Origin: an uncultured Lachnospiraceae bacterium | Lineage (GTDB): Bacteria > Bacillota > Clostridia > Lachnospirales > Lachnospiraceae | DNA length: 64,000 nt | Direction: 5' to 3' | NCBI GenBank assembly: GCA_946405625.1 | Contig: CAMJHQ010000001.1 | Coordinates: 1-64,000 of the forward strand | Shown here: positions 1 through 64,000 of the stretch, in pieces | Layout: each line of letters starts with the position of its first letter | Numbering within the stretch: the first letter of the stretch is position 1 | Translations under genes and position numbers: made by a program | The notes under the pieces: generated by a model | Told to the model about the DNA's origin: nothing | Databases searched by the model: none | The model's input: only the letters and a program-made list of their open reading frames with translations

Positions 1-2657
1 ACCTTACAGCTAAGGGCGAGAAGGTCGGAGTTGTTAAGGTTCGTCTTTACAGACCATTCGTTAATGAGAAGTTCATCGCTGCTATTCCAAAGACAGCTAA
101 GCAGATCATCGTTCTTGACAGAACTAAGGAGCCGGGCGCTACAGCTGAGCCACTTGCTCTTGATGTTATGGCTGCTATCCGTGGAACAGAATTCAAGGAT
201 ATTCTTCTTACAAGAGGTCGTTACGGTCTTGGTTCTAAGGATACAACTCCTGCAGAGATCGTTGCTGCATATAACAACACAGAGAAGGAAGAGTTCACAC
301 TCAGCATCTTCGATGATGTTACAAATCTTTCACTTGATTCAGGTGATGCTCTTGTTACAACTCCTGAAGGAACAGTTTGCTGTAAGTTCTGGGGTCTCGG
401 TGCAGACGGTACTGTAGGTGCTAACAAGAACTCCATCAAGATCATCGGTGATAACACAGATAAGTACGTTCAGGCTTACTTTGATTATGATTCAAAGAAG
501 TCCGGTGGTATTACAATGTCACACCTTAGATTCGGTGATAAGCCGATCAAGTCAACATACCTTATCCACAAGGCTAATTTCGTAGCTTGCCACAATGCTG
601 CTTACGTAAAGAAGTATCACATGGTTGAGGAGCTTGTTGATGGTGGTACATTCCTTCTTAACTGCCCATGGCAGGGTGAAGAGCTTGACAAGCATCTTCC
701 AGGTCAGGTTAAGAAGTATATAGCTGATCATAATATCAACTTCTACACAATCGACGGTGTTAAGCTTGGTATCGAGTCAGGTATGGGACCAACAAGAATT
801 AATACAATCCTTCAGTCAGCATTCTTCAAGCTCACAGGTATCATTCCTGAGGCAGAAGCTATCGATCATATGAAGGCAGCTGCTAAGAAGTCATACGGTA
901 TGAAGGGTGATGATATCGTTCAGATGAACTGGAAGGCTATCGATCTTGGTGCTAATGCAGTAGTTAAGGTTGATGTTCCTGATTCATGGAAGAACGGTGT
1001 TGATGAAGGTCTTGATTATCCAAAGGCTACAAAGGGTTCACAGGCTCAGATCGATTTCGTAAACGATGTTCAGATCAAGGTTTCAGCTCAGGAAGGAAAT
1101 ACAATTCCTGTATCTGTAGTAGCAAGATACACAGATGGTTCTACACCATCAGGTACAGCTGCTTACGAGAAGAGAGGTGTTTCCGTATCAGTTCCTGTTT
1201 GGACATCAGATAAGTGTGTAGAGTGTGGTCTCTGCTCATTCGTATGTCCTCATGCTGCAATCAGAACAGTTGCTCTTACAGCTGATGAAGTTGCTGCTGC
1301 TCCTGCAGGATTCCAGTCAAAGGATATCGCAGGTACAGATTACAAGTTCAACATCGCAGTTTCTACTATGGACTGTCTTGGATGTGGTTCTTGTACAAAT
1401 GTATGTCCTACAAAGTCAATCGAGATGAAGCCGCTTGATGATGCTCTTAAGGCTGAGCAGGTTCTCTTCGATTATGCTATATCAGTTCCTGATAAGGATG
1501 ATCTTATTGAGAAGTTCGGTGCAGCTACAGTTAAGGGATCACAGTTCAGACAGCCACTGCTTGAGTTCTCAGGCGCTTGTGCCGGATGTGGTGAGACACC
1601 TTATGCTAAGCTCATTACTCAGATGTATGGTGATAGAATGTATGTTGCAAATGCAACAGGATGTTCATCTATCTGGGGTAACTCATCACCATCTACTCCT
1701 TATACAACAAATAAGGCAGGACGTGGACCGGCTTGGGATAACTCACTCTTCGAAGATAACGCAGAGTTTGGTTACGGTATGTACCTTGCTCAGAAGACAC
1801 TTCGTAACAACCTTAAGACTAAGGTTGAGGCTCTCGTAGAGAAGGATGCTTCTATCAAGGAGCTTGCTGATAAGTACTTCGAGACATTTGATGATACAAA
1901 TACAAACCTTGAGGCTGCTGACGCACTTGTTGCAGCTCTTGAAGGAAATAATGATCCGGATGCAGTTGAAATCGTTAAGAACAAGGACTTCCTCGGAAAG
2001 AAGTCACAGTGGATTTTCGGTGGTGACGGATGGTCATACGATATCGGTTTCGGTGGTGTTGACCACGTTCTTGCATCAGGTGAGGATGTAAACATTTTCG
2101 TATTCAATACAGAGGTTTACTCAAATACAGGTGGACAGTCTTCAAAGGCTACTCCTACAGGTGCAGTTGCTCAGTTCGCTGCTTCAGGTAAGGAAATCAA
2201 GCAGAAGGATCTTGCAGGTATTGCAATGAGCTACGGTTATGTATATGTTGCTCAGGTATCTATGGGTGCTAATTACAACCAGCTCTGCAAGGCTATCAAG
2301 GAAGCTGAGAGCTATCATGGACCATCACTCATCATTGCTTACGCTCCATGTATCAACCACAGAATCAAGGCTGGTATGAGCAAGGCTATGGCAGAGGAGA
2401 AGAAGGCAGTTGATGCAGGTTACTGGAACCTCTTCAGATTCAATCCTGCTCTTGATGACAAGAAGTTCACTCTTGATTCAAAGGCTGCTACAGTTCCTTA
2501 TCAGGAATTCATCGGTGGTGAGGCTCGTTACACAGCTCTGTCAAAGGTTAACGCTGAGAAGGCAGACAAGCTCTTCGCTATGGCTGAAGAGAACTCCAAG
2601 AAGCGTTTCGATCACCTTCAGGGTCTTGTAAAGCTTTACACAAAGGATGCTGAGTAA
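1..2657 (+). CDS. nifJ: Pyruvate:ferredoxin (flavodoxin) oxidoreductase, C-terminal three quarters (5' truncated by window edge)
   Basis: The reading frame is open from base 3 to a TAA at 2655-2657, giving 884 residues of a protein that is usually about 1,180 residues long, so the N-terminal part lies outside the window. This cytoplasmic enzyme oxidises pyruvate with CoA to acetyl-CoA and CO2 and reduces ferredoxin or flavodoxin. Visible marks are two ferredoxin-type CxxCxxCxxxCP clusters (near 1215-1250 and 1372-1410), a CAGCGET cluster motif near 1576, and the thiamine diphosphate motif GDGWSYDIGFGG near 2023. Codon use is strongly biased to CTT, GGT and AAG, as expected for a highly expressed central-metabolism gene. 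A strong terminator follows. Internal ATG codons are not the true start. Confidence 0.97.
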   Translation, partial: LTAKGEKVGVVKVRLYRPFVNEKFIAAIPKTAKQIIVLDRTKEPGATAEPLALDVMAAIRGTEFKDILLTRGRYGLGSKDTTPAEIVAAYNNTEKEEFTLSIFDDVTNLSLDSGDALVTTPEGTVCCKFWGLGADGTVGANKNSIKIIGDNTDKYVQAYFDYDSKKSGGITMSHLRFGDKPIKSTYLIHKANFVACHNAAYVKKYHMVEELVDGGTFLLNCPWQGEELDKHLPGQVKKYIADHNINFYTIDGVKLGIESGMGPTRINTILQSAFFKLTGIIPEAEAIDHMKAAAKKSYGMKGDDIVQMNWKAIDLGANAVVKVDVPDSWKNGVDEGLDYPKATKGSQAQIDFVNDVQIKVSAQEGNTIPVSVVARYTDGSTPSGTAAYEKRGVSVSVPVWTSDKCVECGLCSFVCPHAAIRTVALTADEVAAAPAGFQSKDIAGTDYKFNIAVSTMDCLGCGSCTNVCPTKSIEMKPLDDALKAEQVLFDYAISVPDKDDLIEKFGAATVKGSQFRQPLLEFSGACAGCGETPYAKLITQMYGDRMYVANATGCSSIWGNSSPSTPYTTNKAGRGPAWDNSLFEDNAEFGYGMYLAQKTLRNNLKTKVEALVEKDASIKELADKYFETFDDTNTNLEAADALVAALEGNNDPDAVEIVKNKDFLGKKSQWIFGGDGWSYDIGFGGVDHVLASGEDVNIFVFNTEVYSNTGGQSSKATPTGAVAQFAASGKEIKQKDLAGIAMSYGYVYVAQVSMGANYNQLCKAIKEAESYHGPSLIIAYAPCINHRIKAGMSKAMAEEKKAVDAGYWNLFRFNPALDDKKFTLDSKAATVPYQEFIGGEARYTALSKVNAEKADKLFAMAEENSKKRFDHLQGLVKLYTKDAE

Positions 2658-2701
2658 TACTGTAAATACAGTTTCAGTTGAATAAGAAAGCATAATAATT
2701 T

Positions 2702-2740
2702 CCCCCATACTGAGAAAATCAGTATGGGGGATAATTTTTT
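2702..2740 (+). terminator. Rho-independent terminator of nifJ
   Basis: A perfect 12-bp stem (CCCCCATACTGA paired with TCAGTATGGGGG) with a four-base loop is followed by ATAATTTTTT. It lies between convergent genes and may also stop transcription of the minus-strand membrane gene. Confidence 0.93.
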
Positions 2741-2743
2741 GTT

Positions 2744-3592
2744 CTATTCTGAAATTTCGGTGCTTGCCGTATCATCTGTTTTATTACTGTTCATAAACTC
2801 ATAAACCTCATAAGAGTCTTTGAGATAAGCGAGATTAATAAGAAACAGTATGAAATCGACTGCATATATTAATAGCTGAAGCTTTAAAAATGCTACTTCG
2901 AAATATCTGACCTTTGAGGAGATAAAGAAAATCATAAAAACTATCGGGCATAAGAATACAAGAATATAGGACAGCCTGTAAAACTTAAGATAGGATGTCT
3001 TCTTTAGAAGTATCAGTCCATCGGTGATAAAGTGATGAAGAATAACTATTATGCAGCATATAATACTTAATATCAGAAGATTCCTTTTATCTGTATAATA
3101 ATCCAGAAACTTTTCAGTTGATCGGGATAATTTGTGTACAGCATCCTTGAGGATGATGGAATCTACTACAAGAAGAGCTGCCTGACCGATGCCGATGATT
3201 ATATATAAGATAACGAAGTACTTAAAAAATCCCTGAAGACGTCCGGGCTTTGATTCCTTGTTGCTGCTATCAGTACTGTAAATGTCAGAGGTGTCAAAAA
3301 AGCTTACAAGAGGAATTATTATGAGCAGTCTTATAAAGAACATAATAATAAAGGTGATAGGATTGAAGAAGATTTCTGAAGTCACCCCACTGTTAGGAGA
3401 GTCGGGAGTTGTTAGAGGATAGTATGTTTCGTGTACGAATCCTCCGAGGGTCATACTGCTTCTTACCTCACCGCCGCTGCCTATACCGATAATACCTACG
3501 CCTACACCCAGAACTCCTTCAAACAGAATGAAGAAAAGGGTTGAAACGATTGCTATAATCCATATTTTTTTAGTTTTGCTCAGTTTTTTCAT
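2744..3592 (-). CDS. Unrecognised multi-pass membrane protein
   Basis: I do not recognise this family. The protein of about 282 residues has an N-terminal Lys-rich start followed by a hydrophobic helix, a glycine-rich stretch (GVGVGIIGIGSGG), and about five further hydrophobic helices, so it is an integral membrane protein. The ATG at 3592 is preferred to an in-frame ATG six codons upstream, because GCGAGG sits eight bases before it while the upstream codon has no ribosome-binding site. It is followed convergently by the nifJ terminator, and the next gene on the same strand begins about 100 bp away. No catalytic motif is visible. Confidence 0.7.
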   Translation of the reverse strand: MKKLSKTKKIWIIAIVSTLFFILFEGVLGVGVGIIGIGSGGEVRSSMTLGGFVHETYYPLTTPDSPNSGVTSEIFFNPITFIIMFFIRLLIIIPLVSFFDTSDIYSTDSSNKESKPGRLQGFFKYFVILYIIIGIGQAALLVVDSIILKDAVHKLSRSTEKFLDYYTDKRNLLILSIICCIIVILHHFITDGLILLKKTSYLKFYRLSYILVFLCPIVFMIFFISSKVRYFEVAFLKLQLLIYAVDFILFLINLAYLKDSYEVYEFMNSNKTDDTASTEISE

Positions 3593-3696
3593 AGACACAT
3601 CCTCGCACATTTATAAAATGGTCAATAAATCATCAGATATAATCAATATGATAATAACAATATATCAAATGCAGGAATATATGTCAATAATATAAT

Positions 3697-5466
3697 CTAT
3701 GAATAAATAATCAGTAGAATGATCACAGCCAGTGATACATACATGAATGTTGAAGACGTGATTTTGTATAGAGCTGTAAGTTTCTTCCTAATAAAGAGCA
3801 TAAACCATACCAAGAGAATCATTGCATCTATGATAAAAAGCATGATGCAATTGAGACTGTAATCTCCGCACATTATTGCATACCATACAGAGAAGGCTGC
3901 AACTAATGGAGCTCCGACAAGGAAATTACCATTACCGATGGCGTCTATCTTGTCGGCCATAGGAGAATTGGAAGAAAACCAAAGGAAGGAATAGGCGGAT
4001 ATAACCATTAAGCAGAATGATGTATCCAGATTTCCTAATGAACCGCTGTAAATCTGTTTTCTGTAAATAAACATTGAGAAAGATAATATAGCGGCGGTGG
4101 ATATACTGAATATAAGATATATTACATTCAGCAGAGCGTGAAATCTTGTAAGAATATAATTGGTCTTGCATCTTGCCGGGCTGAACCGGGTCTGCTGAGT
4201 ATAGTTGAAATATAAAACAGCGATCATGGAAGCTGTAATTATGCATATAAGCGGTATGATGTTGCTGTTCTTGTCGAGACTTGATACAAATCCGGGCACT
4301 CGCTGAACATAGAAAATAAGTGATACTACAGTCATGGCTCCGGTCAGATTACATATCGTCGAAAAAACAACATTAAGGAAAGAAATATCAAATCTTCCTT
4401 CGTAGTACATTACAACACTATGCAGTTCCTTAGAAGAAGGCCATTTCCCGGTTTTTCTTTTGTGATTGATCATTGCAATCGGAAGGTCAATACCGAGAGC
4501 GGCAACGATCGGAAGCAGAGAGAGTCCTAAAAACAGTATCAAATGTTTTTTGAGAGGAAGCTCGGCAATCGATTTGACCAGGGATGTCAGTGTGACACCC
4601 TTTGCCTGAAATGCAAAGAGGAGCATAACTATTCCGTAAAGAAATATAAAAAGCATAAACCAGTTTTTCTGAAAATAGGAAAACTGGATATTTTTCATTC
4701 TGAGATCTTCGCTTTCGTCAGCGGATATACCTTCTTCTAAAACCGTTTTATCGTTTGATACACGTTTGACTATATCTTCATCTGATTTAACGGTTTCGGA
4801 ATTGACAGACTCGACAGCTTTTGAAGCTTCACCGGTTTCAATTTCTTTGACAGAAGTGATTGCCTTCACCTCTTCGGCGGTTTCAACTGTTTTGATTTCC
4901 TCGACAGGAGTAATTGCATTCACTTTTTCAGCGGTTTCAACTGTTTTGATTTCCTCGACAGGAGTAATTGCCTTCACTTCTTCAGCGGTCTCGATCGTTT
5001 CGATTTCTTCCGCAAAAGAATTATCATGTATTGATTCGGAAGAGGAAGCTTCGTTTTCGGATATAAAGCTCACATTTTCTCCGGTAAAGCAATATCCGGT
5101 TATTCCGCTGATTTTTCGCTTATCTATTATCTGTTTATAGAGATTTTCACATTTTTCCTTATCAAAAGAGTTCAGAAGCAGCTTTATGAAAGAACTTTTG
5201 ATATAGGAAATGCTTTTTGACATATCTATGGAATTATATTCTTCTATCTGATTAAGCTGATTTCCGGTTATATAATCACCTTTATGATCGATCAGATATC
5301 GGAGGACCTGAAGTTTTCGGTATTCTATTTTGCTTTTGATACCCGAATATTCGATTTCCTGATAAGTGAAGTCTATCGAAAGACCTTTAAGATCACCGGA
5401 AGTCCATATGATTTTTTCGTGTTCGGGAATTGGGTTATTTCCGATATCGTTAGCTGTCATTTTCAC
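3697..5466 (-). CDS. Winged-helix / repeat / multi-pass membrane protein of unknown function
   Basis: The 589-residue protein has three parts. Residues about 15-135 resemble an OmpR-type winged helix (KLQVLRYLIDHKGDYITGNQL followed by a recognition-helix-like segment). Residues 153-206 are three 18-residue Glu/Val/Thr repeats. Residues about 265-589 hold about eight hydrophobic helices. The order suggests a membrane-tethered DNA-binding regulator in the manner of CadC/ToxR, but with a multi-helix membrane part, so the role is inference. Translation probably starts at GTG 5466 (AGAGGA eight bases upstream); an ATG two codons later is the alternative. A good sigma-A promoter lies upstream at 5516-5544. 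The downstream membrane gene may be co-transcribed. Confidence 0.72.
   Translation of the reverse strand: MKMTANDIGNNPIPEHEKIIWTSGDLKGLSIDFTYQEIEYSGIKSKIEYRKLQVLRYLIDHKGDYITGNQLNQIEEYNSIDMSKSISYIKSSFIKLLLNSFDKEKCENLYKQIIDKRKISGITGYCFTGENVSFISENEASSSESIHDNSFAEEIETIETAEEVKAITPVEEIKTVETAEKVNAITPVEEIKTVETAEEVKAITSVKEIETGEASKAVESVNSETVKSDEDIVKRVSNDKTVLEEGISADESEDLRMKNIQFSYFQKNWFMLFIFLYGIVMLLFAFQAKGVTLTSLVKSIAELPLKKHLILFLGLSLLPIVAALGIDLPIAMINHKRKTGKWPSSKELHSVVMYYEGRFDISFLNVVFSTICNLTGAMTVVSLIFYVQRVPGFVSSLDKNSNIIPLICIITASMIAVLYFNYTQQTRFSPARCKTNYILTRFHALLNVIYLIFSISTAAILSFSMFIYRKQIYSGSLGNLDTSFCLMVISAYSFLWFSSNSPMADKIDAIGNGNFLVGAPLVAAFSVWYAIMCGDYSLNCIMLFIIDAMILLVWFMLFIRKKLTALYKITSSTFMYVSLAVIILLIIYS
4849..5010 (-). 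repeat. Three 54-bp in-frame tandem repeats
   Basis: Three adjacent 54-bp units encode EEIxTxETAExVxAITxV (residues 153-170, 171-188 and 189-206 of the minus-strand membrane protein). A degenerate fourth unit follows. The near-identity of the units suggests recent expansion of an acidic linker between the DNA-binding-like and membrane parts. Confidence 0.9.
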
Positions 5467-5515
5467 TTTGTGATTCCTCTGAAATTATAAATATAGAAGA
5501 AATTAAACACTGATA

Positions 5516-5544
5516 ATTATAATAGATTGCTTCGTGTATTTCAA
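5516..5544 (-). promoter_or_regulatory. Sigma-A promoter for the minus-strand winged-helix membrane protein
   Basis: Read on the minus strand, TTGAAA (5544-5539) and TATAAT (5521-5516) are separated by exactly 17 bp, and lie about 50 bp upstream of the GTG start. The rest of the divergent region (5467-5736) is AT-rich, and I see no second equally good promoter for the plus-strand genes. Confidence 0.75.
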
Positions 5545-5736
5545 TTAATCACGTTGACGGTTATTTCTTCTTACGGACGAAAAAGCCTTTAAATAAAGGG
5601 AAAATCGGCATTGTGAAAATTCATGAACTAAAAAAGAAGTTTTCGGGAAAACATTTTAGGGCTGATGATGTATATAAATATCATACAGCGGATGTCGTGT
5701 AACTGCGAAAAATGAAAAAGGAAAGGAGTGCAAAAT

Positions 5737-6225
5737 ATGGCAGTAGGAATTGTAGTGGTCGTAATTGTAGTGGCGGTGATCATCGGAACAGCATTGGGAA
5801 TGAAGCAGCGGAATATTAATAATCAGCTGATGTCCGAGGGAAGGATGATTAAGAGAGATATTGATTTTATGGAAAAGAACTATTTCTATTCATCCAGGAT
5901 AGCGACTTATAAGCAGATATATGAAAAACTCGATTCAAGTGACCTGTCAGGTACGGGTGTATCCTGGAACGGCAAGATAGGAGATATAACCTTTCAGTCA
6001 ACTCTCGGATGGAGCGCTAGACTGGCGGAAGTTGAATCGGATGATGATAGTCATAAATATCTGTTCCATTTTACACATTGGGAAACATACAGAGGGCTTC
6101 CTCAGAATACCACTTCCATGAATGTTTTACTTACAACTGTTGAGAAATGTATTCTCAGCGTTGATCCGACAACAAAGGTAACAACTACTGAGATGAAACT
6201 TAAGACAAAATCACACTTTTTCTAA
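5737..6225 (+). CDS. Small single-pass membrane protein, unknown function
   Basis: The protein of 162 residues begins with a Val/Ile-rich helix (AVGIVVVVIVVAVIIG) that would anchor it in the membrane, followed by a soluble domain of about 135 residues that I do not recognise. The ATG at 5737 is chosen because AAAGGAG ends eight bases before it; an in-frame GTG three codons upstream overlaps that ribosome-binding site. The next gene, another small membrane protein, starts 14 bp after its stop behind its own AAAGGAGG, so the two are very likely one operon. The soluble part is probably extracytoplasmic if the helix acts as a signal anchor. Confidence 0.75.
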   Translation: MAVGIVVVVIVVAVIIGTALGMKQRNINNQLMSEGRMIKRDIDFMEKNYFYSSRIATYKQIYEKLDSSDLSGTGVSWNGKIGDITFQSTLGWSARLAEVESDDDSHKYLFHFTHWETYRGLPQNTTSMNVLLTTVEKCILSVDPTTKVTTTEMKLKTKSHFF

Positions 6226-6239
6226 AGGAGGAATAAGAG

Positions 6240-6425
6240 ATGGCACTTGGAATTATTGCACTTTTGGTTTTGACAGCAATTCTTGTGGCAATAAAATATT
6301 TGATCAGATATGCGGTTAACAGAACTTTCGATAAGGCAGGAGACGCGATACATAATGCAGTAGCGAAAAAGAGAAATCAGACATTGGAGAACCAGTCGGA
6401 TAATCTTGCGGACAGATATAAGTAA
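6240..6425 (+). CDS. Small membrane protein (61 aa)
   Basis: A 61-residue protein with one N-terminal hydrophobic helix (about residues 3-22) and a charged, soluble tail rich in Lys, Asn and Asp. AAAGGAGG is placed seven to eight bases before the ATG, which supports real translation. It follows the 162-residue membrane protein closely and precedes a lipoprotein gene by about 64 bp, so the three may act together at the membrane. I do not recognise a family. Confidence 0.7.
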   Translation: MALGIIALLVLTAILVAIKYLIRYAVNRTFDKAGDAIHNAVAKKRNQTLENQSDNLADRYK

Positions 6426-6489
6426 GCTAGGTGGTCTGACAAAACTATGAGATTTTATATTTGATCAATGAAAGAATACGGAGGCTGTG

Positions 6490-7293
6490 ATGAAAAAAAC
6501 AAATATCGGATTATTGACTTTGTCTGTTTTGATCTGCATATTGTTTACGGGTTGCGGTGAAAACAAAACTCAGAAAGGAACGGACGCGGTTATCGGAGCG
6601 TTCTATAAAACTTTCGATGGTTCGGATATTTCATTTGAAGCTAAAGCCTATGAAAATGACGGACGACTGAATCATACGGCACAAGGCAAAGCGAGACTTG
6701 ATCTGGATAACGGTATATGTGAATTCAGTATGACTGTCGATGATGAGGAGGTATGGAATTATTCATATGAGGATAGTAAAGTAAATAAAAATGAAATGAA
6801 AGACATGGATTTATTTCTATATAACATGAAGCATTCCGCAAATAAGCTTGAGGGTATTCAGAATTCGATAATAAGTTCGATGGTATCACATCCTCTGGTG
6901 AAAATAGATGATTCTATATTTGATAACAAAGATCGACAGGAAGATAGAGAGGAGATACTCGAACAGTACAGAAAAGTATTATATACGGATGGTGAAATAT
7001 ATAATATTTTAAATTGTGATATCGTAGAAGCTGGAGATAAAACAACATACACATTTACCTTGAATCAGGAAAACTATCCGAAGGTTATGGCAAAGCTTAA
7101 GGGTGAAGCACTCTTTAGAAATTCAGACAGCAAACTGATAAGCGGATATGAAACAGAAATTGCGGATGAGATTAAGGAAGACGGCGATAAGCTGTATCAG
7201 AAAATCACTGTAGATAAAGACGGATATATTACCGAAATTGACATTGGGGATATTTCAGGCAACCGTGCGCTGAATATTGTTATTCGAAAATAA
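6490..7293 (+). CDS. Lipoprotein of unknown function
   Basis: The 267-residue product starts with a classic lipoprotein signal (MKKTNIGLL...LFTGC), with the lipidated Cys at residue 22. The rest is a soluble, extracytoplasmic domain with an alternating beta-strand pattern and no family I recognise. ATG 6490 is chosen over the adjacent GTG 6487 because GGAGG at 6480-6484 sits five bases from it. It follows two small membrane proteins in the same direction and may share their envelope role. No terminator is obvious in the 200 bp after it; that gap instead holds dyads that belong to the next gene. Confidence 0.78.
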   Translation: MKKTNIGLLTLSVLICILFTGCGENKTQKGTDAVIGAFYKTFDGSDISFEAKAYENDGRLNHTAQGKARLDLDNGICEFSMTVDDEEVWNYSYEDSKVNKNEMKDMDLFLYNMKHSANKLEGIQNSIISSMVSHPLVKIDDSIFDNKDRQEDREEILEQYRKVLYTDGEIYNILNCDIVEAGDKTTYTFTLNQENYPKVMAKLKGEALFRNSDSKLISGYETEIADEIKEDGDKLYQKITVDKDGYITEIDIGDISGNRALNIVIRK

Positions 7294-7359
7294 GTTATAT
7301 CTGATAATGGGTTAAGGCTTATGTGCTTCAGATATGATGTGATTGCAGATGATTATCGT

Positions 7360-7458
7360 TATAGGCAATACCTATAGCCAAGTATAATATTTAGGGATTA
7401 GCGATAATCAGAAAAAAGTATTAGTATATACCCAGAGCAAAGGTAATAAGAATTACCT
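7360..7458 (+). promoter_or_regulatory. Two operator-like dyads and a -10 element upstream of metY
   Basis: TATAGG-N5-CCTATA (7360-7376) lies just upstream of a TATAAT at 7383-7388, and a second perfect dyad AGGTAAT-AAGA-ATTACCT (7441-7458) lies about 30 bp before the ribosome-binding site. Both end in TACCTATA, so one regulator could bind both. The gene controlled makes a sulfur amino acid enzyme, so a cysteine/methionine-responsive repressor is an inference. No good -35 was found. Confidence 0.5.
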
Positions 7459-7491
7459 ATAAAAAAACCGAATTCGAAAGGGGATACAATT

Positions 7492-8772
7492 ATGAGCAAT
7501 TACAAATTTGAAACACTTCAGTTACACGTAGGACAGGAACAGCCGGATCCGGCAACAGATGCAAGAGCAGTTCCTATTTATCAGACAACATCTTATGTAT
7601 TTAAGAACAGTGCACATGCAGCAGCAAGATTTGATCTTTCAGATGCAGGTAATGTATACGGAAGAATCACAAACTCAACACAGGGCGTACTTGAAGCAAG
7701 AGTTGCAGCTCTTGAAGGCGGTACAGCAGGACTTGCAGTTGCATCAGGTGCAGCAGCTATATCATATACAATCCAGGCGCTTGCAGCAGGTGGCGGACAT
7801 ATAGTTGCACAGAAGACAATCTATGGTGGAAGCTACAATCTTCTTTCACATACACTTCCTCAGTATGGAATATCAACCACATTTGTTGATGCACATAACC
7901 TTGCAGAGGTTGAGGGAGCAATTAAAGAAGATACAAAGGCTATTTACCTTGAAACGCTTGGAAATCCTAACAGTGATATTCCTGATATCGATGCCATCGC
8001 AGAGATAGCTCATAAGCATGATCTCCCACTTGTTATCGATAACACATTCGGAACACCTTTCCTTATCAGACCACTTGAGCATGGAGCAGATATCGTAGTT
8101 CATTCAGCTACAAAGTTCCTCGGCGGACACGGAACAAGCCTTGGTGGAATCATCGTTGAAGGCGGAAAGTTCGATTTCAAGAAGTCAGGAAAGTATCCAC
8201 AGATTACAGAGCCAAACCCAAGCTATCATGGAATTTCATTCTATGATGCACTTGGCGGAGTAGCATTTACAGCATATATCCGTACGATTCTTCTCAGAGA
8301 TACAGGAGCATGCATTTCTCCATTTAATGCATTCATTCTCCTTCAGGGTGTTGAGACACTTTCACTCAGACTTGAGAGACATGTAGAGAATACACTTAAG
8401 GTTGTTGATTTCCTGAAGAATCATCCAAAGGTAGAGGCAGTAAATCATCCTTCACTTCCTGATCATCCGGATCATGAGCTTTATAAGAAGTATTTCAAGA
8501 ATGACGGAGCATCTATCTTCACATTCAATATTAAGGGTGGAAAGGAAGAGGCTTGGAAGTTCATCGATAACCTGAAGATTTTCTCACTTCTTGCAAATGT
8601 TGCAGATGTAAAGAGTCTTGTTATCCATCCGGCTTCAACAACACATTCACAGCTTTCTGATGAAGAACTTCACAGTGTTGGAATTGAGCAGAATACGATC
8701 AGACTTTCAATCGGTACAGAAAATATCGATGATATAATTGCAGATCTTGAAGCAGGATTTGCAGCTATCTAA
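7492..8772 (+). CDS. metY: O-acetylhomoserine sulfhydrylase (O-acetylhomoserine aminocarboxypropyltransferase)
   Basis: The 426-residue protein is full length for the Cys/Met-metabolism PLP enzyme family and carries the features of the MetY branch: the start KFETLQLHVGQ, the substrate-loop motif QTTSYVF, and the PLP-lysine motif VVHSATKFLGGHG. It joins O-acetylhomoserine with sulfide to give homocysteine plus acetate in the cytoplasm, the direct sulfhydrylation route to methionine. AAAGGGG lies nine bases before the ATG. The gene is monocistronic: dyads precede it and a terminator follows at 8818. Cystathionine gamma-synthase is a related alternative, but the length and motifs fit MetY better. 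Confidence 0.93.
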   Translation: MSNYKFETLQLHVGQEQPDPATDARAVPIYQTTSYVFKNSAHAAARFDLSDAGNVYGRITNSTQGVLEARVAALEGGTAGLAVASGAAAISYTIQALAAGGGHIVAQKTIYGGSYNLLSHTLPQYGISTTFVDAHNLAEVEGAIKEDTKAIYLETLGNPNSDIPDIDAIAEIAHKHDLPLVIDNTFGTPFLIRPLEHGADIVVHSATKFLGGHGTSLGGIIVEGGKFDFKKSGKYPQITEPNPSYHGISFYDALGGVAFTAYIRTILLRDTGACISPFNAFILLQGVETLSLRLERHVENTLKVVDFLKNHPKVEAVNHPSLPDHPDHELYKKYFKNDGASIFTFNIKGGKEEAWKFIDNLKIFSLLANVADVKSLVIHPASTTHSQLSDEELHSVGIEQNTIRLSIGTENIDDIIADLEAGFAAI

Positions 8773-8817
8773 TAGAGGCAGATATAACTAAAATAAATAA
8801 CTTCCTGGGTTTAAAGG

Positions 8818-8856
8818 GGAAGCATCTGAAAAGGTGCTTCCTTTTATTTTTTGGTG
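8818..8856 (+). terminator. Rho-independent terminator of metY
   Basis: GGAAGCATC and GGTGCTTCC form a nine-base-pair stem with one G-T pair and a six-base loop, followed by TTTTATTTTTT. Confidence 0.9.
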
Positions 8857-8946
8857 GAATTAAGTTTATTTTATACAAAAAAATAATTAAATAAGTTTAC
8901 AGATCGATAAAATACTATATGAATTATCCAAATATAAAAATGTGTA

Positions 8947-9040
8947 TTGACAATCGCGGTCTATTGCGATAAACTGCATACTATCAATCACGGTTTATCA
9001 CAATAAACCAAACATCGATAACCGGGGTTGTGATAAACCG
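8947..9040 (+). promoter_or_regulatory. Sigma-A promoter overlapped by three operator-like repeats
   Basis: TTGACA (8947-8952) and TAAACT (8970-8975) are 17 bp apart. Three related dyads occupy 8956-8977, 8992-9009 and 9023-9040; the middle one is a perfect GGTTTAT-CACA-ATAAACC palindrome and the others are variants of it. The first overlaps the spacer and -10, and the other two lie downstream, the arrangement expected for a repressor acting at the secreted repeat-protein gene that starts at 9097. The regulator is unknown. Confidence 0.65.
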
Positions 9041-9096
9041 ATCAGGCATTTATACATATAACACAAAGCATGATGAGTGATATGGAGGTAGTATTA

Positions 9097-10548
9097 ATGA
9101 AAAAGAAGATCAGTCCGTGGCTGGCAGCAGCTGCGACAGCAGTGTTTATTTCAATCACAGCAGCAGGGGGAACTAAGGTTTACGCTGACGAATTGGATAA
9201 TAAGGGAGAGACAGTAGTTTCGACAACTCAGGAAGATAATGCAGATGAGGATTACAATACAGTAACACCTGAGGTGGAAAATGAGGAAGTTGCTGATGAA
9301 GTAACTCCGGAAGCAGAGAATGAAGAAGCTGATACAGTGACTCCGGAAGCAGAGAATGAAGAAGCTGATACAGTAACTCCGGAAGCAGAGAATGAGGTAG
9401 CTGCTGATATAGTAACTCCGGAAGCAGAGAATGAGGTAGTTGCTGATATAGTAACTCCGGAAGCAGAGAATGAGGTAGCTGCTGATACAGTAACTCCGGA
9501 AGCAGTGAATGAAGTAGCTGCTGACACAGTAACTCCTGAGGTAAAGGAAGAGGAGAATATAGTCATAGAAGATCCTGAAGTAAAGTCTGATATTAAAGAT
9601 GCCGATAAGAGTAAACAGGAAATTGATAAGGATAAGGAATCAGAAGAATTTGCAGCAGTAGTTACAAATAATGAAAGCGAGATGGCTAAGCCTAAAGGCT
9701 GGGTCAAAGACGGAGATAATTGGAAATATTATTTCGGAACCGGTGAAGATCAGTATTATAAGAACGGAATTCAAAAAGTCGGAAATGAAAGTTACTATTT
9801 TGATTCTGTCGGAAATATGAAGACTGGATGGATAAAGGATAAAGAAAATAATTGTTATTATTTTGCTTATAATTCGGGAAGACTTGCTCAGGGCTGGGTA
9901 AAAGATAACGATAAGTGGTATTTCCTGGGATGTTATACTTTAAATACAGATGAAGGCAAATGGGAAATTGCAGAAGACACTTTTGTGATGCAGTCGAATA
10001 CAACAATGAAAGATTATGCTAACCCATCAAGTAAAGCAAATTATTTATTTACTTCAAGCGGAGCTATGTCAACAGGCTGGGCAAAGGATAAAGAAGAATA
10101 CTGGTTTCATTCAAACAGTCAGGGAATACTCGATCAAGGCTGGAAACAAATAGATGGTAAATACTATTATTTTGGATATTATAATGATAAATTAGGTAGA
10201 ATTATTGGTTTTGAGATGTTACGGGGAGGATGGGAAATAGAAGGAGCAGATTACTATTTCAGTGAATCCGGAGTAATGCAGACGGGTTGGATAAGAGGAG
10301 ATGATGGTAGTACCGTAGGCAGCTTAAGCGTGGCAAATTATGCTTATGCAAATCCTTCAGGCAGACTGGTACAGGGATGGAAGCAGATAGATGATAAATG
10401 GTATTATTTTGCAACTTACGAACTTGATAAAAAATCGTATCATATGTATGCAGATAACATATATATGGTAGGAGATAAATATTATCGTTTCGATAAAGAT
10501 GGAGCTTTGATATGCCAAGTAGGTGCTGATCTTCAAGACATGGAATGA
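9097..10548 (+). CDS. Secreted cell-wall-binding-repeat protein with acidic TPE linker
   Basis: The 483-residue protein starts with a signal peptide (KKK, then a hydrophobic core, cleavage likely after KVYA). Residues about 56-150 are repeated VTPEAENE units forming an acidic, extended linker. From about residue 205 there are aromatic Gly-Trp repeats of the choline/cell-wall-binding type (GWVKD..W.YYF, TGWIKD, QGWKQIDGKYYYF), usually about 20 residues each. Such repeats bind choline-bearing or other wall polymers or polysaccharides. No catalytic domain is visible. ATG 9097 is chosen because TGGAGG precedes it by eight bases and it gives a correct signal peptide; an ATG nine codons upstream lacks a ribosome-binding site. 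Confidence 0.85.
   Translation: MKKKISPWLAAAATAVFISITAAGGTKVYADELDNKGETVVSTTQEDNADEDYNTVTPEVENEEVADEVTPEAENEEADTVTPEAENEEADTVTPEAENEVAADIVTPEAENEVVADIVTPEAENEVAADTVTPEAVNEVAADTVTPEVKEEENIVIEDPEVKSDIKDADKSKQEIDKDKESEEFAAVVTNNESEMAKPKGWVKDGDNWKYYFGTGEDQYYKNGIQKVGNESYYFDSVGNMKTGWIKDKENNCYYFAYNSGRLAQGWVKDNDKWYFLGCYTLNTDEGKWEIAEDTFVMQSNTTMKDYANPSSKANYLFTSSGAMSTGWAKDKEEYWFHSNSQGILDQGWKQIDGKYYYFGYYNDKLGRIIGFEMLRGGWEIEGADYYFSESGVMQTGWIRGDDGSTVGSLSVANYAYANPSGRLVQGWKQIDDKWYYFATYELDKKSYHMYADNIYMVGDKYYRFDKDGALICQVGADLQDME
9262..9540 (+). repeat. 36/39-bp tandem repeats encoding VTPEAENE units
   Basis: Eight in-frame units start at 9262, 9301, 9337, 9373, 9412, 9451, 9490 and 9529 (the last is partial). 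They alternate between 12- and 13-residue forms such as VTPEAENEEADT and VTPEAENEVAADI. Near-identity of the DNA indicates recent slippage or unequal exchange. Confidence 0.93.
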
Positions 10549-10610
10549 AATGAATAGGACTGAGCTTGATGATCAGGAGTTGTTTCATCAACATAATATA
10601 GACGTTTTTT

Positions 10611-10654
10611 CGAGTACCCGGCAGGAATTATCCTGTCGGGTATTCGTTTATATT
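10611..10654 (+). terminator. Terminator of the secreted repeat protein
   Basis: CGAGTACCCGGCAGGA and TCCTGTCGGGTATTCG form a 16-bp stem with an ATTA loop. The T-run after it is short (TTTATATT), but a T6 tract precedes it. In the remaining gap up to 10826 I see only one further hairpin, an imperfect stem at 10727-10755 (ATTCTTTATTCC with GGAAATAAAGAAT), probably in the next gene's leader. Confidence 0.8.
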
Positions 10655-10826
10655 ATAGGAAACTGAATTTTCTGTAAGGTAGATAAGACCTGCTCTGAAA
10701 AAAATAAGCCCTGCCTTGATATATTAATTCTTTATTCCGGGTGGAAATAAAGAATGTGAAAAGATATAATAAATATGATTGTCGGTAAAGTACAAGAATA
10801 ATGTATTGAAATGGGAGGTTGTACTT

Positions 10827-11465
10827 ATGGATGAAATGAGAAGGACAAGAAACAGTTTACTGGCGGCAAAAGTAATTAAGGGGCTTGAATCCCGCCGTAT
10901 TTCGGGATACTTTGCAGAGACAAAGGAAGAGGCTCTTAAGAAAGCTTTGGAACTTATAACTGAGGGATCGAGTATCAGCTGGGGCGGAGCGATGTCAGCA
11001 TCGGAGATAGGTCTTCTTGATGCAGTTAAGAAGGGCAATTATACGGTATATGACAGGGCGGATGCCAAAACAGAGGAAGAAAGAAAAGAGATCGTACAGA
11101 AAGCATTCGGATGTGACTGGTTTATATCCGGAACGAATGCCATTACCGAAGATGGAATACTTGTTAACCTTGACGGTAATTCCAACAGAGTGGCATGTCT
11201 TGCTTACGGACCGGAGCATGTTGTTATCATCGCCGGAATGAATAAGGTGACAAAGGATGTTGATGCTGCGATATATCGCGTAAGAAATGAAGCGGCACCG
11301 ATTAATGCACAGAGGTTCCCGATAGATACTCCTTGTAAGCTGACAGGCTCATGTGCAAATTGCAAATCTCCGGATTCTATCTGCTGTAACTTCCTTATAA
11401 CCAGAATTGAACGTCACCCAGGAAGAATGCATGTAATACTGGTAAATGATGAATTGGGATTTTAG
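10827..11465 (+). CDS. LUD-domain protein (LutC-like)
   Basis: The 212-residue protein matches the LUD/DUF162 family, of which LutC of lactate utilisation is a member. Visible features are the SSISWGGAMSASEIGLLDAV segment near the N-terminus, GTNAITEDGILVNLDGNSNRV in the middle, and a Cys-rich tail (CKLTGSCANC...ICC) that could bind an iron-sulfur centre or metal. ATG 10827 is chosen because GGGAGG lies eight bases upstream; sixteen extra codons in frame have no such site. It stands without LutA/LutB partners, so a role in lactate oxidation is unproven. The following genes run in the same direction. Confidence 0.85.
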   Translation: MDEMRRTRNSLLAAKVIKGLESRRISGYFAETKEEALKKALELITEGSSISWGGAMSASEIGLLDAVKKGNYTVYDRADAKTEEERKEIVQKAFGCDWFISGTNAITEDGILVNLDGNSNRVACLAYGPEHVVIIAGMNKVTKDVDAAIYRVRNEAAPINAQRFPIDTPCKLTGSCANCKSPDSICCNFLITRIERHPGRMHVILVNDELGF

Positions 11466-11561
11466 ATTTATCGGAGCACTGTAATGATTCCGACGGAATC
11501 GGCATGATTTATATCGAGCAGAAAAATGTCCTGAAGAATTAAATAAGAGAGGGGAATAATA

Positions 11562-12215
11562 ATGGACAAGAAAGCAATGTATAAGCTGTCATACGGACTC
11601 TTTGTTCTGACAGCAAAGACGGATAAAGATAACGGATGTATAACAAATACGGCAATCCAGGTTACATCGGAGCCTAACCAGATAGGATTTGCTGTTAATA
11701 AAATGAATCTTACTCATGATATGGTTAAGGAGTCAGGGGTATTCAATCTGTCGATCATAAGCGAGAAGGCGGATTTTGAACTCTTCAAGCATTTCGGATT
11801 TCAGTCCGGAAGAGAAGTTGATAAGTTTGCGGATTTTACTGACTGTAAGAGAGCTGAGAACGGAGTGACATATATTACAAAGGGATGTAACGCATACATT
11901 TCCGGACGTGTTAAGGAAACTATGGATCTCGGCACACATACATTTTTCGTTGCGGAAGTGACGGATATGGAAATCCTGGATGAGGCTGCATCTGCAACCT
12001 ATGATTATTATCAGTCGAATATTAAACCGAAGCCGGAAACGATTAAAACAGGTGAATCAGTCGGAACCCTTGAAAAGGGTGAGGCCGAAGGCGGAAAGAC
12101 TGTATGGGTTTGCAAGGTCTGCGGTTATGTATATGAAGGCGAAGATCTTCCTGATGATTTCATCTGCCCATGGTGCAAGCATCCTGCATCTGATTTTGAG
12201 AAGAAAACGGTGTAA
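11562..12215 (+). CDS. Flavin reductase-like domain fused to rubredoxin (high-molecular-weight rubredoxin type)
   Basis: The 217-residue protein has an FMN-binding flavin reductase domain (residues about 1-155, beginning KLSYGLFVLTAK with TNTAIQVTSEPN) and a C-terminal rubredoxin domain (about 168-215) with CKVCGYVYEGEDLP and CPWCKHPASDF, giving the four Cys iron ligands. This matches high-molecular-weight rubredoxins that pass electrons from NAD(P)H to flavodiiron proteins or other oxygen/nitric-oxide detoxifying reductases. It is cytoplasmic. GAGAGGGG lies a few bases before the ATG. The nucleosidase gene starts three bases after its stop, so they share an operon, although the functional link is not obvious. 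Confidence 0.92.
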   Translation: MDKKAMYKLSYGLFVLTAKTDKDNGCITNTAIQVTSEPNQIGFAVNKMNLTHDMVKESGVFNLSIISEKADFELFKHFGFQSGREVDKFADFTDCKRAENGVTYITKGCNAYISGRVKETMDLGTHTFFVAEVTDMEILDEAASATYDYYQSNIKPKPETIKTGESVGTLEKGEAEGGKTVWVCKVCGYVYEGEDLPDDFICPWCKHPASDFEKKTV

Positions 12216-12218
12216 GTT

Positions 12219-13055
12219 ATGCTGTACATTTTCTGTGCTTTATATGATGAAGCAAAGCCTTTTATAGAAAAATACAACCTGTCCGGTAATTCGGAATTTC
12301 ATCATTACAGGGTTTTTACTGATTGGGACGGCGATGATCACGGAGAAGGCAAAATTCTCACGATCACTGGAAGCGGAATCCTGAAAGCTGCGATGGCTGT
12401 AACTGAAATCTGTACTCGTGTACCGCCTGCCCGGTATGACAGGCTTCTTAATGTCGGAATTGCGGGCTCGGCAGATGAAGGAACCGAAATCGGAGACACA
12501 TTTCTGGTGAACCGGATCATCGATGATATGACGAAGAAGGAGTATTATCCCGATATAGTTTATAATCCGGGGGTTCGGGAAAAAACTCTCTGCACAGTTG
12601 CGACACCGGGCTATTTCAGGGACTGCCTCACTGATATGGAGGGCGCGGGCATATACGCAGCGGGTGAGAAGTTTTTTTCAGCGGACAGGATGATATTTGT
12701 AAAGGCAGTTTCCGATGTGGGCAGTACCGAAAATGTAACACGGGAGCTGATGGGAAAATGTACTGATGCACTTTTAAAAGCGACGGAAGGAATGATTGAA
12801 AAAAATGAATGTATGCTGTCTTCAGAACGGAGTCCGGAGGAACGTGTCGAGCAGCTGGCAGAAGATATGAGGCTGTCGGTTACGATGAAGGAAAGCATGA
12901 AGCAGCTTTTCCGGTTTATGATACTGGAAGGACAGGATGTATCGGAATTGATAGATAAGGTATATCGTGAGAATGATATGCCTGTAACATCGAAGATTGA
13001 AGGTAAGAGAATATATGACGGAATTTATGAAACCGTTTTCTCATATTTACGTTGA
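12219..13055 (+). CDS. Nucleoside phosphorylase/nucleosidase-family protein (MTA/SAH nucleosidase-like)
   Basis: The 278-residue product has the phosphorylase-superfamily core: a start of the form MLYIFCALYDEAKPF, GSGILKAAMAV and LNVGIAGSADEGTEIGD, then DMEGAGIYAAGEKF and VKAVSDVGS, which correspond to the substrate-binding DMEGA and catalytic Asp motifs of MTA/SAH nucleosidases. A C-terminal extension of about 75 residues is not typical of the family. The substrate is uncertain. Its 3' end overlaps the start of the radical SAM gene, which suggests coupled translation. A nucleosidase beside a radical SAM enzyme could clear 5'-deoxyadenosine released by SAM cleavage, but this is inference. Confidence 0.8.
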   Translation: MLYIFCALYDEAKPFIEKYNLSGNSEFHHYRVFTDWDGDDHGEGKILTITGSGILKAAMAVTEICTRVPPARYDRLLNVGIAGSADEGTEIGDTFLVNRIIDDMTKKEYYPDIVYNPGVREKTLCTVATPGYFRDCLTDMEGAGIYAAGEKFFSADRMIFVKAVSDVGSTENVTRELMGKCTDALLKATEGMIEKNECMLSSERSPEERVEQLAEDMRLSVTMKESMKQLFRFMILEGQDVSELIDKVYRENDMPVTSKIEGKRIYDGIYETVFSYLR

Positions 13056-14157
13056 GGAAGGAGCAAAGAATCATAAGAGGACAGCGAGAGTGCTGGAAAA
13101 GTTTCCGGATGCGGAGGTTATCGAAATAAGAGATTACCGAGACGTCTTTAATCGCCGGAATCAGGATCCGGTTATTCAGCATAAAGCTCAAAAGCTTATC
13201 CTTGCAGTAAAGAAGGACGGCTTTTTGTATGAAGGTGCGCCTGTATGCCAGAGTTTCGGAGAGGAAGCATTTTACTATACTTCAAATGTAATGAACTGCA
13301 TATATGATTGCGAATACTGCTTCCTTAAAGGAATGTATCCCTCGGCGGATATAGTGATCTTTGTGAATATTGAAGATACCTTTGAGAAGATAGAGGCGGA
13401 ATTGGAGCGGATGATATCGGATCAGAAGATATCGGATCAGAAGATATCGGATCAGAAGATATCAGAACAGAAGATATCAGAGCAGAAGATATCAGAACAG
13501 AAGAAGCCGGATAATTTACCGGAGCAGAAGATACCGGATAAGATGCCGGAGCGTAAGATATATGTTTCGATCTCATATGAGAGCGATATGCTTGCAATCG
13601 AGGGCTTCACCGGAATGCTTTCCGATTGGGCGGCCTGGGTGAAGGACAGGGAGAATGTACTTCTGGAGCTGAGGACAAAATGTGCGAACAGAAATGCACT
13701 GTCGGTTATTAAAGATACGAAGAATATTATCCTCGCCATAACACTTAGTCCCGATGGAGTGATTTCAAAATATGAACGATTTACACCCGATCTTAAGTCG
13801 AGAATTGAAATGGCTGTCGAAGCAATTGAAAATGATATACCTGTCAGATTATGTTTTGACCCGATGATGTATATAAAAAATTTCAGGGATGAATATTGCA
13901 AAATGGTTGACATAACATTTTCAAGGATTTCGGCTGATAAGCTTCGGGATGTCAGTCTCGGATCCTTCAGAATTTCGAAGGAGTATATCAAAAATTTCAG
14001 ACGGAGCTATCCGGATTCCGCTGCCGCATATTTTCCATATGAACTACGGGACGGATATTATCAATATCCGGAGGATATGAGAATAGAGATGGAAGATTTT
14101 CTATATGAAAATCTGAAAAAATATGTTCCGGATGAGAAGATTTTCAGATGGAAATGA
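13027..14157 (+). CDS. Spore-photoproduct-lyase-like radical SAM protein with pentapeptide-repeat insert
   Basis: The 376-residue protein has the radical SAM motif CxxxCxxC (Cys91, Cys95, Cys98: CIYDCEYC) and resembles spore photoproduct lyase throughout (FSHIYVEEGA start, YYTSNVMN before the cluster, FVNIEDTF after it). Two features depart from the family. Residues 130-159 are six tandem ISDQK/ISEQK units followed by PEQK/PERK variants. The segment SISYESDMLAIEGF aligns with the SPL segment that carries the essential Cys (SCTSDIVGIDHL in my recollection of B. subtilis SplB), but has Tyr184 there. ATG 13027 gives the family-like N-terminus; in-frame TTG 12997 and ATG 13015 are alternatives. 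The gene overlaps the nucleosidase by 29 bp. Confidence 0.8.
   Translation: MKPFSHIYVEEGAKNHKRTARVLEKFPDAEVIEIRDYRDVFNRRNQDPVIQHKAQKLILAVKKDGFLYEGAPVCQSFGEEAFYYTSNVMNCIYDCEYCFLKGMYPSADIVIFVNIEDTFEKIEAELERMISDQKISDQKISDQKISEQKISEQKISEQKKPDNLPEQKIPDKMPERKIYVSISYESDMLAIEGFTGMLSDWAAWVKDRENVLLELRTKCANRNALSVIKDTKNIILAITLSPDGVISKYERFTPDLKSRIEMAVEAIENDIPVRLCFDPMMYIKNFRDEYCKMVDITFSRISADKLRDVSLGSFRISKEYIKNFRRSYPDSAAAYFPYELRDGYYQYPEDMRIEMEDFLYENLKKYVPDEKIFRWK
13414..13503 (+). repeat. Six tandem 15-bp repeats inside the SPL-like gene
   Basis: ATATCGGATCAGAAG is repeated three times (13414-13458), then three variants encoding ISEQK follow (13459-13503). Two further degenerate units (PEQK, PERK) extend to about 13557. 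All are in frame, so reading is kept. Confidence 0.95.
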
Positions 14158-14201
14158 GAAAATAAGTTAAATTAAAAAAGTGCCTGTTTAAAGGCTTTTC
14201 A

Positions 14202-14234
14202 GGGCTGTCAAAGACTTTTGACAGTCCTTTTTTT
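14202..14234 (+). terminator. Terminator after the SPL-like gene
   Basis: GGGCTGTCAAA and TTTGACAGTCC form an eleven-base stem followed by seven T residues. The 195 bp after it, up to the protease gene, is A-rich and holds no supported gene. Confidence 0.9.
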
Positions 14235-14429
14235 GATGGAAAAGGCCGGATGTAAAAGACCTTTGATAGACGAGCTGCGGAAGAAAACATATGATGAGCC
14301 TGTAAACGAAATCTGTTCCTTTGAGAACGGTCGGGAAAAGATACATTTTCGAAAAACTCGAAAAAACCGATTCGAAAATCAGCAGATGAAAGAAAAGAAA
14401 AAATATAAAAGAAAGAGAGAAAAAAGAAA

Positions 14430-15167
14430 ATGGAAAAAGCAAAACTTGTTATGGAACTTTTGGGATATGCTGTGGTTGGGTACTTTATGTCAACCGTTAT
14501 TCACGAGCTTGGACATGTGATCTGCGGAATGCTTCATAAGTGGAAGTTTTATACATTGGTAGTCGGACCGCTTAAACTTTACAGAGAAAATCTTAACAGT
14601 AAGGTGAAACTCGGAATTGAGAAGAATCCGGCACTCTGGGGAGGATATGGCGGAGCAGTTCCGGAGAAGTTTACTGATAATGAGCTTAAGATTTTCTCGA
14701 GAGTTCTTCTTGCCGGCCCGATCGCATCAATCGTTCTGGGAGTTGTTTCAATAACAATTATGATACTGACCAAAAATGAATTAGCCATGATGGTAGGTTT
14801 TATCGCACTCGGTGAAGGTATAATGTGCATTCTTCCGATGAAGCTTCAGACGGGAATACTTTATAATGATGGAACGAGGTTTTTGAGGATCGTTCGCGGA
14901 GGACAGACGGCAGCGGAAGAAAAAGCAATGTATTATCTTGCACTGGATGATCTGATCAACGGACAGGCGGAAATATATGATGAAGAGATGGTTGCAAATC
15001 TTGTCAGCTCAGAGGATCCTTCCTATAAGTATTACGGACTGTACCTTTTGTATCATAATGCCGAAAGCAGAGAAGATAAGGATGAAATGGAGAATATAAG
15101 AAAAGAAATGTCGGGAATGGAGTCGGAAGTTTCAAGTTATATTAGAAAAAGCTGCGTGCTTGAGTGA
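14430..15167 (+). CDS. M50-like (site-2 protease family) membrane metalloprotease homologue
   Basis: The 245-residue protein has a first hydrophobic helix containing HELGH (His25, Glu26, His29), the zinc-binding and catalytic signature of the site-2 protease/M50 group. It continues with LLAGPIASIVLG and a second pair of hydrophobic helices, and ILPMKLQTGILYNDGTR, where NDG probably supplies the third metal ligand as in NPxDG. A soluble C-terminal tail of about 90 residues follows. It is an integral membrane protein likely to cut within the membrane; the substrate is unknown. The ribosome-binding site is only A/G-rich. An overlapping open frame at 14218-14520 is not supported. Confidence 0.8.
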   Translation: MEKAKLVMELLGYAVVGYFMSTVIHELGHVICGMLHKWKFYTLVVGPLKLYRENLNSKVKLGIEKNPALWGGYGGAVPEKFTDNELKIFSRVLLAGPIASIVLGVVSITIMILTKNELAMMVGFIALGEGIMCILPMKLQTGILYNDGTRFLRIVRGGQTAAEEKAMYYLALDDLINGQAEIYDEEMVANLVSSEDPSYKYYGLYLLYHNAESREDKDEMENIRKEMSGMESEVSSYIRKSCVLE

Positions 15168-15303
15168 TTGAATAAATGAAGATCGGGATCAATTGTTTCT
15201 TTTCAAAATTAATTGTTTGTGCGAAAATATGAATATCGTATAAAACGGCTGTCAGTAGGAATGCCACTCAGCCGCATAATCAGGCTTTTGGAAGGAAACA
15301 GAT

Positions 15304-15879
15304 ATGGAACTCGGAAATCAGATGAAAAAGTACAGAGGTGAGCTTTCACTCTCGCAGGATGCACTCGCTGAAAAGATATATGTGTCCAGACAGACAATCT
15401 CGAACTGGGAGACGGGAAAGAGCTATCCGGATGTGAACAGCCTTATCAGGATGAGTGAGGTCTTCGGGATTTCTGTGGACAGCCTTCTGAAAGGGGATGT
15501 TGAAGAAATGAAAAAGATAATCAAGGAAGATGATATAAATGAATTTACAAAGCTGAGCTGGATATTTACATTAATGTTTTTCGCGGTGCTGATAACACCG
15601 GTCCCGCTTGCGAAGTTCCTGGGATTCTGGGGACTCGGAATATGGGGATTGATCGCTGCTGCTGCTGTGGTTATGGCGATTCATATTGAAAAGAAGAAAA
15701 AGCATTTCAATATTCAGACTTACAGAGAGATAAATGCATTTCTTGAAGGAAAGAGTCTTGATGAGATAGAGGCTGCAAGGGAGGAAGGAAAGCGTCCTTA
15801 TCAAAAACTTCTCCTTGGAATCATATGCGGAATTGTTGCATTGGCGATATGCATACTATCGATGTATATACTCAAATGA
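15304..15879 (+). CDS. XRE-family transcriptional regulator with C-terminal membrane helices
   Basis: The 191-residue protein has an N-terminal Cro/C1-type helix-turn-helix (residues about 4-60: LSLSQDALAEKIYVSRQTIS, NWETGKSYPD) and three hydrophobic helices in its C-terminal half (about residues 85-105, 108-128 and 170-190). Membrane-tethered XRE regulators of this layout are common in Firmicutes, usually beside a membrane target gene; the neighbouring M50-like protease gene is a candidate partner. GGAAGG precedes the ATG by about eight bases. A small GC stem (CGGCTG with CAGCCG) occurs in its leader near 15247-15274. Confidence 0.85.
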   Translation: MELGNQMKKYRGELSLSQDALAEKIYVSRQTISNWETGKSYPDVNSLIRMSEVFGISVDSLLKGDVEEMKKIIKEDDINEFTKLSWIFTLMFFAVLITPVPLAKFLGFWGLGIWGLIAAAAVVMAIHIEKKKKHFNIQTYREINAFLEGKSLDEIEAAREEGKRPYQKLLLGIICGIVALAICILSMYILK

Positions 15880-15950
15880 CATTTTCCGGATAATGAATAA
15901 AAAGTTATAATCCTTAAGAAATGATGAATAAACTATAAATATTTAACATT

Positions 15951-15964
15951 GTTAAACGATAAAC
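15951..15964. promoter_or_regulatory. Candidate upstream LacI-family operator
   Basis: GTTAAACGATAAAC is a quasi-palindrome around a central CG, the usual form of LacI-family sites. It matches the site at 16104-16117 at the core positions and lies about 150 bp upstream of it, a distance that would allow looping. The AT-rich DNA between 15880 and the promoter holds nothing else that I can identify. Confidence 0.5.
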
Positions 15965-16066
15965 TCAAAAAATTAAGAAAAAATAAACAAAAAAATTCTA
16001 TTTTGGATGATGTGCTAAATTTCGCATACAAAAGTTTGTAATAAATATGCAAATTAATATAAAACA

Positions 16067-16117
16067 TTGACAATACTCACAAAATGTCTTATAGTAAATA
16101 TTAGTTTAACGATTTAC
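16067..16117 (+). promoter_or_regulatory. Promoter and operator of the LacI-family regulator gene
   Basis: TTGACA (16067-16072) and TATAGT (16090-16095) are 17 bp apart. The quasi-palindrome GTTTAACGATTTAC (16104-16117) begins nine bases after the -10, across the expected transcription start, a position suited to autorepression by the encoded LacI protein. Confidence 0.7.
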
Positions 16118-16145
16118 CATTTATGCAAATTTTCAAGGAGAGATA

Positions 16146-17198
16146 ATGGTTACTCTAAAAGAAGTTGCAGAGATCTGCGGAGTATCTGCTACGACGGTAT
16201 CCAATGTAATAAATGGCAAAGAAAAGACAAGTGAGGAAACCAGACAGAGAATATTACAGGTAGTTGAGGAAACAGGATATAAGCCCAATATAATAGCAAA
16301 GGGACTACGCAGTAAGAAGTCAAGAACAATAGCTATCATAGCTGAAGATCTTGCACAATTCACGTCTCCGACGATCATCGAGAGTATCATGGAGAACTGC
16401 GAGAAACTTGATTACAGAGTAGTTGTTCATAATCTTCGTCTTTATGACAGATGGCAGGATACATGGTATCGAAGGGAAGACGAGTATAATGCGGTGATCG
16501 CACCGGTTATAAGAGATGTGATGTCTGCTCAGATCGATGGGGTTATATATGTAGCAGGACACGCAAGAGTTGTTAAGACTTTTAACAACAACTTTAATCT
16601 GCCGGTTGTCATGTGTTATGCCTTTTCAGAGTCTGCGGATATTCCGTCGGTTGTCATAGATGATGAAGAAAGTGCTTACGAGATGGTTACTTACCTGATC
16701 GGAAATGGCCACAGAAGAATCGGATTTATCGGCGGACGTATAGATAATATACATACCGCACAGCGCCTGGCAGGATATCAGAAGGCAATGTTTGAACAGG
16801 GACTTCTGTTTGATCCAAAGCTTGTATACTATGGTGACTGGTCGAGAAGATCCGGATACGACGGCGCAAGAAAGCTGTTGGAGCAGGATGTGACAGCACT
16901 TTTCGGAATATCTGATCTGATGACCGGAGGAATATATGATTTCCTTTATGAGAAGAATATCAGAATAGGCAGGGATATATCTGTTGCCGGTTTTGATAAC
17001 GAGGGAATATCGGATTTCTTCAGACCACGCCTTACGACTACGGCGCTTCCGCTTAGGGAAATAGGTAAGCGGTCAGCAGAACTTCTGCTTCATAAGCTGG
17101 AAGAAAGCGATGAGGAAGAGAAAACTGTTTCGACAGTTCCTCAGATCATCAAGATTCCATGCAGTATGAGAGTCAGAGATTCTGTTTCGAAGATATAG
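16146..17198 (+). CDS. LacI-family sugar-responsive transcriptional regulator
   Basis: The 350-residue protein starts with a LacI helix-turn-helix and hinge (MVTLKEVAEICGVSATTVSN, then GYKPNIIAKGLRSKKSRTI) and continues with a periplasmic-binding-protein-like effector domain containing GNGHRRIGFIGG and SVAGFDNEGISDFFRP, both typical of the family. It would bind DNA as a dimer and release or bind it on sensing a sugar. Directly downstream are an oligosaccharide importer, GH43, FGGY kinase and AraD genes, so an arabinose-type effector is inferred. CAAGGAGAG lies just before the ATG. Candidate operators flank its own promoter. Confidence 0.93.
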   Translation: MVTLKEVAEICGVSATTVSNVINGKEKTSEETRQRILQVVEETGYKPNIIAKGLRSKKSRTIAIIAEDLAQFTSPTIIESIMENCEKLDYRVVVHNLRLYDRWQDTWYRREDEYNAVIAPVIRDVMSAQIDGVIYVAGHARVVKTFNNNFNLPVVMCYAFSESADIPSVVIDDEESAYEMVTYLIGNGHRRIGFIGGRIDNIHTAQRLAGYQKAMFEQGLLFDPKLVYYGDWSRRSGYDGARKLLEQDVTALFGISDLMTGGIYDFLYEKNIRIGRDISVAGFDNEGISDFFRPRLTTTALPLREIGKRSAELLLHKLEESDEEEKTVSTVPQIIKIPCSMRVRDSVSKI

Positions 17199-17268
17199 AT
17201 ATTTATATTAATTTATTTTTTCATATAATTAATTTAAATATATAGAAATTATTTAAGGAGGGGCAGGA

Positions 17269-18192
17269 GTGTCAAAAGGTAAGAAAAATAATAATTTTAA
17301 GCTTTCTATCAAATTGTTCTTGCTGGTATTACCATTTCTTATTTTGGTATTCTTATTCAGCTACTATCCGTTGTACGGATGGATTTATGCATTTTATGAT
17401 TATAAGCCGCCAAGAACATTGGCAGATAGCCAGTTTGTAGGATTTAAGTGGTTTGTTTCATTGGTAAGTAGTCCGGTGAAAGTAAGGCAGATTGTTCAGG
17501 TTCTGAAGAATACATTTGCCATGAGTGGACTTACTCTTGGTACCAGCTGGCTTCCAATGCTTTTTGCTGTATTCCTTAATGAGATCAGAGGCGTTAAGTT
17601 CCGTAAGTTTGTACAGACAGTTACAACCCTTCCTAACTTCGTCAGCTGGGTAATGGTTTATTCAATTGCATTCTCATTATTCAACAGTACAGGAATGATG
17701 AACTCATTACTTATGAAGCTTGGTTGGATCGATCAGCCGATTCTGTTCCTTCAGCAGACTGATCATGTATGGTTCACACAGTGGCTGTGGCTTTCATGGA
17801 AAAACCTCGGATGGCAGGCAGTTATGTACATCGCAGCTATTTCCGGTATTGATGATGAGATGATTGAAGCAGCTCGAGTAGACGGTGCTTCAAGAATGCA
17901 GATTATCAGACATATTACAATTCCTAGTCTGCTTCCTACATATTTCGTTCTTCTTGTTATCAACGTTGCTAACTTCCTTAACAACGGTATGGAGCAGTAC
18001 TACGTATTTGAAAATGCATTTAATAAGGAAAAGATTCAGGTTCTTGACCTTTACGTTTTCCACCTTGCTATGGGTAACGGAGGTTATCCGGTTTCAGTAG
18101 CTATCAGTATGCTGAAGAGTCTTATTAGTGTAACCCTGTTGATTGTATTAAATCGAGCTTCTAAGTCAATTAGAGGCGAGAGCGTTCTGTAA
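17269..18192 (+). CDS. Sugar ABC transporter permease, LplB/CUT1 type
   Basis: The 307-residue integral membrane protein has six predicted helices and the permease EAA loop ISGIDDEMIEAARVDGASRM, which contacts the ATPase. The N-terminal segment FSYYPLYGWIYAFYDYKPPR is typical of the LplB/YtcQ-partner subfamily that imports oligosaccharides. It starts with GTG behind GGAGGGG. The second permease follows 14 bp later and the binding protein after that. No ATPase gene is in the operon, which is usual for CUT1 importers that share a multi-task ATPase such as MsmK. Confidence 0.93.
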   Translation: MSKGKKNNNFKLSIKLFLLVLPFLILVFLFSYYPLYGWIYAFYDYKPPRTLADSQFVGFKWFVSLVSSPVKVRQIVQVLKNTFAMSGLTLGTSWLPMLFAVFLNEIRGVKFRKFVQTVTTLPNFVSWVMVYSIAFSLFNSTGMMNSLLMKLGWIDQPILFLQQTDHVWFTQWLWLSWKNLGWQAVMYIAAISGIDDEMIEAARVDGASRMQIIRHITIPSLLPTYFVLLVINVANFLNNGMEQYYVFENAFNKEKIQVLDLYVFHLAMGNGGYPVSVAISMLKSLISVTLLIVLNRASKSIRGESVL

Positions 18193-18206
18193 ATGGGGGG
18201 AGAAAG

Positions 18207-19136
18207 ATGGCAAAAGTAAAAGTAAACAAAAAGAATAAAATCAAGGTAAGCAGGGGTGACCGTACCCTTGAGATCACCTGTTATATTATCTTCGCTTTAG
18301 CCGCACTTATTTGTCTGTATCCTTTCTATTATGTAATAATTAATACGATCAGCGCAAACGATTTAAGTGCAAAGGGCGATGTTCTCTTCTGGCCGAAGGG
18401 ATTACATTTTAAAAACTACATCAATGCATTTCAGATTGATGGTCTCTTAAATGCAACAGTTATATCTGTTCTCAGAACAGTTATAGGTACATTCCTTACA
18501 GTATTTGCCTGTGCATTTATGGGATTCATGTTCACACAGGAGAAGATGTGGCTTCGTAAGGTTTGGTACAGACTCGTAGTTGCAACTATGTACTTCAATG
18601 CAGGTATCATTCCTTGGTATCTCATTATGAAGAACCTTCACCTTACAAACAATTTCTGGGGATATATTCTTCCGGCTATTGTTTCACCGTTCCTGTTGAT
18701 ACTTACAAAGACATTCATCGAGAACGTACCTCGAGAGCTTCAGGAAGCTGCCATGATCGATGGTGCCGGAGTTCTCACAGTGTTCTTCAAGGTTATGATA
18801 CCGGTTATTAAACCGATTCTTGCAACAGTTGCTATTTGGTCAGCTGTTAATCAGTGGAACGCATTCCAGGATACACTGCTCCTCATGACAGATACAAAGC
18901 TGTATCCACTGCAGTTCCTGCTTTATCAGTACCTGAATCAGGCAAGTTCGCTTGCTTCTCTTGCTAAGAGTACAACAAGTACAACATCACTTGCAGCAGC
19001 AGCTGCTACAACGGCAACAACAACATCAGTACGTATGACCATCACGGTTATCGTAGTTCTTCCTATCATGGTAGTATATCCTTTCTTCCAGAAGTACTAT
19101 GTAAAGGGTATCATGATCGGTGCTGTAAAGGGTTAA
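18207..19136 (+). CDS. Sugar ABC transporter permease, LplC/YtcP type
   Basis: The 309-residue protein pairs with the preceding permease. It shows the LplC-type N-terminus (LICLYPFYYVIINTISAND), the EAA-loop segment ENVPRELQEAAMIDGAG, and the subfamily C-terminus PFFQKYYVKGIMIGAVKG. Near residues 250-275 there is a Ser/Thr/Ala-rich low-complexity run (STTSTTSLAAAAATTATTTS) in a position that is variable in this subfamily. GGGGGGAGA precedes the ATG. A short CCCGG/CCGGG stem lies after the stop, between it and the binding-protein gene. Confidence 0.93.
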   Translation: MAKVKVNKKNKIKVSRGDRTLEITCYIIFALAALICLYPFYYVIINTISANDLSAKGDVLFWPKGLHFKNYINAFQIDGLLNATVISVLRTVIGTFLTVFACAFMGFMFTQEKMWLRKVWYRLVVATMYFNAGIIPWYLIMKNLHLTNNFWGYILPAIVSPFLLILTKTFIENVPRELQEAAMIDGAGVLTVFFKVMIPVIKPILATVAIWSAVNQWNAFQDTLLLMTDTKLYPLQFLLYQYLNQASSLASLAKSTTSTTSLAAAAATTATTTSVRMTITVIVVLPIMVVYPFFQKYYVKGIMIGAVKG

Positions 19137-19204
19137 TTCCCTGATTAATATGTGCTTTATCCCGGGAAGTCCGGGAGGTATTTATAAAATAAGGAGGACT
19201 TAAA

Positions 19205-20992
19205 ATGAGATTAAAGAAAGTTACTTCTCTTGCGCTTACAGCAGCTATGGGTATGTCATTACTCGCAGGCTGTGGCGGTTCATCAGGAGGCGGAGACACT
19301 ACTGCAGCAACAGAAGCTAAGACAGAAGCTAAAACTGAAAGTAGTGGTGGCGGCGATACTACAGAGGCTCCATCAGGAGATGGACAGCTTGTAGCTAATC
19401 ATGACACAGAGTACACAGTTGATTTCTACAACGTAGCAGCTAACTTCCAGGGTGTTCAGCCTGGATGGTACGGCAAGATCGTTAAGGATAAGTTCAACAT
19501 GAATCTCAACATTATTGCACCTCAGGTATCAGGTGATGGTGCAGCTCTTTACCAGACACGTTGTGCAGCTGGTAATCTCGGAGATCTTATTATCCTTGAT
19601 AATGCTGATATGTCTGAGTGTGTTGATTCAGGTCTTGTAATGGATCTGAACGGAATCATCCAGAACTATCCTAACCTTATGAAATTCCAGAGCCAGATTG
19701 AACAGTTCAATAAGCAGATCGGTGATGGAACAGGTATCTATGCTATACCTCTTGAAATGAATAACAACGGACCTACAGATTATAAGCAGCTGCATGTTTA
19801 TACATATCCTCGTATGGGATGGGATATGTACAACGAAGCCGGCGCACCAGAGCTTAAGAATCTTGATGATCTTCTTAACTGCCTTAAGACTATCCAGGAT
19901 GCTCATCCAACAAATGACAAGGGAGATCCTGCTTATGCGATCAGCCTTTGGAAAGACTGGGACAGCAACTACATGGAGTGCGTAGCTCAGCTTACAAAGT
20001 GGTACGGACAGGAAGTTAACGGTTCTGTACTTATCGGAACAGATAACTCTATTTCTCCACTTACTGACAAGAATGGTGCTTACTATAAGATGCTTAAGTT
20101 CCTCTTCCAGGCAAATCAGATGGGTCTTGTAGATCCTGACTCTGCTACACAGGATTGGAACGCAGTAGTATCTAAGATGCAGGATAAGAGAATTTACCTC
20201 TACTGGTACAGCTGGCAGTATGGTTTCTGGAACAGCCCTGCAAGAGGTGAAGAAGGCGTTAACTACGTAGAGATTCCTGTAGCTGATACAAACCTTTATC
20301 AGCCATCAGATACATACTACGGTGACGGACGTGTTCTCGGTGTTGGTTCTCAGGTTTCAGAAGAGAACCTTGCAAGACTTATGGAGTTCCTTGACTGGTA
20401 TGCTTCACCTGAAGGTGTTCAGATTCAGCATGCAGGTACAGAAGGACTTACATATACAGTTGAAAACGGCAAGTATGTTCCTACAGAAGACGGTCTTAAC
20501 AGATTCTCAGCAGAAGTTAAGGTTCCTGATGACATGGGCGGCGGAAACTGGAATGATGGTAACAACATGATCAACCAGTGGATCGTTGCATCTTGCGATA
20601 TCAACCCTGAGACAGGCGAGCCTTATGCTGATTCAATGTGGTCTTCAACAATCGAACTTAACCAGACAAAGACAACTAAGGAATGGTCAGAGAAGTTTGG
20701 TGCTAAGGACGATGTTGAGTATCTTCTTAACCACAATATGATGACAGTTGTTCCTTCAATCAACATGTCGCTTGCAATTGATGATACAGACATTTCTCTT
20801 ATCAGAAATCAGACAGGTGATGTTATTAAGGAAGCTTCATGGAGAATGGTATTTGCTTCAGATGAAGCAGATTTCGAAGCTCAGTGGGATGATATGTGCT
20901 CACAGCTTGAAGGTCTTGGATACGAAGATCTTGTTAAGTTTGATACAGAGAAGTATCAGCCAATGCTTGATGCAAGAAAAGCTGCTCAGTAA
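19205..20992 (+). CDS. Extracellular oligosaccharide-binding lipoprotein of the ABC importer
   Basis: The 595-residue lipoprotein has a lipobox LLAGC (Cys near residue 22) and a Gly/Ser/Thr/Glu-rich linker (GGSSGGGDTTAATEAK), then a long solute-binding domain of the LplA/family-1 type. Length near 550-600 residues is usual for this subfamily. Repeated Trp/Tyr-rich segments such as YWYSWQYGFWNS fit a sugar-stacking cleft. It is anchored outside the membrane and delivers the oligosaccharide to the two upstream permeases. AGGAGG precedes the ATG. A strong terminator follows, leaving the GH43 gene to partial readthrough or its own promoter. Confidence 0.92.
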   Translation: MRLKKVTSLALTAAMGMSLLAGCGGSSGGGDTTAATEAKTEAKTESSGGGDTTEAPSGDGQLVANHDTEYTVDFYNVAANFQGVQPGWYGKIVKDKFNMNLNIIAPQVSGDGAALYQTRCAAGNLGDLIILDNADMSECVDSGLVMDLNGIIQNYPNLMKFQSQIEQFNKQIGDGTGIYAIPLEMNNNGPTDYKQLHVYTYPRMGWDMYNEAGAPELKNLDDLLNCLKTIQDAHPTNDKGDPAYAISLWKDWDSNYMECVAQLTKWYGQEVNGSVLIGTDNSISPLTDKNGAYYKMLKFLFQANQMGLVDPDSATQDWNAVVSKMQDKRIYLYWYSWQYGFWNSPARGEEGVNYVEIPVADTNLYQPSDTYYGDGRVLGVGSQVSEENLARLMEFLDWYASPEGVQIQHAGTEGLTYTVENGKYVPTEDGLNRFSAEVKVPDDMGGGNWNDGNNMINQWIVASCDINPETGEPYADSMWSSTIELNQTKTTKEWSEKFGAKDDVEYLLNHNMMTVVPSINMSLAIDDTDISLIRNQTGDVIKEASWRMVFASDEADFEAQWDDMCSQLEGLGYEDLVKFDTEKYQPMLDARKAAQ

Positions 20993-21015
20993 TATTTACA
21001 GCTTTTGAGTTTATC

Positions 21016-21050
21016 GGATGCCATGCCGAATAGCATGGCATCCTTTTTTT
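21016..21050 (+). terminator. Terminator after the binding-protein gene
   Basis: GGATGCCATGC and GCATGGCATCC form an eleven-base perfect stem with a six-base loop followed by seven T residues. It lies between the binding-protein gene and GH43 and would give excess transcript for the binding protein. Confidence 0.93.
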
Positions 21051-21075
21051 AAAAAAGATAGTAGGAGGGCATATA

Positions 21076-22473
21076 ATGTCAAATCCGTATTTACCGAGAT
21101 GGGAGTATATTCCAGATGGCGAACCGAGAGTGTTCGGAGACAGGATTTATATATATGGATCACATGATATTGCAGGTTCAGGTTCATTCTGTGATATAGT
21201 TCACAAGGTTTGGAGTGCACCTGTTGACAATCCGAATCAGTGGGTATGTCATGGAGATATTTTTAGAGTAGCGGCAACCAGAGATCATGAGCCTGATACT
21301 GACTGGACAAATGAAAATTCCAGGTTATTCGCACCAGATGTAGTTGAAAAAGACGGTAAGTATTACCTTTATTGTTATATAGATAATGAAAAGGGATGTG
21401 TTGCGGTAAGCGATCGCCCAGAAGGACCATTCAAACTTGTATCACAGTATAAATATACAATCCCCGATGAAGTTTGTAATAACGGACTTTTCATCGATCC
21501 GTCAGTATTTGTTGATGATGACGGAAAAGTATACATATATTGCGGATTCCTCAAGTCTTATATGGCGGAACTTAATCCGGACAATATGTATGAAATAAAA
21601 GAAGATACTCTTATTGAGCATTTCATACCGCCTTGCGATCCGGCAGTGCTTCGTCCGGAAGATGGCTTCGATGATGAAAGCAAGACTTTCTTCGAAGCAG
21701 CTTCAATGCGTAAGGTCGGCGATACATATTATATGATCTATTCGCCTAAGTATTGTCCGAATCTTGCATATGCAACCTCTGACAGTCCGACCGGACCATT
21801 CAAATTCAGAGGATTTATAATTAACAGCGGAATAGATTATCCGGGTGGAAACAATCACGGATCGATCGCAAACATAAACGGTCAGTGGTATATTTTCTAT
21901 CACAGAATGACCAACGGAACCATCATGTCAAGAAGAGGATGCGTTGAGAAGATTGAGATTCTCCCTGACGGAACAATCCCTGAAGTTGAAGCGACCAGCC
22001 TTGGCTTTGAGGATTCACTCAATCCTTATCAGATAACCGATGCTGACATCGCATGTGTTCTTACAGGTGATGCATTTATATCTGAGAGAAATGTATTCGA
22101 CAGATTTATCAGAAACATAACAACTGATACGATCATCGGCTACAGATATTTTGATTTCGGAGAAGACTTCGACAGCAAGACAATGCAGTTCGCAGCTAAG
22201 GTTCGCGGAATGGGAACAAATTGCAGAATGAATATTTTTATTGATGGTGTGGATTCCAGAGATAAGCTTAAAACATGCAAGACTGTCGGAAAGAAGATAG
22301 GAAGTATCGAAATCGGCCATGACGATGAAGTGATCACCACTGTTGTAGAGGCTGTGACCGGACGTCACGCTGTATACTTTACTGTTGAAACTGATTACGG
22401 CGACGGATGGATGGCTGATTATTTCAAGGGCAGAAGCCTGTTCGAGCTTGAGAGCTTTGTATTTATGAAATAA
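21076..22473 (+). CDS. Glycoside hydrolase family 43 enzyme (arabinofuranosidase/xylosidase type), cytoplasmic
   Basis: The 465-residue protein has the five-bladed propeller features of GH43: an early DRIYIYGSHD strand in place of the general-base region, FAPDVVEKDGKYYLYC, the pKa-modulating Asp in FIDPSVFVDDDGKVYIY, the catalytic Glu region FFEAASMRKVGDTYYMIYS, and NNHGSIANINGQWYIFYHR. The last 130 residues form a beta-rich ancillary domain. There is no signal peptide, so it acts inside the cell on oligosaccharides brought in by the adjacent importer. AGGAGG precedes the ATG. Substrate within the arabino/xylo range is inferred from the kinase and AraD downstream. Confidence 0.92.
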   Translation: MSNPYLPRWEYIPDGEPRVFGDRIYIYGSHDIAGSGSFCDIVHKVWSAPVDNPNQWVCHGDIFRVAATRDHEPDTDWTNENSRLFAPDVVEKDGKYYLYCYIDNEKGCVAVSDRPEGPFKLVSQYKYTIPDEVCNNGLFIDPSVFVDDDGKVYIYCGFLKSYMAELNPDNMYEIKEDTLIEHFIPPCDPAVLRPEDGFDDESKTFFEAASMRKVGDTYYMIYSPKYCPNLAYATSDSPTGPFKFRGFIINSGIDYPGGNNHGSIANINGQWYIFYHRMTNGTIMSRRGCVEKIEILPDGTIPEVEATSLGFEDSLNPYQITDADIACVLTGDAFISERNVFDRFIRNITTDTIIGYRYFDFGEDFDSKTMQFAAKVRGMGTNCRMNIFIDGVDSRDKLKTCKTVGKKIGSIEIGHDDEVITTVVEAVTGRHAVYFTVETDYGDGWMADYFKGRSLFELESFVFMK

Positions 22474-22493
22474 AAAACTAACTGTTAAACCAG

Positions 22494-22536
22494 AGGCGTA
22501 ATTCATCCGCTTTGACGATGGATTACGCCTTTCTAT
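22494..22536 (+). terminator. Terminator after GH43
   Basis: GGCGTAATTCATC and GATGGATTACGCC form a 13-bp stem with one G-T pair and a nine-base loop, followed by TTTCTAT, a short T-run. Confidence 0.8.
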
Positions 22537-22540
22537 GTTA

Positions 22541-22570
22541 TTGATTTTGAATATAACGCTATGATAAAAT
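22541..22570 (+). promoter_or_regulatory. Promoter candidate for the FGGY kinase-araD genes
   Basis: TTGATT (22541-22546) and TAAAAT (22565-22570) are 18 bp apart, just after the GH43 terminator and 77 bp before the kinase start, so these two genes may be transcribed separately. Confidence 0.5.
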
Positions 22571-22646
22571 GTTAAAGGTTGATTTTGCATTTGATCGGTT
22601 TGTTGATAGAAGAAAAATGTAAATAAACAAAATAGGAGGTTTTGTG

Positions 22647-24233
22647 ATGGGTATCGGTAATATGATAGAAGAGGGTAAGACAGCGCTCGGAATAGAGTTC
22701 GGATCTACCAGGATCAAGGCAGTTCTCGTTGGAGAAAACGGACAGGTTATCGCTCAGGGAAACAGTGATTGGGAGAATCAGTATGAGAATGGCGTATGGA
22801 CATACAGCCTTGATATGATTTGGTCAGGTCTGCAGGAAGCATATTCGGAACTTAAGAAGAGTGTTAAGGCAGAGTATAGCGTAACACTTAAGAAGATCGG
22901 AGCTATAGGTTTCAGTGCTATGATGCACGGATATATGGCATTTAACGAAGAGGGTGAGCTTCTTGTACCGTTCAGAACCTGGAGAAATACAATAACAGAG
23001 GAAGCTGCAGCAAAGCTTACAGAGCTTTTCGGTTTTAATATTCCTCAGCGCTGGAGTATCGCACATCTCTATCAGGCAATTCTTAACAAGGAAGATCACG
23101 TTAAGGACATTTCTTTCTTTACAACTCTTGCAGGATACATCCACTGGAAGCTGACAGGCGAGAAGGTTCTGGGTGTAGGAGATGCATCGGGTATGTTCCC
23201 TATAGACAGCACAACAAGAGATTATAACAAAGAATATATGAACAAGTTCGATGATGTTCTCGGAGCTGAGGGTGTTGCATGGAAGCTTGAGGATATCATT
23301 CCAAGTGTACTTGTTGCAGGTAAAAATGCAGGTGCACTTACAGAGGAGGGTGCAGCACTCCTTGATACAGAGAAGGATCTTGAAGCAGGTATTCCACTCT
23401 GTCCACCTGAAGGCGATGCAGGAACCGGAATGGTTGCTACAAACAGCGTAGCAGTAAGGACCGGAAATGTATCGGCTGGAACATCCATTTTCGCAATGGT
23501 AGTAATGGAGAAGGCACTCGAGAAGGTTCATGAAGAAATAGATGTTGTTACAACACCATCAGGTGATGATGTTGCTATGGTTCATTGCAATAACTGTACA
23601 TCTGATATAAATGCGTGGGCTAAGATATTCCGTGAGTATTCAGAAGCACTCGGAATAGAAGTAGATACAAATAAGCTTTATACAACACTTTTCAAGGCTG
23701 CTCTCGACGGAGCACCTGATTGTGGCGGACTTGCAGGATTTAATTATTTCTCGGGAGAGCCTGTAACAGGCTTTGCTGAAGGAAGACCTGTATTTGCAAG
23801 AAAGGTCAATGCAGACTTCAGTTTTGCAAACTTCATGAGATGGAATCTTTATTCTGCAGTAAGCACACTTAAGGTAGGACTTGATATTCTCATAAAGGAT
23901 GAGAAGGTTAAGGTTGATAAGCTCTACGGACACGGTGGATTCTTCAAGACACCGGAAGTAGGACAGAAGATAATGTCAGCTGCAACAGGCGGCCCGGTAA
24001 CTGTAATGGAGACTGCCGGTGAAGGTGGAGCATGGGGAATCGCAGTGCTTGCACTCTTCCTTATGAAGGGTGAAGGAAAAACTCTTGCAGACTTCCTGAA
24101 CGAAGTTATATTTAAGGGCGCAGAAGGTGTATCGATCACGGCTTCACAGGAAGAGATCGATGGCTTCGACCGTTTCATGGAGACCTTCAAGTCAACCCTT
24201 CCGATCGAGAAGGCAGCTGTGGAGACTTTGTAA
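22647..24233 (+). CDS. FGGY-family carbohydrate kinase (ribulokinase-like)
   Basis: The 528-residue protein has the FGGY kinase phosphate-binding strand near its start ([18 protein letters not shown]), [19 protein letters not shown] in the N-terminal domain, and [10 protein letters not shown] plus [16 protein letters not shown] in the C-terminal ATP-binding domain. Such kinases phosphorylate a pentulose or hexulose in the cytoplasm. araD starts 18 bp downstream, so L-ribulose is the best guess for the substrate; no L-arabinose isomerase gene is in the window. ATG 22647 is chosen over GTG 22644 from AGGAGG spacing of seven bases. Confidence 0.88.
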
Positions 24234-24251
24234 TTATAAAGGAGAACATAA

Positions 24252-24947
24252 ATGTTAGAAGAACTGAAGAAAGCCGTCTTTGAAGCTAATCTCGAGCTTC
24301 CGAAGCGCAAACTTGTTACATATACATGGGGAAATGTTAGCGGCATCGACCGCGAATCAGGCCTTTTTGTTATCAAGCCGAGCGGAGTGGATTATGAAAC
24401 TATGACAGCCGATGATATGGTTGTTATGGATCTTGACGGAAACAGAGTTGAAGGACGTTATAAACCTTCATCAGACACACCGACACATATCGAGTTATAT
24501 AAGAGATATCCTGAAATCGGCGGTGTAGTACATACACATTCTCCGGAGGCAACAGCATGGGCACAGGCCGGAAGAAGCATACCACTCTACGGAACAACAC
24601 ATGCTGATTATTTCTTCGGTGAGATTCCATGTGCAAGAAGTCTTACAGAAGAAGAAATAAACGGAGAGTATGAGAAGAATACAGGTCTTGTAATAATTGA
24701 AACATTCGACAGCAAGGGACTTAATCCTATGTACACACCGGGTGTGCTCTGCACAAATCACGGAGTATTTACATGGGGCAAGGATGCTGCAGAAGCTGTT
24801 CATAACGCAGTGGTTATGGAAGAAGTTGCAAAGATGGCAACCAGAACAGAACTTATAAATCCGAATGTTAAGCCTGCTCCGGACTGTATCAGAGATAAGC
24901 ATTTCTTCCGTAAGCATGGTGAGAATGCATATTACGGACAGGACTAA
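24252..24947 (+). CDS. araD: L-ribulose-5-phosphate 4-epimerase
   Basis: The 231-residue protein is full length for AraD, a class II aldolase-fold zinc enzyme that converts L-ribulose 5-phosphate to D-xylulose 5-phosphate and so feeds the pentose phosphate pathway. Seen are [20 protein letters not shown] (substrate phosphate loop), the zinc-ligand motif [32 protein letters not shown], and [20 protein letters not shown] with the third zinc His. It follows the kinase by 18 bp with GGAGAA as ribosome-binding site. A structured spacer at 24967-25042 separates it from the next two-component locus. Confidence 0.95.
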
Positions 24948-24966
24948 AAAGAGACTTTTACCAACA

Positions 24967-25042
24967 TCGCAGAGTATAGATGATCATAAGACTTCGTATA
25001 CGATGGTCTTTCAAATGAATATATGATCGCCATGCTCTGCGA
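24967..25042. other. Long imperfect hairpin between araD and the response regulator
   Basis: TCGCAGAG (24967-24974) pairs with CTCTGCGA (25035-25042). Within it, GATGATCAT pairs with ATATGATC and AAGAC pairs with GTCTT, giving an interrupted stem of about 76 nt in total. No T-run follows on the plus strand, so it is not a typical terminator. It could be an RNA-processing site or a leader structure of the regulator gene. Confidence 0.5.
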
Positions 25043-25082
25043 AATGTTTATGGTGTTAATATGTAATGGATAGGTGGGTTTA

Positions 25083-26750
25083 ATGATTAAGGTTTTTCTT
25101 GTAGAAGATGAATATGCAATAAGAGAAGGAATTAAAAGGTCTATCCATTGGGAGAGGGACGGCTTCGAGCTTGTTGGCGAAGCGGGTGATGGCGAGGTTG
25201 CTCTGCCGAAGATCATCAAGTCGAAGCCGGATATTCTTATAACGGATATCCGTATGCCTTTTATGGACGGACTTGAGCTTTCCCGTCTGGTCAAGAGCGA
25301 GATGCCCGATATAAAGATCATAGTTCTCAGCGGATATGATGATTTTAATTATGCAAAGCAGGCTATTTCCATAGGAGTAGAGGAGTATATTCTTAAACCT
25401 GTCTCAGAGGAAACTCTTATGGAGGAGCTGAAGAAGGTTGCCGAAATCATAAGTAAGGAAAAGCAGGAAAACGAAGCACGCGAAAAATATGTGCATGATA
25501 TGGAAGAGATAAGGATTCTCGAACAGCAGAAATTCCTGCATGATATGATAGACGGAAAGCTGTCTATACAGGAATCCATGGCTCTCGGCAAGAAGCTCGG
25601 AATAGAGGTGACAGCCGAATGCTATTCGATACTGCTGATGCAGGTATTCTCAGGAAATTCGGGTGAAAGTGATATCGATGCATATTCCGGTATTAAAGAA
25701 GATATCTATTCAAGGATAAAGGAAAACTGCAATGATATACCAAATGTGTTCCTGTACGATCAGGTAGGTGATGTTCTCTGTTTTCTGATTAAGGCAGATT
25801 CAGAGGAAGAACTTCGAGATATGATCCGAAGGGGAACAGAAAGCATCAGAAAGCTTATGAAGGATCATATGGATATGCTTTACTTTATGGCTGTCGGTAA
25901 GATCGTTGAGAGAATAAGAGATGTTAATATATCATATGCAGATGCCAGCCGTAAGTTTGCCGAAAGATATATGATTGAAGAAAGTGCAATATTTGACGGA
26001 ACGGAGAAGAAAGATAAAAAGTCCGGTAAGGCTGATCCTGTGATAGAAGAAAAGGCTGCAACCGATAAGATAGATCTCAACAGTATCGATGCAGGAAAAA
26101 TATCGCAGAAGACGATATTACATTTCCTTAAGAACGGAACGATTGCCGAGGTTGATGACTTTACGGAGGAATACTTCAGCAGCATCGGATATGAGGTTAT
26201 GGAGTCGATGATGCTGAGACAGTACGTTCTTGTGGAGGCACTGCTCAGTGCAGCTGCATTTATGAAGACTGTCGGTGTAGAAGGTAAGGAACTTGAGGAG
26301 ATACTTGGTGATACAAAGGATCCAACAGGCTATGCATCATCGGTCGATAGTGCAAGAGAATATATCCAAAAGCTGCTCAACACAATACTTGAGTATAGAA
26401 ATAAGCTTTCGGATCAGAAGTATATTGAGATAATCGATAAAGCCAAGGAGTATATCCAGAACAATTACCAGAATGAGGATATGTCGCTTCAGTCTGTTGC
26501 TCTGGAGGTAAATGTAAGCTCTAACCATTTCAGTGCTATTTTCCGTAAAGAGACAGGAGAGACATTTATAGATTATCTGACAGAGGTACGTATGGAGAAG
26601 GCAAGGACACTTCTTGTATGTACTGCCATGAAAACATCGGAAATCGGATTCCAGGTCGGATATAGGGATCCGCATTATTTCAGTTACATTTTCAAGAAGA
26701 CTCAGGGAATGTCCCCTAAGGAATACAGAAAAGCGAAGACTGACGCATGA
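25083..26750 (+). CDS. Response regulator, YesN/AraC type
   Basis: The 555-residue protein has a receiver domain (residues about 1-120: VFLVEDEYAIREG, phospho-acceptor Asp in ILITDIRMPFMDG, then VLSGYDDFNYAKQAI and YILKP), a long middle region, and a C-terminal AraC-type pair of helix-turn-helix motifs (residues about 450-553: MSLQSVALEVNVSSNHFS and SEIGFQVGYRDPHYFSYIFK). It would be phosphorylated by the kinase encoded next and activate the downstream importer operon. ATG 25083 is chosen because AGGTGG precedes it; GTG 25074 is upstream in frame. The kinase gene overlaps its stop by four bases (ATGA). Confidence 0.93.
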   Translation: MIKVFLVEDEYAIREGIKRSIHWERDGFELVGEAGDGEVALPKIIKSKPDILITDIRMPFMDGLELSRLVKSEMPDIKIIVLSGYDDFNYAKQAISIGVEEYILKPVSEETLMEELKKVAEIISKEKQENEAREKYVHDMEEIRILEQQKFLHDMIDGKLSIQESMALGKKLGIEVTAECYSILLMQVFSGNSGESDIDAYSGIKEDIYSRIKENCNDIPNVFLYDQVGDVLCFLIKADSEEELRDMIRRGTESIRKLMKDHMDMLYFMAVGKIVERIRDVNISYADASRKFAERYMIEESAIFDGTEKKDKKSGKADPVIEEKAATDKIDLNSIDAGKISQKTILHFLKNGTIAEVDDFTEEYFSSIGYEVMESMMLRQYVLVEALLSAAAFMKTVGVEGKELEEILGDTKDPTGYASSVDSAREYIQKLLNTILEYRNKLSDQKYIEIIDKAKEYIQNNYQNEDMSLQSVALEVNVSSNHFSAIFRKETGETFIDYLTEVRMEKARTLLVCTAMKTSEIGFQVGYRDPHYFSYIFKKTQGMSPKEYRKAKTDA

Positions 26751-28201
26751 ATGATAAAAAAACAAAAAACAGCAGGATACAATCCAGGCTCATAACTTAT
26801 ATCTGGATATGCATATTTCCGTTTATCCTATTTTTCGGATTTGCGATCTTCAGATTGCTGAAATATTATCAGAGCAACGATCAGATGGTCCGTAATATAA
26901 CGAGTGCAAATGAGTACAACATGGATTTTAAGAATTCCATGGATGAAATGATGTATAAGATAATCATAGGCTCCGCGAACTGGACCGATTCTGAGAAGAA
27001 GCTTGAAGGAGAAGATCCGAAAGGACTTATAGCGGAAGCAAAGGAACATTTCATCATCCTCAGCAAAAACGCAACGGCACAGAATGTACAAGCCGATCTT
27101 GATCAGCTTATCAAGCTGCTTGGAATACTGGAGGAGAGAGTTGATGATATTCTGAAAAATGTTGCCGAAGGCGGTCATTATGATGAGAATATCGAGATGC
27201 TTGACAGAGATATAAGAACGCTTACATCTCTTATTCAGGATGATATTCAGAAGTATATATATGATGAAGCCACAAATATGGAAATGCTGCGTCGGGAGGT
27301 TGCAGCAAGTCTTGTAAGTACACTCAGGCTTCTTGTAATAATGCTTATTCTTATGCTTCTTGTAGTATATCTGCTTTCAAGAAGACTTTCGAGAAGGATC
27401 ACGCAGCCTATTACCGAACTCGCAGCTATGACAGAAAAGTTTGCCGGCGGCGATTTTACGGTTTCCTATCATACAAACAGTAATGATGAGATGGAGACTC
27501 TCGCAGAAAGCTTCAACAGCATGGTTAAAGAGATTGAGGTTCTTATCGAGGGCATACATCGTGAGCAGGAGATTGCAAAGGATGCGGAGCTCAGACTTCT
27601 TCAGGAACAGATAAATCCGCATTTCTTATATAATACACTCGATGCTATAATCTGGATGACCGAGTCGGGTGAGAATAAGAAGGCTATTCAGATCATTCAG
27701 GAGCTTTCAAACTTCTTCAGAATCTCGCTGAGTAAGGGTCAGAGTGAGATTACTATAAAGAATGAGAAGGAACATGTAAGAAGTTATCTTGAGATTCAGA
27801 GATACAGATATCAGGACATTCTGGATTATGAGATAGATTTCGATGAGGATATTCTGGAGAATCATATCCAGAAGCTGACGCTTCAGCCTATAGTTGAAAA
27901 TGCGCTCTATCACGGTATTAAGAATAAGCGCGGAAGAGGTATGATCCGTGTTTCCGGAAGAGCGGATGGAAACGATATAGTATTTACCGTTGAAGATAAC
28001 GGAAGAGGCATGACCGAAGAGGAACTCGCACGTCTCAGAAGACTTATTTCGGGAGAGGAAAGTTCTGATGACCAGAGAGGCTTCGGAATGGCTAATGTAG
28101 AGAAGAGACTTGAAATGCTTTACGGCTCAAAATACGGAATGACCGTAAAGAGTGTATTTGATAAAGGAACTGAGGTAACTGTAAGGATACCGAGGGTGTA
28201 A
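26747..28201 (+). CDS. Sensor histidine kinase, YesM type
   Basis: The 484-residue membrane kinase has two hydrophobic helices (about residues 15-37 and 187-208) enclosing an extracytoplasmic sensor of about 150 residues, a HAMP linker (RRITQPITELAAMTEKFAGG), a His-kinase domain with the phospho-acceptor in QINPHFLYNTLDAIIWM, and an ATP-binding domain with ENALYHGIKNKRGRG, VEDNGRGM and GFGMANVEKRLEMLYG. It overlaps the regulator by ATGA and is followed three bases later by a binding-protein gene, so sensing probably involves that protein. Confidence 0.94.
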   Translation: MNDKKTKNSRIQSRLITYIWICIFPFILFFGFAIFRLLKYYQSNDQMVRNITSANEYNMDFKNSMDEMMYKIIIGSANWTDSEKKLEGEDPKGLIAEAKEHFIILSKNATAQNVQADLDQLIKLLGILEERVDDILKNVAEGGHYDENIEMLDRDIRTLTSLIQDDIQKYIYDEATNMEMLRREVAASLVSTLRLLVIMLILMLLVVYLLSRRLSRRITQPITELAAMTEKFAGGDFTVSYHTNSNDEMETLAESFNSMVKEIEVLIEGIHREQEIAKDAELRLLQEQINPHFLYNTLDAIIWMTESGENKKAIQIIQELSNFFRISLSKGQSEITIKNEKEHVRSYLEIQRYRYQDILDYEIDFDEDILENHIQKLTLQPIVENALYHGIKNKRGRGMIRVSGRADGNDIVFTVEDNGRGMTEEELARLRRLISGEESSDDQRGFGMANVEKRLEMLYGSKYGMTVKSVFDKGTEVTVRIPRV

Positions 28202-28204
28202 AAA

Positions 28205-29278
28205 ATGAGTTTTATAGGACGCAGTAAAAAGTTTATAACAGGATTGCTCCTTTCGGGGATGATGATATCGGCATTTGCCGGATGTGGAAAGACACAGGAT
28301 GAGTCTACGCAGATTCCTAAGGTTAAGTATATAAATGTCGGATTCTCACAGGTCGGTGCAGAGTCTGATTGGAGAGTGGCAAATACCGAATCGATATGCG
28401 GAACACTGACAAGAGAACGCGGATTTAATCTTATGTATGATGATGCACAGCAGAAGCAGGATAAGCAGATCATAGCCATAAGAAACTTCGTTGCACAGGA
28501 GGTTGACTGTATCGTTCTTGCTCCGGTTATGGAGACAGGATGGGATACGGTTCTTGAGGAAGCAAGGAAGGCCGGAATTCCTGTTATAGTTGTTGACCGA
28601 ATGGTTGATGTGACCGACAAAGATTTATATACCGCATGGGTAGGATCGGATTTCAAAACCGAAGGAAAGATAGCCTGTGAATGGCTGAATGCCTTTGCCG
28701 AAAAGAAGGAGATTGCTCCGGAGGATATACATATAGTCGGTATACAGGGTACGATGGGCGGAACAGCACAGATAGGACGAAGCGATGCACTTCGTGACGC
28801 ATGCATTTTATATGGATGGGACCTTCTGGGGCAGGAGCCTGCAGATTATGCCAAAGCGAAGAGTAAAGAGGTCATGCTCGGATTTCTTCACAGATATGAA
28901 AATGTAAATGTGGTTTATTGCGAGAATGATAACGAGGCGCTGGGTGCGATAGAAGCTATCGAAGAGTCGGGAAGAAAAGTCGGAACCGATATCGCAAATG
29001 GGGAGATAATGATCATCTCATTCGATGCCGCACACTCGGGTCTTTCTATGATGCTTGAGGGAAAGATAGCTCTCGATGTTGAGTGTAATCCGCTTCAGGG
29101 AGATGCTCTCTGCGAGATTATCAATGATGTTGAAGCCGGTGTAGATGTAGAAAAGTATACGTATATCGAAGAGAAAACATTTACATCGGATGATACGGTT
29201 AAAAGCGTTATCGTTGATAAGAAGGTATATGATATAACACCACTTACGCAGGAAATTCTCGATGGAAGAGAATACTAA
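28205..29278 (+). CDS. Sugar-binding lipoprotein, YtfQ-like, linked to the YesMN pair
   Basis: The 357-residue protein has a lipobox (MISAFAGC) and a type I periplasmic-binding domain (NVGFSQVGAESDWRVANTES, VDCIVLAPVMETGWDTVLEEA, GTMGGTAQIGRSDALRDA, CENDNEALGAIEAIEES), close to YtfQ of the galactofuranose importer. It begins three bases after the kinase stop and is divided from the importer operon by its own terminator, so it looks like a sensor partner presenting a sugar to the kinase rather than the transport receptor. A second YtfQ-like protein encoded at 29521 serves the importer. The sensory role is inferred from gene order. Confidence 0.88.
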   Translation: MSFIGRSKKFITGLLLSGMMISAFAGCGKTQDESTQIPKVKYINVGFSQVGAESDWRVANTESICGTLTRERGFNLMYDDAQQKQDKQIIAIRNFVAQEVDCIVLAPVMETGWDTVLEEARKAGIPVIVVDRMVDVTDKDLYTAWVGSDFKTEGKIACEWLNAFAEKKEIAPEDIHIVGIQGTMGGTAQIGRSDALRDACILYGWDLLGQEPADYAKAKSKEVMLGFLHRYENVNVVYCENDNEALGAIEAIEESGRKVGTDIANGEIMIISFDAAHSGLSMMLEGKIALDVECNPLQGDALCEIINDVEAGVDVEKYTYIEEKTFTSDDTVKSVIVDKKVYDITPLTQEILDGREY

Positions 29279-29386
29279 ATTATAAAATCACGATAAAAAA
29301 TCCTAAAATGTGTGAATATTATTCCTACATAACGCCCGTTTCATAAAATATCTAAAATTTTGAATAAATAATCATGATTTTTCAGA

Positions 29387-29436
29387 AGAGAGGTTTGTTT
29401 CAGATAGTAAATATTTGAACAAACTTCTCTTTTTAT
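29387..29436 (+). terminator. Terminator of the YesN-YesM-binding-protein operon
   Basis: AGAGAGGTTTGTT pairs with AACAAACTTCTCT (one G-T pair) around an 18-base loop, followed by TTTTT. The 85 bp after it must hold the importer promoter; an inverted repeat TTTGGT-N14-ACCAAA lies near 29467-29492. Confidence 0.82.
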
Positions 29437-29520
29437 TCCGTATCACAAAAAATGCTCTTCTGCTATATTTGGTATATCAACAAACAGACCAAATACAGGA
29501 TATAGGAGGGTAATATCAAT

Positions 29521-30573
29521 ATGAAGAAATTTGGTAAGAAACTTGTTGCAACAACAGTTGCTGCAACTATGGCACTTAGTTTCGCAGCATGTGGCGGAAG
29601 CGGATCGGGCGCTACTACACAGGCAGCAACACAGGCATCAGGCGGCGGAGATACAGAAGCAGCAGCTCCTGCAGCAAGCGGTGATGCAATTGAAGTCGGA
29701 ATCATCAACAATGACCCTAACGAGTCCGGTTATCGTACAGCTAACGATAAGGATCTCAAGGCAATGTTCGGTGATGGCAATTCAGTAACAAACGGATATC
29801 ATGCACAGTATGCATACAGCTTAAAGAATGATGAGCAGATCGCAGCAGCTCAGAAGTTCATACAGGACGGTGTTGATTATCTGCTTCTTTCAGCAGCTGA
29901 TACATCAGGATGGGATGGAGTACTTAAGGATGCACAGGCAGCCGGAGTACAGGTTATCCTTTTCGACCGTACAATTGACGCAGATCCAAGCCTTTATGCA
30001 GCATCAATCGTATCCGACATGGATAAGGAAGGTGAGCAGGCAGCTAACTGGTTAAAGGATCAGAATCTCAGCGAGTACAACATTATCCACCTTCAGGGTG
30101 TTATGGGTTCAGCAGCTCAGCAGGGTAGATCAGGAGCACTTGATACACTTGCTAAGGAGAACGGATGGAATATCGTAACACAGCAGACAGCTGAGTGGAA
30201 TGCTGAGAAGGCAGAGCAGATCGTTAAGTCAGTTATCGACTCAGGCGAGAAGTTCAACGTAATCTACGCAGAGAACGACGATATGGCAAAGGGTGCTGTA
30301 GCAGCACTTGATAAGGCTAATATCTCTCACGGTGTTGGCAAGGACGTTGTTATTATCGGTTTCGACTGCAACAAGTGGGCACTTGAAGAGCTCCTTGCTC
30401 AGAACTGGAACTATGATGGACAGTGTAATCCATTCCAGGCTAAGTATATTGATGAAGTTATCAAGACTCTTGAGTCAGGCGGAACACCTGCAGAGAAGAC
30501 AATCATCATGGAAGAGAAGGGCTTTGACGCAACAACCATTAAGCAGGAAGACGTTGATAATTACGGAATCTAA
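29521..30573 (+). CDS. ytfQ: Sugar ABC transporter substrate-binding lipoprotein, galactofuranose (YtfQ) type
   Basis: The 350-residue lipoprotein has the signal KKFGKKLVATTVAATMALSF with lipidated Cys in FAACG, a Thr/Ala/Gly-rich linker, and a type I sugar-binding domain (VGIINNDPNESGYRTAND, VDYLLLSAADTSGWDGVLKDA, LFDRTID, GVMGSAAQQGRSGALDTLA, YAENDDMAKGAVAALDKA). These resemble YtfQ, which binds galactofuranose. It heads the importer operon, and a hairpin after it separates it from the ATPase gene, as expected for a receptor needed in excess. AGGAGG precedes the ATG. Confidence 0.9.
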   Translation: MKKFGKKLVATTVAATMALSFAACGGSGSGATTQAATQASGGGDTEAAAPAASGDAIEVGIINNDPNESGYRTANDKDLKAMFGDGNSVTNGYHAQYAYSLKNDEQIAAAQKFIQDGVDYLLLSAADTSGWDGVLKDAQAAGVQVILFDRTIDADPSLYAASIVSDMDKEGEQAANWLKDQNLSEYNIIHLQGVMGSAAQQGRSGALDTLAKENGWNIVTQQTAEWNAEKAEQIVKSVIDSGEKFNVIYAENDDMAKGAVAALDKANISHGVGKDVVIIGFDCNKWALEELLAQNWNYDGQCNPFQAKYIDEVIKTLESGGTPAEKTIIMEEKGFDATTIKQEDVDNYGI

Positions 30574-30597
30574 TCATTAGATTATACTATATCGGGG

Positions 30598-30631
30598 GGT
30601 GCGGCATCTACGAGTGCCGCACCTTTTGTTT
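30598..30631 (+). terminator. Attenuating hairpin between binding protein and ATPase genes
   Basis: GGTGCGGCA and TGCCGCACC form a perfect nine-base stem with an eight-base loop and TTTTGTTT after it, 25 bp past the binding-protein stop. Partial termination here would make the binding protein more abundant than the ATPase and permeases. Confidence 0.85.
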
Positions 30632-30649
30632 AAAGGGAGAGGTGAAACA

Positions 30650-32182
30650 GTGAAAGATAAAGCAGTGCTGGAATTGCATGGAATACATAAAAGCTTCCCC
30701 GGTGTTCGCGCTCTTCAAGGTGTGGATTTCACTCTACGAGAAGGTGAGATACATGCTCTGATGGGAGAGAACGGTGCGGGAAAATCTACACTGATAAAGG
30801 TTATTACCGGAGTATACGAGAAGGATGAAGGAGAGATATTCCTGAAAGGAAATTCAGGAGCGGTAAATATACATTCTCCTCAGGATGCTCAGAATCTCGG
30901 AATCAGTACGGTATATCAGGAGATTACTCTTTGCCCGAATCTGACAGTTGCAGAAAATATGTTTATCGGAAGAACAAAGGGCAGCATAACAAATTGGAAG
31001 AAGATGAATGAGGCTGCGGATAAGATTCTCAGTTCTCTGGACATTCCGGCAAAAGCAACCCAGCAGCTGGCAACCTGTTCACTGGCTGTGCAGCAGATGG
31101 TAGCGATAGCCAGAGCTGTGGATATGGAATGCAAAGTTCTTATCCTTGATGAGCCGACATCTTCTCTTGATGATAGTGAAGTTCAGAAGCTTTTTGGTCT
31201 TATGAGGGATCTGAAGAGTAAGGGTGTAGGAATAGTCTTCGTAACACATTTCCTCGATCAGGTATATGAGGTATGTGACAGGATCACGGTACTCAGAGAC
31301 GGAAAGCTGGTAGGAGAATATGAAATACAGGATCTGCCGAGAGTGCAGCTTGTATCCAAGATGCTTGGTAAAGAGCTTGACGATCTTTCTGACATCAAGG
31401 GAGATTCAGATAAAGCGGATGCAAGTAAGAGCGGTAAACCGATATTCGAAGCAGAGCAGCTTCAGAGTGACGCGGGAATCAAACCTTTCGATTTCTATAT
31501 CAGGAAGGGCGAGGTTAACGGATTCACAGGACTTCTCGGTTCCGGACGAAGCGAGTGCGTAAGAGCAATCTTCGGAGCAGATCGCGTGATCGGCGGAAAG
31601 GTTAAGAAGAACGGCGAGGTAGTTAAGATTACAAAACCTATTGATGCTATGAAACAGGGTATTGCTTATCTGCCTGAAGACAGAAAGGTTGACGGTATCG
31701 TCGGAGATCTTTCGGTAAGAGAGAATATCATACTTGCAGCACAGGTTCTCAGAGGATTTATGAAGCCTTTCTCAAAGGCACAGACATATAAGTTTGCTGA
31801 AGAATATATCAAGCTGCTTGATATAAAGACAGCTTCTGCGGATACACCTATCAAATCACTTTCAGGTGGAAATCAGCAGAAGGTTATTGTAGCAAGATGG
31901 CTGCTTATGCATCCTGAATATCTTATACTTGATGAGCCGACAAGAGGTATCGATGTCGGAACAAAGGTTGATATTCAGAAGCTTGTACTTAAGCTTGCCG
32001 GCGAAGGAATGAGCATTACATTTATCTCATCTGAAACGGATGAGATGCTCCGTACATGTTCGAGACTGGTAGTAATGAGAGACAGAAAGGTTGTAGGAGA
32101 ACTCACAGGAGATGATCTTACACAGAGTGGAATTATGAAGACAATAGCAGGAAACACAGATGACAACGGAGGTGAGAGTTAA
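30650..32182 (+). CDS. ytfR: Sugar ABC transporter ATPase with two ATP-binding domains (YtfR type)
   Basis: The 510-residue ATPase holds two nucleotide-binding domains, as in the RbsA/MglA/YtfR group. The first has Walker [14 protein letters not shown] and Walker [13 protein letters not shown]. The second has the non-canonical Walker A GLLGSGRSECVRAIFG, signature LSGGNQQKV and Walker [14 protein letters not shown]. It powers uptake through the two permeases encoded downstream. GTG 30650 is preferred because GGGAGAGG lies seven bases upstream; the frame stays open upstream only through the terminator hairpin. It ends two bases before the permease start. Confidence 0.93.
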   Translation: MKDKAVLELHGIHKSFPGVRALQGVDFTLREGEIHALMGENGAGKSTLIKVITGVYEKDEGEIFLKGNSGAVNIHSPQDAQNLGISTVYQEITLCPNLTVAENMFIGRTKGSITNWKKMNEAADKILSSLDIPAKATQQLATCSLAVQQMVAIARAVDMECKVLILDEPTSSLDDSEVQKLFGLMRDLKSKGVGIVFVTHFLDQVYEVCDRITVLRDGKLVGEYEIQDLPRVQLVSKMLGKELDDLSDIKGDSDKADASKSGKPIFEAEQLQSDAGIKPFDFYIRKGEVNGFTGLLGSGRSECVRAIFGADRVIGGKVKKNGEVVKITKPIDAMKQGIAYLPEDRKVDGIVGDLSVRENIILAAQVLRGFMKPFSKAQTYKFAEEYIKLLDIKTASADTPIKSLSGGNQQKVIVARWLLMHPEYLILDEPTRGIDVGTKVDIQKLVLKLAGEGMSITFISSETDEMLRTCSRLVVMRDRKVVGELTGDDLTQSGIMKTIAGNTDDNGGES

Positions 32183-32183
32183 A

Positions 32184-33242
32184 ATGGGTAAGAAAAAATT
32201 CGTTTTCAACAAACAGCTCCTCATACCGATTGCTGCTATCGTTGCACTTGCACTTTTCAACCTTATAGTTGATCCGTCGTTCTTCAGTATAGAAAAAGGA
32301 TATAACAGTGCAGGTGATCCGGTACTTTCAGGATATCTTATAACAATCCTCGACTATGGTTCGGAACTTGCAATCCTTGCAATCGGAATGACACTCGTTA
32401 CTGCTGCTTCAGGTGGACAGGATATCAGTGTCGGCGCAGCAATTGCTATCGCGGGAAGTGTTATCCTCAAGGTCCTTTGCGGAGACAATTCCAGACCTGA
32501 AACTATGCAGGCACCTGTAATAGTTGCATTCCTTGTAGCTTGTGTTGTTGCAATGATTTTTGGTGCGTTTAACGGAATACTGGTTGCATATTTTAAGATC
32601 CAGCCTATGGTTGCGACACTTATCCTCTTTACAGCAGGACGTTCGATCGCCGCATGGATCAATAACAACGAGCTTCCTATAATAAGTGAGCCGTCTTTCG
32701 GAATCTACGGCGGATTTATACCGGGGATTCCGATCCCGACTCCGTTCTTTATAGCTATGGCATGTGTGATAGTTATCATGCTTGTGCTGAAGTTTACGAC
32801 ACTCGGACTTTATACTCAGTCGGTAGGTATAAATGAAAGCTCATCCAGACTGAATGGTATAAATCCTCAGTTTATAAAGTTCCTTACATTTGTGATACTC
32901 GGACTCTGTGTAGCTGTTGCCGGACTTATCAAGGTAAGCCGTCTTCAGACTATCAACTATTCGGTAATAGCTAAAGATATAGAGATGGATGCAATCCTTG
33001 CAGTTGCACTTGGTGGAAATGCACTTTCCGGCGGTAAGTTCAGCATGGTAGCATCAATACTCGGTGCATATGTAATTCAGTTCCTTACAACAACTCTCTA
33101 TAAGATGAATGTAAGTTCAGATGCACTTTCAGCTTATAAGGCAGTTGTCGTAATTGTACTCGTTGTACTCAGTACACCTGTAGTAAGAAAAAAGCTGTCT
33201 CAGCTTGGAGCGAAGTTATTCCCTAAGAAGGAGGTGGCTTAA
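32184..33242 (+). CDS. ytfT: Sugar ABC transporter permease, YtfT type
   Basis: The 352-residue membrane protein has about ten hydrophobic helices and the BPD_transp_2 features of monosaccharide importers: IGMTLVTAASGGQDISVGA in the N-terminal half, AFNGILVAYFKIQPMVATL (the conserved N-G-x-L-V/I segment), and SRLNGINPQFIKFLTFV. CGGAGGTGAG spans the end of the ATPase gene and supports ATG 32184; an ATG eight codons earlier lies inside that gene. The next permease starts at the base after its stop. Confidence 0.92.
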   Translation: MGKKKFVFNKQLLIPIAAIVALALFNLIVDPSFFSIEKGYNSAGDPVLSGYLITILDYGSELAILAIGMTLVTAASGGQDISVGAAIAIAGSVILKVLCGDNSRPETMQAPVIVAFLVACVVAMIFGAFNGILVAYFKIQPMVATLILFTAGRSIAAWINNNELPIISEPSFGIYGGFIPGIPIPTPFFIAMACVIVIMLVLKFTTLGLYTQSVGINESSSRLNGINPQFIKFLTFVILGLCVAVAGLIKVSRLQTINYSVIAKDIEMDAILAVALGGNALSGGKFSMVASILGAYVIQFLTTTLYKMNVSSDALSAYKAVVVIVLVVLSTPVVRKKLSQLGAKLFPKKEVA

Positions 33243-34304
33243 ATGGAAAAGTTTAAGAAATGGTTTGGCAGAACAAGCGATACCAATCTTCTTCTGACAA
33301 TTACGATCGTAGTATTCTTCGCAATGTATATCGGAGCGATAGTATTTCAGGGAAAGGGCTTCCTTAAGCCTCAGACCTTCTTCAATATACTTAATACAAA
33401 TGCAGCACTTATCATTACAGCTTGCGGAATGAGCATCGTAATGATCTGCGGCGGAATCGATATCTCCGTCGGTGGTGTGGTTGCGCTTGTAAGTATGAGT
33501 TGTGCCGTATATCTTGACAGAGATGTTCTGAATCCTGAAAAATATGCGGACAATCCGGGTAAAATATTCGTTGCATTACTTATAGCACTTGGAATAGGTC
33601 TTACATTCGGTCTTGTTCAGGGCTTCCTTGTAGCATATCTGGATATTCAGCCGTTTATAGTTTCGCTTGCGGGAATGTTCTTTGCGAGAGGTATGACAAC
33701 TATAGTTCATACAGCTCCGTTCAATGTAGAGAATAAAGCATTCGTAGCACTCAAAGATACAAGAGTTGTAGTACCGGGATTCGGTTCGGTCAACAAGCTC
33801 GGAAACTACGTAGATGCTTATGTAGAGATCGGTGTAATAGTTGCGATTCTTATAGTTATCTCACTTTTCATAGTACTCAGATGGACAAAGCTCGGACGCA
33901 GCTTCTATGCGGTCGGCGGAAATGCACAGAGTGCTTTGATGCTCGGAATAAACGTAAAGAAAACAAAGTTCCTTTCACACCTTATCTGCGGACTTCTCGC
34001 AGGTGTTGCAGGTTTCGTATATTTCATGCATGTCGGATCGGGATCTGCTTCACATGCAAGTGGTATGGAAATGAATGCAATCGCATCATCCATCATCGGT
34101 GGAACAATGCTTACAGGTGGTGTAGGAAATATCGTAGGTACATTCTTCGGTGTTCTGTCACTTTCAACAATTCAGAATATCGTTGCTTCGGCAGGACTTG
34201 GTCAGGCCTGGTGGACAGGTATCACAATAGCTGCAATGCTTTGTATCTTCCTTGTAATACAGAGTGTTATTATGGCTAAGAAAAAGAAATTACTTACAAA
34301 GTAG
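33243..34304 (+). CDS. yjfF: Sugar ABC transporter permease, YjfF type
   Basis: The 353-residue protein is the second permease of the pair, as in the YtfT/YjfF heterodimer. It has the same fold, with GMSIVMICGGIDISVGGVVAL, GFLVAYLDIQPFIVSLAGMFF, and FYAVGGNAQSALMLGINVKK followed by MEMNAIASSIIGGTMLTGGVG. AAGGAGGTGG precedes the ATG inside the previous gene, so translation is coupled. A strong terminator follows, ending this operon. Substrate assignment to galactofuranose or a related furanose rests only on family resemblance. Confidence 0.92.
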   Translation: MEKFKKWFGRTSDTNLLLTITIVVFFAMYIGAIVFQGKGFLKPQTFFNILNTNAALIITACGMSIVMICGGIDISVGGVVALVSMSCAVYLDRDVLNPEKYADNPGKIFVALLIALGIGLTFGLVQGFLVAYLDIQPFIVSLAGMFFARGMTTIVHTAPFNVENKAFVALKDTRVVVPGFGSVNKLGNYVDAYVEIGVIVAILIVISLFIVLRWTKLGRSFYAVGGNAQSALMLGINVKKTKFLSHLICGLLAGVAGFVYFMHVGSGSASHASGMEMNAIASSIIGGTMLTGGVGNIVGTFFGVLSLSTIQNIVASAGLGQAWWTGITIAAMLCIFLVIQSVIMAKKKKLLTK

Positions 34305-34357
34305 ATATAATCAGTAGATAAATTTCTAAACAAGACACAAATCAACCCTTCTTTTAT

Positions 34358-34415
34358 AATCGGGAATTCATGTTAGATTTTGGTAGATTGATCAACATGG
34401 ATTCCCGATTATTTT
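34358..34415 (+). terminator. Terminator of the YtfQRT-YjfF operon
   Basis: AATCGGGAATTCATGTT and AACATGGATTCCCGATT form a 17-base stem with minor wobble, followed by ATTTT. Confidence 0.88.
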
Positions 34416-34496
34416 GGACTTACTAAGTATCAATATTCTGCGATAAATGTAAATATTAAGGAATTATTAATCTTGATTTTCCCAATCCGATTTTTA

Positions 34497-34525
34497 TTGA
34501 CACCGAAATTTGGGTATGATAATAT
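34497..34525 (+). promoter_or_regulatory. Sigma-A promoter of the riboswitch-flotillin transcript
   Basis: TTGACA (34497-34502) and TAATAT (34520-34525) are exactly 17 bp apart and lie immediately upstream of the riboswitch. Confidence 0.85.
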
Positions 34526-34535
34526 TTCCTCAATA

Positions 34536-34664
34536 CAAATTTAGGGAGTAGCTTACAGAGCTGAGATTTACGGTATACAGTGAATCAAAGCCTTGGTTAC
34601 AACTTCGTCAGTACGATTGATCAAGATTCAATCCGGAGTGTAAATAATTAGCGAGACTATTTTG
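34536..34664 (+). ncRNA. yybP-ykoY (manganese-sensing) riboswitch
   Basis: The leader has the family's key parts in order: the 5' strand TTTAGGGAGTAGC; a first hairpin GATTTAC...GTGAATC; an arm TTACAACTTCG...CGGAGTGTAA carrying the conserved loop sequence CGTCAGTACG followed by a stem GATTGA/TTCAATC and CCGG; and the 3' strand TTAGCGAGACTATTTTG, which pairs with the 5' strand to close the aptamer. As I recall it, the Lactococcus Mn2+ aptamer has the same GGGGAGUAGC, CGUCA-N3-CG-stem-CCGG and AGCAAGACCUUU pieces. The 3' strand also forms the 5' half of the terminator that follows, so metal binding would prevent termination. A search with Rfam RF00080 would be decisive. Confidence 0.88.
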
Positions 34665-34702
34665 TGGTTTTAATTAACCGCAAAGTGGCTCGCTATTTTT
34701 TT
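34649..34702 (+). terminator. Riboswitch expression-platform terminator
   Basis: TAGCGAG pairs with CTCGCTA, and the upper stem TTTTGTGGTT with AACCGCAAAG, followed by a run of T residues. Its 5' half is the aptamer's closing strand, so aptamer and terminator exclude each other. The remaining 115 bp before the small gene is plain leader. Confidence 0.9.
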
Positions 34703-34818
34703 ATATACGTGCCGAAAATGCAGTAAGAAAACCTGCCCCGACGGAACGCTTGCTGCATTTGGTGCACGATTTGACGAGCAGTTTGTAAAAGCAAAATCTT
34801 GAGAAAGGAGGTTGTGTA

Positions 34819-35028
34819 ATGGCATATTTTCCACCGGTTCCGGCAATAAGAAGGAATCATATCATATCAAAGCTGAGGCAGCGAGGCGCCGTCTCTATGG
34901 AAACGGCTGTGACACTCAGTGATGCGGGAGTTATAAATCCGAATGCTTTTCAAAGGATCACTGAACTCCTATGCAGAAGAGGAATACTCAAACAGGTTGA
35001 AAACAGATATTATCTGGGAATCAGATGA
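34819..35028 (+). CDS. Small winged-helix-like protein (69 aa) under riboswitch control
   Basis: The 69-residue basic protein has a helix-turn-helix-like pattern (HIISKLRQRGAVSMETAVTL, then a second helix ITELLCRRGILKQVENRYYL that ends in a wing-like beta turn). I do not recognise a named family. AAGGAGG precedes the ATG by about seven bases, so translation is well supported. It is the first gene after the Mn2+ riboswitch and stands before the flotillin gene, with an AGTGAAGG repeat array between them. It may be a small DNA-binding or protein-binding factor; this is inference. Confidence 0.75.
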   Translation: MAYFPPVPAIRRNHIISKLRQRGAVSMETAVTLSDAGVINPNAFQRITELLCRRGILKQVENRYYLGIR

Positions 35029-35054
35029 TATCAGGGGAACGATATAATTAAAAA

Positions 35055-35206
35055 AGTGAAGGTTTTTAAATATATCATAAGAAAGTGAAGGATTTAAATA
35101 TATTTTTAAGTGAAGGATTTAAATATATTTTTAGTGAAGGTTTTAAATATATTTCAGTGAAGGTTTTAAAGATAAATTATAAGTGAAGGATTTTATATAC
35201 ATTATT
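35055..35206 (+). repeat. Six short direct repeats (AGTGAAGG + TTTAAATATA) before the flotillin gene
   Basis: AGTGAAGG begins at 35055, 35084, 35109, 35133, 35156 and 35182 (intervals of 23-29 bp), each followed by an AT-rich TTTAAATATATTT-like segment. The copies diverge only by small changes. They fill the space between the 69-residue protein gene and the flotillin gene. No dyad is present. Each unit resembles a ribosome-binding region, but without an in-frame start. Confidence 0.88.
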
Positions 35207-35224
35207 CTATGAAAGGAAAAGACT

Positions 35225-36805
35225 ATGATTAAGTATATTATTTTAGGCGTTGTAGTTCTGTTTGTTTTGCTGATCGTTATGACAAGCTATGTTAAGGCTC
35301 CGCCAGACAAAGCATATATTATTTCCGGTCTCAGAAGAAGACCGAAGGTGCTTATCGGACGTGCCGGACTTAAGCTTCCTTTCCTTGAAAGAAAAGATGA
35401 GCTAATCGTAAAGCAGATTTCTATAGATATCAAGACAGGTGACTATGTTCCTACATCAGATTTCATCGGTGTTAACATCGATGCTGTTGCAAAGATCAGA
35501 CTTATGACAGATCAGGTAGGAATTCAGAAGGCTATGGCAAACTTCCTTAATATGAACGAGGGAAGAATTGCAGAAGCACTTGTTGATTCTCTTCAGGGTA
35601 ATATGCGTGAGATCGTTGGTACGATCACACTCAAGGAACTCTGCAATGACCGTAAATCATTCGGTGATCAGGTTCAGGAAAAAGCACAGCTTGATATGAA
35701 CAGACTTGGTGTTGAGATCATTTCCTGCAACATTCAGCATGTTGAAGATAAGAACGATCTTATAAATGCACTTGGTCAGGACAACATGGCTGCAATTCAG
35801 AAGTCAGCAAGCATTGCAAAGGCAAATGCAGACAGAGACGTAGCTATCGCTCAGGCTCAGGCTCAGAAGGAAGCGAATGATGCCAGAGTTCAGGCTGAGA
35901 CAGAGATCGCAATTAAGCAGAATGACCTTTCTATCAAGAAGTCAGAGCTTAAGACAGTTGAAGATACAAAGAAGGCTGAGGCTGATGCTGCATATTCAAT
36001 TCAGCAGGAGACACAGCGTAAGACTATAGAGATTACAAAGGCTCAGGCTGATATCGCAAAGCAGGAGCAGGAGATTACACGTAAGCAGAAGGAAGCATCT
36101 GTTAAGGAGCAGGAGCTCAATGCTCAGATCCGTAAGCAGGCAGATGCTGATAAATATCGTCAGCAGCAGATGGCAGAGGTTGATCTCTTCAAGAGACAGA
36201 AGGAAGCTGAAGCTAAGAAGTATGAATTCGAGCAGGCTGCAGAAGCTAAGAGAATTCAGGCAGAAGCTGACAAGTATGCTATGGAGCAGGAAGCAGCTGC
36301 AATAATGGCTAAGGCTGAAGCAGAAGCAGCCGGCATCAAAGCCAAAGGTGAAGCAGAGGCTGCAGCTATCAAGGCTAAGGCTGAAGCAGAAGCAGCAGGT
36401 ATCGATAAGAAGGCAGAAGCTATGAAGAAATACGGCGAAGCTGCAATCGTTGAGATGCTCTGCAAGATGTATCCGGAAGTTGCTCGTGCAATTGCTGAGC
36501 CACTTGGAAAGATCGATAAGATCACAATGTATGGTGAAGGCAATACAGCAAGACTTACAGAAGATGTTACAAAGTCATTTAAGCAGACAATCGACGGACT
36601 GTCGGATTCGATGGGAGTAGATCTTAATACTGTGGTTTCAAGTTTCCTCGGAAGCAAAGCAGCCGGCAGTGTTGCAAATAAGATTACCAAAGTAGACAGT
36701 GAAGCTTCAGTAAGCAGTGATGCTAAGATGAGCGGTTCCGGAAAGTCTGACAGTGACATCAGTTCATTCAAGGAAGTAGATTCGGATAAGAGTACAAATA
36801 ATTAA
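35225..36805 (+). CDS. floT: Flotillin-like SPFH-domain membrane scaffold protein
   Basis: The 526-residue protein has one N-terminal hydrophobic helix (residues about 3-23), an SPFH domain (about 30-190: PPDKAYIISGLRRRPKVLIG and KQISIDIKTGDYVPTSDFIGV), then a long Ala/Glu/Lys-rich coiled coil (about 190-400) with repeated KAEAEAAGIKAKGEAEAAA units, and a Ser/Asp-rich tail. This is the layout of FloT/YuaG, which organises ordered membrane microdomains and supports membrane protein assembly. AAAGGAAAAG precedes the ATG. An NfeD partner gene, common beside flotillins, is not present. It is downstream of an Mn2+ riboswitch. Confidence 0.93.
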   Translation: MIKYIILGVVVLFVLLIVMTSYVKAPPDKAYIISGLRRRPKVLIGRAGLKLPFLERKDELIVKQISIDIKTGDYVPTSDFIGVNIDAVAKIRLMTDQVGIQKAMANFLNMNEGRIAEALVDSLQGNMREIVGTITLKELCNDRKSFGDQVQEKAQLDMNRLGVEIISCNIQHVEDKNDLINALGQDNMAAIQKSASIAKANADRDVAIAQAQAQKEANDARVQAETEIAIKQNDLSIKKSELKTVEDTKKAEADAAYSIQQETQRKTIEITKAQADIAKQEQEITRKQKEASVKEQELNAQIRKQADADKYRQQQMAEVDLFKRQKEAEAKKYEFEQAAEAKRIQAEADKYAMEQEAAAIMAKAEAEAAGIKAKGEAEAAAIKAKAEAEAAGIDKKAEAMKKYGEAAIVEMLCKMYPEVARAIAEPLGKIDKITMYGEGNTARLTEDVTKSFKQTIDGLSDSMGVDLNTVVSSFLGSKAAGSVANKITKVDSEASVSSDAKMSGSGKSDSDISSFKEVDSDKSTNN

Positions 36806-36855
36806 AAGACTAAATAGTAAATTTATTAATTTATTTTAAGGGAGGATTTAAACCA

Positions 36856-37461
36856 ATGATATGTCCAGTGTGTGGGGAGACAATACCTGATAATTCAACA
36901 GAATGCTTTATCTGCGGAGAATCAACAACAAGACAGATGTCTTATAATTATTCATCAGCAGTTAATAACATGGCAACAATGAGATATGAGGATCAGCTTA
37001 AGAAAGATAAGGATAAGAAGAAACTTGTAACACTTATTTCTGTAGCAACATTCATCCTGGTTGTTTTTGTGGCATTAATAAAGCTCGGAATATTTGAAAA
37101 TAAGGACGGCGTATATAGTGTTCAGGATACACAGGAATTATGGAATAAGATTTTAGCTGCAGAGGGAATAGAAGGTGATTTTAGCGGAGTGGACGTTAAG
37201 ATGGAAATGACCATTAACGGAAGAGAATGCACGATGCACATTGGAATTACCTATTTGGGAATGGATATAGCTGATGAAAATTGGCATGGAAAGGTTTCGT
37301 TCTTCGGATCAAAGGTGACAATTAATTGGGATGATGACACAAACCTCGGATGGGGAGTTGCAAAGTATGACAGTAAAAATAAGGCCATTACCTTTGAACT
37401 CGAACCTAAAGATGCTGAGTTTTACGGAGTAAGTGATATGCAGTTTGTTAAAAATCAATAA
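36856..37461 (+). CDS. Zinc-ribbon, single-pass membrane protein of unknown function
   Basis: The 201-residue protein begins with a zinc ribbon (CPVCGETIPDNSTECFICGE), continues with a polar Lys-rich linker, one hydrophobic helix (residues about 56-75) and an extracytoplasmic beta-rich domain of about 120 residues that I do not recognise. Proteins of this layout are frequent in Firmicutes and often lie with envelope genes. GGGAGG precedes the ATG. It follows the flotillin gene by 50 bp without a terminator and ends before a strong terminator, so it probably belongs to the riboswitch operon. Confidence 0.82.
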   Translation: MICPVCGETIPDNSTECFICGESTTRQMSYNYSSAVNNMATMRYEDQLKKDKDKKKLVTLISVATFILVVFVALIKLGIFENKDGVYSVQDTQELWNKILAAEGIEGDFSGVDVKMEMTINGRECTMHIGITYLGMDIADENWHGKVSFFGSKVTINWDDDTNLGWGVAKYDSKNKAITFELEPKDAEFYGVSDMQFVKNQ

Positions 37462-37495
37462 TTAATAAGCATTTTAGTCAAGTATTTGTAGGGGG

Positions 37496-37546
37496 ACAGC
37501 ACCGGAAGATGGAGTAGTGACCATCTTGCCGGTGCTGTTATTTTCT
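37496..37546 (+). terminator. Terminator of the flotillin operon
   Basis: ACAGCACCGG with aagatgg pairs with ccatctt and CCGGTGCTGT in a long stem around AGTAGTGA, followed by TATTTTCTT. The next 190 bp hold no gene; a TGGTAAAAT near 37689 may be a -10 for the following operon. Confidence 0.88.
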
Positions 37547-37733
37547 TCAGATCCAAACTTTGAACTTTGATTATGATCGAATAGAATCGAATAGACATCG
37601 AGGTGCAGCAATCGAAAATGCAGCCAAGCCGAATGACAATAAATGGATAGTACTGTCAAAAATTGAATAAGGAAACTTTCGGCTTTATATGGTAAAATAT
37701 CCACATATTTAAAGGTATAAGTGAGGCAGCTGT

Positions 37734-38798
37734 TTGGAAAAGAACAGATCATCCAACAAAAGAATAATTCTTTACATTACCGCCCTGCTCGGCGTCATGC
37801 TGGTGGGCGTTATTGTTGTGAGTATAATCTTTTTTCACAGGAGGTTTCAGGAGACAAAGCAGCTTCTGACGGCCGCAGATTATCAGACCTATCAGAGATA
37901 TTATGTGATGATCACAGAGAATAAAGATACGGATTACTGGAAGAGTATCTATGAGGGGGCTCTTTCAGAAGGAAGCAGAAGCGGTGTATATGTTGAACTG
38001 ATGGGTAATAATATAGATGATGATATATCCAAGGAGGATATGATCAAGATCGCCATCAATTCAAATGTTGACGGAATAATCATAGAAGCCGATGACAGTT
38101 ACAGGACGATAAATCTTCTGAAGGAAGCAGAGACGCAGGGGATTCCTGTCGTGACGGTATCTGAGGATAATGTCGAATCGCACAGAAAAAGTTATATCGG
38201 AGTCAGCGGTTATAATCTGGGCAAAGAGTACGGAGATCAGATATGTCAGTTTGCTCGTGAGAAGAATCTGAAGAACTGTGAGGTCATGGTCCTTATCGAT
38301 AAGGAACTCTCAAACGGAACTCAGTCAATCGCTTCAACTGCTATACGTGAGAAGGTTGAAGAGGAAGGATTGTCAGACAGGATAACCATTAATAACACGG
38401 TTGTCAGCAGTGATAAAGAATATGCGGCCGAAGAAGAAATCCGAGATATCTTTGTCAGCCAGGATAAATTGCCGGATGTGGTTGTTTGTCTGAGTGAGAA
38501 GAATACACTCTGTGTATACCAGACAGTGGTAGATTACAATAAGGTTGGAGAGGTTGAAATCTTCGGATATTATACTTCACCTACCATAGAATCGGCTATT
38601 GAGAAGAAGGTAATCCGTTCAACAATCATTGCCGATACGGATCAGATGGGAAGATATTCTGTTTCGGCACTGAATGAATATCTGGACAGCGGTTATGTAA
38701 GTGAGATATATCAGATTGATACCAGTCTTGTCGGTGAAGACGACCTGTCTTCCGATTCTGCGGAAGGAGGTCAGGACGATGCTGAAGAAGATGAGTAG
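37734..38798 (+). CDS. Membrane-anchored sugar-binding protein, sensor partner of the kinase
   Basis: The 354-residue protein has an uncleaved N-terminal anchor helix (residues about 10-33, no lipobox) and a type I periplasmic-binding domain (SNVDGIIIEADDSYRTINLL, GIPVVTVSEDN, SYIGVSGYNLGKEYG, PDVVVCLSEKNTLCVYQTV) with an acidic tail. Translation starts at TTG 37734 with GTGAGG seven bases upstream. Its 3' end overlaps the kinase start by 20 bp. This arrangement matches XylFII-LytS-type systems, in which a binding protein docks on the kinase's outer domain. The ligand is unknown, but the xylose-type importer downstream suggests a pentose. Confidence 0.87.
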   Translation: MEKNRSSNKRIILYITALLGVMLVGVIVVSIIFFHRRFQETKQLLTAADYQTYQRYYVMITENKDTDYWKSIYEGALSEGSRSGVYVELMGNNIDDDISKEDMIKIAINSNVDGIIIEADDSYRTINLLKEAETQGIPVVTVSEDNVESHRKSYIGVSGYNLGKEYGDQICQFAREKNLKNCEVMVLIDKELSNGTQSIASTAIREKVEEEGLSDRITINNTVVSSDKEYAAEEEIRDIFVSQDKLPDVVVCLSEKNTLCVYQTVVDYNKVGEVEIFGYYTSPTIESAIEKKVIRSTIIADTDQMGRYSVSALNEYLDSGYVSEIYQIDTSLVGEDDLSSDSAEGGQDDAEEDE

Positions 38799-40278
38799 AA
38801 AATTCCATGACATGCATCTGAAAACCAAACTGACCCTTCTTATTGTAGGCACCATGCTGCTGATCCTTTCGGTAAATTCGATAATGTATATCATCCTCAA
38901 CCGAATGACTCAGCAGTTGGATGAAATATATGTCGGAAATGTAAGGCTTAACGAGCTGGAGGATGCTCTGGACCGGGTTGAAAGCAGTATGGCCGGATAC
39001 CTCAATACTAAAGGAACAGATACACTTGATGAGTATTACAGAGCAGAGCAGACTTATCAGGATCTTCTGAAAGGCCTTGAACAGAAGGTTACGGATAATC
39101 AGTTGAAGATGATGGAGCGTGACATTTATAATATGTCACAGAATTATCTGAGTGTTACGGAGAGTACGATCGAAGCAAAGCGTGGCCGAAATGTAGAACG
39201 TTATAAGGAAATGTATGACTCTGCCGCAAAGCTGTATTCATACATCAAAACCTATATTACAAGCCTTAACGGATACAGATTCAGAGGTAATACAGAGAGC
39301 TACCGCGTTCTTTCGTCATCGCTGGGATATCTTGAAATTTCAAGTATAGTATCATTTTTCATTATGGTACTCCTTGATATCATGCTTGTTATCCTGGTTA
39401 CGGGAAATATAACCAGACCTCTTAATGAACTTGCAATTGCGGCTGATAAGGTTTCCGAAGGAGAACTTGATGATGTCGGCGTGGTAAAGGTTCACGGTAA
39501 GGATGAAGTAGGCAAGGTTACGATGGCCTTCAATCAGATGGTAAGTTCCATCCCAGGCTATCTTTCAAGACTTAAGGAAAGTATGGAGAAGGAGCAGCTG
39601 CTTAAGGAAAAGGAGCTTCTGATGGAGGCACATCTTAAGGATGCTCATCTGAAGTATCTGCAGGCACAGATAAATCCGCATTTTCTTTTTAATACTCTGA
39701 ATGCCGGAATGCAGCTGGCAATGATGGAAAGAGCAGATAAAACTTCCGAATATATAAATCAGGTTGCGGCATTTTTCAGATATAATATTCAGGAAAATGA
39801 TGAGGTTACGCTGGCACAGGAGATTCAGCTGGTTGACACATATATTTATATTTTAAATGTACGTTTTTCGGGAGATATACATTTCTCAAAGGATATTGAG
39901 AGTGAGGATCTGCTTGATATCAGGATTCCGGGAATGATCCTTCAGCCGCTGGTTGAGAACAGTGTGAATTATGGAATACGTGATATAGAGAGAACAAAGA
40001 AAATATATCTGTCTGTATACAGTGTTGATGACAATATCTGTATCAGTGTTATGGATAACGGTGTTGGAATGAGCCAGGAGCTGATAAAGGAAGTTCTCAT
40101 CGGAGAATATAAGAGTGAGAGCGATTCTGAAAGCAAGAAGGGTAACGGCGTAGGACTTAATAATGTTATGCAGAGACTCAGGCTGTATTTTAACGGCGCC
40201 GATAATTTTGAAATAATAAGTAACGGAAGAGACCAGGGTACTGAGGTTGTTATCACGGTACCTAGGGCGGAGGTTTGA
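38779..40278 (+). CDS. Sensor histidine kinase, YesM/LytS-like
   Basis: The 499-residue kinase has two hydrophobic helices (about residues 15-35 and 190-212) around an extracytoplasmic alpha-helical sensor, a HAMP linker (TRPLNELAIAADKVSEGELD), the phospho-acceptor segment QINPHFLFNTLNAGMQLAM, and ATP-binding motifs VENSVNYGI, VMDNGVGMS and GVGLNNVMQRLRLYF. ATG 38779 is chosen because GGAGG lies eight bases upstream; the longer open frame begins inside the previous gene. Coupled overlap with the anchored binding protein supports a joint sensor complex. The regulator gene begins two bases after its stop. Confidence 0.93.
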   Translation: MLKKMSRKFHDMHLKTKLTLLIVGTMLLILSVNSIMYIILNRMTQQLDEIYVGNVRLNELEDALDRVESSMAGYLNTKGTDTLDEYYRAEQTYQDLLKGLEQKVTDNQLKMMERDIYNMSQNYLSVTESTIEAKRGRNVERYKEMYDSAAKLYSYIKTYITSLNGYRFRGNTESYRVLSSSLGYLEISSIVSFFIMVLLDIMLVILVTGNITRPLNELAIAADKVSEGELDDVGVVKVHGKDEVGKVTMAFNQMVSSIPGYLSRLKESMEKEQLLKEKELLMEAHLKDAHLKYLQAQINPHFLFNTLNAGMQLAMMERADKTSEYINQVAAFFRYNIQENDEVTLAQEIQLVDTYIYILNVRFSGDIHFSKDIESEDLLDIRIPGMILQPLVENSVNYGIRDIERTKKIYLSVYSVDDNICISVMDNGVGMSQELIKEVLIGEYKSESDSESKKGNGVGLNNVMQRLRLYFNGADNFEIISNGRDQGTEVVITVPRAEV

Positions 40279-40279
40279 T

Positions 40280-41866
40280 ATGTACAGGATTATGATCGCG
40301 GACGATGAAGGAATCGTAGTTGACTCTTTCACATACATTTTAAAAGAAGAGTTCGGTGAAGAAGTGGTGATCGAGACAGCGAAGACCGGACGAAGCGTCA
40401 TAGAGCTTGCCGAAAGATTCAGGCCGGATATAGCACTTATGGATATCAGGATGCCGGGCATAAACGGTATTGATGCCATAAAGGAGATAAGAAAGAGAAA
40501 TACGGGAATCATTTTCATAGTAATATCAGCCTATGATAAATTCGGATATGCACAGGAAGCCATGAGCCAGGGTGTTATGGATTATCTGAACAAGCCGGTG
40601 GACAGACTTCAGCTTATACAGACTGTGAAGAAGGCGATGGAGCAGGTCGACGGAGAGAGGGAGAAGAGATCGAAGGAACTCGAAATCCTTGAGAAGATGG
40701 AGACAGTTACGCCTATAATCGAAAGCGGACTCATATACAATATGCTCTTTCAGGATTTCTTCAAGGAAGATATAGAAAATTTCAAGAAGATACTTGAGAT
40801 CGATTCCGACTACGGATATATGATAGCACTTGTTTTCGGTGAGAAGCAGGAAGGAAGCATACTTACAAATGCTGTCGGAACGTCGGTAAGAATACAAAAT
40901 CATATAAGGGATCTCAGAGAGATAGTGAAGAGCTACTTCTCCGGAATAGTCGGAGCGGTAATGGCGAATAAGATTGCAATATTTATACCTTATGATAAGA
41001 AGGAATTCGATTATGCCGAACGTATTGAGATAATAGATACGGCAAGAAATATGGTCCGTCGTCTTAATACACAGCTGGATGCAACTTTCAGAGCAGGTGT
41101 CGGATGCGTGAAACCATTGGATAAGCAGATGATCTCATATAATGAGGCGCTGGACAGTCTTGCTATTACTACAGGTTCGGTAGTTCATTCCGATGACCTT
41201 TCGATAGGATGCGAATATGAGGATGATTATCCGATCGATCTTGAAGATTCGATATTCGAGAGTGTCAGAAAGGGCGATATCAATAAGGGAATAAATGTTT
41301 CGAATCAGTTCTTTGAATGGATGATGGAAAGCTACGGAAGCTATTCCGAGGATATCAAGCTGAAGACTCTTGAATTTGTTCTGAGAGCGGAAAGTATAGC
41401 TTATCAGAAGAGCGGAAATACATATCATTTCCGTTCGCGTGAGGATTATCTGGGAGTGATCAATTCTGCGTCGGATTATGACACACTTCGTAAATGGTTT
41501 CTCGACCGCATTTCGGAGGCCTGCCACAATGTCATGAGCCGTAAGGAAACGCGTTCAACGGGCGTTATCGACAGAGCCAAGGAATATATAATGGCAAATT
41601 ATAAAAAGGATATTTCTCTGGATGATGTATCGAAAGAGGTTGACATAAGTCCGTATTATTTCAGTAAGATATTTAAGGAAGCAACGGGCGAGAATTTCAT
41701 AGAATATCTGACCAATATAAGGATTGAGAAGGCGAAGGAACTGCTCAACGATACTGATATGAGTATGAAGGAAATCTGTGTGGAGGTAGGATACTCCAAT
41801 CCGAATTATTTCAGCAGAATATTCAAGAAAAATGTGGGAGTATCGCCAACGGAGTATAAAGCATAA
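40280..41866 (+). CDS. Response regulator, YesN/AraC type
   Basis: The 528-residue protein has a receiver domain (MIADDEGIVVDSF, phospho-acceptor Asp in IALMDIRMPGINGID, VISAYDKFGYAQEAM, YLNKPVD), a middle region of about 300 residues, and a C-terminal AraC DNA-binding domain (ISLDDVSKEVDISPYYFSKI and MKEICVEVGYSNPNYFSRIF). It would activate the adjacent binding-protein and xylose-type importer genes when phosphorylated by the preceding kinase. ATG 40280 follows GGCGGAGG. Its last 7 codons and stop are part of a 29-bp tandem repeat that continues past the gene. Confidence 0.94.
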   Translation: MYRIMIADDEGIVVDSFTYILKEEFGEEVVIETAKTGRSVIELAERFRPDIALMDIRMPGINGIDAIKEIRKRNTGIIFIVISAYDKFGYAQEAMSQGVMDYLNKPVDRLQLIQTVKKAMEQVDGEREKRSKELEILEKMETVTPIIESGLIYNMLFQDFFKEDIENFKKILEIDSDYGYMIALVFGEKQEGSILTNAVGTSVRIQNHIRDLREIVKSYFSGIVGAVMANKIAIFIPYDKKEFDYAERIEIIDTARNMVRRLNTQLDATFRAGVGCVKPLDKQMISYNEALDSLAITTGSVVHSDDLSIGCEYEDDYPIDLEDSIFESVRKGDINKGINVSNQFFEWMMESYGSYSEDIKLKTLEFVLRAESIAYQKSGNTYHFRSREDYLGVINSASDYDTLRKWFLDRISEACHNVMSRKETRSTGVIDRAKEYIMANYKKDISLDDVSKEVDISPYYFSKIFKEATGENFIEYLTNIRIEKAKELLNDTDMSMKEICVEVGYSNPNYFSRIFKKNVGVSPTEYKA

Positions 41867-41932
41867 TGATATTACCAACGAAGTATGAGGCATAATGATA
41901 CTGCCAACGGGGCATACAGCATAATGTAACCG
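41846..41932 (+). repeat. Three 29-bp tandem repeats spanning the 3' end of the response-regulator gene
   Basis: Units at 41846-41874, 41875-41903 and 41904-41932 share the pattern CCAACGRRGTATRARGCATA followed by ATGATAYTR. The first contains the last codons and TAA stop of the regulator gene; the next two are non-coding copies with growing divergence. They fill almost all of the space before the next gene. Confidence 0.92.
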
Positions 41933-41951
41933 GCAATTGAGAGGAATCATG

Positions 41952-43028
41952 ATGAATTTAGGAAAATGGAAATACGGACTGAAAAGAAAGCTGACGGCAA
42001 TTCTGCTGGTCATGTGCATATTCGTTCTTACTTCATGCAGTTCTGAGGGCGTTCAGGAATCAAGTGAGTCAGTCGAAGAACCGACAGGAATAAAGATAGG
42101 AATGAGCTTCGACTCCTTCATTATCGAGAGATGGAGAAGAGACTGCGATGTCTTTGTTGCGAAGATAAAGGAATATGACAGTAATGCGGATGTAAATGTT
42201 CAGAATGCAAACGGTGATATTGAGACGCAGAAGGCGCAGATCAGATATCTGATAGAGAAGAAGTATGATGTGATCGTTATAGTATGTATAGATTCGGATA
42301 GCCTGAGTGATGTATGTGAAGAAGCCAAAAGCGCCGGAATATCTATAATCGCATATGACAGACTTATTAAGAATGCTAATGTTGATCTTTACATTTCCTT
42401 TGATAATGAGAAGGTTGGAACGCTCATGGGAGAGGCCCTTGTTAAGGACGGACTGCCTAAGAAGAAGGTACTTATGCTTTCCGGACCGAATGAGGACAAT
42501 AATGTATCAATGGTAGAATCCGGATTCAAATCCGTTATGGAGGAGAATAATATTACGATCGTTGATTGTGTTCATGCACCGGGCTGGAAGGCCGAAGCCG
42601 CAGCAGAGTATATTAATGCACATCTTACAGAACTCGGAAATGTGGATGCCATCATGTGCGGTAATGATAATATTGCTACTACTATAATAAGAACACTTTC
42701 CGAAGCAAGGCTTGCGGGAAAGATTAAGATAGTCGGACAGGATGCGGATCTTGAGGCGTGTCAGAGGATAGTTGAAGGAACGCAGGTAATGACAGTTTAT
42801 AAGCCGGTTGAAAAGCTGGCACAGGCGGCGGCGGATTATGCAGTGCAGCTTGCGGAGAATAAGAAGATCACGGGTGTTACTGATACTATAAACGACGGAA
42901 CCTATGATGTGCCGTACATTTATCTGGAACCGATTGCGGTAACTAAGGATAATATAGATGAGACGGTTATTGATTCGGGATTTCATCTTAAGGACGATGT
43001 GTATCTGAATGTCCCGGACGGAAAATGA
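41952..43028 (+). CDS. Xylose-type sugar-binding lipoprotein of the sensor cassette
   Basis: The 358-residue protein has a lipoprotein signal (VMCIFVLTSC) and a type I sugar-binding domain resembling XylF (IGMSFDSFIIERWRRDCDVF, YDVIVIVCIDSDSLSDVCEEA, IIAYDRLIKNANVDLYISFD, MCGNDNIATTIIRTL, VGQDADLEACQRIVEGTQ). GAGAGG lies upstream; ATG 41952 or the adjacent ATG 41949 is the start. It lies in the sensor operon and is split from the importer by a terminator, while a second XylF-like protein heads the importer operon. It may be a sensing receptor or an alternative transport receptor. Confidence 0.87.
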   Translation: MNLGKWKYGLKRKLTAILLVMCIFVLTSCSSEGVQESSESVEEPTGIKIGMSFDSFIIERWRRDCDVFVAKIKEYDSNADVNVQNANGDIETQKAQIRYLIEKKYDVIVIVCIDSDSLSDVCEEAKSAGISIIAYDRLIKNANVDLYISFDNEKVGTLMGEALVKDGLPKKKVLMLSGPNEDNNVSMVESGFKSVMEENNITIVDCVHAPGWKAEAAAEYINAHLTELGNVDAIMCGNDNIATTIIRTLSEARLAGKIKIVGQDADLEACQRIVEGTQVMTVYKPVEKLAQAAADYAVQLAENKKITGVTDTINDGTYDVPYIYLEPIAVTKDNIDETVIDSGFHLKDDVYLNVPDGK

Positions 43029-43057
43029 TATCAATTGTAATAAAAATAATAAAAGAA

Positions 43058-43109
43058 TAGCACAAATTTGTTTTTTTTATAATTATTGAACAAATTTGTG
43101 CTATTTTTT
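43058..43109 (+). terminator. Terminator of the sensor cassette
   Basis: TAGCACAAATTTGTT and AACAAATTTGTGCTA form a perfect 15-bp stem with a 16-base loop, followed by six T residues. The rest of the gap before 43241 is AT-rich and must hold the importer promoter; the best match, TTGCAA near 43162, is weak. Confidence 0.9.
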
Positions 43110-43240
43110 ACCCGTTTTTACGTTAACTATTGTTAAATGTTGATAAAAAATTAAAGATAGTTGCAATCTATTACTATACAAACTGTGATATTCTTATACC
43201 ATCAAAGAAATTGATATTTTAAAACAGGAGGGTTTTTAAA

Positions 43241-44509
43241 ATGCGTAAAAGTAAGAAAGCATTAGCACTTATGCTTGGTGCTACAATGTCACTTTCAATG
43301 TTCGCCGGATGTGGCGAAGCAGGTGGCGGCGATGCTACAACAGCAGCTGCTACAGAAGCTAAGACAGAAGCTGCTACAGAAGCTGAGAAGACAGAAGCTG
43401 AAACAGAGGCTGCTACAGAGGCTGCTACAGAAGCTGAAACTGAAGCTGCAACAGAAGCTGCTACAAGCGGTGGAAAGAAGGTTGGTATCGCAATGCCTAC
43501 CAAGTCTCTTGAGAGATGGAATCGTGATGGTTCTTATCTTGAGGAGCAGTTCAAGAGTAAGGGATATGAAGTTAAGCTTACATTCTCTGATAACAAGATT
43601 GACCAGCAGGTTAAGGATATCGAGGGTCTTATCGCAGACGACGTTGATCTTCTCGTTATCGCAGCTATCGACGGTGAGTCATTAACACAGGTTCTTGCTG
43701 AGGCTAAGGAAGAGAACATTCCGGTTATTTCTTATGACCGTCTCATCATGAACACAGATGCAGTTAGCTACTATGTATCATTCGATAACTATACAGTTGG
43801 TAAGCTTCAGGGTGAGTTCGTAAGAGATCAGCTTGATCTTGACAACCAGGCAGGACCATTCAACATTGAGTTCACAGCCGGTGACCCAGCTGATAACAAC
43901 GCAGGTTTCTTCTTCAACGGTGCTTATGATGTTCTTAAGCCATACATCGATGAAGGAAAGCTCAATGTACCATCAGGACAGACAGCATTCGATCAGGTTG
44001 CTACAAAGTCTTGGGATACAGCAACAGCTATGAACAGATTCCAGAACATTCTCGGATCTAACTATTCAGACGGAACACAGCTTGACGTTGCACTTTGCTC
44101 AAATGACTCAACAGCACTTGGTGTTACACAGGCTATCGAGACTGACTATGCAGGAACAAACTCAGTTATCATCACAGGACAGGATGGTGACGAGGCTAAC
44201 CTTAAGAACCTTGTAGACGGAAAGCAGACAATGACAGTTTATAAGGCAGTTGCTAACGAGGCAGTTGCTACACTTGATATCGGTGTTGCTCTTCTTAACG
44301 GCGAGACACCTGATGAGAGCCTTATAAGCTCAGCAGGATGGAGCTTTGAGTGTGCATATGATACATCTTCATATGATAACGGTACAGGAATAATTCCTTC
44401 ATACCTTCTTGTTCCTACAGTTGTTACAAAGGACAACATTCAGAAGGAACTCGTAGACACAGGTTACTACACAATGGATGCAGAAGGCTATCCACATCCT
44501 ACTAACTAA
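43241..44509 (+). CDS. xylF: D-xylose-type ABC transporter substrate-binding lipoprotein
   Basis: The 422-residue lipoprotein has a lipobox (MFAGC), a long Ala/Thr/Glu-repeat linker (ATEAKTEAATEAEKTEAETE, about residues 30-75), and a XylF-like sugar-binding domain (VGIAMPTKSLERWNRDGSYL, VDLLVIAAIDGESLTQVLAEA, VISYDRLIMNTDAVSYYVSFD, ITGQDGDEANLKNLVDGKQT). It captures the sugar outside the cell for the ATPase and permease encoded next. AGGAGG precedes the ATG. Codon use resembles that of nifJ, suggesting high expression. A terminator after it limits readthrough. Confidence 0.92.
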   Translation: MRKSKKALALMLGATMSLSMFAGCGEAGGGDATTAAATEAKTEAATEAEKTEAETEAATEAATEAETEAATEAATSGGKKVGIAMPTKSLERWNRDGSYLEEQFKSKGYEVKLTFSDNKIDQQVKDIEGLIADDVDLLVIAAIDGESLTQVLAEAKEENIPVISYDRLIMNTDAVSYYVSFDNYTVGKLQGEFVRDQLDLDNQAGPFNIEFTAGDPADNNAGFFFNGAYDVLKPYIDEGKLNVPSGQTAFDQVATKSWDTATAMNRFQNILGSNYSDGTQLDVALCSNDSTALGVTQAIETDYAGTNSVIITGQDGDEANLKNLVDGKQTMTVYKAVANEAVATLDIGVALLNGETPDESLISSAGWSFECAYDTSSYDNGTGIIPSYLLVPTVVTKDNIQKELVDTGYYTMDAEGYPHPTN

Positions 44510-44590
44510 TTAGACAGATTGTTGAAGGCGGCAGAACTCCTTCGAAAGAGGGAGTTTTACTGCTGACAACATGATCAGAAGAAAATTACA

Positions 44591-44620
44591 GAGCAGGGGC
44601 AATACCCCTGCCTGTTTTTT
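44591..44620 (+). terminator. Attenuating hairpin between xylF-like and ATPase genes
   Basis: GCAGGGG-CAATA-CCCCTGC, with flanking ACAG/TGT pairing, is followed by T6. A second hairpin without a T-run (CAGAACTCC with GGGAGTTTTACTG) lies just before it at 44530-44564. The same layout is seen at 30598 in the other importer operon. Confidence 0.87.
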
Positions 44621-44640
44621 GACAGAAAGGAGGTAATGAC

Positions 44641-46185
44641 TTGTCTGATTTCATATTGGAGATGAAGGAAATTACCAAGCTTTATCCCGGTGTAAAAGCA
44701 CTTGATAATGTAAATCTGCAGGTAGAGCGCGGTGAGATACACGCACTTGTCGGAGAGAACGGTGCAGGAAAGTCTACACTTATGAATGTTCTTTCCGGAA
44801 CGATCCCATTCGGGGAATATACAGGTACCATCAAGTATGATGGCAATGAATGTGAATTTCACAATATTCACAACAGTGAGGAACTGGGAATAGTTATTAT
44901 TCATCAGGAATTGGCTCTCATCCCGGAACTTACCATAGCTGAGAATATGTTCCTCGGAAATGAGAGAAGTAATAAATTCGGAAAAATTAACTGGGGCGAA
45001 ACTTATAAGCAGGCCGCTGAACAGATGAAGCGAGTTGGCCTTAAGGAGAGCCCGTCAGTTTTGATTAAAGATATAGGAACAGGTAAACAGCAGCTGGTTG
45101 AGATTGCAAAGGCTCTTTCCAAGAACGTTAAGCTTCTTATTCTTGATGAGCCGACCTCATCACTTAATGAAGAGGATTCCAAGATGCTTCTCGACATGCT
45201 TCTCGGATTCAAGAAGGAAGGACTTACTTCTATTATCATTACCCACAAGCTGAACGAGGTTTCATATTGTGCGGACAGAATTACAGTCCTTCGAGACGGT
45301 TCGACTATTGAGACAATCGACAACCATGATCATAACATTGATGAAGACAGAATCATCAAGGGAATGGTTGGTCGTGAGCTTACGAACAGATTCCCGTCAC
45401 GTGAGCGTAACATAGGAAGCGAGGTTATCCTCGAGGCTAAGGACTGGACGGTATATCATCCTGTTTATACAGATAAATGTATGGATAAGAAGGTTAACTT
45501 CAGGGTTCATAAGGGTGAGATTATCGGTTTCTCAGGACTTCAGGGAGCAGGAAGAACAGAGCTTGCTATGTCACTCTTCGGAAAGAGTTACGGAAGTAAC
45601 ATTTCCGGACAGGAATATATAAACGGTAAAGAGGTTCATCTGAAAAACGAGCATGATGCCATAGCACATGGACTTGCATACGTTACAGAGGATAGAAAAA
45701 CAAACGGACTTGTGCTTTCGGATTCCATAGCATGGAATACAACAATGGCTAAGATGGAAAAGGTTGCCAACAAGGGAATCATCGATTTTGCCAAAGAGAA
45801 GAAAGTAGCACAGGAATATGTTGTGGCAATGAAGACCAAGACTCCGAGTGTTGATCAGTCGGTCGGCAATCTGTCCGGTGGAAATCAGCAGAAGGTGCTT
45901 CTTTCCAAATGGATGTTTGCGGAACCGGATGTACTTATACTTGATGAGCCGACCAGAGGTATCGATGTCGGTGCTAAGTATGAGATTTATTGTATCATGA
46001 ATGAAATGGTTGCCCAGGGCAAGGCGGTAGTTATGATTTCATCAGAGCTGCCGGAACTTCTCGGAATGTGTGACCGTATTTATGTAATGAATGAAGGTGA
46101 GATAGTCGGCGAATTTAAGGCCGAGGAAGCTACTCAGGAGAAGATCATGGGAGCTATCCTTTCTCACAAAAATGACAACATATAA
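44641..46185 (+). CDS. xylG: D-xylose-type ABC transporter ATPase
   Basis: The 514-residue protein has two ATP-binding domains. The first has Walker [17 protein letters not shown] and Walker [15 protein letters not shown]. The second has [16 protein letters not shown], signature [14 protein letters not shown] and Walker [14 protein letters not shown]. The [14 protein letters not shown] segment after the first Walker A is typical of XylG/MglA relatives. Translation starts at TTG 44641, six bases after AAAGGAGGT; no in-frame ATG is better placed. It drives uptake through the single permease encoded next. Confidence 0.92.
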
Positions 46186-46200
46186 GGAGGCGTACGGCAA

Positions 46201-47355
46201 ATGAATGTCAAAACATTTATAAAAAAATACACCATGGTTCTTGCATTGGTAGTAGTATTTATATTCTTTACCATACTTACCGATGGAAAACTTGTTCTGG
46301 CTCAGAATATATCAAACCTCCTGCTTCAGAACGCTTACGTTCTGGTTATGGCATGTGGAATGCTTCTCTGTATTCTGACCGGTGGTAACGTAGACCTTTC
46401 TGTAGGTTCTACACTTTGTCTTTCAGCTGCTCTTGCAGCAAAGATTATGGATATGGGAAAGAGTCCTTTCCTTGCAATCCTTGTTTCGCTTGCAGTTTCT
46501 GTAGTAATCGGAATCTGGCAGGGATGGTTGATCGGATATGTACATATTCCTCCATTCATCTGTACACTTGCCGGAATGTTCCTCTTCAGAGGTCTTGCGA
46601 GAGTTGTACTTGATTCAAGAACAATCAGTGTAATGAATGATAAGTTCAATAACCTTTTCACATCATATATCCAGATTTCCGGATTTGATGAGAAAGGTAA
46701 TTGTAAATCTGCGATCATCGTTGGTATTGTTGTAGCAGTAGCACTCCTGGTATTCACACTTCTGGGTATTGCAAAGAAGAAAAAGCAGGGTATTGAAGGA
46801 TCGGCAATTGCTTCATTAATAAAGATAATTATAATCGATGTACTTATAGTAATCTATTCACTTAAGCTTTCACAGTATAAGGGTATTCCTGTAATGCTTA
46901 TCTGGATTCTTGTAGTAGTTCTTATATTTGCATTCTTTACATCATCAACAGTATTTGGTCGTTACTTCTATGCAGTCGGTGGTAATGAGAAGGCAACAAA
47001 GCTTTCAGGTATCGATCCTAGAAAGGTTTATTTCTGGGCATACTTCCTTATGAGCTTCCTTGCAGGTTTCTCAGGACTCCTCGTTGCATCACGTATCGGT
47101 TCTGTTGACGGTAACATGGGTAACTCATATGAGATGGACGCTATCGCTTCATGTTTCATCGGTGGTGCTTCTGCATACGGTGGATCAGGTACAGTACCTG
47201 GAATCATGATCGGTGCTATTCTTCTCGGTGTTATCAACCAGGGTATGTCAATCTACGGTCTGCCTGATCAGTGGCAGTATGTTGTTAAGGGAGCAGTTCT
47301 CCTCATAGCCGTAGTATTCGACGTAGTTTCAAATCATAAGACAGGAAAATCTTGA
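46201..47355 (+). CDS. xylH: D-xylose-type ABC transporter permease
   Basis: The 384-residue integral membrane protein has ten or more hydrophobic helices and the BPD_transp_2 motifs ACGMLLCILTGGNVDLSVGS, GWLIGYVHIPPFICTLAGMF and RYFYAVGGNEKATKLSGIDP, with DAIASCFIGGASAYGGSGTV near the end. The length and the extra central helices fit the XylH branch, which works as a homodimer. AAGGAGG precedes the ATG. A small membrane protein gene overlaps its stop by four bases (ATGA). Confidence 0.92.
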   Translation: MNVKTFIKKYTMVLALVVVFIFFTILTDGKLVLAQNISNLLLQNAYVLVMACGMLLCILTGGNVDLSVGSTLCLSAALAAKIMDMGKSPFLAILVSLAVSVVIGIWQGWLIGYVHIPPFICTLAGMFLFRGLARVVLDSRTISVMNDKFNNLFTSYIQISGFDEKGNCKSAIIVGIVVAVALLVFTLLGIAKKKKQGIEGSAIASLIKIIIIDVLIVIYSLKLSQYKGIPVMLIWILVVVLIFAFFTSSTVFGRYFYAVGGNEKATKLSGIDPRKVYFWAYFLMSFLAGFSGLLVASRIGSVDGNMGNSYEMDAIASCFIGGASAYGGSGTVPGIMIGAILLGVINQGMSIYGLPDQWQYVVKGAVLLIAVVFDVVSNHKTGKS

Positions 47356-47570
47356 TGACAGATAATAATTTTACGAAGCTTATATTACGGCTGCTGGTTG
47401 CAGCATATATAATCTATCTTGGTTACATGCTCCTGACAACGGCAGGAGCATCTGACCATAAAATAGTATTCATCATAATAGGTATATTCTTTCTTGTTGC
47501 GGATGCGGGCTTTATTGGTTTTACCATATACTCCTTTATCAAAAGCAAAAAGTCCGATGACAATAAGTAA
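47352..47570 (+). CDS. Small two-helix membrane protein coupled to xylH
   Basis: The 72-residue protein has two hydrophobic helices (about residues 9-29 and 36-58) and a Lys/Asp-rich end. Its start overlaps the permease stop as ATGA, so translation is coupled and expression is assured if the permease is made. It may be an accessory of the importer or an unrelated passenger; I do not recognise a family. Confidence 0.75.
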   Translation: MMTDNNFTKLILRLLVAAYIIYLGYMLLTTAGASDHKIVFIIIGIFFLVADAGFIGFTIYSFIKSKKSDDNK

Positions 47571-47577
47571 GAGCTGA

Positions 47578-47614
47578 TGTGGCAGTGAGTTTTCCTTTTA
47601 TCACTGCCACATTT
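47578..47614 (+). terminator. First of two terminators ending the xylose-type importer operon
   Basis: TGTGGCAGTGA and TCACTGCCACA form an eleven-base perfect stem with a 12-base loop, followed by TTT. Confidence 0.82.
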
Positions 47615-47626
47615 GGCGTTTTACAG

Positions 47627-47690
47627 AAAAAATACCACAGGACACAACCCGGCTCGTTATGAGTCGGGCTGTGTCCTGTGGTATTTTTTT
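47627..47690 (+). terminator. Second, very strong terminator
   Basis: AAAAATACCACAGGACACA pairs with TGTGTCCTGTGGTATTTTT, and an inner stem CCGGCTC pairs with GAGTCGG, giving a hairpin of more than 25 pairs with a T7 run. It is symmetric in A/T tails and may act on both strands. Confidence 0.93.
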
Positions 47691-47753
47691 CAGTCGCACA
47701 CTTGTGGCCTAAACATAGGAGGATTTAACTGCTGAAAATCATGAGGATTTAAT

Positions 47754-47782
47754 TTGACAAACGAAGGTGATAGGAGTAGCAT
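47754..47782 (+). promoter_or_regulatory. Promoter candidate of the phosphonate cluster
   Basis: TTGACA (47754-47759) and TAGCAT (47777-47782) are 17 bp apart. The 200-nt leader to the first gene contains small hairpins (TTCATTTT with AAAATGAA, and GATTTT with AAAATC), with no motif I can name. Confidence 0.5.
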
Positions 47783-47982
47783 AGCAAATGTAAGTGTTCA
47801 TTTTCTATTAAATCAACTTAAAAAATGAACGGATTAGTTATTCGGATTTTTGAAAATCTGAGAAATATGTTCATTATCTGCATGATATGAGTAAATGTTT
47901 GATACAAAAATGATGCTTGAATAAGGCAGGATAATACGAAATGGTGCAGAATGATGCAAATCAATCTACAGGAGGAAACAGA

Positions 47983-48879
47983 GTGGAACGGGGATTGACT
48001 GAAAAACAGTTTGATATTTTGGAGAAACTGGCGGGGGCCGACAGTACCCTTTCGCAAAGGGATCTCGAAAAAGCTACGGGATATTCTCTCGGGACTATCA
48101 ATAAGGTAATTAAGGAGCTTTCAGAGCTCGGATATGTTAATAACGGAGAGCTTACGGATGAAGGTCTGAATGCACTTGAACCATATAGGGCAAAACGAGC
48201 AATCTTTATTGCTGCGGGATTCGGTTCACGTCTGGTACCTATAACATTTAATACACCGAAACCACTTGTAAGAGTACATGGCGAGAGAATAATTGATGCA
48301 CTTCTTGATGCGTGTCTTGCTGCAGGAATTGAGGAAATATATATTGTCCGCGGATATCTGGCTGAGCAGTTCGATCAGCTTCTCTATAAATATCCGATGG
48401 TTAAATTCCTTGAGAATCCTGTATATAATGAAGCGAATAATATTTCGAGTTCGCTTGTGGCTAAGCATCTTCTCTCAAATGCATACGTTTTTGAGGCAGA
48501 TCTTCTGATCAGCAACCCGAAGATAATCACAAAGTATCATTATACATCTGATTTTCTCGGAATTAAGGTTGACCGTACGGATGACTGGTGCTTTGATGTT
48601 AAAGATAATGTGATAGTGGAAGAGAAAGTCGGCGGAACTGACTGCTGGCAGATGGTAGGTATTTCTTACTGGAACGAAGAAGACGGCAAGAAACTTGAAA
48701 GTGATATTGCGGAAGTTTATTCGACTCCGGGCGGAAAGGAAAGATACTGGGAGCAGGTTCCGCTTGTATATAAGAAGGATAATTACAGTGTCAGAGTAAG
48801 AGAATGCTTTGCTGAGGATATAGTCGAAATCGATACATTCAGAGAGCTGAAAGCAATAGATAAAACTTATGATGTATAA
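47983..48879 (+). CDS. pntC: Winged-helix domain fused to a LicC/PntC-like nucleotidyltransferase (probable 2-AEP cytidylyltransferase)
   Basis: The 298-residue protein has an N-terminal winged helix (residues about 5-65: LTEKQFDILEKLAG, DLEKATGYSLGTINKVIKEL) and a sugar-nucleotidyltransferase-type domain (about 70-298) with IFIAAGFGSRLVPITFNTPK and PLVRVHGERIID, the nucleotide-binding signature of LicC-type CTP:phosphocholine cytidylyltransferases. A 2-AEP transaminase gene follows by 91 bp, so CTP:2-aminoethylphosphonate cytidylyltransferase (PntC), making CMP-2-AEP for transfer to a glycan or lipid, is the best reading. Phosphocholine is the alternative substrate. GTG 47983 is chosen, seven bases after GGAGG; an ATG fourteen codons upstream lacks a site. 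Confidence 0.75.
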   Translation: MERGLTEKQFDILEKLAGADSTLSQRDLEKATGYSLGTINKVIKELSELGYVNNGELTDEGLNALEPYRAKRAIFIAAGFGSRLVPITFNTPKPLVRVHGERIIDALLDACLAAGIEEIYIVRGYLAEQFDQLLYKYPMVKFLENPVYNEANNISSSLVAKHLLSNAYVFEADLLISNPKIITKYHYTSDFLGIKVDRTDDWCFDVKDNVIVEEKVGGTDCWQMVGISYWNEEDGKKLESDIAEVYSTPGGKERYWEQVPLVYKKDNYSVRVRECFAEDIVEIDTFRELKAIDKTYDV

Positions 48880-48970
48880 AGCTATTTGTCTTACGGAAGA
48901 TCGGGACAAAGAATCGAATAAAGTAAATGAATTTAACTACAAATGATACGACAATACGGAGGTCAGTAAA

Positions 48971-50113
48971 ATGTTTGAAAATATGAGTATTAAAAGAAAT
49001 ATACTTCTTAATCCGGGACCGTCAACTACAACGGATTCGGTTAAGTTTGCACAGATCGTACCGGATATCTGTCCGAGAGAGAAGGAATTCGGCGGACTTA
49101 TGAAGGGACTTCGTGAGGATCTTGTAAAGATAGTTCACGGAGATCTCGATAAGTATACATCGGTTCTTTTCTGTGGATCGGGTACTATCAATATTGATGT
49201 CTGCATCAATTCACTTCTCCCTGAAGGAAAGAAAGTTCTGATCGTCAACAATGGTGCATACAGTACAAGGGCAGTTGAGGTCTGCGAATATTACGGACTT
49301 CCGCATATCAATCTTACATTTCCTGTAGATGAAAGACCTGATCTTGAGGTAGTAGAGAAAACATTTAAGGAGAATCCTGATATCGGACTTGTTCATACAA
49401 CACATAACGAGACAGGTACGGGAATCCTAAATCCTATAAGAGAGATCGGAGCAATTGCTCATAAGTATGGGGCTACATTTACGGTTGATACAACAAGTAC
49501 TTATGCTATGCGCCCTATCAATATCGAGGAAGATAATATAGACTTCCTGATGGCTTCGGCGCAGAAGGGTCTTATGGCCTTTACAGGTCTTTCTTTTGTA
49601 GTCGGAAACAGAGCTATCATTGAGGAGTCTGCAAATTATCCGAAGAGAAGCTATTACTGCAATCTCTTTATGCAGTATGATTTTTTCGAAAGAACAGGAG
49701 AAATGCATTTCACTCCACCTGTTCAGACAATCTATGCAACAATTCAGGCACTTAAGGAATATTGGGCAGAGGGCGAAGAAGCAAAGTGGGCAAGACATAC
49801 AAGAGTCTTTAATGCAATCAATGCAGGGCTTGATGAACTCGGCTTCAAGCAGGTTATAAAGCCTGAGGAAAGAGCGGGACTTGTTTCATCGGCTATCTAT
49901 CCCGATGATCCGAACTGGGATTTTGAGAAGGTACATGATTACTGCTATGATAGAGGATTCACAATCTATCCGGGTAAGATTTCAACAACGAATACCTTCA
50001 GACTCTGCGCGCTCGGTGCCATCGATGAAGATGATATCAAGGACTTCTTCAAGGTGTTCAGAGCGGCACTTGATGAATATAAGGTTCAGGTTCCTATCGT
50101 TTATAACAAATAG
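48971..50113 (+). CDS. phnW: 2-aminoethylphosphonate-pyruvate transaminase
   Basis: The 380-residue PLP enzyme starts with the family motif ILLNPGPSTTTDSVKFAQIV, carries HTTHNETGTGILNPI and the PLP-lysine region FLMASAQKGLMAFTGLSFVV, and ends as a full-length family member. In biosynthetic clusters it converts phosphonoacetaldehyde plus an amino donor to 2-aminoethylphosphonate (the AepZ role). The pepM and decarboxylase genes directly downstream fix this direction; no phosphonatase (phnX) is present, which argues against breakdown. ACGGAGG precedes the ATG by about eight bases. Confidence 0.92.
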   Translation: MFENMSIKRNILLNPGPSTTTDSVKFAQIVPDICPREKEFGGLMKGLREDLVKIVHGDLDKYTSVLFCGSGTINIDVCINSLLPEGKKVLIVNNGAYSTRAVEVCEYYGLPHINLTFPVDERPDLEVVEKTFKENPDIGLVHTTHNETGTGILNPIREIGAIAHKYGATFTVDTTSTYAMRPINIEEDNIDFLMASAQKGLMAFTGLSFVVGNRAIIEESANYPKRSYYCNLFMQYDFFERTGEMHFTPPVQTIYATIQALKEYWAEGEEAKWARHTRVFNAINAGLDELGFKQVIKPEERAGLVSSAIYPDDPNWDFEKVHDYCYDRGFTIYPGKISTTNTFRLCALGAIDEDDIKDFFKVFRAALDEYKVQVPIVYNK

Positions 50114-50169
50114 TATAAATTCGGATTTACAATAGGAATAGAATCTGTGGGAAAAATGAGGAGTGAAAG

Positions 50170-51465
50170 ATGAAGAAAGTATATACATGCTTTTGTACGG
50201 ACGTAATCCATGACGGGCATTTGAATATTTTAAATGAGGCGAAGAAGTACGGACGAGTAATAGTAGGATGTCTCAGTGATAAGGCACTTATAAGATATAA
50301 CCGTTTTCCGACTGTATCTCAGGAGGAAAGAGTAAAGCTTTATCGTTCGCTTGAAGGAGTCGATGAGGTTGTCATTCAGGAAGATATGCTTTATGATGAT
50401 GTGCTTATGCTGATCCAGCCGGACATTGTGATTCATGGTGATAACTGGAAAGAGGGTCCGGAAAAGGCAATCAGAGATCACGTCGAGAAACTCGTAAAGG
50501 GATATGGTGGTGAACTGATCGATATTCCATATACATATAATGAGAAGGTGAAGAAACTGGATCTTCAGCTTAAGGAGAAACTCTCAATGCCTGAATACAG
50601 ACGGAAGAGACTTCGTCAGCTGATAGAGATGACACCGGTTGTTAAGACTATGGAAGCACATTCAGGTCTTACGGGGCTCATAGTTGAGAAGACCGTAGTT
50701 GAGCATGAGGGAAAGCTTGATCAGTTTGATGCAATGTGGGTAAGTTCTCTCTGCGACAGTACAGCAAAGGGTAAACCGGATATAGAGCTGGTTGATATGA
50801 CTTCGAGATTCAGAACTATCGATGATATCATGGAAGTTACAACCAAGCCGATCATTTTTGACGGAGATACAGGCGGACTTACGGAGCATTTCGTATATAC
50901 TGTCCGTTCTCTTGAAAGAATGGGAGTTTCGGCTGTGATAATAGAGGATAAAACAGGTCTCAAGAAGAACAGTCTGTTTGGAACAGAGGTTGAGCAGACA
51001 CAGGCATCAATCGAAGATTTCAGTGAGAAGATAGCTGCCGGCAAGAAGGCTCAGCTTACGGATGATTTCATGATAATCGCTCGTATTGAAAGTCTGATCC
51101 TTGAAAGAGGTATGGAAGATGCACTTGAGAGAGCAGCAGCTTTCGTTAAGGCAGGAGCTGACGGAATCATGATACACAGCAGACGCAAGGATCCGGCTGA
51201 AATACTGGAATTCTGCGACAAGTTCAGAGAGACGGATAAGAAAACGCCTATTGTTGTTGTTCCGTCTTCCTTCAATACAATAACAGAAGCAGAACTGGCA
51301 GAGCATGGAGTCAATATCGTAATCTATGCAAACCAGCTGACCAGATCCGCATTTCCTGCAATGAAGAAGACTGCGGAGGATATCCTGAAGTATCATAGAG
51401 CCAAGGAAGTAGATGACAGACTTATGCCGATCAAGGATATTATAACTTTGATCGATGAGCTGTAG
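50170..51465 (+). CDS. pepM: Cytidylyltransferase-like domain fused to phosphoenolpyruvate mutase
   Basis: The 431-residue protein has an N-terminal GCT-type nucleotidyltransferase fold (residues about 1-130) with the HxGH motif at 14-17 (CTDVIHDGHLNI), and a PEP mutase/isocitrate lyase-fold domain (about 145-431). The mutase motif EDKTGLKKNS (259-268) corresponds to the EDKxxPKxNS signature that separates PEP mutase from lyases, and DGDTGG (231-236) supplies metal ligands. It rearranges PEP to phosphonopyruvate, making the C-P bond. Such fusions are known in other bacteria. The transaminase gene ends 56 bp upstream; GAGGAG precedes the ATG. Confidence 0.93.
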   Translation: MKKVYTCFCTDVIHDGHLNILNEAKKYGRVIVGCLSDKALIRYNRFPTVSQEERVKLYRSLEGVDEVVIQEDMLYDDVLMLIQPDIVIHGDNWKEGPEKAIRDHVEKLVKGYGGELIDIPYTYNEKVKKLDLQLKEKLSMPEYRRKRLRQLIEMTPVVKTMEAHSGLTGLIVEKTVVEHEGKLDQFDAMWVSSLCDSTAKGKPDIELVDMTSRFRTIDDIMEVTTKPIIFDGDTGGLTEHFVYTVRSLERMGVSAVIIEDKTGLKKNSLFGTEVEQTQASIEDFSEKIAAGKKAQLTDDFMIIARIESLILERGMEDALERAAAFVKAGADGIMIHSRRKDPAEILEFCDKFRETDKKTPIVVVPSSFNTITEAELAEHGVNIVIYANQLTRSAFPAMKKTAEDILKYHRAKEVDDRLMPIKDIITLIDEL

Positions 51466-51512
51466 GTATATAACATATAAAATATAGTTAATGATTGGGA
51501 GAATCAGATCAT

Positions 51513-52634
51513 ATGAAAGTTGAGAGACTAGTTGAGATAATCGGTTCGGATTTTTATACGGGAGTTCCGGACAGTCAGCTTAAAGCACTTTGCAATTACC
51601 TTATGAATACCTATGGTATTGATAAGAATCATCATATAATTGCGGCAAATGAAGGAAACTGTACTGCACTTGCAGCGGGATATCATCTTGCTACAGGTAA
51701 GGTTCCCGTAATCTATATGCAGAACAGTGGAGAGGGAAATATAATCAATCCGGTTGCAAGTCTTATGAATGATAAGGTATATGCGATTCCTGCAGTATTC
51801 ATCGTAGGATGGAGAGGTGAACCGGGGATACATGATGAGCCGCAGCATATCTATCAGGGAGAAGTTACGGTTAAGCTTCTTGAGGATATGGATATAGCTA
51901 CATTTATAATAGGCAAAGATACAACAGATGAAGAAGTTGAAGAAGCGATGAAGGGCTTCCGTGATGTCCTTGCAAAGGGCAAGGATGTTGCCTTCGTTAT
52001 CCGTAAGGGTGCGATTTCTTATGATGAGAAAGTAGAGTATAAGAATGATAACGAGATGGTCCGTGAAGAGATCATCAGACATATAGCTGATGTGACTGGA
52101 GAAGATCCTGTCATCAGTACAACAGGTAAAGCCAGCCGTGAGCTTTTCGAGATCAGAGAGGCAAAGGGTGAAAGTCATAAATATGATTTCCTTACTGTTG
52201 GAAGTATGGGACATGCATCATCCATCGCACTCGGAGTTGCGATAAATAAGCCGGATACAAAGGTTTGGTGCATCGATGGTGACGGTGCGGCACTTATGCA
52301 TATGGGAGCTATGGCAGTAGTAGGAGCGAACAGCCCTTCGAATCTCGTGCATATCGTTATCAACAATTCCGCACATGAAACAGTCGGTGGAATGCCGACG
52401 GTTGCCGGAAATGCAAATCTTCCGGTAATAGCTCTTGCGTGCGGTTATAAGAAAGCGGCATCGGTTGACAGCTTTGAGGCACTGGACGCCGCACTTCTTG
52501 AAGCGAAGGAAAGTGATGAGTTATTCTTCCTTGAAGTTAAGTGTTCTATCGGAGCAAGAGACGATCTTGGCAGACCGACAACAACAGCACTCGAGAATAA
52601 AGTAAACTTTATGGAATATCTGAAGACAATATAA
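51513..52634 (+). CDS. ppd: Phosphonopyruvate decarboxylase
   Basis: The 373-residue thiamine diphosphate enzyme has the PYR-domain activating Glu in AANEGNCTALAAGYHLATGK, the VGWRGEPGIHDEPQHIYQG segment typical of phosphonopyruvate decarboxylase, and the PP-domain cofactor motif GDGAALMHMGAMAVVGA...VINN. It converts phosphonopyruvate to phosphonoacetaldehyde, the irreversible step that pulls the mutase reaction forward. ATG 51513 is chosen because GGGAGA lies upstream; a TTG six codons earlier overlaps that site. A terminator follows the gene. Confidence 0.94.
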   Translation: MKVERLVEIIGSDFYTGVPDSQLKALCNYLMNTYGIDKNHHIIAANEGNCTALAAGYHLATGKVPVIYMQNSGEGNIINPVASLMNDKVYAIPAVFIVGWRGEPGIHDEPQHIYQGEVTVKLLEDMDIATFIIGKDTTDEEVEEAMKGFRDVLAKGKDVAFVIRKGAISYDEKVEYKNDNEMVREEIIRHIADVTGEDPVISTTGKASRELFEIREAKGESHKYDFLTVGSMGHASSIALGVAINKPDTKVWCIDGDGAALMHMGAMAVVGANSPSNLVHIVINNSAHETVGGMPTVAGNANLPVIALACGYKKAASVDSFEALDAALLEAKESDELFFLEVKCSIGARDDLGRPTTTALENKVNFMEYLKTI

Positions 52635-52654
52635 TACAATTAAGATAATTGATC

Positions 52655-52690
52655 AGCCCTCGCACAGCAAATTCTGTGTGGGGGCTTTTG
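52655..52690 (+). terminator. Terminator after the phosphonopyruvate decarboxylase gene
   Basis: AGCCC-t-CGCACAG and CTGTGTG-GGGGCT form a stem with small mismatches, followed by TTTTGTG. The next 280 bp (52691-52970) are AT-rich and hold no gene I can support; a TATAAT at 52701 has no matching -35. Confidence 0.75.
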
Positions 52691-52970
52691 TGTTGTTCAC
52701 GTATAATATATGTTGTTTACTCAATTAGCATTTATGCACGAACTGATATTTCATGGATATTCTTACGCATATGGTATGGAGTCAGCTCATTTGCTTCACT
52801 GTTTATGACGAGAGGTGGGATTTGGCTATATCGCAAATACATATAAATATTATGATACAGATATAAAGAATATGATATACGCTCTTAGCCTCAATGTTAA
52901 TATATTATCAGTATATCTTCGTGTAGATATATAAGAAACTCTTCAATCGGAGTATGGAGGAGGAATGGGG

Positions 52971-55010
52971 ATGAGCATTAAAAAATCCAAAAGGATTCTC
53001 GGACTTTTTGCAATACTGATAATGATGCACCATCTGGGTCAGAAGACCTCGGCATTCTGGGTGCCGGAAACCGTAAGACAGCATGGACTTGAGATTTTTG
53101 TTCCGATAGGCTATCTGCTGGTTTCATTTTTCTTCTTTTGTTCGGGCTATGGTCTCGTAAAAAGCATGAGGACGAAAGAGGACTATTTTAAGGGATTTCT
53201 GGTTAAAAGGCTTAACAGAATTCTGTTCGTCTTTCTGGTAACACAGATAATATGGCTGTTTTCTCGTATAGCGAAAGATGCTGTATGGATGCCGTTTAAT
53301 CCGTACTCCTGGTATGTGTATACGATAATTGTACTTTATATAGGATTTTTTCTGATATACAGGAAAGAAAATAAATATTCGCTTTTACTTATGACAGCTT
53401 GGATTCTGGGCTACAGTGCAGTCTGTTATATCATGATAACAGGTAACTGGTGGTATAATTCGGCACTTATATTTGTCCTCGGAATCTATATGGCGGATCG
53501 TGAGAATAAAAAGGACAGAGATATAGATCCGGGAGAAGAGAAAATAAGTAAGAAGAATAAGATAGTAAAGCTGTGCATACTTGCAGTGATTATGATCGCA
53601 GCATTTATCATATCGGAGAATGGTGCAAACATTTATAATCTTCTTCATATGACAAATTATTCTTTGATAAATGCGGTCATAGTTGTACTTCAGATTACAG
53701 CAGGATCCTGCTTCAGTCTGATCGTTTATTACCTCTTGGCAGGGACTGAAGGGAAAGATAACATTTTCAGTAAGATACTTGATTTTTATGGAAGTATGAC
53801 ACTTGAATTCTATCTGATCCACGGGCTGTTCGTTCAGGTTTTCGGACATCATTTTATAAATGATTCAACACCGCCGGTCTGCTATATCAAAAATGTATTT
53901 CTGTATGTGATAGTTGTATTTGCGATTTCAACTGCATCAGCTTTTGTTATAAAGAAAGCGGGAGATATAATTACGGCTTTTTACAAACGCTCCGAGGGAT
54001 TCAAAAAGTTCTGCACCGACCAGAAAAAGCTTGCAAAGATAGTGCTTATAATATTTGCAGTATTTACCGTGTTCCACGGATATAACCGATATAAGAGCTC
54101 CAAGGAAGCTGAGGCTAAACTGGAGGAGTATATAACTGAACTTACATTTGTTTCTGCAGGAGGAACAGAGGTAGCAGCATATGTTGCGGGAGAAGGTGAC
54201 TATACTGTGGTACTTCTGGGAGCGGATGACGATCCATGCTCGACACTATATCTCAGACCGCTGGCAGATAAGTTGACAGATACCTTCCGTGTTGTGATCA
54301 TCGACTATCCGGGGAAGGGCTACAGCAAGGAATCGGATGCTGAAAGAACTGCGGATTTCTATGCGGATACGGTTCATGACACGCTGAATCAGCTGGGTGT
54401 GACCGACAATATCATTCTTTGTCCTACACAGCTGTCTGCCATATATGCATACAGATATATTGAAAAATACCCTGATGGGCTGGCGGGCTTCGTCGGTATA
54501 GACGCGGTTGTGCCGGGAATAGCTAAGCGATTCCTGGACGGAAATTACAGTTCAGTGGATGAGTACAGATGGTTTATGAAGAGGATGAAGCGTCTTGATA
54601 CCATAAAGCAGACAGCACTTGTTGTCACGGGTTATATAAACTTTCAGTTCCCTGTATATGACTACCTGTTCCATGGCAGCGGAATGAAGGAATATTATCC
54701 GGTTATGGAAGAAATGCATGTAAGAAGATATATGCGTGACGGTCATCTCGAAGAAGTGGGAAATGTGTATGATAACTGTATGGTAGTTGACGGATATAAG
54801 CTTCCTGCAGATCTTCCTGCCGTATTTCTTCTGGACAACTATATAAAATCGAATGAGCTTTACGGACTTAACTGGGAAAATGAATATAAAAAAATGATCA
54901 CGGACTCCGAGAAGCAGACAATTACAATACTGGATGGAAATCCATATGTGATTTATTATAATCCGTCTGTTATCGCGAAGCTGATAGATGAGTTTATTGC
55001 CGGTAATTGA
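52971..55010 (+). CDS. Membrane acyltransferase-3 domain fused to a degenerate alpha/beta-hydrolase domain
   Basis: The 679-residue protein has an N-terminal acyltransferase-3 (OafA-like) part with about ten helices (residues about 1-350; start RILGLFAILIMMHHLGQ, FFFFCSGYGLV, and YLIHGLFVQVF). A soluble alpha/beta-hydrolase-like domain (about 375-679) follows with VVIIDYPGKGYS and LAGFVGIDAVVPG. The position of the nucleophile elbow, normally GxSxG, reads CPTQLSA (484-490), so the catalytic Ser appears replaced by Gln487 and the domain may be non-catalytic. It may O-acylate a surface glycan. GGAGGAGG lies seven bases before ATG 52971. Membership in the phosphonate cluster is by proximity only. 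Confidence 0.8.
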   Translation: MSIKKSKRILGLFAILIMMHHLGQKTSAFWVPETVRQHGLEIFVPIGYLLVSFFFFCSGYGLVKSMRTKEDYFKGFLVKRLNRILFVFLVTQIIWLFSRIAKDAVWMPFNPYSWYVYTIIVLYIGFFLIYRKENKYSLLLMTAWILGYSAVCYIMITGNWWYNSALIFVLGIYMADRENKKDRDIDPGEEKISKKNKIVKLCILAVIMIAAFIISENGANIYNLLHMTNYSLINAVIVVLQITAGSCFSLIVYYLLAGTEGKDNIFSKILDFYGSMTLEFYLIHGLFVQVFGHHFINDSTPPVCYIKNVFLYVIVVFAISTASAFVIKKAGDIITAFYKRSEGFKKFCTDQKKLAKIVLIIFAVFTVFHGYNRYKSSKEAEAKLEEYITELTFVSAGGTEVAAYVAGEGDYTVVLLGADDDPCSTLYLRPLADKLTDTFRVVIIDYPGKGYSKESDAERTADFYADTVHDTLNQLGVTDNIILCPTQLSAIYAYRYIEKYPDGLAGFVGIDAVVPGIAKRFLDGNYSSVDEYRWFMKRMKRLDTIKQTALVVTGYINFQFPVYDYLFHGSGMKEYYPVMEEMHVRRYMRDGHLEEVGNVYDNCMVVDGYKLPADLPAVFLLDNYIKSNELYGLNWENEYKKMITDSEKQTITILDGNPYVIYYNPSVIAKLIDEFIAGN

Positions 55011-55022
55011 CAGACGATTTAA

Positions 55023-55056
55023 TGCCGACAACCGATTGTGTGATCGGTTGCCGGCA
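55023..55056. terminator. Stem-loop between convergent genes
   Basis: TGCCGACAACCGAT and ATCGGTTGCCGGCA form a 14-base stem with one mismatch. T-runs are short on both sides, so it is a moderate candidate for a two-way terminator. Confidence 0.6.
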
Positions 55057-55063
55057 GGAAGTA

Positions 55064-56983
55064 TCAGAATCCCAGATTATGCATATGCATAGAGTCCATG
55101 ATCTTATGAATTTTTTCTTTTTCGGCATACATATATTTGTCTGCACGGTTAATATAATCTTCTATGGTTCCTTCGTCGTGAGGCTCGATTATGGCATAAC
55201 CGATACTTGCATGCAGCATAAATGATAGATTCAGCGATTTGAATTCGGCACTCATAGAATCCGATAATTTTTTTATAAATCCCGGGATTTCCTCAGGCGG
55301 TGGGCAGGATCCGACGGCTATAAATTCATCACCGCCATATCTTCCGAAAAGCCAGTCGTTCGGAGAATGTTTTTTGAAGGCTTCAGCAGTGGCCTTAATG
55401 GCAAAGTCTCCGTTGAGATGGCCGTATACATCGTTGATGGTCTTCATACGATCGATATCTGCGAAAACAAGTATAGAACGTTTGTTGTTTTCTTTCTGAG
55501 TGTTTATATATTCATACAATATCTTTTCACAGCCTGTTCGGTTATAAATGCCGGTCAGTGCATCATTCATATATATCTGTCTCAGTTCGTTGTTTGTCTG
55601 TACCGAGAAGATATGTCCGCGCATGCTGAAAAGCAATGCATTCAGATTACTTATATACTTATATAATCCTGCATTATAGAGAAGGTCGGGAGTATTTTTG
55701 ATCGCAACATACCCTATAATGAAATTCAGATAATTGAGCGGGGCGAATATATAAAGGTTGGATTCGCCTTCTTTATGCGTATATCCGGGATATAATTCCC
55801 GTGAATCAAAATGTCCTTTGGTCCGCTTTTCTTTGTTCTTTAATTCATACAGAATATCCATATTTGAACTGTAGCCTCTGATCCGCTGAGGATATTCATC
55901 ATCGGTCAGCTCAAAAAACTCCGGCTCTGTACAGATACAGTACTCCGGTCCTAAATTCGGATGATCTCTCAGATCCTTAAATCCTTTATTATAGAAATCA
56001 TCTTTGGAGGTGGCCAGTGAGAGAGGAATCTGCATGCGAAGAAAAGAGATATCCATCAAGCTTTTCTGCAGATTGTCAAAATACAGATTCTGTATTTTCT
56101 TAAAACGATTCCGCTCTGCTTCGTCTGATGCCGCACAGCCGCAGCTTTCGCAAGGAATGAAAAAAGAATCATATACATCCAGAAATCTTTCATCTGGATG
56201 TGCTATCTGATACATAAGTTTATCATAAGCCTTTTCGCCGAAACTGTCCCATCCTCTTGATACCGTAGCGAGGATCGGAAATGTGCACTGGCTGTCCTTG
56301 ATCATATCAAATCCTGTTACGATAACGTCTTTCGGAACATTTAAACCGTGAGAGGAAAGGGAAGAACATATTCCGAGAGCCATATGGTCATTTGCGCATA
56401 CTACGGCATCGGGAAGTTCTTTTTCCGAATCCAGATATTCATTCATATTGTGAAATGCACTGAAAAAACTAAAATCGCAGTTTAATTCATTAAATAACTC
56501 CAAGCCTTTTTCGGCGAGAACGTCGATAACCGCCTGACGTCTTGCGGCATTTTCGACATTTCCTTCTATTCCGTTAACATACATGATCTTCTTGACATTG
56601 TGATGTGAATAAAGATGCTGAGTGAGATCATAAACACCTTTATAATTTTCACTTTTGATGCATGACATATTCGGAACTTCAATCTCCAGAGACAGCATAG
56701 GAACTCCGGCACGCTGAAAACGTGCGCATACGCGTTCGCCTTCATCGGGAAAGTTGTATGTATTGGTGAGCATTATTGCACCGTCGAAATCTGCAGGATC
56801 GGGCAGGTGAAACAGGTTGAGCTGACATTTGTTCTGCAGATCCGGAGATATCAGACTGCAATAAGACACAAAAACGAAGATATCGATTCCGTCCTGCCTG
56901 GCTCTTTTCTGCATACCTGAAACGACATATTCTATAAATTCATTACTAAATCCATTTGCAAATACGGCAATTCTATTATTCAT
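55064..56983 (-). CDS. Cytoplasmic sugar-binding-like sensor with GGDEF diguanylate cyclase domain
   Basis: The 639-residue protein has no signal peptide or membrane helix. Residues about 1-270 form a LacI-type periplasmic-binding-like domain (RIAVFANGFSNEFIEYVVSG, PDAVVCANDHMALGICSSL, DVIVTGFDMIKDSQC); a middle region is unassigned, with a CESCGC segment. Residues about 470-639 are a GGDEF domain with intact YGGDEF (550-554) and DALTGIYNRTGCE. It should make cyclic di-GMP in response to a small ligand. ATG 56983 is preferred because AAAGGAG precedes it; the longer frame has no such site. It points away from its neighbours and is probably monocistronic. Confidence 0.9.
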   Translation of the reverse strand: MNNRIAVFANGFSNEFIEYVVSGMQKRARQDGIDIFVFVSYCSLISPDLQNKCQLNLFHLPDPADFDGAIMLTNTYNFPDEGERVCARFQRAGVPMLSLEIEVPNMSCIKSENYKGVYDLTQHLYSHHNVKKIMYVNGIEGNVENAARRQAVIDVLAEKGLELFNELNCDFSFFSAFHNMNEYLDSEKELPDAVVCANDHMALGICSSLSSHGLNVPKDVIVTGFDMIKDSQCTFPILATVSRGWDSFGEKAYDKLMYQIAHPDERFLDVYDSFFIPCESCGCAASDEAERNRFKKIQNLYFDNLQKSLMDISFLRMQIPLSLATSKDDFYNKGFKDLRDHPNLGPEYCICTEPEFFELTDDEYPQRIRGYSSNMDILYELKNKEKRTKGHFDSRELYPGYTHKEGESNLYIFAPLNYLNFIIGYVAIKNTPDLLYNAGLYKYISNLNALLFSMRGHIFSVQTNNELRQIYMNDALTGIYNRTGCEKILYEYINTQKENNKRSILVFADIDRMKTINDVYGHLNGDFAIKATAEAFKKHSPNDWLFGRYGGDEFIAVGSCPPPEEIPGFIKKLSDSMSAEFKSLNLSFMLHASIGYAIIEPHDEGTIEDYINRADKYMYAEKEKIHKIMDSMHMHNLGF

Positions 56984-57177
56984 GCAGTTCTCCTTTAAGA
57001 TGACCTGTTGCGATAACATGATTATAGCACGATTTTGAAAGAATACATATGATGTTATAAAATGTACAAGTATCTTTTAAATTATATGTCATTTTTGTTG
57101 GATTTTCAGAGAGAAAGAAGAAATTGATTGTGATATAATAATCGAGTTTGTTATTTGTAAACGGAGGAGACATATAA

Positions 57178-58974
57178 ATGAAATTCAGAAGTAAGAATGC
57201 TTTAATCATCGCAGCATCCATGAGCCTTTTGATGGCGGGCTGCGGAAAGAGTAACGAGGATACCGCCGAGTCAGGCAGAATGAGTCCGGAGCCGGAAACT
57301 ACGGTTGAAACGACAGAAGTAACAACAGAAGAAGTAACGGCAACTCCTGAGGATGCTGCACAGACCGCACAGGGAGAAGCACTCATGGCAAAGCTGAAGG
57401 AGCTTGTTGATACAATGGGTGTTGCGAATGTCGGTACATTTGAAGGAAAGGCTATTCCGGCAGAGGATAAAAAGCATTGGGAGAGCGTAGATTTCGGTTA
57501 TGCCGGAAAGGGTATTCTCTCTGTTGATTTTCCGGGAGAGAACGGAAATCTGATGCTTGTTTACTATATAGGTGATGATACAAAGATAAATGTATCCTTA
57601 TATAAGGAAGAGGGTTCAGAGGCAAAGCTTGTTGCCGATATGCCGCTCTCATACAAAAATGTTTATGACAGAGATATTGATTTCACAGCATCAAATGCAA
57701 GTGCACTTAAGTTCGGTACTGAGGGTATTACAGATGCGGCGGTTATAGAGAAAGCGGGAGAGCTATATCTGATAACAGAGGATAATAACTGGTTTGTATA
57801 TGATCAGGAGAAGAAATACTACAGTGACCGCGAGAAGTTTGTGACAGCTGATTCTATATATCATGGAGATTTTGCTATATATAAGATTACAGATAATGGC
57901 TTTGAAGGACAGTATAAGATTATGTTTTACTGCTACGGAATGGATGGCATGGGAAATATAACTCTTTCGGATTTTTCGAATAAACACCTTCAGGAGTATC
58001 GTTTTGGAGATCTCGGAGAGAATGAGATCCGTGTAGAACATTTCATGGAATATTATAATCCGATGATCAGTGAGATCGGATTTGCAGAGCTTACAAATGT
58101 GGATGAGAAGAAGCTTTCAACAGACGGCGTACTGGGTGAAAAAGCATCATGGAAGCTTCACTGGGATTGTAATACAGAAATTGAAAAGGGTGACGATGCA
58201 GTAAGGCTTGAAGTAGCTGATGCAACTGCATCAAACAAGGATTGGTTGAATGTTGTTCCGGGTGCAAAGGAAGCACGTGAGGCAAAACCTGCTACTCCGG
58301 CAGATGCGGCAAAAGAAGTGCAGCCTGTAAGCGGAGATTCTGTAGAGAGATATGCTGCATTCTTCACTGACGAGTATCCGACTCTTGATGATGAGCTTTA
58401 CCTTTCGACAAATAAAGTAGCTGCAAAGTATGCTTATTCGGATCTTGACGGAGACGGAGCAGATGAACTCCTCATCGGAGATAACGACGGTGTATTTGCA
58501 GTTGTAACTGAAGAGGCAGGTGAATATTTCGTAACAAGAGTATGCGGATGGATGAGACAGTATGGTGCAGTGTCTACACCTTATCTCGGAAACGGATGCT
58601 TTGCAACTTCTGTTAATAACGGAAACAATTACGGAGGCCCTTTCCGTGAGGATCATCTGCTTAAATATGATTCAAAGCTGAAAGGCTGTGGCGTAGTGGC
58701 ATGGCTTACATCATCATGGGATCCGAGCAACCTTGATGAAAATCTGAATTGCTGGGATCTTTATACAGCAAATGATGAGACAAATATCGCGCTGTCTGTC
58801 CGTGATGATGAATCGCTCTATACACATGATTATATTGATTATGGAAAAAATTACGAATTTGACAGCGATGGAAATCTGGTGAAGAATGATCTTATGAACA
58901 AGTTTGATGAACTGGTTGCAGCACATACTGTAGAAGGTGCAATGGGAACCATCAGCTGGAATGATATAAACTAG
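57178..58974 (+). CDS. Large lipoprotein of unknown function with Ca-binding-like repeat
   Basis: The 598-residue protein has a lipobox (SLLMAGC, Cys near residue 22) and a Thr/Glu-rich linker (ETTVETTEVTTEEVTATPED), then two beta-rich regions split by an Ala/Pro/Lys stretch near residues 362-380. The C-terminal part contains YSDLDGDGADELLIGDNDG, an FG-GAP/EF-hand-like Asp-rich loop that may bind calcium. I do not recognise the family. GGAGGAG precedes the ATG. A possible terminator follows at 58983. It shares its divergent upstream region with the GGDEF protein gene. Confidence 0.82.
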   Translation: MKFRSKNALIIAASMSLLMAGCGKSNEDTAESGRMSPEPETTVETTEVTTEEVTATPEDAAQTAQGEALMAKLKELVDTMGVANVGTFEGKAIPAEDKKHWESVDFGYAGKGILSVDFPGENGNLMLVYYIGDDTKINVSLYKEEGSEAKLVADMPLSYKNVYDRDIDFTASNASALKFGTEGITDAAVIEKAGELYLITEDNNWFVYDQEKKYYSDREKFVTADSIYHGDFAIYKITDNGFEGQYKIMFYCYGMDGMGNITLSDFSNKHLQEYRFGDLGENEIRVEHFMEYYNPMISEIGFAELTNVDEKKLSTDGVLGEKASWKLHWDCNTEIEKGDDAVRLEVADATASNKDWLNVVPGAKEAREAKPATPADAAKEVQPVSGDSVERYAAFFTDEYPTLDDELYLSTNKVAAKYAYSDLDGDGADELLIGDNDGVFAVVTEEAGEYFVTRVCGWMRQYGAVSTPYLGNGCFATSVNNGNNYGGPFREDHLLKYDSKLKGCGVVAWLTSSWDPSNLDENLNCWDLYTANDETNIALSVRDDESLYTHDYIDYGKNYEFDSDGNLVKNDLMNKFDELVAAHTVEGAMGTISWNDIN

Positions 58975-58982
58975 TATAATAT

Positions 58983-59025
58983 GGTGTCTGTTACTGCGGA
59001 AATAACGCGGAAACAGGCACCATTA
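58983..59025 (+). terminator. Possible terminator after the large lipoprotein gene
   Basis: GGTGTCTGTT pairs with AACAGGCACC, and an inner TGCG pairs with CGCG only loosely. The tail ATTAATGCG is not T-rich, so this is uncertain. Confidence 0.5.
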
Positions 59026-59043
59026 ATGCGTATAAAACAGTAC

Positions 59044-59072
59044 TTGATAGAAACAGGGAAAAAATATATAAT
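59044..59072 (+). promoter_or_regulatory. Sigma-A promoter of the D-aspartate cross-bridge genes
   Basis: TTGATA (59044-59049) and TATAAT (59067-59072) are 17 bp apart and give a leader of about 105 nt before the ligase start. Confidence 0.8.
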
Positions 59073-59089
59073 GTAGATTGGTGTGTTCT

Positions 59090-59160
59090 GAGATGCAGCG
59101 AAAGGTGCATCTCATGTTCGCATGTTCTGAAGAAGCAGGTCTCTGCTTCAGGATAGTTTT
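59090..59160 (+). promoter_or_regulatory. Structured leader with two hairpins upstream of the D-aspartate ligase gene
   Basis: GAGATGCA-N8-TGCATCTC (59090-59113) is a perfect eight-base stem. CTGAAGAAGCAG-GTCT-CTGCTTCAG (59128-59151) is a nine-base stem with one bulge, followed by GATAGTTTTT. The second looks like an attenuator terminator. I cannot match the leader to a known riboswitch. Confidence 0.6.
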
Positions 59161-59184
59161 TACAGGAACCGAGGTGTCACTCTT

Positions 59185-60423
59185 ATGAAGTTTAATGATC
59201 TTGAATTCCAGCCGATCATACTCGGCGCTGATATTACGGCATATTCACTTGCGAGAAGCTTTCATGAGCAGTATGGTATTAAGTCCATTACACTCAGCAT
59301 GACTCAGGCAGGATATGTAGACAGCTCCGATATTATTGAGAATCGTTATTTCCCTAATATGGAGAAGGACGAGGTTGCGGTTGAGAAGCTGATAGAGGTT
59401 GGTAAGGAGTTTCAGGGCAAGAAGAAGCTTATAGTTTTCGGATGCGGAGATTGGTATGTCCGCATTATCATCGAGAACAAGGATAAGCTGAAGGATTATT
59501 ATATAATCCCATATATAGATGAAGATCTGCTTAACAGGATCGTTCTCAAGGATAAGTTCTATGAGATCTTTGAAGAGCTTGGGCTTAATTATCCGAAGAC
59601 ATATGTATATGAATTCGGCAAAGAGAATGATCTTAAGTTTGATTTTGATTATCCGGTAATTGCAAAACCGGCAAACTCTGCACTTTATCATTATGCCGAG
59701 TTTGAAGGTAAGAAGAAGGTCTTCAGATTTGAGAACGAAGAGGAACTTCGTACAATGATGGATCGTGTCGAGAAGGCAGGATATAATTACAAGTTCCTTA
59801 TTCAGGATATGATACCGGGTGATGATTCTTATATGAGAGTTCTCACAGTTTACTGTGACCAGAATTCAAAGGTTCGTTTTGCGGCACTTGGCCGTACTCT
59901 TCTTGAAGATCCGTCACCTACAGCAATCGGAAATCCTGTTGCAATAGTAAATGAATATAATCCTGAGATTGTTGCTGCGGCAACAAAGTTCCTTGAGCAT
60001 ATTCATTATGTGGGATTTGCAAATTTTGATATTAAATATGATGAGAGAGATGGCAAGTATAAGTTCTTTGAGATAAATGTACGTCTCGGCAGAAGTAACT
60101 TCTATGTTACGGGAAGCGGCTTCAATCATGTGAAGTGGATCGTCGATGATTACATTTACGGAAAGATGGATGACTATACAATAGCCAACAAGTCTCATCT
60201 TTATACAGTAGTTCCTAAATCCGTTATAGAGAAGTATGTTCCTGACGGAGAGTTCAAGAATCTTGCACTCAGACTCTGGAAGGAAGGCAAGTGGGTTAAC
60301 CCACTGCTTTATAAAGCGGATAAGAATTTGAAGCATAATTATTATGCAAGAGCTAACTTCTATAATTATATAAGGAAGTTTGCACGTTACGGTGCATCGA
60401 TAGCAGTATCCAAGAAGAAGTAA
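59185..60423 (+). CDS. D-aspartate ligase, ATP-grasp family (peptidoglycan cross-bridge)
   Basis: The 412-residue length and N-terminus (FQPIILGADITAYSLARSFH, PYIDEDLLNRIVLKDKFYEI, LNYPKTYVYEF) closely resemble Aslfm, the D-aspartate ligase of Enterococcus faecium, as I recall that sequence. The ATP-grasp core is seen at YPVIAKPANSALYHYAEFEG, LIQDMIPGDDSYMRVLT and FFEINVRLGRSNFYVTGSGF. Aslfm joins the beta-carboxylate of D-Asp to the Lys side chain of UDP-MurNAc-pentapeptide. The aspartate racemase gene 20 bp downstream would supply D-Asp, which supports the call. Other ATP-grasp carboxylate-amine ligases are the alternative. GAGGTG precedes the ATG. Confidence 0.87.
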   Translation: MKFNDLEFQPIILGADITAYSLARSFHEQYGIKSITLSMTQAGYVDSSDIIENRYFPNMEKDEVAVEKLIEVGKEFQGKKKLIVFGCGDWYVRIIIENKDKLKDYYIIPYIDEDLLNRIVLKDKFYEIFEELGLNYPKTYVYEFGKENDLKFDFDYPVIAKPANSALYHYAEFEGKKKVFRFENEEELRTMMDRVEKAGYNYKFLIQDMIPGDDSYMRVLTVYCDQNSKVRFAALGRTLLEDPSPTAIGNPVAIVNEYNPEIVAAATKFLEHIHYVGFANFDIKYDERDGKYKFFEINVRLGRSNFYVTGSGFNHVKWIVDDYIYGKMDDYTIANKSHLYTVVPKSVIEKYVPDGEFKNLALRLWKEGKWVNPLLYKADKNLKHNYYARANFYNYIRKFARYGASIAVSKKK

Positions 60424-60443
60424 GCATATCAGATGGAGTGAAA

Positions 60444-61175
60444 ATGGCAAACAAAGTACTCGGTGTTCTTGGCGGACTCGGACCACAGGCAACAGTGTAT
60501 TTCTCCGATATGGTAGTAAGATATACAGAGGCTTCCCGAGATCAGGAACATATTCCGATGATAATTTTAAATGATACGGAGATTCCGGACAGAACGGATT
60601 TTATTCTCGGTGTTTCTGATGAAAGCCCGCTTCCGAAGATGATATCGGATGCGAAGCTTCTCGAAAGTGCCGGCTGCAGTTTTATCGTGATTCCATGTAA
60701 TACTGCACATTTCTTCTATGATGAGATCGAGAAAAATGTTTCTGTTCCTATCATTAATATAATAGATGAAACTGTGCGCCACTGTGTTGAAAGTACTCCC
60801 GGAATCAAGGCAATCGGACTTCTTGCAACTGAAGGAACGGTTCAGTCCGGAGCATATAAGAAATATACTGATAAATATGGTCTCGAGTTGATGGTTCCGG
60901 ATGAGGAAGATGAGAAGAAGCTGATGAGCATTATCTATGATCAGGTAAAGGCAGGAAAATCGGCAGACATCTTTGACTTTTCGAGAATCGTATCTAATCT
61001 GAAGAGACGCGGTGCGGATGTGGTAGTACTCGGATGTACTGAGCTTTCGATAATCAACAGAGAGTATGGACTTACGCAGCGCGATCCCGAGATCAAGGAT
61101 TCTATGGAAATACTTGTTGCCAGATCTATCGAAAAATGCGGCAAGACAGTAATAGATGAATTCAGACTGAACTGA
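60444..61175 (+). CDS. Aspartate racemase
   Basis: The 243-residue protein belongs to the PLP-independent Asp/Glu racemase family. It starts KVLGVLGGLGPQATVYFSD and has the two catalytic Cys regions: FIVIPCNTAHFFYDEI and VVLGCTELSIINREYG. It interconverts L- and D-aspartate in the cytoplasm. It lies between the D-aspartate ligase and an AsnB-type gene, as expected for D-Asp cross-bridge supply. ATG 60444 follows GGAG by five bases; GTG 60438 two codons upstream overlaps that site and is less likely. Confidence 0.93.
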   Translation: MANKVLGVLGGLGPQATVYFSDMVVRYTEASRDQEHIPMIILNDTEIPDRTDFILGVSDESPLPKMISDAKLLESAGCSFIVIPCNTAHFFYDEIEKNVSVPIINIIDETVRHCVESTPGIKAIGLLATEGTVQSGAYKKYTDKYGLELMVPDEEDEKKLMSIIYDQVKAGKSADIFDFSRIVSNLKRRGADVVVLGCTELSIINREYGLTQRDPEIKDSMEILVARSIEKCGKTVIDEFRLN

Positions 61176-61272
61176 ATATAAGAAGTGCATGCACTTGTTT
61201 ATGGCAATCGGATGGTTACCATGAACAGTAAGATGAATAGATATCATCATTAATATATAAAGGACGAATAAT

Positions 61273-63129
61273 ATGTGCGGATTTGCAGGTTTTATAAATG
61301 TATCCACGGATATAAACGAAAACAGAAAAATAATTAAGGAAATGGCAGATAAGATCATTCACAGAGGTCCGGATCAGGATGATTATTATGTGGATGAAAA
61401 TGTGAGTCTCGGCTTCAGAAGACTTTCAATCATTGACCTTGAGGGAGGAAGCCAGCCAATCCTGAACGAAGACGGAACTAAGGTTCTTGTCTTCAACGGA
61501 GAGATATATAATTATCAGGAACTCCGTGAGGAACTTATCAAAGCAGGCCATATCTTTAAGACAGAAACAGACAGCGAGGTTCTGCTTCACGGATATGAGG
61601 AGTGGGGCGACAGCTTCCTTGTACGTCTCAGAGGAATGTTTGCTTTCGTTATCTGGGATTCGGTTGAGAAGAAACTTTTCGGAGCAAGAGATATCTTCGG
61701 TATCAAGCCTTTCTTCTATTTTAATAAAGGTGAGAAGTTCATCTTCGGTTCCGAGATAAAGTCATTCCTGCCTAATCCGGCATTTGAGAAGGAACTCAAT
61801 ATCGAGAGACTTCCGGATTATCTCTGTTTTGAGTATATTCCTACTGAACAGACTATGTTCAAGAATGTATATAAGCTCTGGCCGGGATACAGCTTTACAT
61901 TTAAGGATGGAAAGTTTGAGACAAAGGAGTATTTCACTCCTAAGTATAATATAGATGATTCAAAGTCAGCAGAGTATTGGGGCAACCTGATCGACGAAAC
62001 CTTCAAGGGTTCAACAAAGGCTCATAAGATTGCCGATGTTGAGGTTGGATGCTTCCTTTCATCAGGTGTTGACTCAAGCTATGTTGTACATGAGATGGCT
62101 AAGCATGAAGAGCTTAAGACCTTCTCTGTAGGATATGCTGAAGAGAAGTATTCCGAGCTTTCATATGCAAAGGAATTTGCAGATCATGAGGGCGTACAGA
62201 ATTTTGATTATAAGATAACTGCTGAGGACTATTTCACAGAGACTCCGCAGATCCAGTATTACATGGATGAGCCTCTTCCGAATCCTTCGGCTATAGCACT
62301 TTACTTCCTTGCAAGACTTGCAAGACAGCAGGTAAAGGTTGTTCTTTCGGGTGAAGGAGCTGATGAGCTTTTCGGCGGATACCATTATTACAGGGAGCCG
62401 CTGGAGTTTGCTAAGTATATGAAGCTTCCACAGGGACTTCGTAACTTCAACGCGTCTGTTGCATCAAAGCTTCCTAAGTTCCACGGAAGACGTTTCCTTA
62501 TGAGAGGAAAGCTTCCTATTTCTGAAAGATATATCAGAAACAATTATGTATATGATCATTCAGAGGTTGATAATGTACTGAAGGATAAGATACCTTCAAA
62601 GGATCCTGCCTTCTATACAAAGAAATTCTTTGATGAGGCCGGAAATGTAGACGATGTATCAAAGATGCAGTACGTTGATATCCGTACATGGCTTATCCAG
62701 GATATCCTTGTAAAGGCTGACAGAATGAGCATGGCTAATTCGCTCGAACTCAGAGTTCCGTTCCTTGATAAGGAAATGCTGAAGTGTGCACTTCAGGTTC
62801 CAGCCAAGTACAGAATTACAAAGGAAACAACGAAGTACTGTCTCAGACTTGCGGCAGCTAAGAATCTTCCTCCGAAGACATCAAAGATGAGAAAGACAGG
62901 ATTCCTCACACCGCTTAATGACTGGCTCAGACAGGATAAGTATTACGGTATGGTTAAGGAGAAGTTTGAGGGTAAGGTTGCAGCGGAGTTCTTTAATCAG
63001 GAATTTATACTTAATCTCCTTGAGGACCATAAGGCGGGTAAGGCAAAGAATATGAAGAAAATCTGGTCTATCTACTGCTTTATTCTCTGGTATGAGAAGT
63101 TCTTCCCTGAGAAGGTAGAAGCAGCATAA
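61273..63129 (+). CDS. asnB: AsnB-type glutamine-hydrolysing amidotransferase (asparagine synthetase family; possibly peptidoglycan D-Asp amidation)
   Basis: The 618-residue protein starts MCGFAGFINVS with Cys2 as the class II glutaminase nucleophile, has HRGPDQDDYY and RRLSIIDLEGGSQPI, and a synthetase domain (about residues 230-600) with the PP-loop variant FLSSGVDSSY and GEGADELFGGYHYYR. The family moves ammonia from Gln to an aspartate or other carboxylate. In Lactococcus, AsnH amidates the D-Asp cross-bridge, and in Bacillus, AsnB amidates diaminopimelate. The position after D-Asp ligase and racemase suggests the first of these; free L-asparagine synthesis is the alternative. It has no signal peptide, so it would act on cytoplasmic precursors. 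Confidence 0.9.
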   Translation: MCGFAGFINVSTDINENRKIIKEMADKIIHRGPDQDDYYVDENVSLGFRRLSIIDLEGGSQPILNEDGTKVLVFNGEIYNYQELREELIKAGHIFKTETDSEVLLHGYEEWGDSFLVRLRGMFAFVIWDSVEKKLFGARDIFGIKPFFYFNKGEKFIFGSEIKSFLPNPAFEKELNIERLPDYLCFEYIPTEQTMFKNVYKLWPGYSFTFKDGKFETKEYFTPKYNIDDSKSAEYWGNLIDETFKGSTKAHKIADVEVGCFLSSGVDSSYVVHEMAKHEELKTFSVGYAEEKYSELSYAKEFADHEGVQNFDYKITAEDYFTETPQIQYYMDEPLPNPSAIALYFLARLARQQVKVVLSGEGADELFGGYHYYREPLEFAKYMKLPQGLRNFNASVASKLPKFHGRRFLMRGKLPISERYIRNNYVYDHSEVDNVLKDKIPSKDPAFYTKKFFDEAGNVDDVSKMQYVDIRTWLIQDILVKADRMSMANSLELRVPFLDKEMLKCALQVPAKYRITKETTKYCLRLAAAKNLPPKTSKMRKTGFLTPLNDWLRQDKYYGMVKEKFEGKVAAEFFNQEFILNLLEDHKAGKAKNMKKIWSIYCFILWYEKFFPEKVEAA

Positions 63130-63240
63130 GGATTGACAGCAATCGTATTCATACATTATTAATGAGTAAAAGGATTATTATGCTGACCGGATCATAAATC
63201 GGTCGACATTTAAATCATAGAAGTATCAGTAAAATTATAG

Positions 63241-63256
63241 CGATGCATTTGCATCG
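63241..63256. promoter_or_regulatory. Palindrome in the purA leader
   Basis: CGATGCA-TT-TGCATCG is a perfect dyad that ends a few bases before the GGAAAGGTGG ribosome-binding region of purA. It could be an operator or a small RNA hairpin that affects translation. No terminator separates it from the AsnB-type gene. Confidence 0.5.
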
Positions 63257-63274
63257 GCGGGAAAGGTGGTATAT

Positions 63275-64000
63275 ATGGTTACAGCGATTGTAGGTGCCAA
63301 TTGGGGCGATGAAGGAAAGGGTAAGATGACAGATATGCTTGCCGCAGAGTCTGATATAGTAATCAGATTTCAGGGTGGAGCAAATGCAGGTCATACCATA
63401 GTAAACAAGTATGGTAAGTTTGCCCTTCATACACTTCCATCGGGTGTTTTCAATGATAATACGGTAAACATCATCGGAAACGGTGTGGCACTTGATATTG
63501 AAAAGCTTCTTAAGGAATATAATTCGGTAATAGCTGACGGAGTTCCGGCACCAAAGCTTCTGGTTTCGGACAGAGCTCAGATGGTTATGCCATATCATGT
63601 TCTTTTTGATGAATATGAAGAGGAAAGACTTAAGGGAGCATCATTCGGTTCCACTAAGTCAGGTATTGCACCTTTCTATTCAGATAAATATGCAAAGATC
63701 GGTTTTCAGGTAAGTGAGCTCTTTGATGATAAGGAGTCACTCTGCAACAAGATCGAAAGAGTTATTGCACAGAAGAATGTTCTTCTTGAGCACCTCTATC
63801 ATAAGCCGCTCCTCACTGTAGAAGGAGTATATGAGACGCTTATGAAGTATAAGAGTATGATAGAGCCGTATGTATGTGATGTATCTGCTTATCTGTCACA
63901 GGCACTTAAGGATGGAAAGAAGATCCTTCTTGAAGGACAGCTCGGAACACTTAAGGATACTGACCATGGTATCTATCCAATGGTTACATCATCTTCAACA
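63275..64000 (+). CDS. purA: Adenylosuccinate synthetase, N-terminal part (3' truncated by window edge)
   Basis: The frame is open from ATG 63275 to the window end, giving 242 residues of a protein of about 430. It starts with VTAIVGANWGDEGKGKMTDM, the GDEGKGK GTP-binding/catalytic loop of PurA, followed by RFQGGANAGHTIVN and, near the edge, LEGQLGTLKDTDHGIYPMVT. The usual EGAQG motif is EGQLG here, which I believe marks a clostridial branch of the family. It joins IMP and aspartate with GTP in AMP synthesis. AAAGGTGG precedes the ATG. It may be co-transcribed with the aspartate-related genes upstream. Confidence 0.93.
   Translation, partial: MVTAIVGANWGDEGKGKMTDMLAAESDIVIRFQGGANAGHTIVNKYGKFALHTLPSGVFNDNTVNIIGNGVALDIEKLLKEYNSVIADGVPAPKLLVSDRAQMVMPYHVLFDEYEEERLKGASFGSTKSGIAPFYSDKYAKIGFQVSELFDDKESLCNKIERVIAQKNVLLEHLYHKPLLTVEGVYETLMKYKSMIEPYVCDVSAYLSQALKDGKKILLEGQLGTLKDTDHGIYPMVTSSST

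Follow-up and report, generated by a model that had tools for sequence, protein, structure and literature searches.

The four co-directional genes pntC, aepT, pepM and ppd, on the forward strand at 47983-52634 of the 64,000-nucleotide stretch analyzed (the window) of a rumen-type gut bacterium, constitute a phosphonyl-tailoring (Pnt) pathway of the known type described by Rice et al. (2019, PMC6697681). Sequence comparisons make it likely that PntC regulates this operon through an upstream inverted repeat and that the transferase acting after it is encoded elsewhere in the genome.

Table 1. Features of the pnt operon and its flanks.
Feature	Position	Strand	Description
Predicted sigma-70-type promoter	47754..47782	+	TTGACA, 17-nt spacer, TAGCAT; 10/12 matches
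35-bp inverted repeat, predicted operator	47796..47830		GTTCA-N25-TGAAC; just past promoter
pntC	47983..48879	+	MarR-type winged helix fused to LicC/PntC cytidylyltransferase; GTG start
aepT	48971..50113	+	2-aminoethylphosphonate (2-AEP) aminotransferase; TIGR03301 445 bits, cut-off 361
PepM fusion, whole protein	50170..51465	+	TIGR02320 416 bits, cut-off 320
PepM fusion, CyTase domain	50170..50604	+	Fom1-like; PF01467; 5x3d E = 4e-27
PepM fusion, phosphoenolpyruvate mutase domain	50605..51465	+	EDKTGLKKNS; TIGR02320
ppd	51495..52634	+	phosphonopyruvate decarboxylase; TIGR03297 463 bits, cut-off 313
Terminator-like hairpin	52655..52686	+	after ppd, before acyltransferase; 13 pairs, 8 G-C, T-rich tail

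The strand-uniform cluster of PepM, Ppd and AEP transaminase genes recognized in the initial annotation was located as claimed with family scores over cut-off, including those of the PepM and Ppd models with which it had proposed a search. The PepM signature EDKXXXXXNS is present, the ppd and transaminase genes adjoin the pepM gene as Pnt clusters require, and the order pntC-aepT-pepM-ppd is kept in many loci. Alignments of many Ppd relatives begin at residue 7, which makes ATG 51513 a possible true start of ppd. Spirochaetota and Bacillota were not cleanly split in the PepM tree (2 changes each); transfer is possible. No RNA families or tRNAs were found within the window.

Judged by enzyme family, PepM would convert PEP to phosphonopyruvate, Ppd would convert this to phosphonoacetaldehyde, AepT would aminate the aldehyde to 2-AEP and PntC would combine 2-AEP with CTP to form CMP-2-AEP. 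The earlier proposals of 2-AEP as product and of its activation with CTP are supported, and a surface destination is supported by analogy and by neighbor genes. The head group would pass to a surface glycan or lipid, most likely by the action of a protein pair encoded on contig C41 and less likely by that of a LicD protein.

No transferase had been recognized in the window, and all LicD, PF04464-type and YidC-sulfatase matches of the genome were indeed on other contigs. The enzyme that transfers 2-AEP probably belongs to the PF04464 family and has a YidC-sulfatase-like fusion as its partner. Such pairs are found repeatedly next to pnt and choline (lic) genes, each gene of the pair being present in 17/80 named pepM loci, and the genome holds one such pair, on C41. 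Across the host family PF04464 accompanied lic or pepM genes in 14/15 genomes versus 89/284 (p = 2e-6), with six weaker PF04464 matches excluded and a lic query taken from a neighbor of the pair. The PF04464 relative in locus L040 scored 45 bits (cut-off 22.1) and the genome's own copy is 62% identical; against the PDB the profile matched Cps3D (E = 1e-6) and TarL (E = 0.002). For the YidC fusion, the L058 copy scored 25.7 bits versus 25 with PF00884, the L040 copy gave no match and the profile matched PDB sulfatases weakly (best E = 2.5e-4). The inverted repeat was not found upstream of the genome's own pair. The C41 pair could receive CDP-choline from the lic locus of this genome, which counts against a 2-AEP role. 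Nothing among the open-licence literature matches listed corresponded to the pair or to a helix-fused LicC, and in a phosphorylcholine-gene survey (PMC10434233) the words helix, YidC and glycerophosphotransferase are absent from the main text.

That a LicD protein, and not this pair, transfers 2-AEP from CMP-2-AEP is possible though rather doubtful. LicD was found within the stretches of 15/80 named loci, nearly the frequency of the pair, LicD-like genes near ppm are named by Rice et al. (2019, PMC6697681), and the genome has three LicD genes. Against this, the LicD gene on C13 is part of the lic locus, those on C26 and C62 have no adjoining pnt gene, and the genes of the pair occur near pepM at about the same rate. 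On the short contig C62, LicD has a weak CyTase-like match for a neighbor. Two PF01066 CDP-alcohol transferases were also found in the genome, which is uninformative since all 14 control genomes match as well (14/14).

At the head of the operon, a longer ORF begins at 47941. The later start given in the initial annotation, GTG 47983, was retained because AGGAGG precedes it at 47970-47975. In the longer ORF, residues 18-66 match MarR_2 and HTH_24 above their cut-offs. The cytidylyltransferase of the initial annotation stood, with an N-terminal MarR-type winged helix (wHTH) that had been overlooked; the operon genes had been read correctly and the repeat upstream had gone unnoticed. The repeat begins 13 bp past the -10 hexamer, just beyond the expected transcription start. 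With N25-26 it is the sole match in 64 kb (0.08 expected) and one of 4 strict matches in the 3.3 Mb genome. Another strict site overlaps the start codon of a wHTH-LicC-LicA gene on C13; the sites at C1:120301 and C33:25536 are within ORFs and were taken as chance. Promoter-like matches in the stretch were not clearly above shuffles, and the TANNNT hexamer starts 19 nt ahead of the repeat here, against 12-15 nt in most relatives.

Among relatives, an N25/26 repeat was found before 29/52 wHTH-PntC genes; shuffles gave a mean of 0.18 and a maximum of 1 with any spacing of 18-34 admitted. Half-site pairs before these genes had a spacing of 25 in 22 cases, 26 in 8 and any other value from 5 to 49 in 6. 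Counted per locus, with the cut locus L047 left out and over related rows in which some genomes recur (the G261 and L051 contigs are both 443,840 bases long), the N24-26 repeat was present anywhere in the locus stretch in 36/51 wHTH-PntC loci (2.95 expected), 0/9 loci with short PntC only (0.7 expected) and 0/19 loci without PntC in the stretch (0.55 expected). Fisher's test of wHTH-PntC versus short-PntC loci gave p = 9e-5. The repeat was before pntC in 28 of the 36, before aepT or an operon-opening permease gene in 7 (L046, L062, L063, L070, L071, L110, L078) and in no sensible position in one (L101). Counted by gene, a half-site pair was upstream of aepT in 6/50, ppd in 0/45 and pepM in 0/59. 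Pairs that lie 29 bp upstream of LicD ORFs in the related sequences L062, L063 and L070 may be chance.

A second set was assembled from other genomes as 40 hand-picked regions, mostly the top rows among the matches listed of wHTH-LicC/PntC genes, and the repeat was found before 30/40 of these, with a spacing of 24 (22), 25 (7) or 26 (1). Spacing 24 was admitted after viewing; 25/26 alone gave 8/40 (shuffles mean 0.04, maximum 2). The set holds three stand-alone wHTH cytidylyltransferases, L203 with the repeat and L201 and L202 without. An RNA hairpin was not favored as a reading of the repeat, given how little the spacing varies; that the half-sites do not vary follows from the search pattern itself.

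The winged helix, together with the conserved repeat beside wHTH-PntC genes, suggests that PntC regulates its own operon in a NadR-like manner. The winged helix would bind GTTCA-N25-TGAAC past the -10 and so repress the operon, repression being preferred to activation from the position of the repeat alone. The signal would probably be a compound bound by the catalytic domain (CTP, 2-AEP or CMP-2-AEP), and the same enzyme-regulator design would serve choline in wHTH-LicC-LicA fusions. Alternatively the repeat would be read by another regulator encoded elsewhere, the winged helix of PntC being a leftover, and the site could be common to other wHTH proteins. We consider this unlikely. The repeat tracks wHTH-fused cytidylyltransferases whether the surrounding genes are pnt or lic, was found in 0/28 named loci without wHTH-PntC (∼1.3 expected, weak by itself) and tends to vanish with an unusual recognition helix, being missing from 4/5 such loci versus 11/46 others (p = 0.02), the helix motif having been chosen after the sequences were seen. 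That the exact repeat is missing from 15/51 wHTH-PntC loci counts against regulation by PntC.

The PepM protein had been read as a mutase, which held, and its fused PF01467 domain had been missed. This CyTase domain keeps HxGH, and its GISSTR site reads PYTYNEKVKK. A working activator that, like Fom1, produces another CMP-phosphonate (for instance CMP-hydroxyethylphosphonate) would agree with its best structural relative, the Fom1 CyTase (Table 1), and with HxGH in 114/114 and HG[DN]xW in 112/114 CyTase rows. Such activity is nevertheless improbable, as IS[ST]T was found in 0/114 of these rows and in 0/13 CyTase-bearing proteins (one near-match, GVSITQL), and no hydroxyethylphosphonate gene was recognized in the operon.

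The LicC/PntC-like nucleotidyltransferase assigned to the cluster head agrees with the solved structures nearest to the 47983 product, S. pneumoniae LicC (1jyk, E = 8e-26) followed by Tde-PntC (6pd1, E = 6e-10). The consensus GXG(T/S)RX4-8PK given in PMC6697681 is present as GFGSR-LVPITFNT-PK. Tde-PntC has Glu at 104 and 196 where LicC has Asp (Rice et al., 2019, PMC6697681), and the 47983 product has Glu at both, position 104 being read via alignments to Tde-PntC and LicC and position 196 via LicC only. Among 60 such enzymes from named pepM loci, 49/60 were Glu/Glu and 11/60 Glu/Asp, whereas pneumococcal LicC and the genome's separate LicC-like gene are Asp/Asp. The rule is not clean, since one lic locus (L158) encodes a LicC-like enzyme with Glu/Asp. 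With LicC as its nearest solved structure, wHTH-LicC enzymes common in the host family and the first Glu shared by the L158 enzyme, the product might be a CDP-choline-making LicC beside 2-AEP genes by accident. This is very unlikely: its residues are Glu/Glu, not Asp/Asp, its gene is first in an operon with aepT, pepM and ppd whose order is widely kept, and the genome has its own lic locus on C13 (LicC-like gene, wHTH-LicC-LicA gene and BCCT transporter gene). Operon order and Glu at both positions thus favor PntC, as the initial annotation had it.

The biosynthetic direction was upheld, and the lack of phosphonatase and C-P lyase, noted earlier for the window, was extended to the whole genome (97.8% complete), in which PhnJ was not found and TIGR01422 phosphonatase matches reached no more than 36 bits (cut-off 220), a score also seen in 14/14 control genomes. 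AEP transaminases work in degradation too and AepT scores below or close to the thresholds of the PhnW models, but a role of the four genes in 2-AEP degradation is extremely improbable given the opposite direction of PepM and Ppd and the absence from the genome of PhnJ and of any phosphonatase over cut-off.

The membrane acyltransferase that follows the cluster (52965-55010; PF01757 with weak alpha/beta-hydrolase matches) is a real gene, and its proposed membership of the pathway was dropped because it was found by tblastn in 0/109 other loci, many of their stretches being short, and is preceded by the terminator-like hairpin; 4 such hairpins were found in the stretch versus 2.8 expected from shuffles. 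The neighbors at 57178 and 59185 (lipoprotein-like, ATP-grasp) were in no cluster of at least 4 loci. One candidate neighbor cluster (c4) was an antisense frame of PepM and was discarded as an ORF-calling artefact.

A wider reading is put forward tentatively, as less likely than the operon model above. LicC/PntC enzymes of gut Clostridia may form a large NadR-like enzyme-regulator class that uses one operator, GTTCA-N24-26-TGAAC, for choline and 2-AEP and feeds a common two-protein exporter-transferase. The PF04464 protein would load the CMP-activated head group on a membrane lipid; the YidC-sulfatase fusion would flip the lipid and pass the head group to a surface polymer, with transfer by its conserved Thr and Asp-His. 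Tailoring after C-P bond formation was termed "enigmatic" by Rice et al. (2019, PMC6697681). With the candidate pair and candidate operator, the missing transfer chemistry and its control become open to test in gut bacteria, including cultured ones such as Schwartzia succinivorans DSM 10502 (locus L046), in which the repeat, the pair and a LicD are all present. The same regulator design would extend to phosphocholine decoration within the host family.

The operon shares PepM, Ppd, AEPT and a LicC-like cytidylyltransferase with the Pnt clusters of PMC6697681, in which 23.6% of PepM proteins carry a PF01467 fusion and the clusters of Fig. 3c have a fused nucleotidyltransferase as well as a separate one, as here. 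It differs in its predicted operator and candidate PF04464/YidC-sulfatase partner, of which no description was noted for those clusters in PMC6697681, whose main text lacks the words helix-turn-helix, regulator and glycerophosphotransferase. Fom1 of fosfomycin synthesis likewise has a CyTase ahead of PepM, and its second CTP signature, GISSTR, is missing here. Lic-1 (LicA, LicC, LicD) also activates a small zwitterionic head group with CTP, and wHTH-LicC-LicA fusions carry the same repeat upstream; choline is taken up and phosphorylated in Lic-1, whereas 2-AEP is made here from PEP. The domain families and pathway of NadR differ from those of wHTH-PntC. NadR combines an HTH with NMN adenylyltransferase and ribosylnicotinamide kinase, and the Salmonella protein is described as an NAD-dependent repressor (PMC7221760). 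The likeness is in the DNA-binding domain carried on a nucleotidyltransferase, with a kinase added in wHTH-LicC-LicA; regulation by PntC is predicted.

PepM, Ppd, AepT and a LicC/PntC-like enzyme had been assigned to one strand-uniform cluster, and this was borne out: all four genes lie on the forward strand at 47983-52634, with AepT, PepM and Ppd clearly exceeding NCBI equivalog cut-offs. The solved structures closest to PntC were LicC, then Tde-PntC, and MarR-type winged helices scored above Pfam cut-offs at residues 18-66 of its longer ORF. The pntC start is likely the GTG at 47983, which has AGGAGG seven bases upstream. The membrane acyltransferase gene at 52965, which the initial annotation had included, was rejected as an operon member; it was found at 0/109 other loci, of which many are represented by short stretches, and is preceded by a hairpin following ppd, and the operon end was therefore set at ppd. 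Next to the acyltransferase gene but on the opposite (reverse) strand, 55064-57019 encodes a GGDEF domain joined to a sugar-binding-protein-like sensor.

Coordinates of the operon and flanking signals in the window
Feature	Position	Strand	Basis
inverted repeat, predicted operator	47796-47830		GTTCA-N25-TGAAC pattern match
pntC	47983-48879	+	nucleotidyl transferase matches and MarR-type winged helix
aepT	48971-50113	+	above NCBI equivalog cut-off
cytidylyltransferase-PepM fusion	50170-51465	+	PepM above NCBI equivalog cut-off
ppd	51495-52634	+	above NCBI equivalog cut-off
hairpin after ppd	52655-52686		13 pairs, T-rich tail

Computation established both these gene identities and a conserved gene order; ppd was present in 96, aepT in 87 and pntC in 74 of 111 loci (two of them the window and its second copy), with many stretches ending early. 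The reported lack of phosphonatase and C-P lyase held across the whole source genome (97.8% complete), which gave no match to PhnJ and no phosphonatase above cut-off. This genome holds one PepM. PepM of this type was patchy, being found at E ≤ 1e-30 in 32/299 genomes sampled from the family and absent from the one same-genus genome among them. The best 80 named relatives listed were 80-97% identical, belonged mostly to gut genomes, those of the rumen included, and were labelled Lachnospiraceae, Oscillospiraceae, Selenomonadaceae, Erysipelotrichaceae, Spirochaetota and others.

Near the amine, Tde-PntC has Glu104 and Glu196 and LicC has Asp105 and Asp192, according to the accessible text of PMC6697681. 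Window PntC has Glu at both amine-side positions when aligned to LicC and at the first when aligned to Tde-PntC; such enzymes in the named loci were Glu/Glu in 49/60 and Glu/Asp in 11/60. The LicC-like gene of the source genome (contig C13) was Asp/Asp, the winged helix-LicC-LicA protein of that genome had Pro at the first position (YIIPCD, read by eye), and LicC domains adjoining LicA-like kinases in other genomes were Ser/Glu or Cys/Glu. Because the pattern includes exceptions such as a Glu/Asp lic-locus enzyme (L158), the residue rule is a leaning with no clean divide, and operon context weighs more. The product of window PntC would be CMP-2-AEP.

Family PntC occurs in two forms, ∼300 aa with the winged helix and ∼235 aa without. 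GTTCA-N25/26-TGAAC was located upstream of the winged-helix form in 29/52 regions (shuffles with a wider spacing of 18-34: mean 0.18, maximum 1); spacings were 25 in 22 pairs, 26 in 8 and other (5 to 49) in 6. The window repeat is the sole N25/26 match in 64 kb (0.08 expected) and starts 13 bp 3′ of the -10 hexamer in a predicted promoter (TTGACA-17-TAGCAT). With spacings of 24-26 anywhere in the stretch, pairs were found at 36/51 winged-helix PntC loci (shuffles 2.95), 0/9 loci with only short PntC (0.7) and 0/19 loci with no PntC in the stretch (0.55); L047, with an incomplete pntC, was left out of the named-locus counts. The repeat lay upstream of pntC in 28 of the 36, of aepT in L046, L062, L063, L070, L071 and L110, of an operon-opening permease gene in L078 (7/36 with the aepT cases) and of no gene in L101. 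The motif [SA]LGx[VIT]N, picked after the sequences had been inspected, was missing from 5/51 winged-helix PntC proteins, and the repeat was missing in 4/5 of these vs 11/46 others (p 0.02).

A second set comprised 40 regions upstream of winged helix-LicC-LicA and similar genes of other genomes, hand-picked from a longer list. Half-site pairs were present in 30/40, with spacing 24 in 22, 25 in 7 and 26 in one region, and a further six pairs were spaced differently (range 5-49). Spacing 24 had not been foreseen; spacing 25/26 alone gave 8/40 vs a shuffle mean of 0.04 (maximum 2). The strict pattern gave four sites in the 3.3 Mb source genome (backwards control, one). Beyond the window site, one lies on C13, where it shares bases with both the start codon and the ribosome-binding site of the winged helix-LicC-LicA gene, and two fall inside ORFs. 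Such triple fusions, seen in L147, L148, L151 and at C13:53869-55563, are common across the family. The association of repeat and winged helix is established by these computations; from the repeat counts and the motif-repeat association, the repeat is probably read by the winged helix of PntC, which would act as a repressor responding to a ligand. Among the matches listed in searches of open-licence papers, none dealt with the repeat or with helix-fused LicC/PntC.

A PF04464-type transferase gene (N-terminal segment LYIDPGTGSMLF; PDB profile matches Cps3D and TarL) recurs beside pnt genes in relatives, as does a gene whose ∼910-residue product combines a YidC domain with a region of weak sulfatase matches. 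Each was present in 17/80 named loci when PF04464 proteins below 49% identity were disregarded; more distant ones occur in L067 and L113. In the family sample, PF04464 matched at E ≤ 1e-30 in 21/299 genomes; the 15 with E below 1e-100 were kept and G086, G196, G251, G257, G290 and G294, of which 3/6 have PepM, were left out. The kept genomes gave 17 loci, at 15 of which the YidC-sulfatase gene adjoins the PF04464 gene; 11/17 stretches hold PepM, LicC/LicA-like genes or (one) a nucleotidyltransferase-CobD/HisC-type fusion, and two further stretches a TagD-like gene. The pair co-occurs with lic and pnt genes: PepM or lic-type genes were found in 14/15 genomes with the PF04464 gene vs 89/284 without (p 2e-6), a count slightly favoured by a lic query that neighbours the pair in G219, and PepM alone in 6/15 vs 26/284 (p 0.002). 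Asp487, Thr524, Asp783 and His784 (L040 numbering) were invariant in the YidC-sulfatase alignment and may have metal and nucleophile roles as in LtaS-type enzymes.

In the source genome a single strong match was found for each gene; the two are adjacent among other genes on contig C41, with the repeat not found upstream. Given the additional lic locus of this genome, the pair's donor here could be CDP-choline, CMP-2-AEP or both. The main alternative transferase is LicD, present in 15/80 named loci and as three genes in the source genome. The PF04464/YidC-sulfatase pair, on which no literature was among the matches listed in searches of open-licence papers, would serve as the transferase to a putative acceptor. 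In L144 (7269-9071) the pair is adjoined by a fusion of a nucleotidyltransferase with a CobD/HisC-type PLP enzyme, which may activate another amino-alcohol phosphate.

Other layouts were observed. A second pepM cluster type with no AepT in the block (L080, L084, L101, L103, L104, also L076 and L079) combines the PepM fusion with several of the following: a DUF6564 protein, a saccharopine-dehydrogenase-like protein (Pfam), Ppd, and genes resembling a metallophosphoesterase and an epimerase (both identified by eye). It may make another phosphonate. L062, L063, L070 and L071 (Saccharofermentans among them) each have two PepM-type proteins, one of ∼765 aa, and 3/4 of these stretches hold LicD genes; in L062, L063 and L070 a GTTCA-N25-TGAAC pair also lies 29 bp upstream of a LicD ORF. 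An amino-acid permease gene (PF13520 in L087) separates pntC and aepT in L087, L093, L095, L098 and others, and arrays of ∼540-aa paralogues (cluster 31) lie downstream of pepM and ppd in L045, L048, L049 and L083 (labelled Oscillospiraceae).

The operon follows the logic of the known Pnt system, in which PntC activates 2-AEP with CTP, as far as the accessible text describes it (Rice et al. 2019, PMC6697681). The same text gives 23.6% of PepM proteins as fused to PF01467 and some Pnt clusters as having one fused and one separate nucleotidyltransferase. The closest structural relative of the fused CyTase domain is the Fom1 CyTase, yet IS[ST]T occurred in 0/114 rows of CyTase domains (110 distinct sequences), with a conserved stretch like PYTYNEKVKKIDLQLREKLAMP in its place; HxGH was present in 114/114 and HG[DN]xW in 112/114. 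In a phylum-wide sample 16/398 genomes passed the PepM cut-off, two being loci already counted; 13/16 proteins carried the CyTase domain, with ISST in 0/13 and GVSITQL in one. The domain may have lost activity, may serve as a CTP sensor, or may work through other residues. NadR combines an HTH with an adenylyltransferase and a kinase; the accessible part of PMC7221760 presents it as an NAD-dependent repressor. Window-type PntC likewise joins a DNA-binding domain to a nucleotidyltransferase, its regulation being predicted, and the winged helix-LicC-LicA fusions have a NadR-like domain order.
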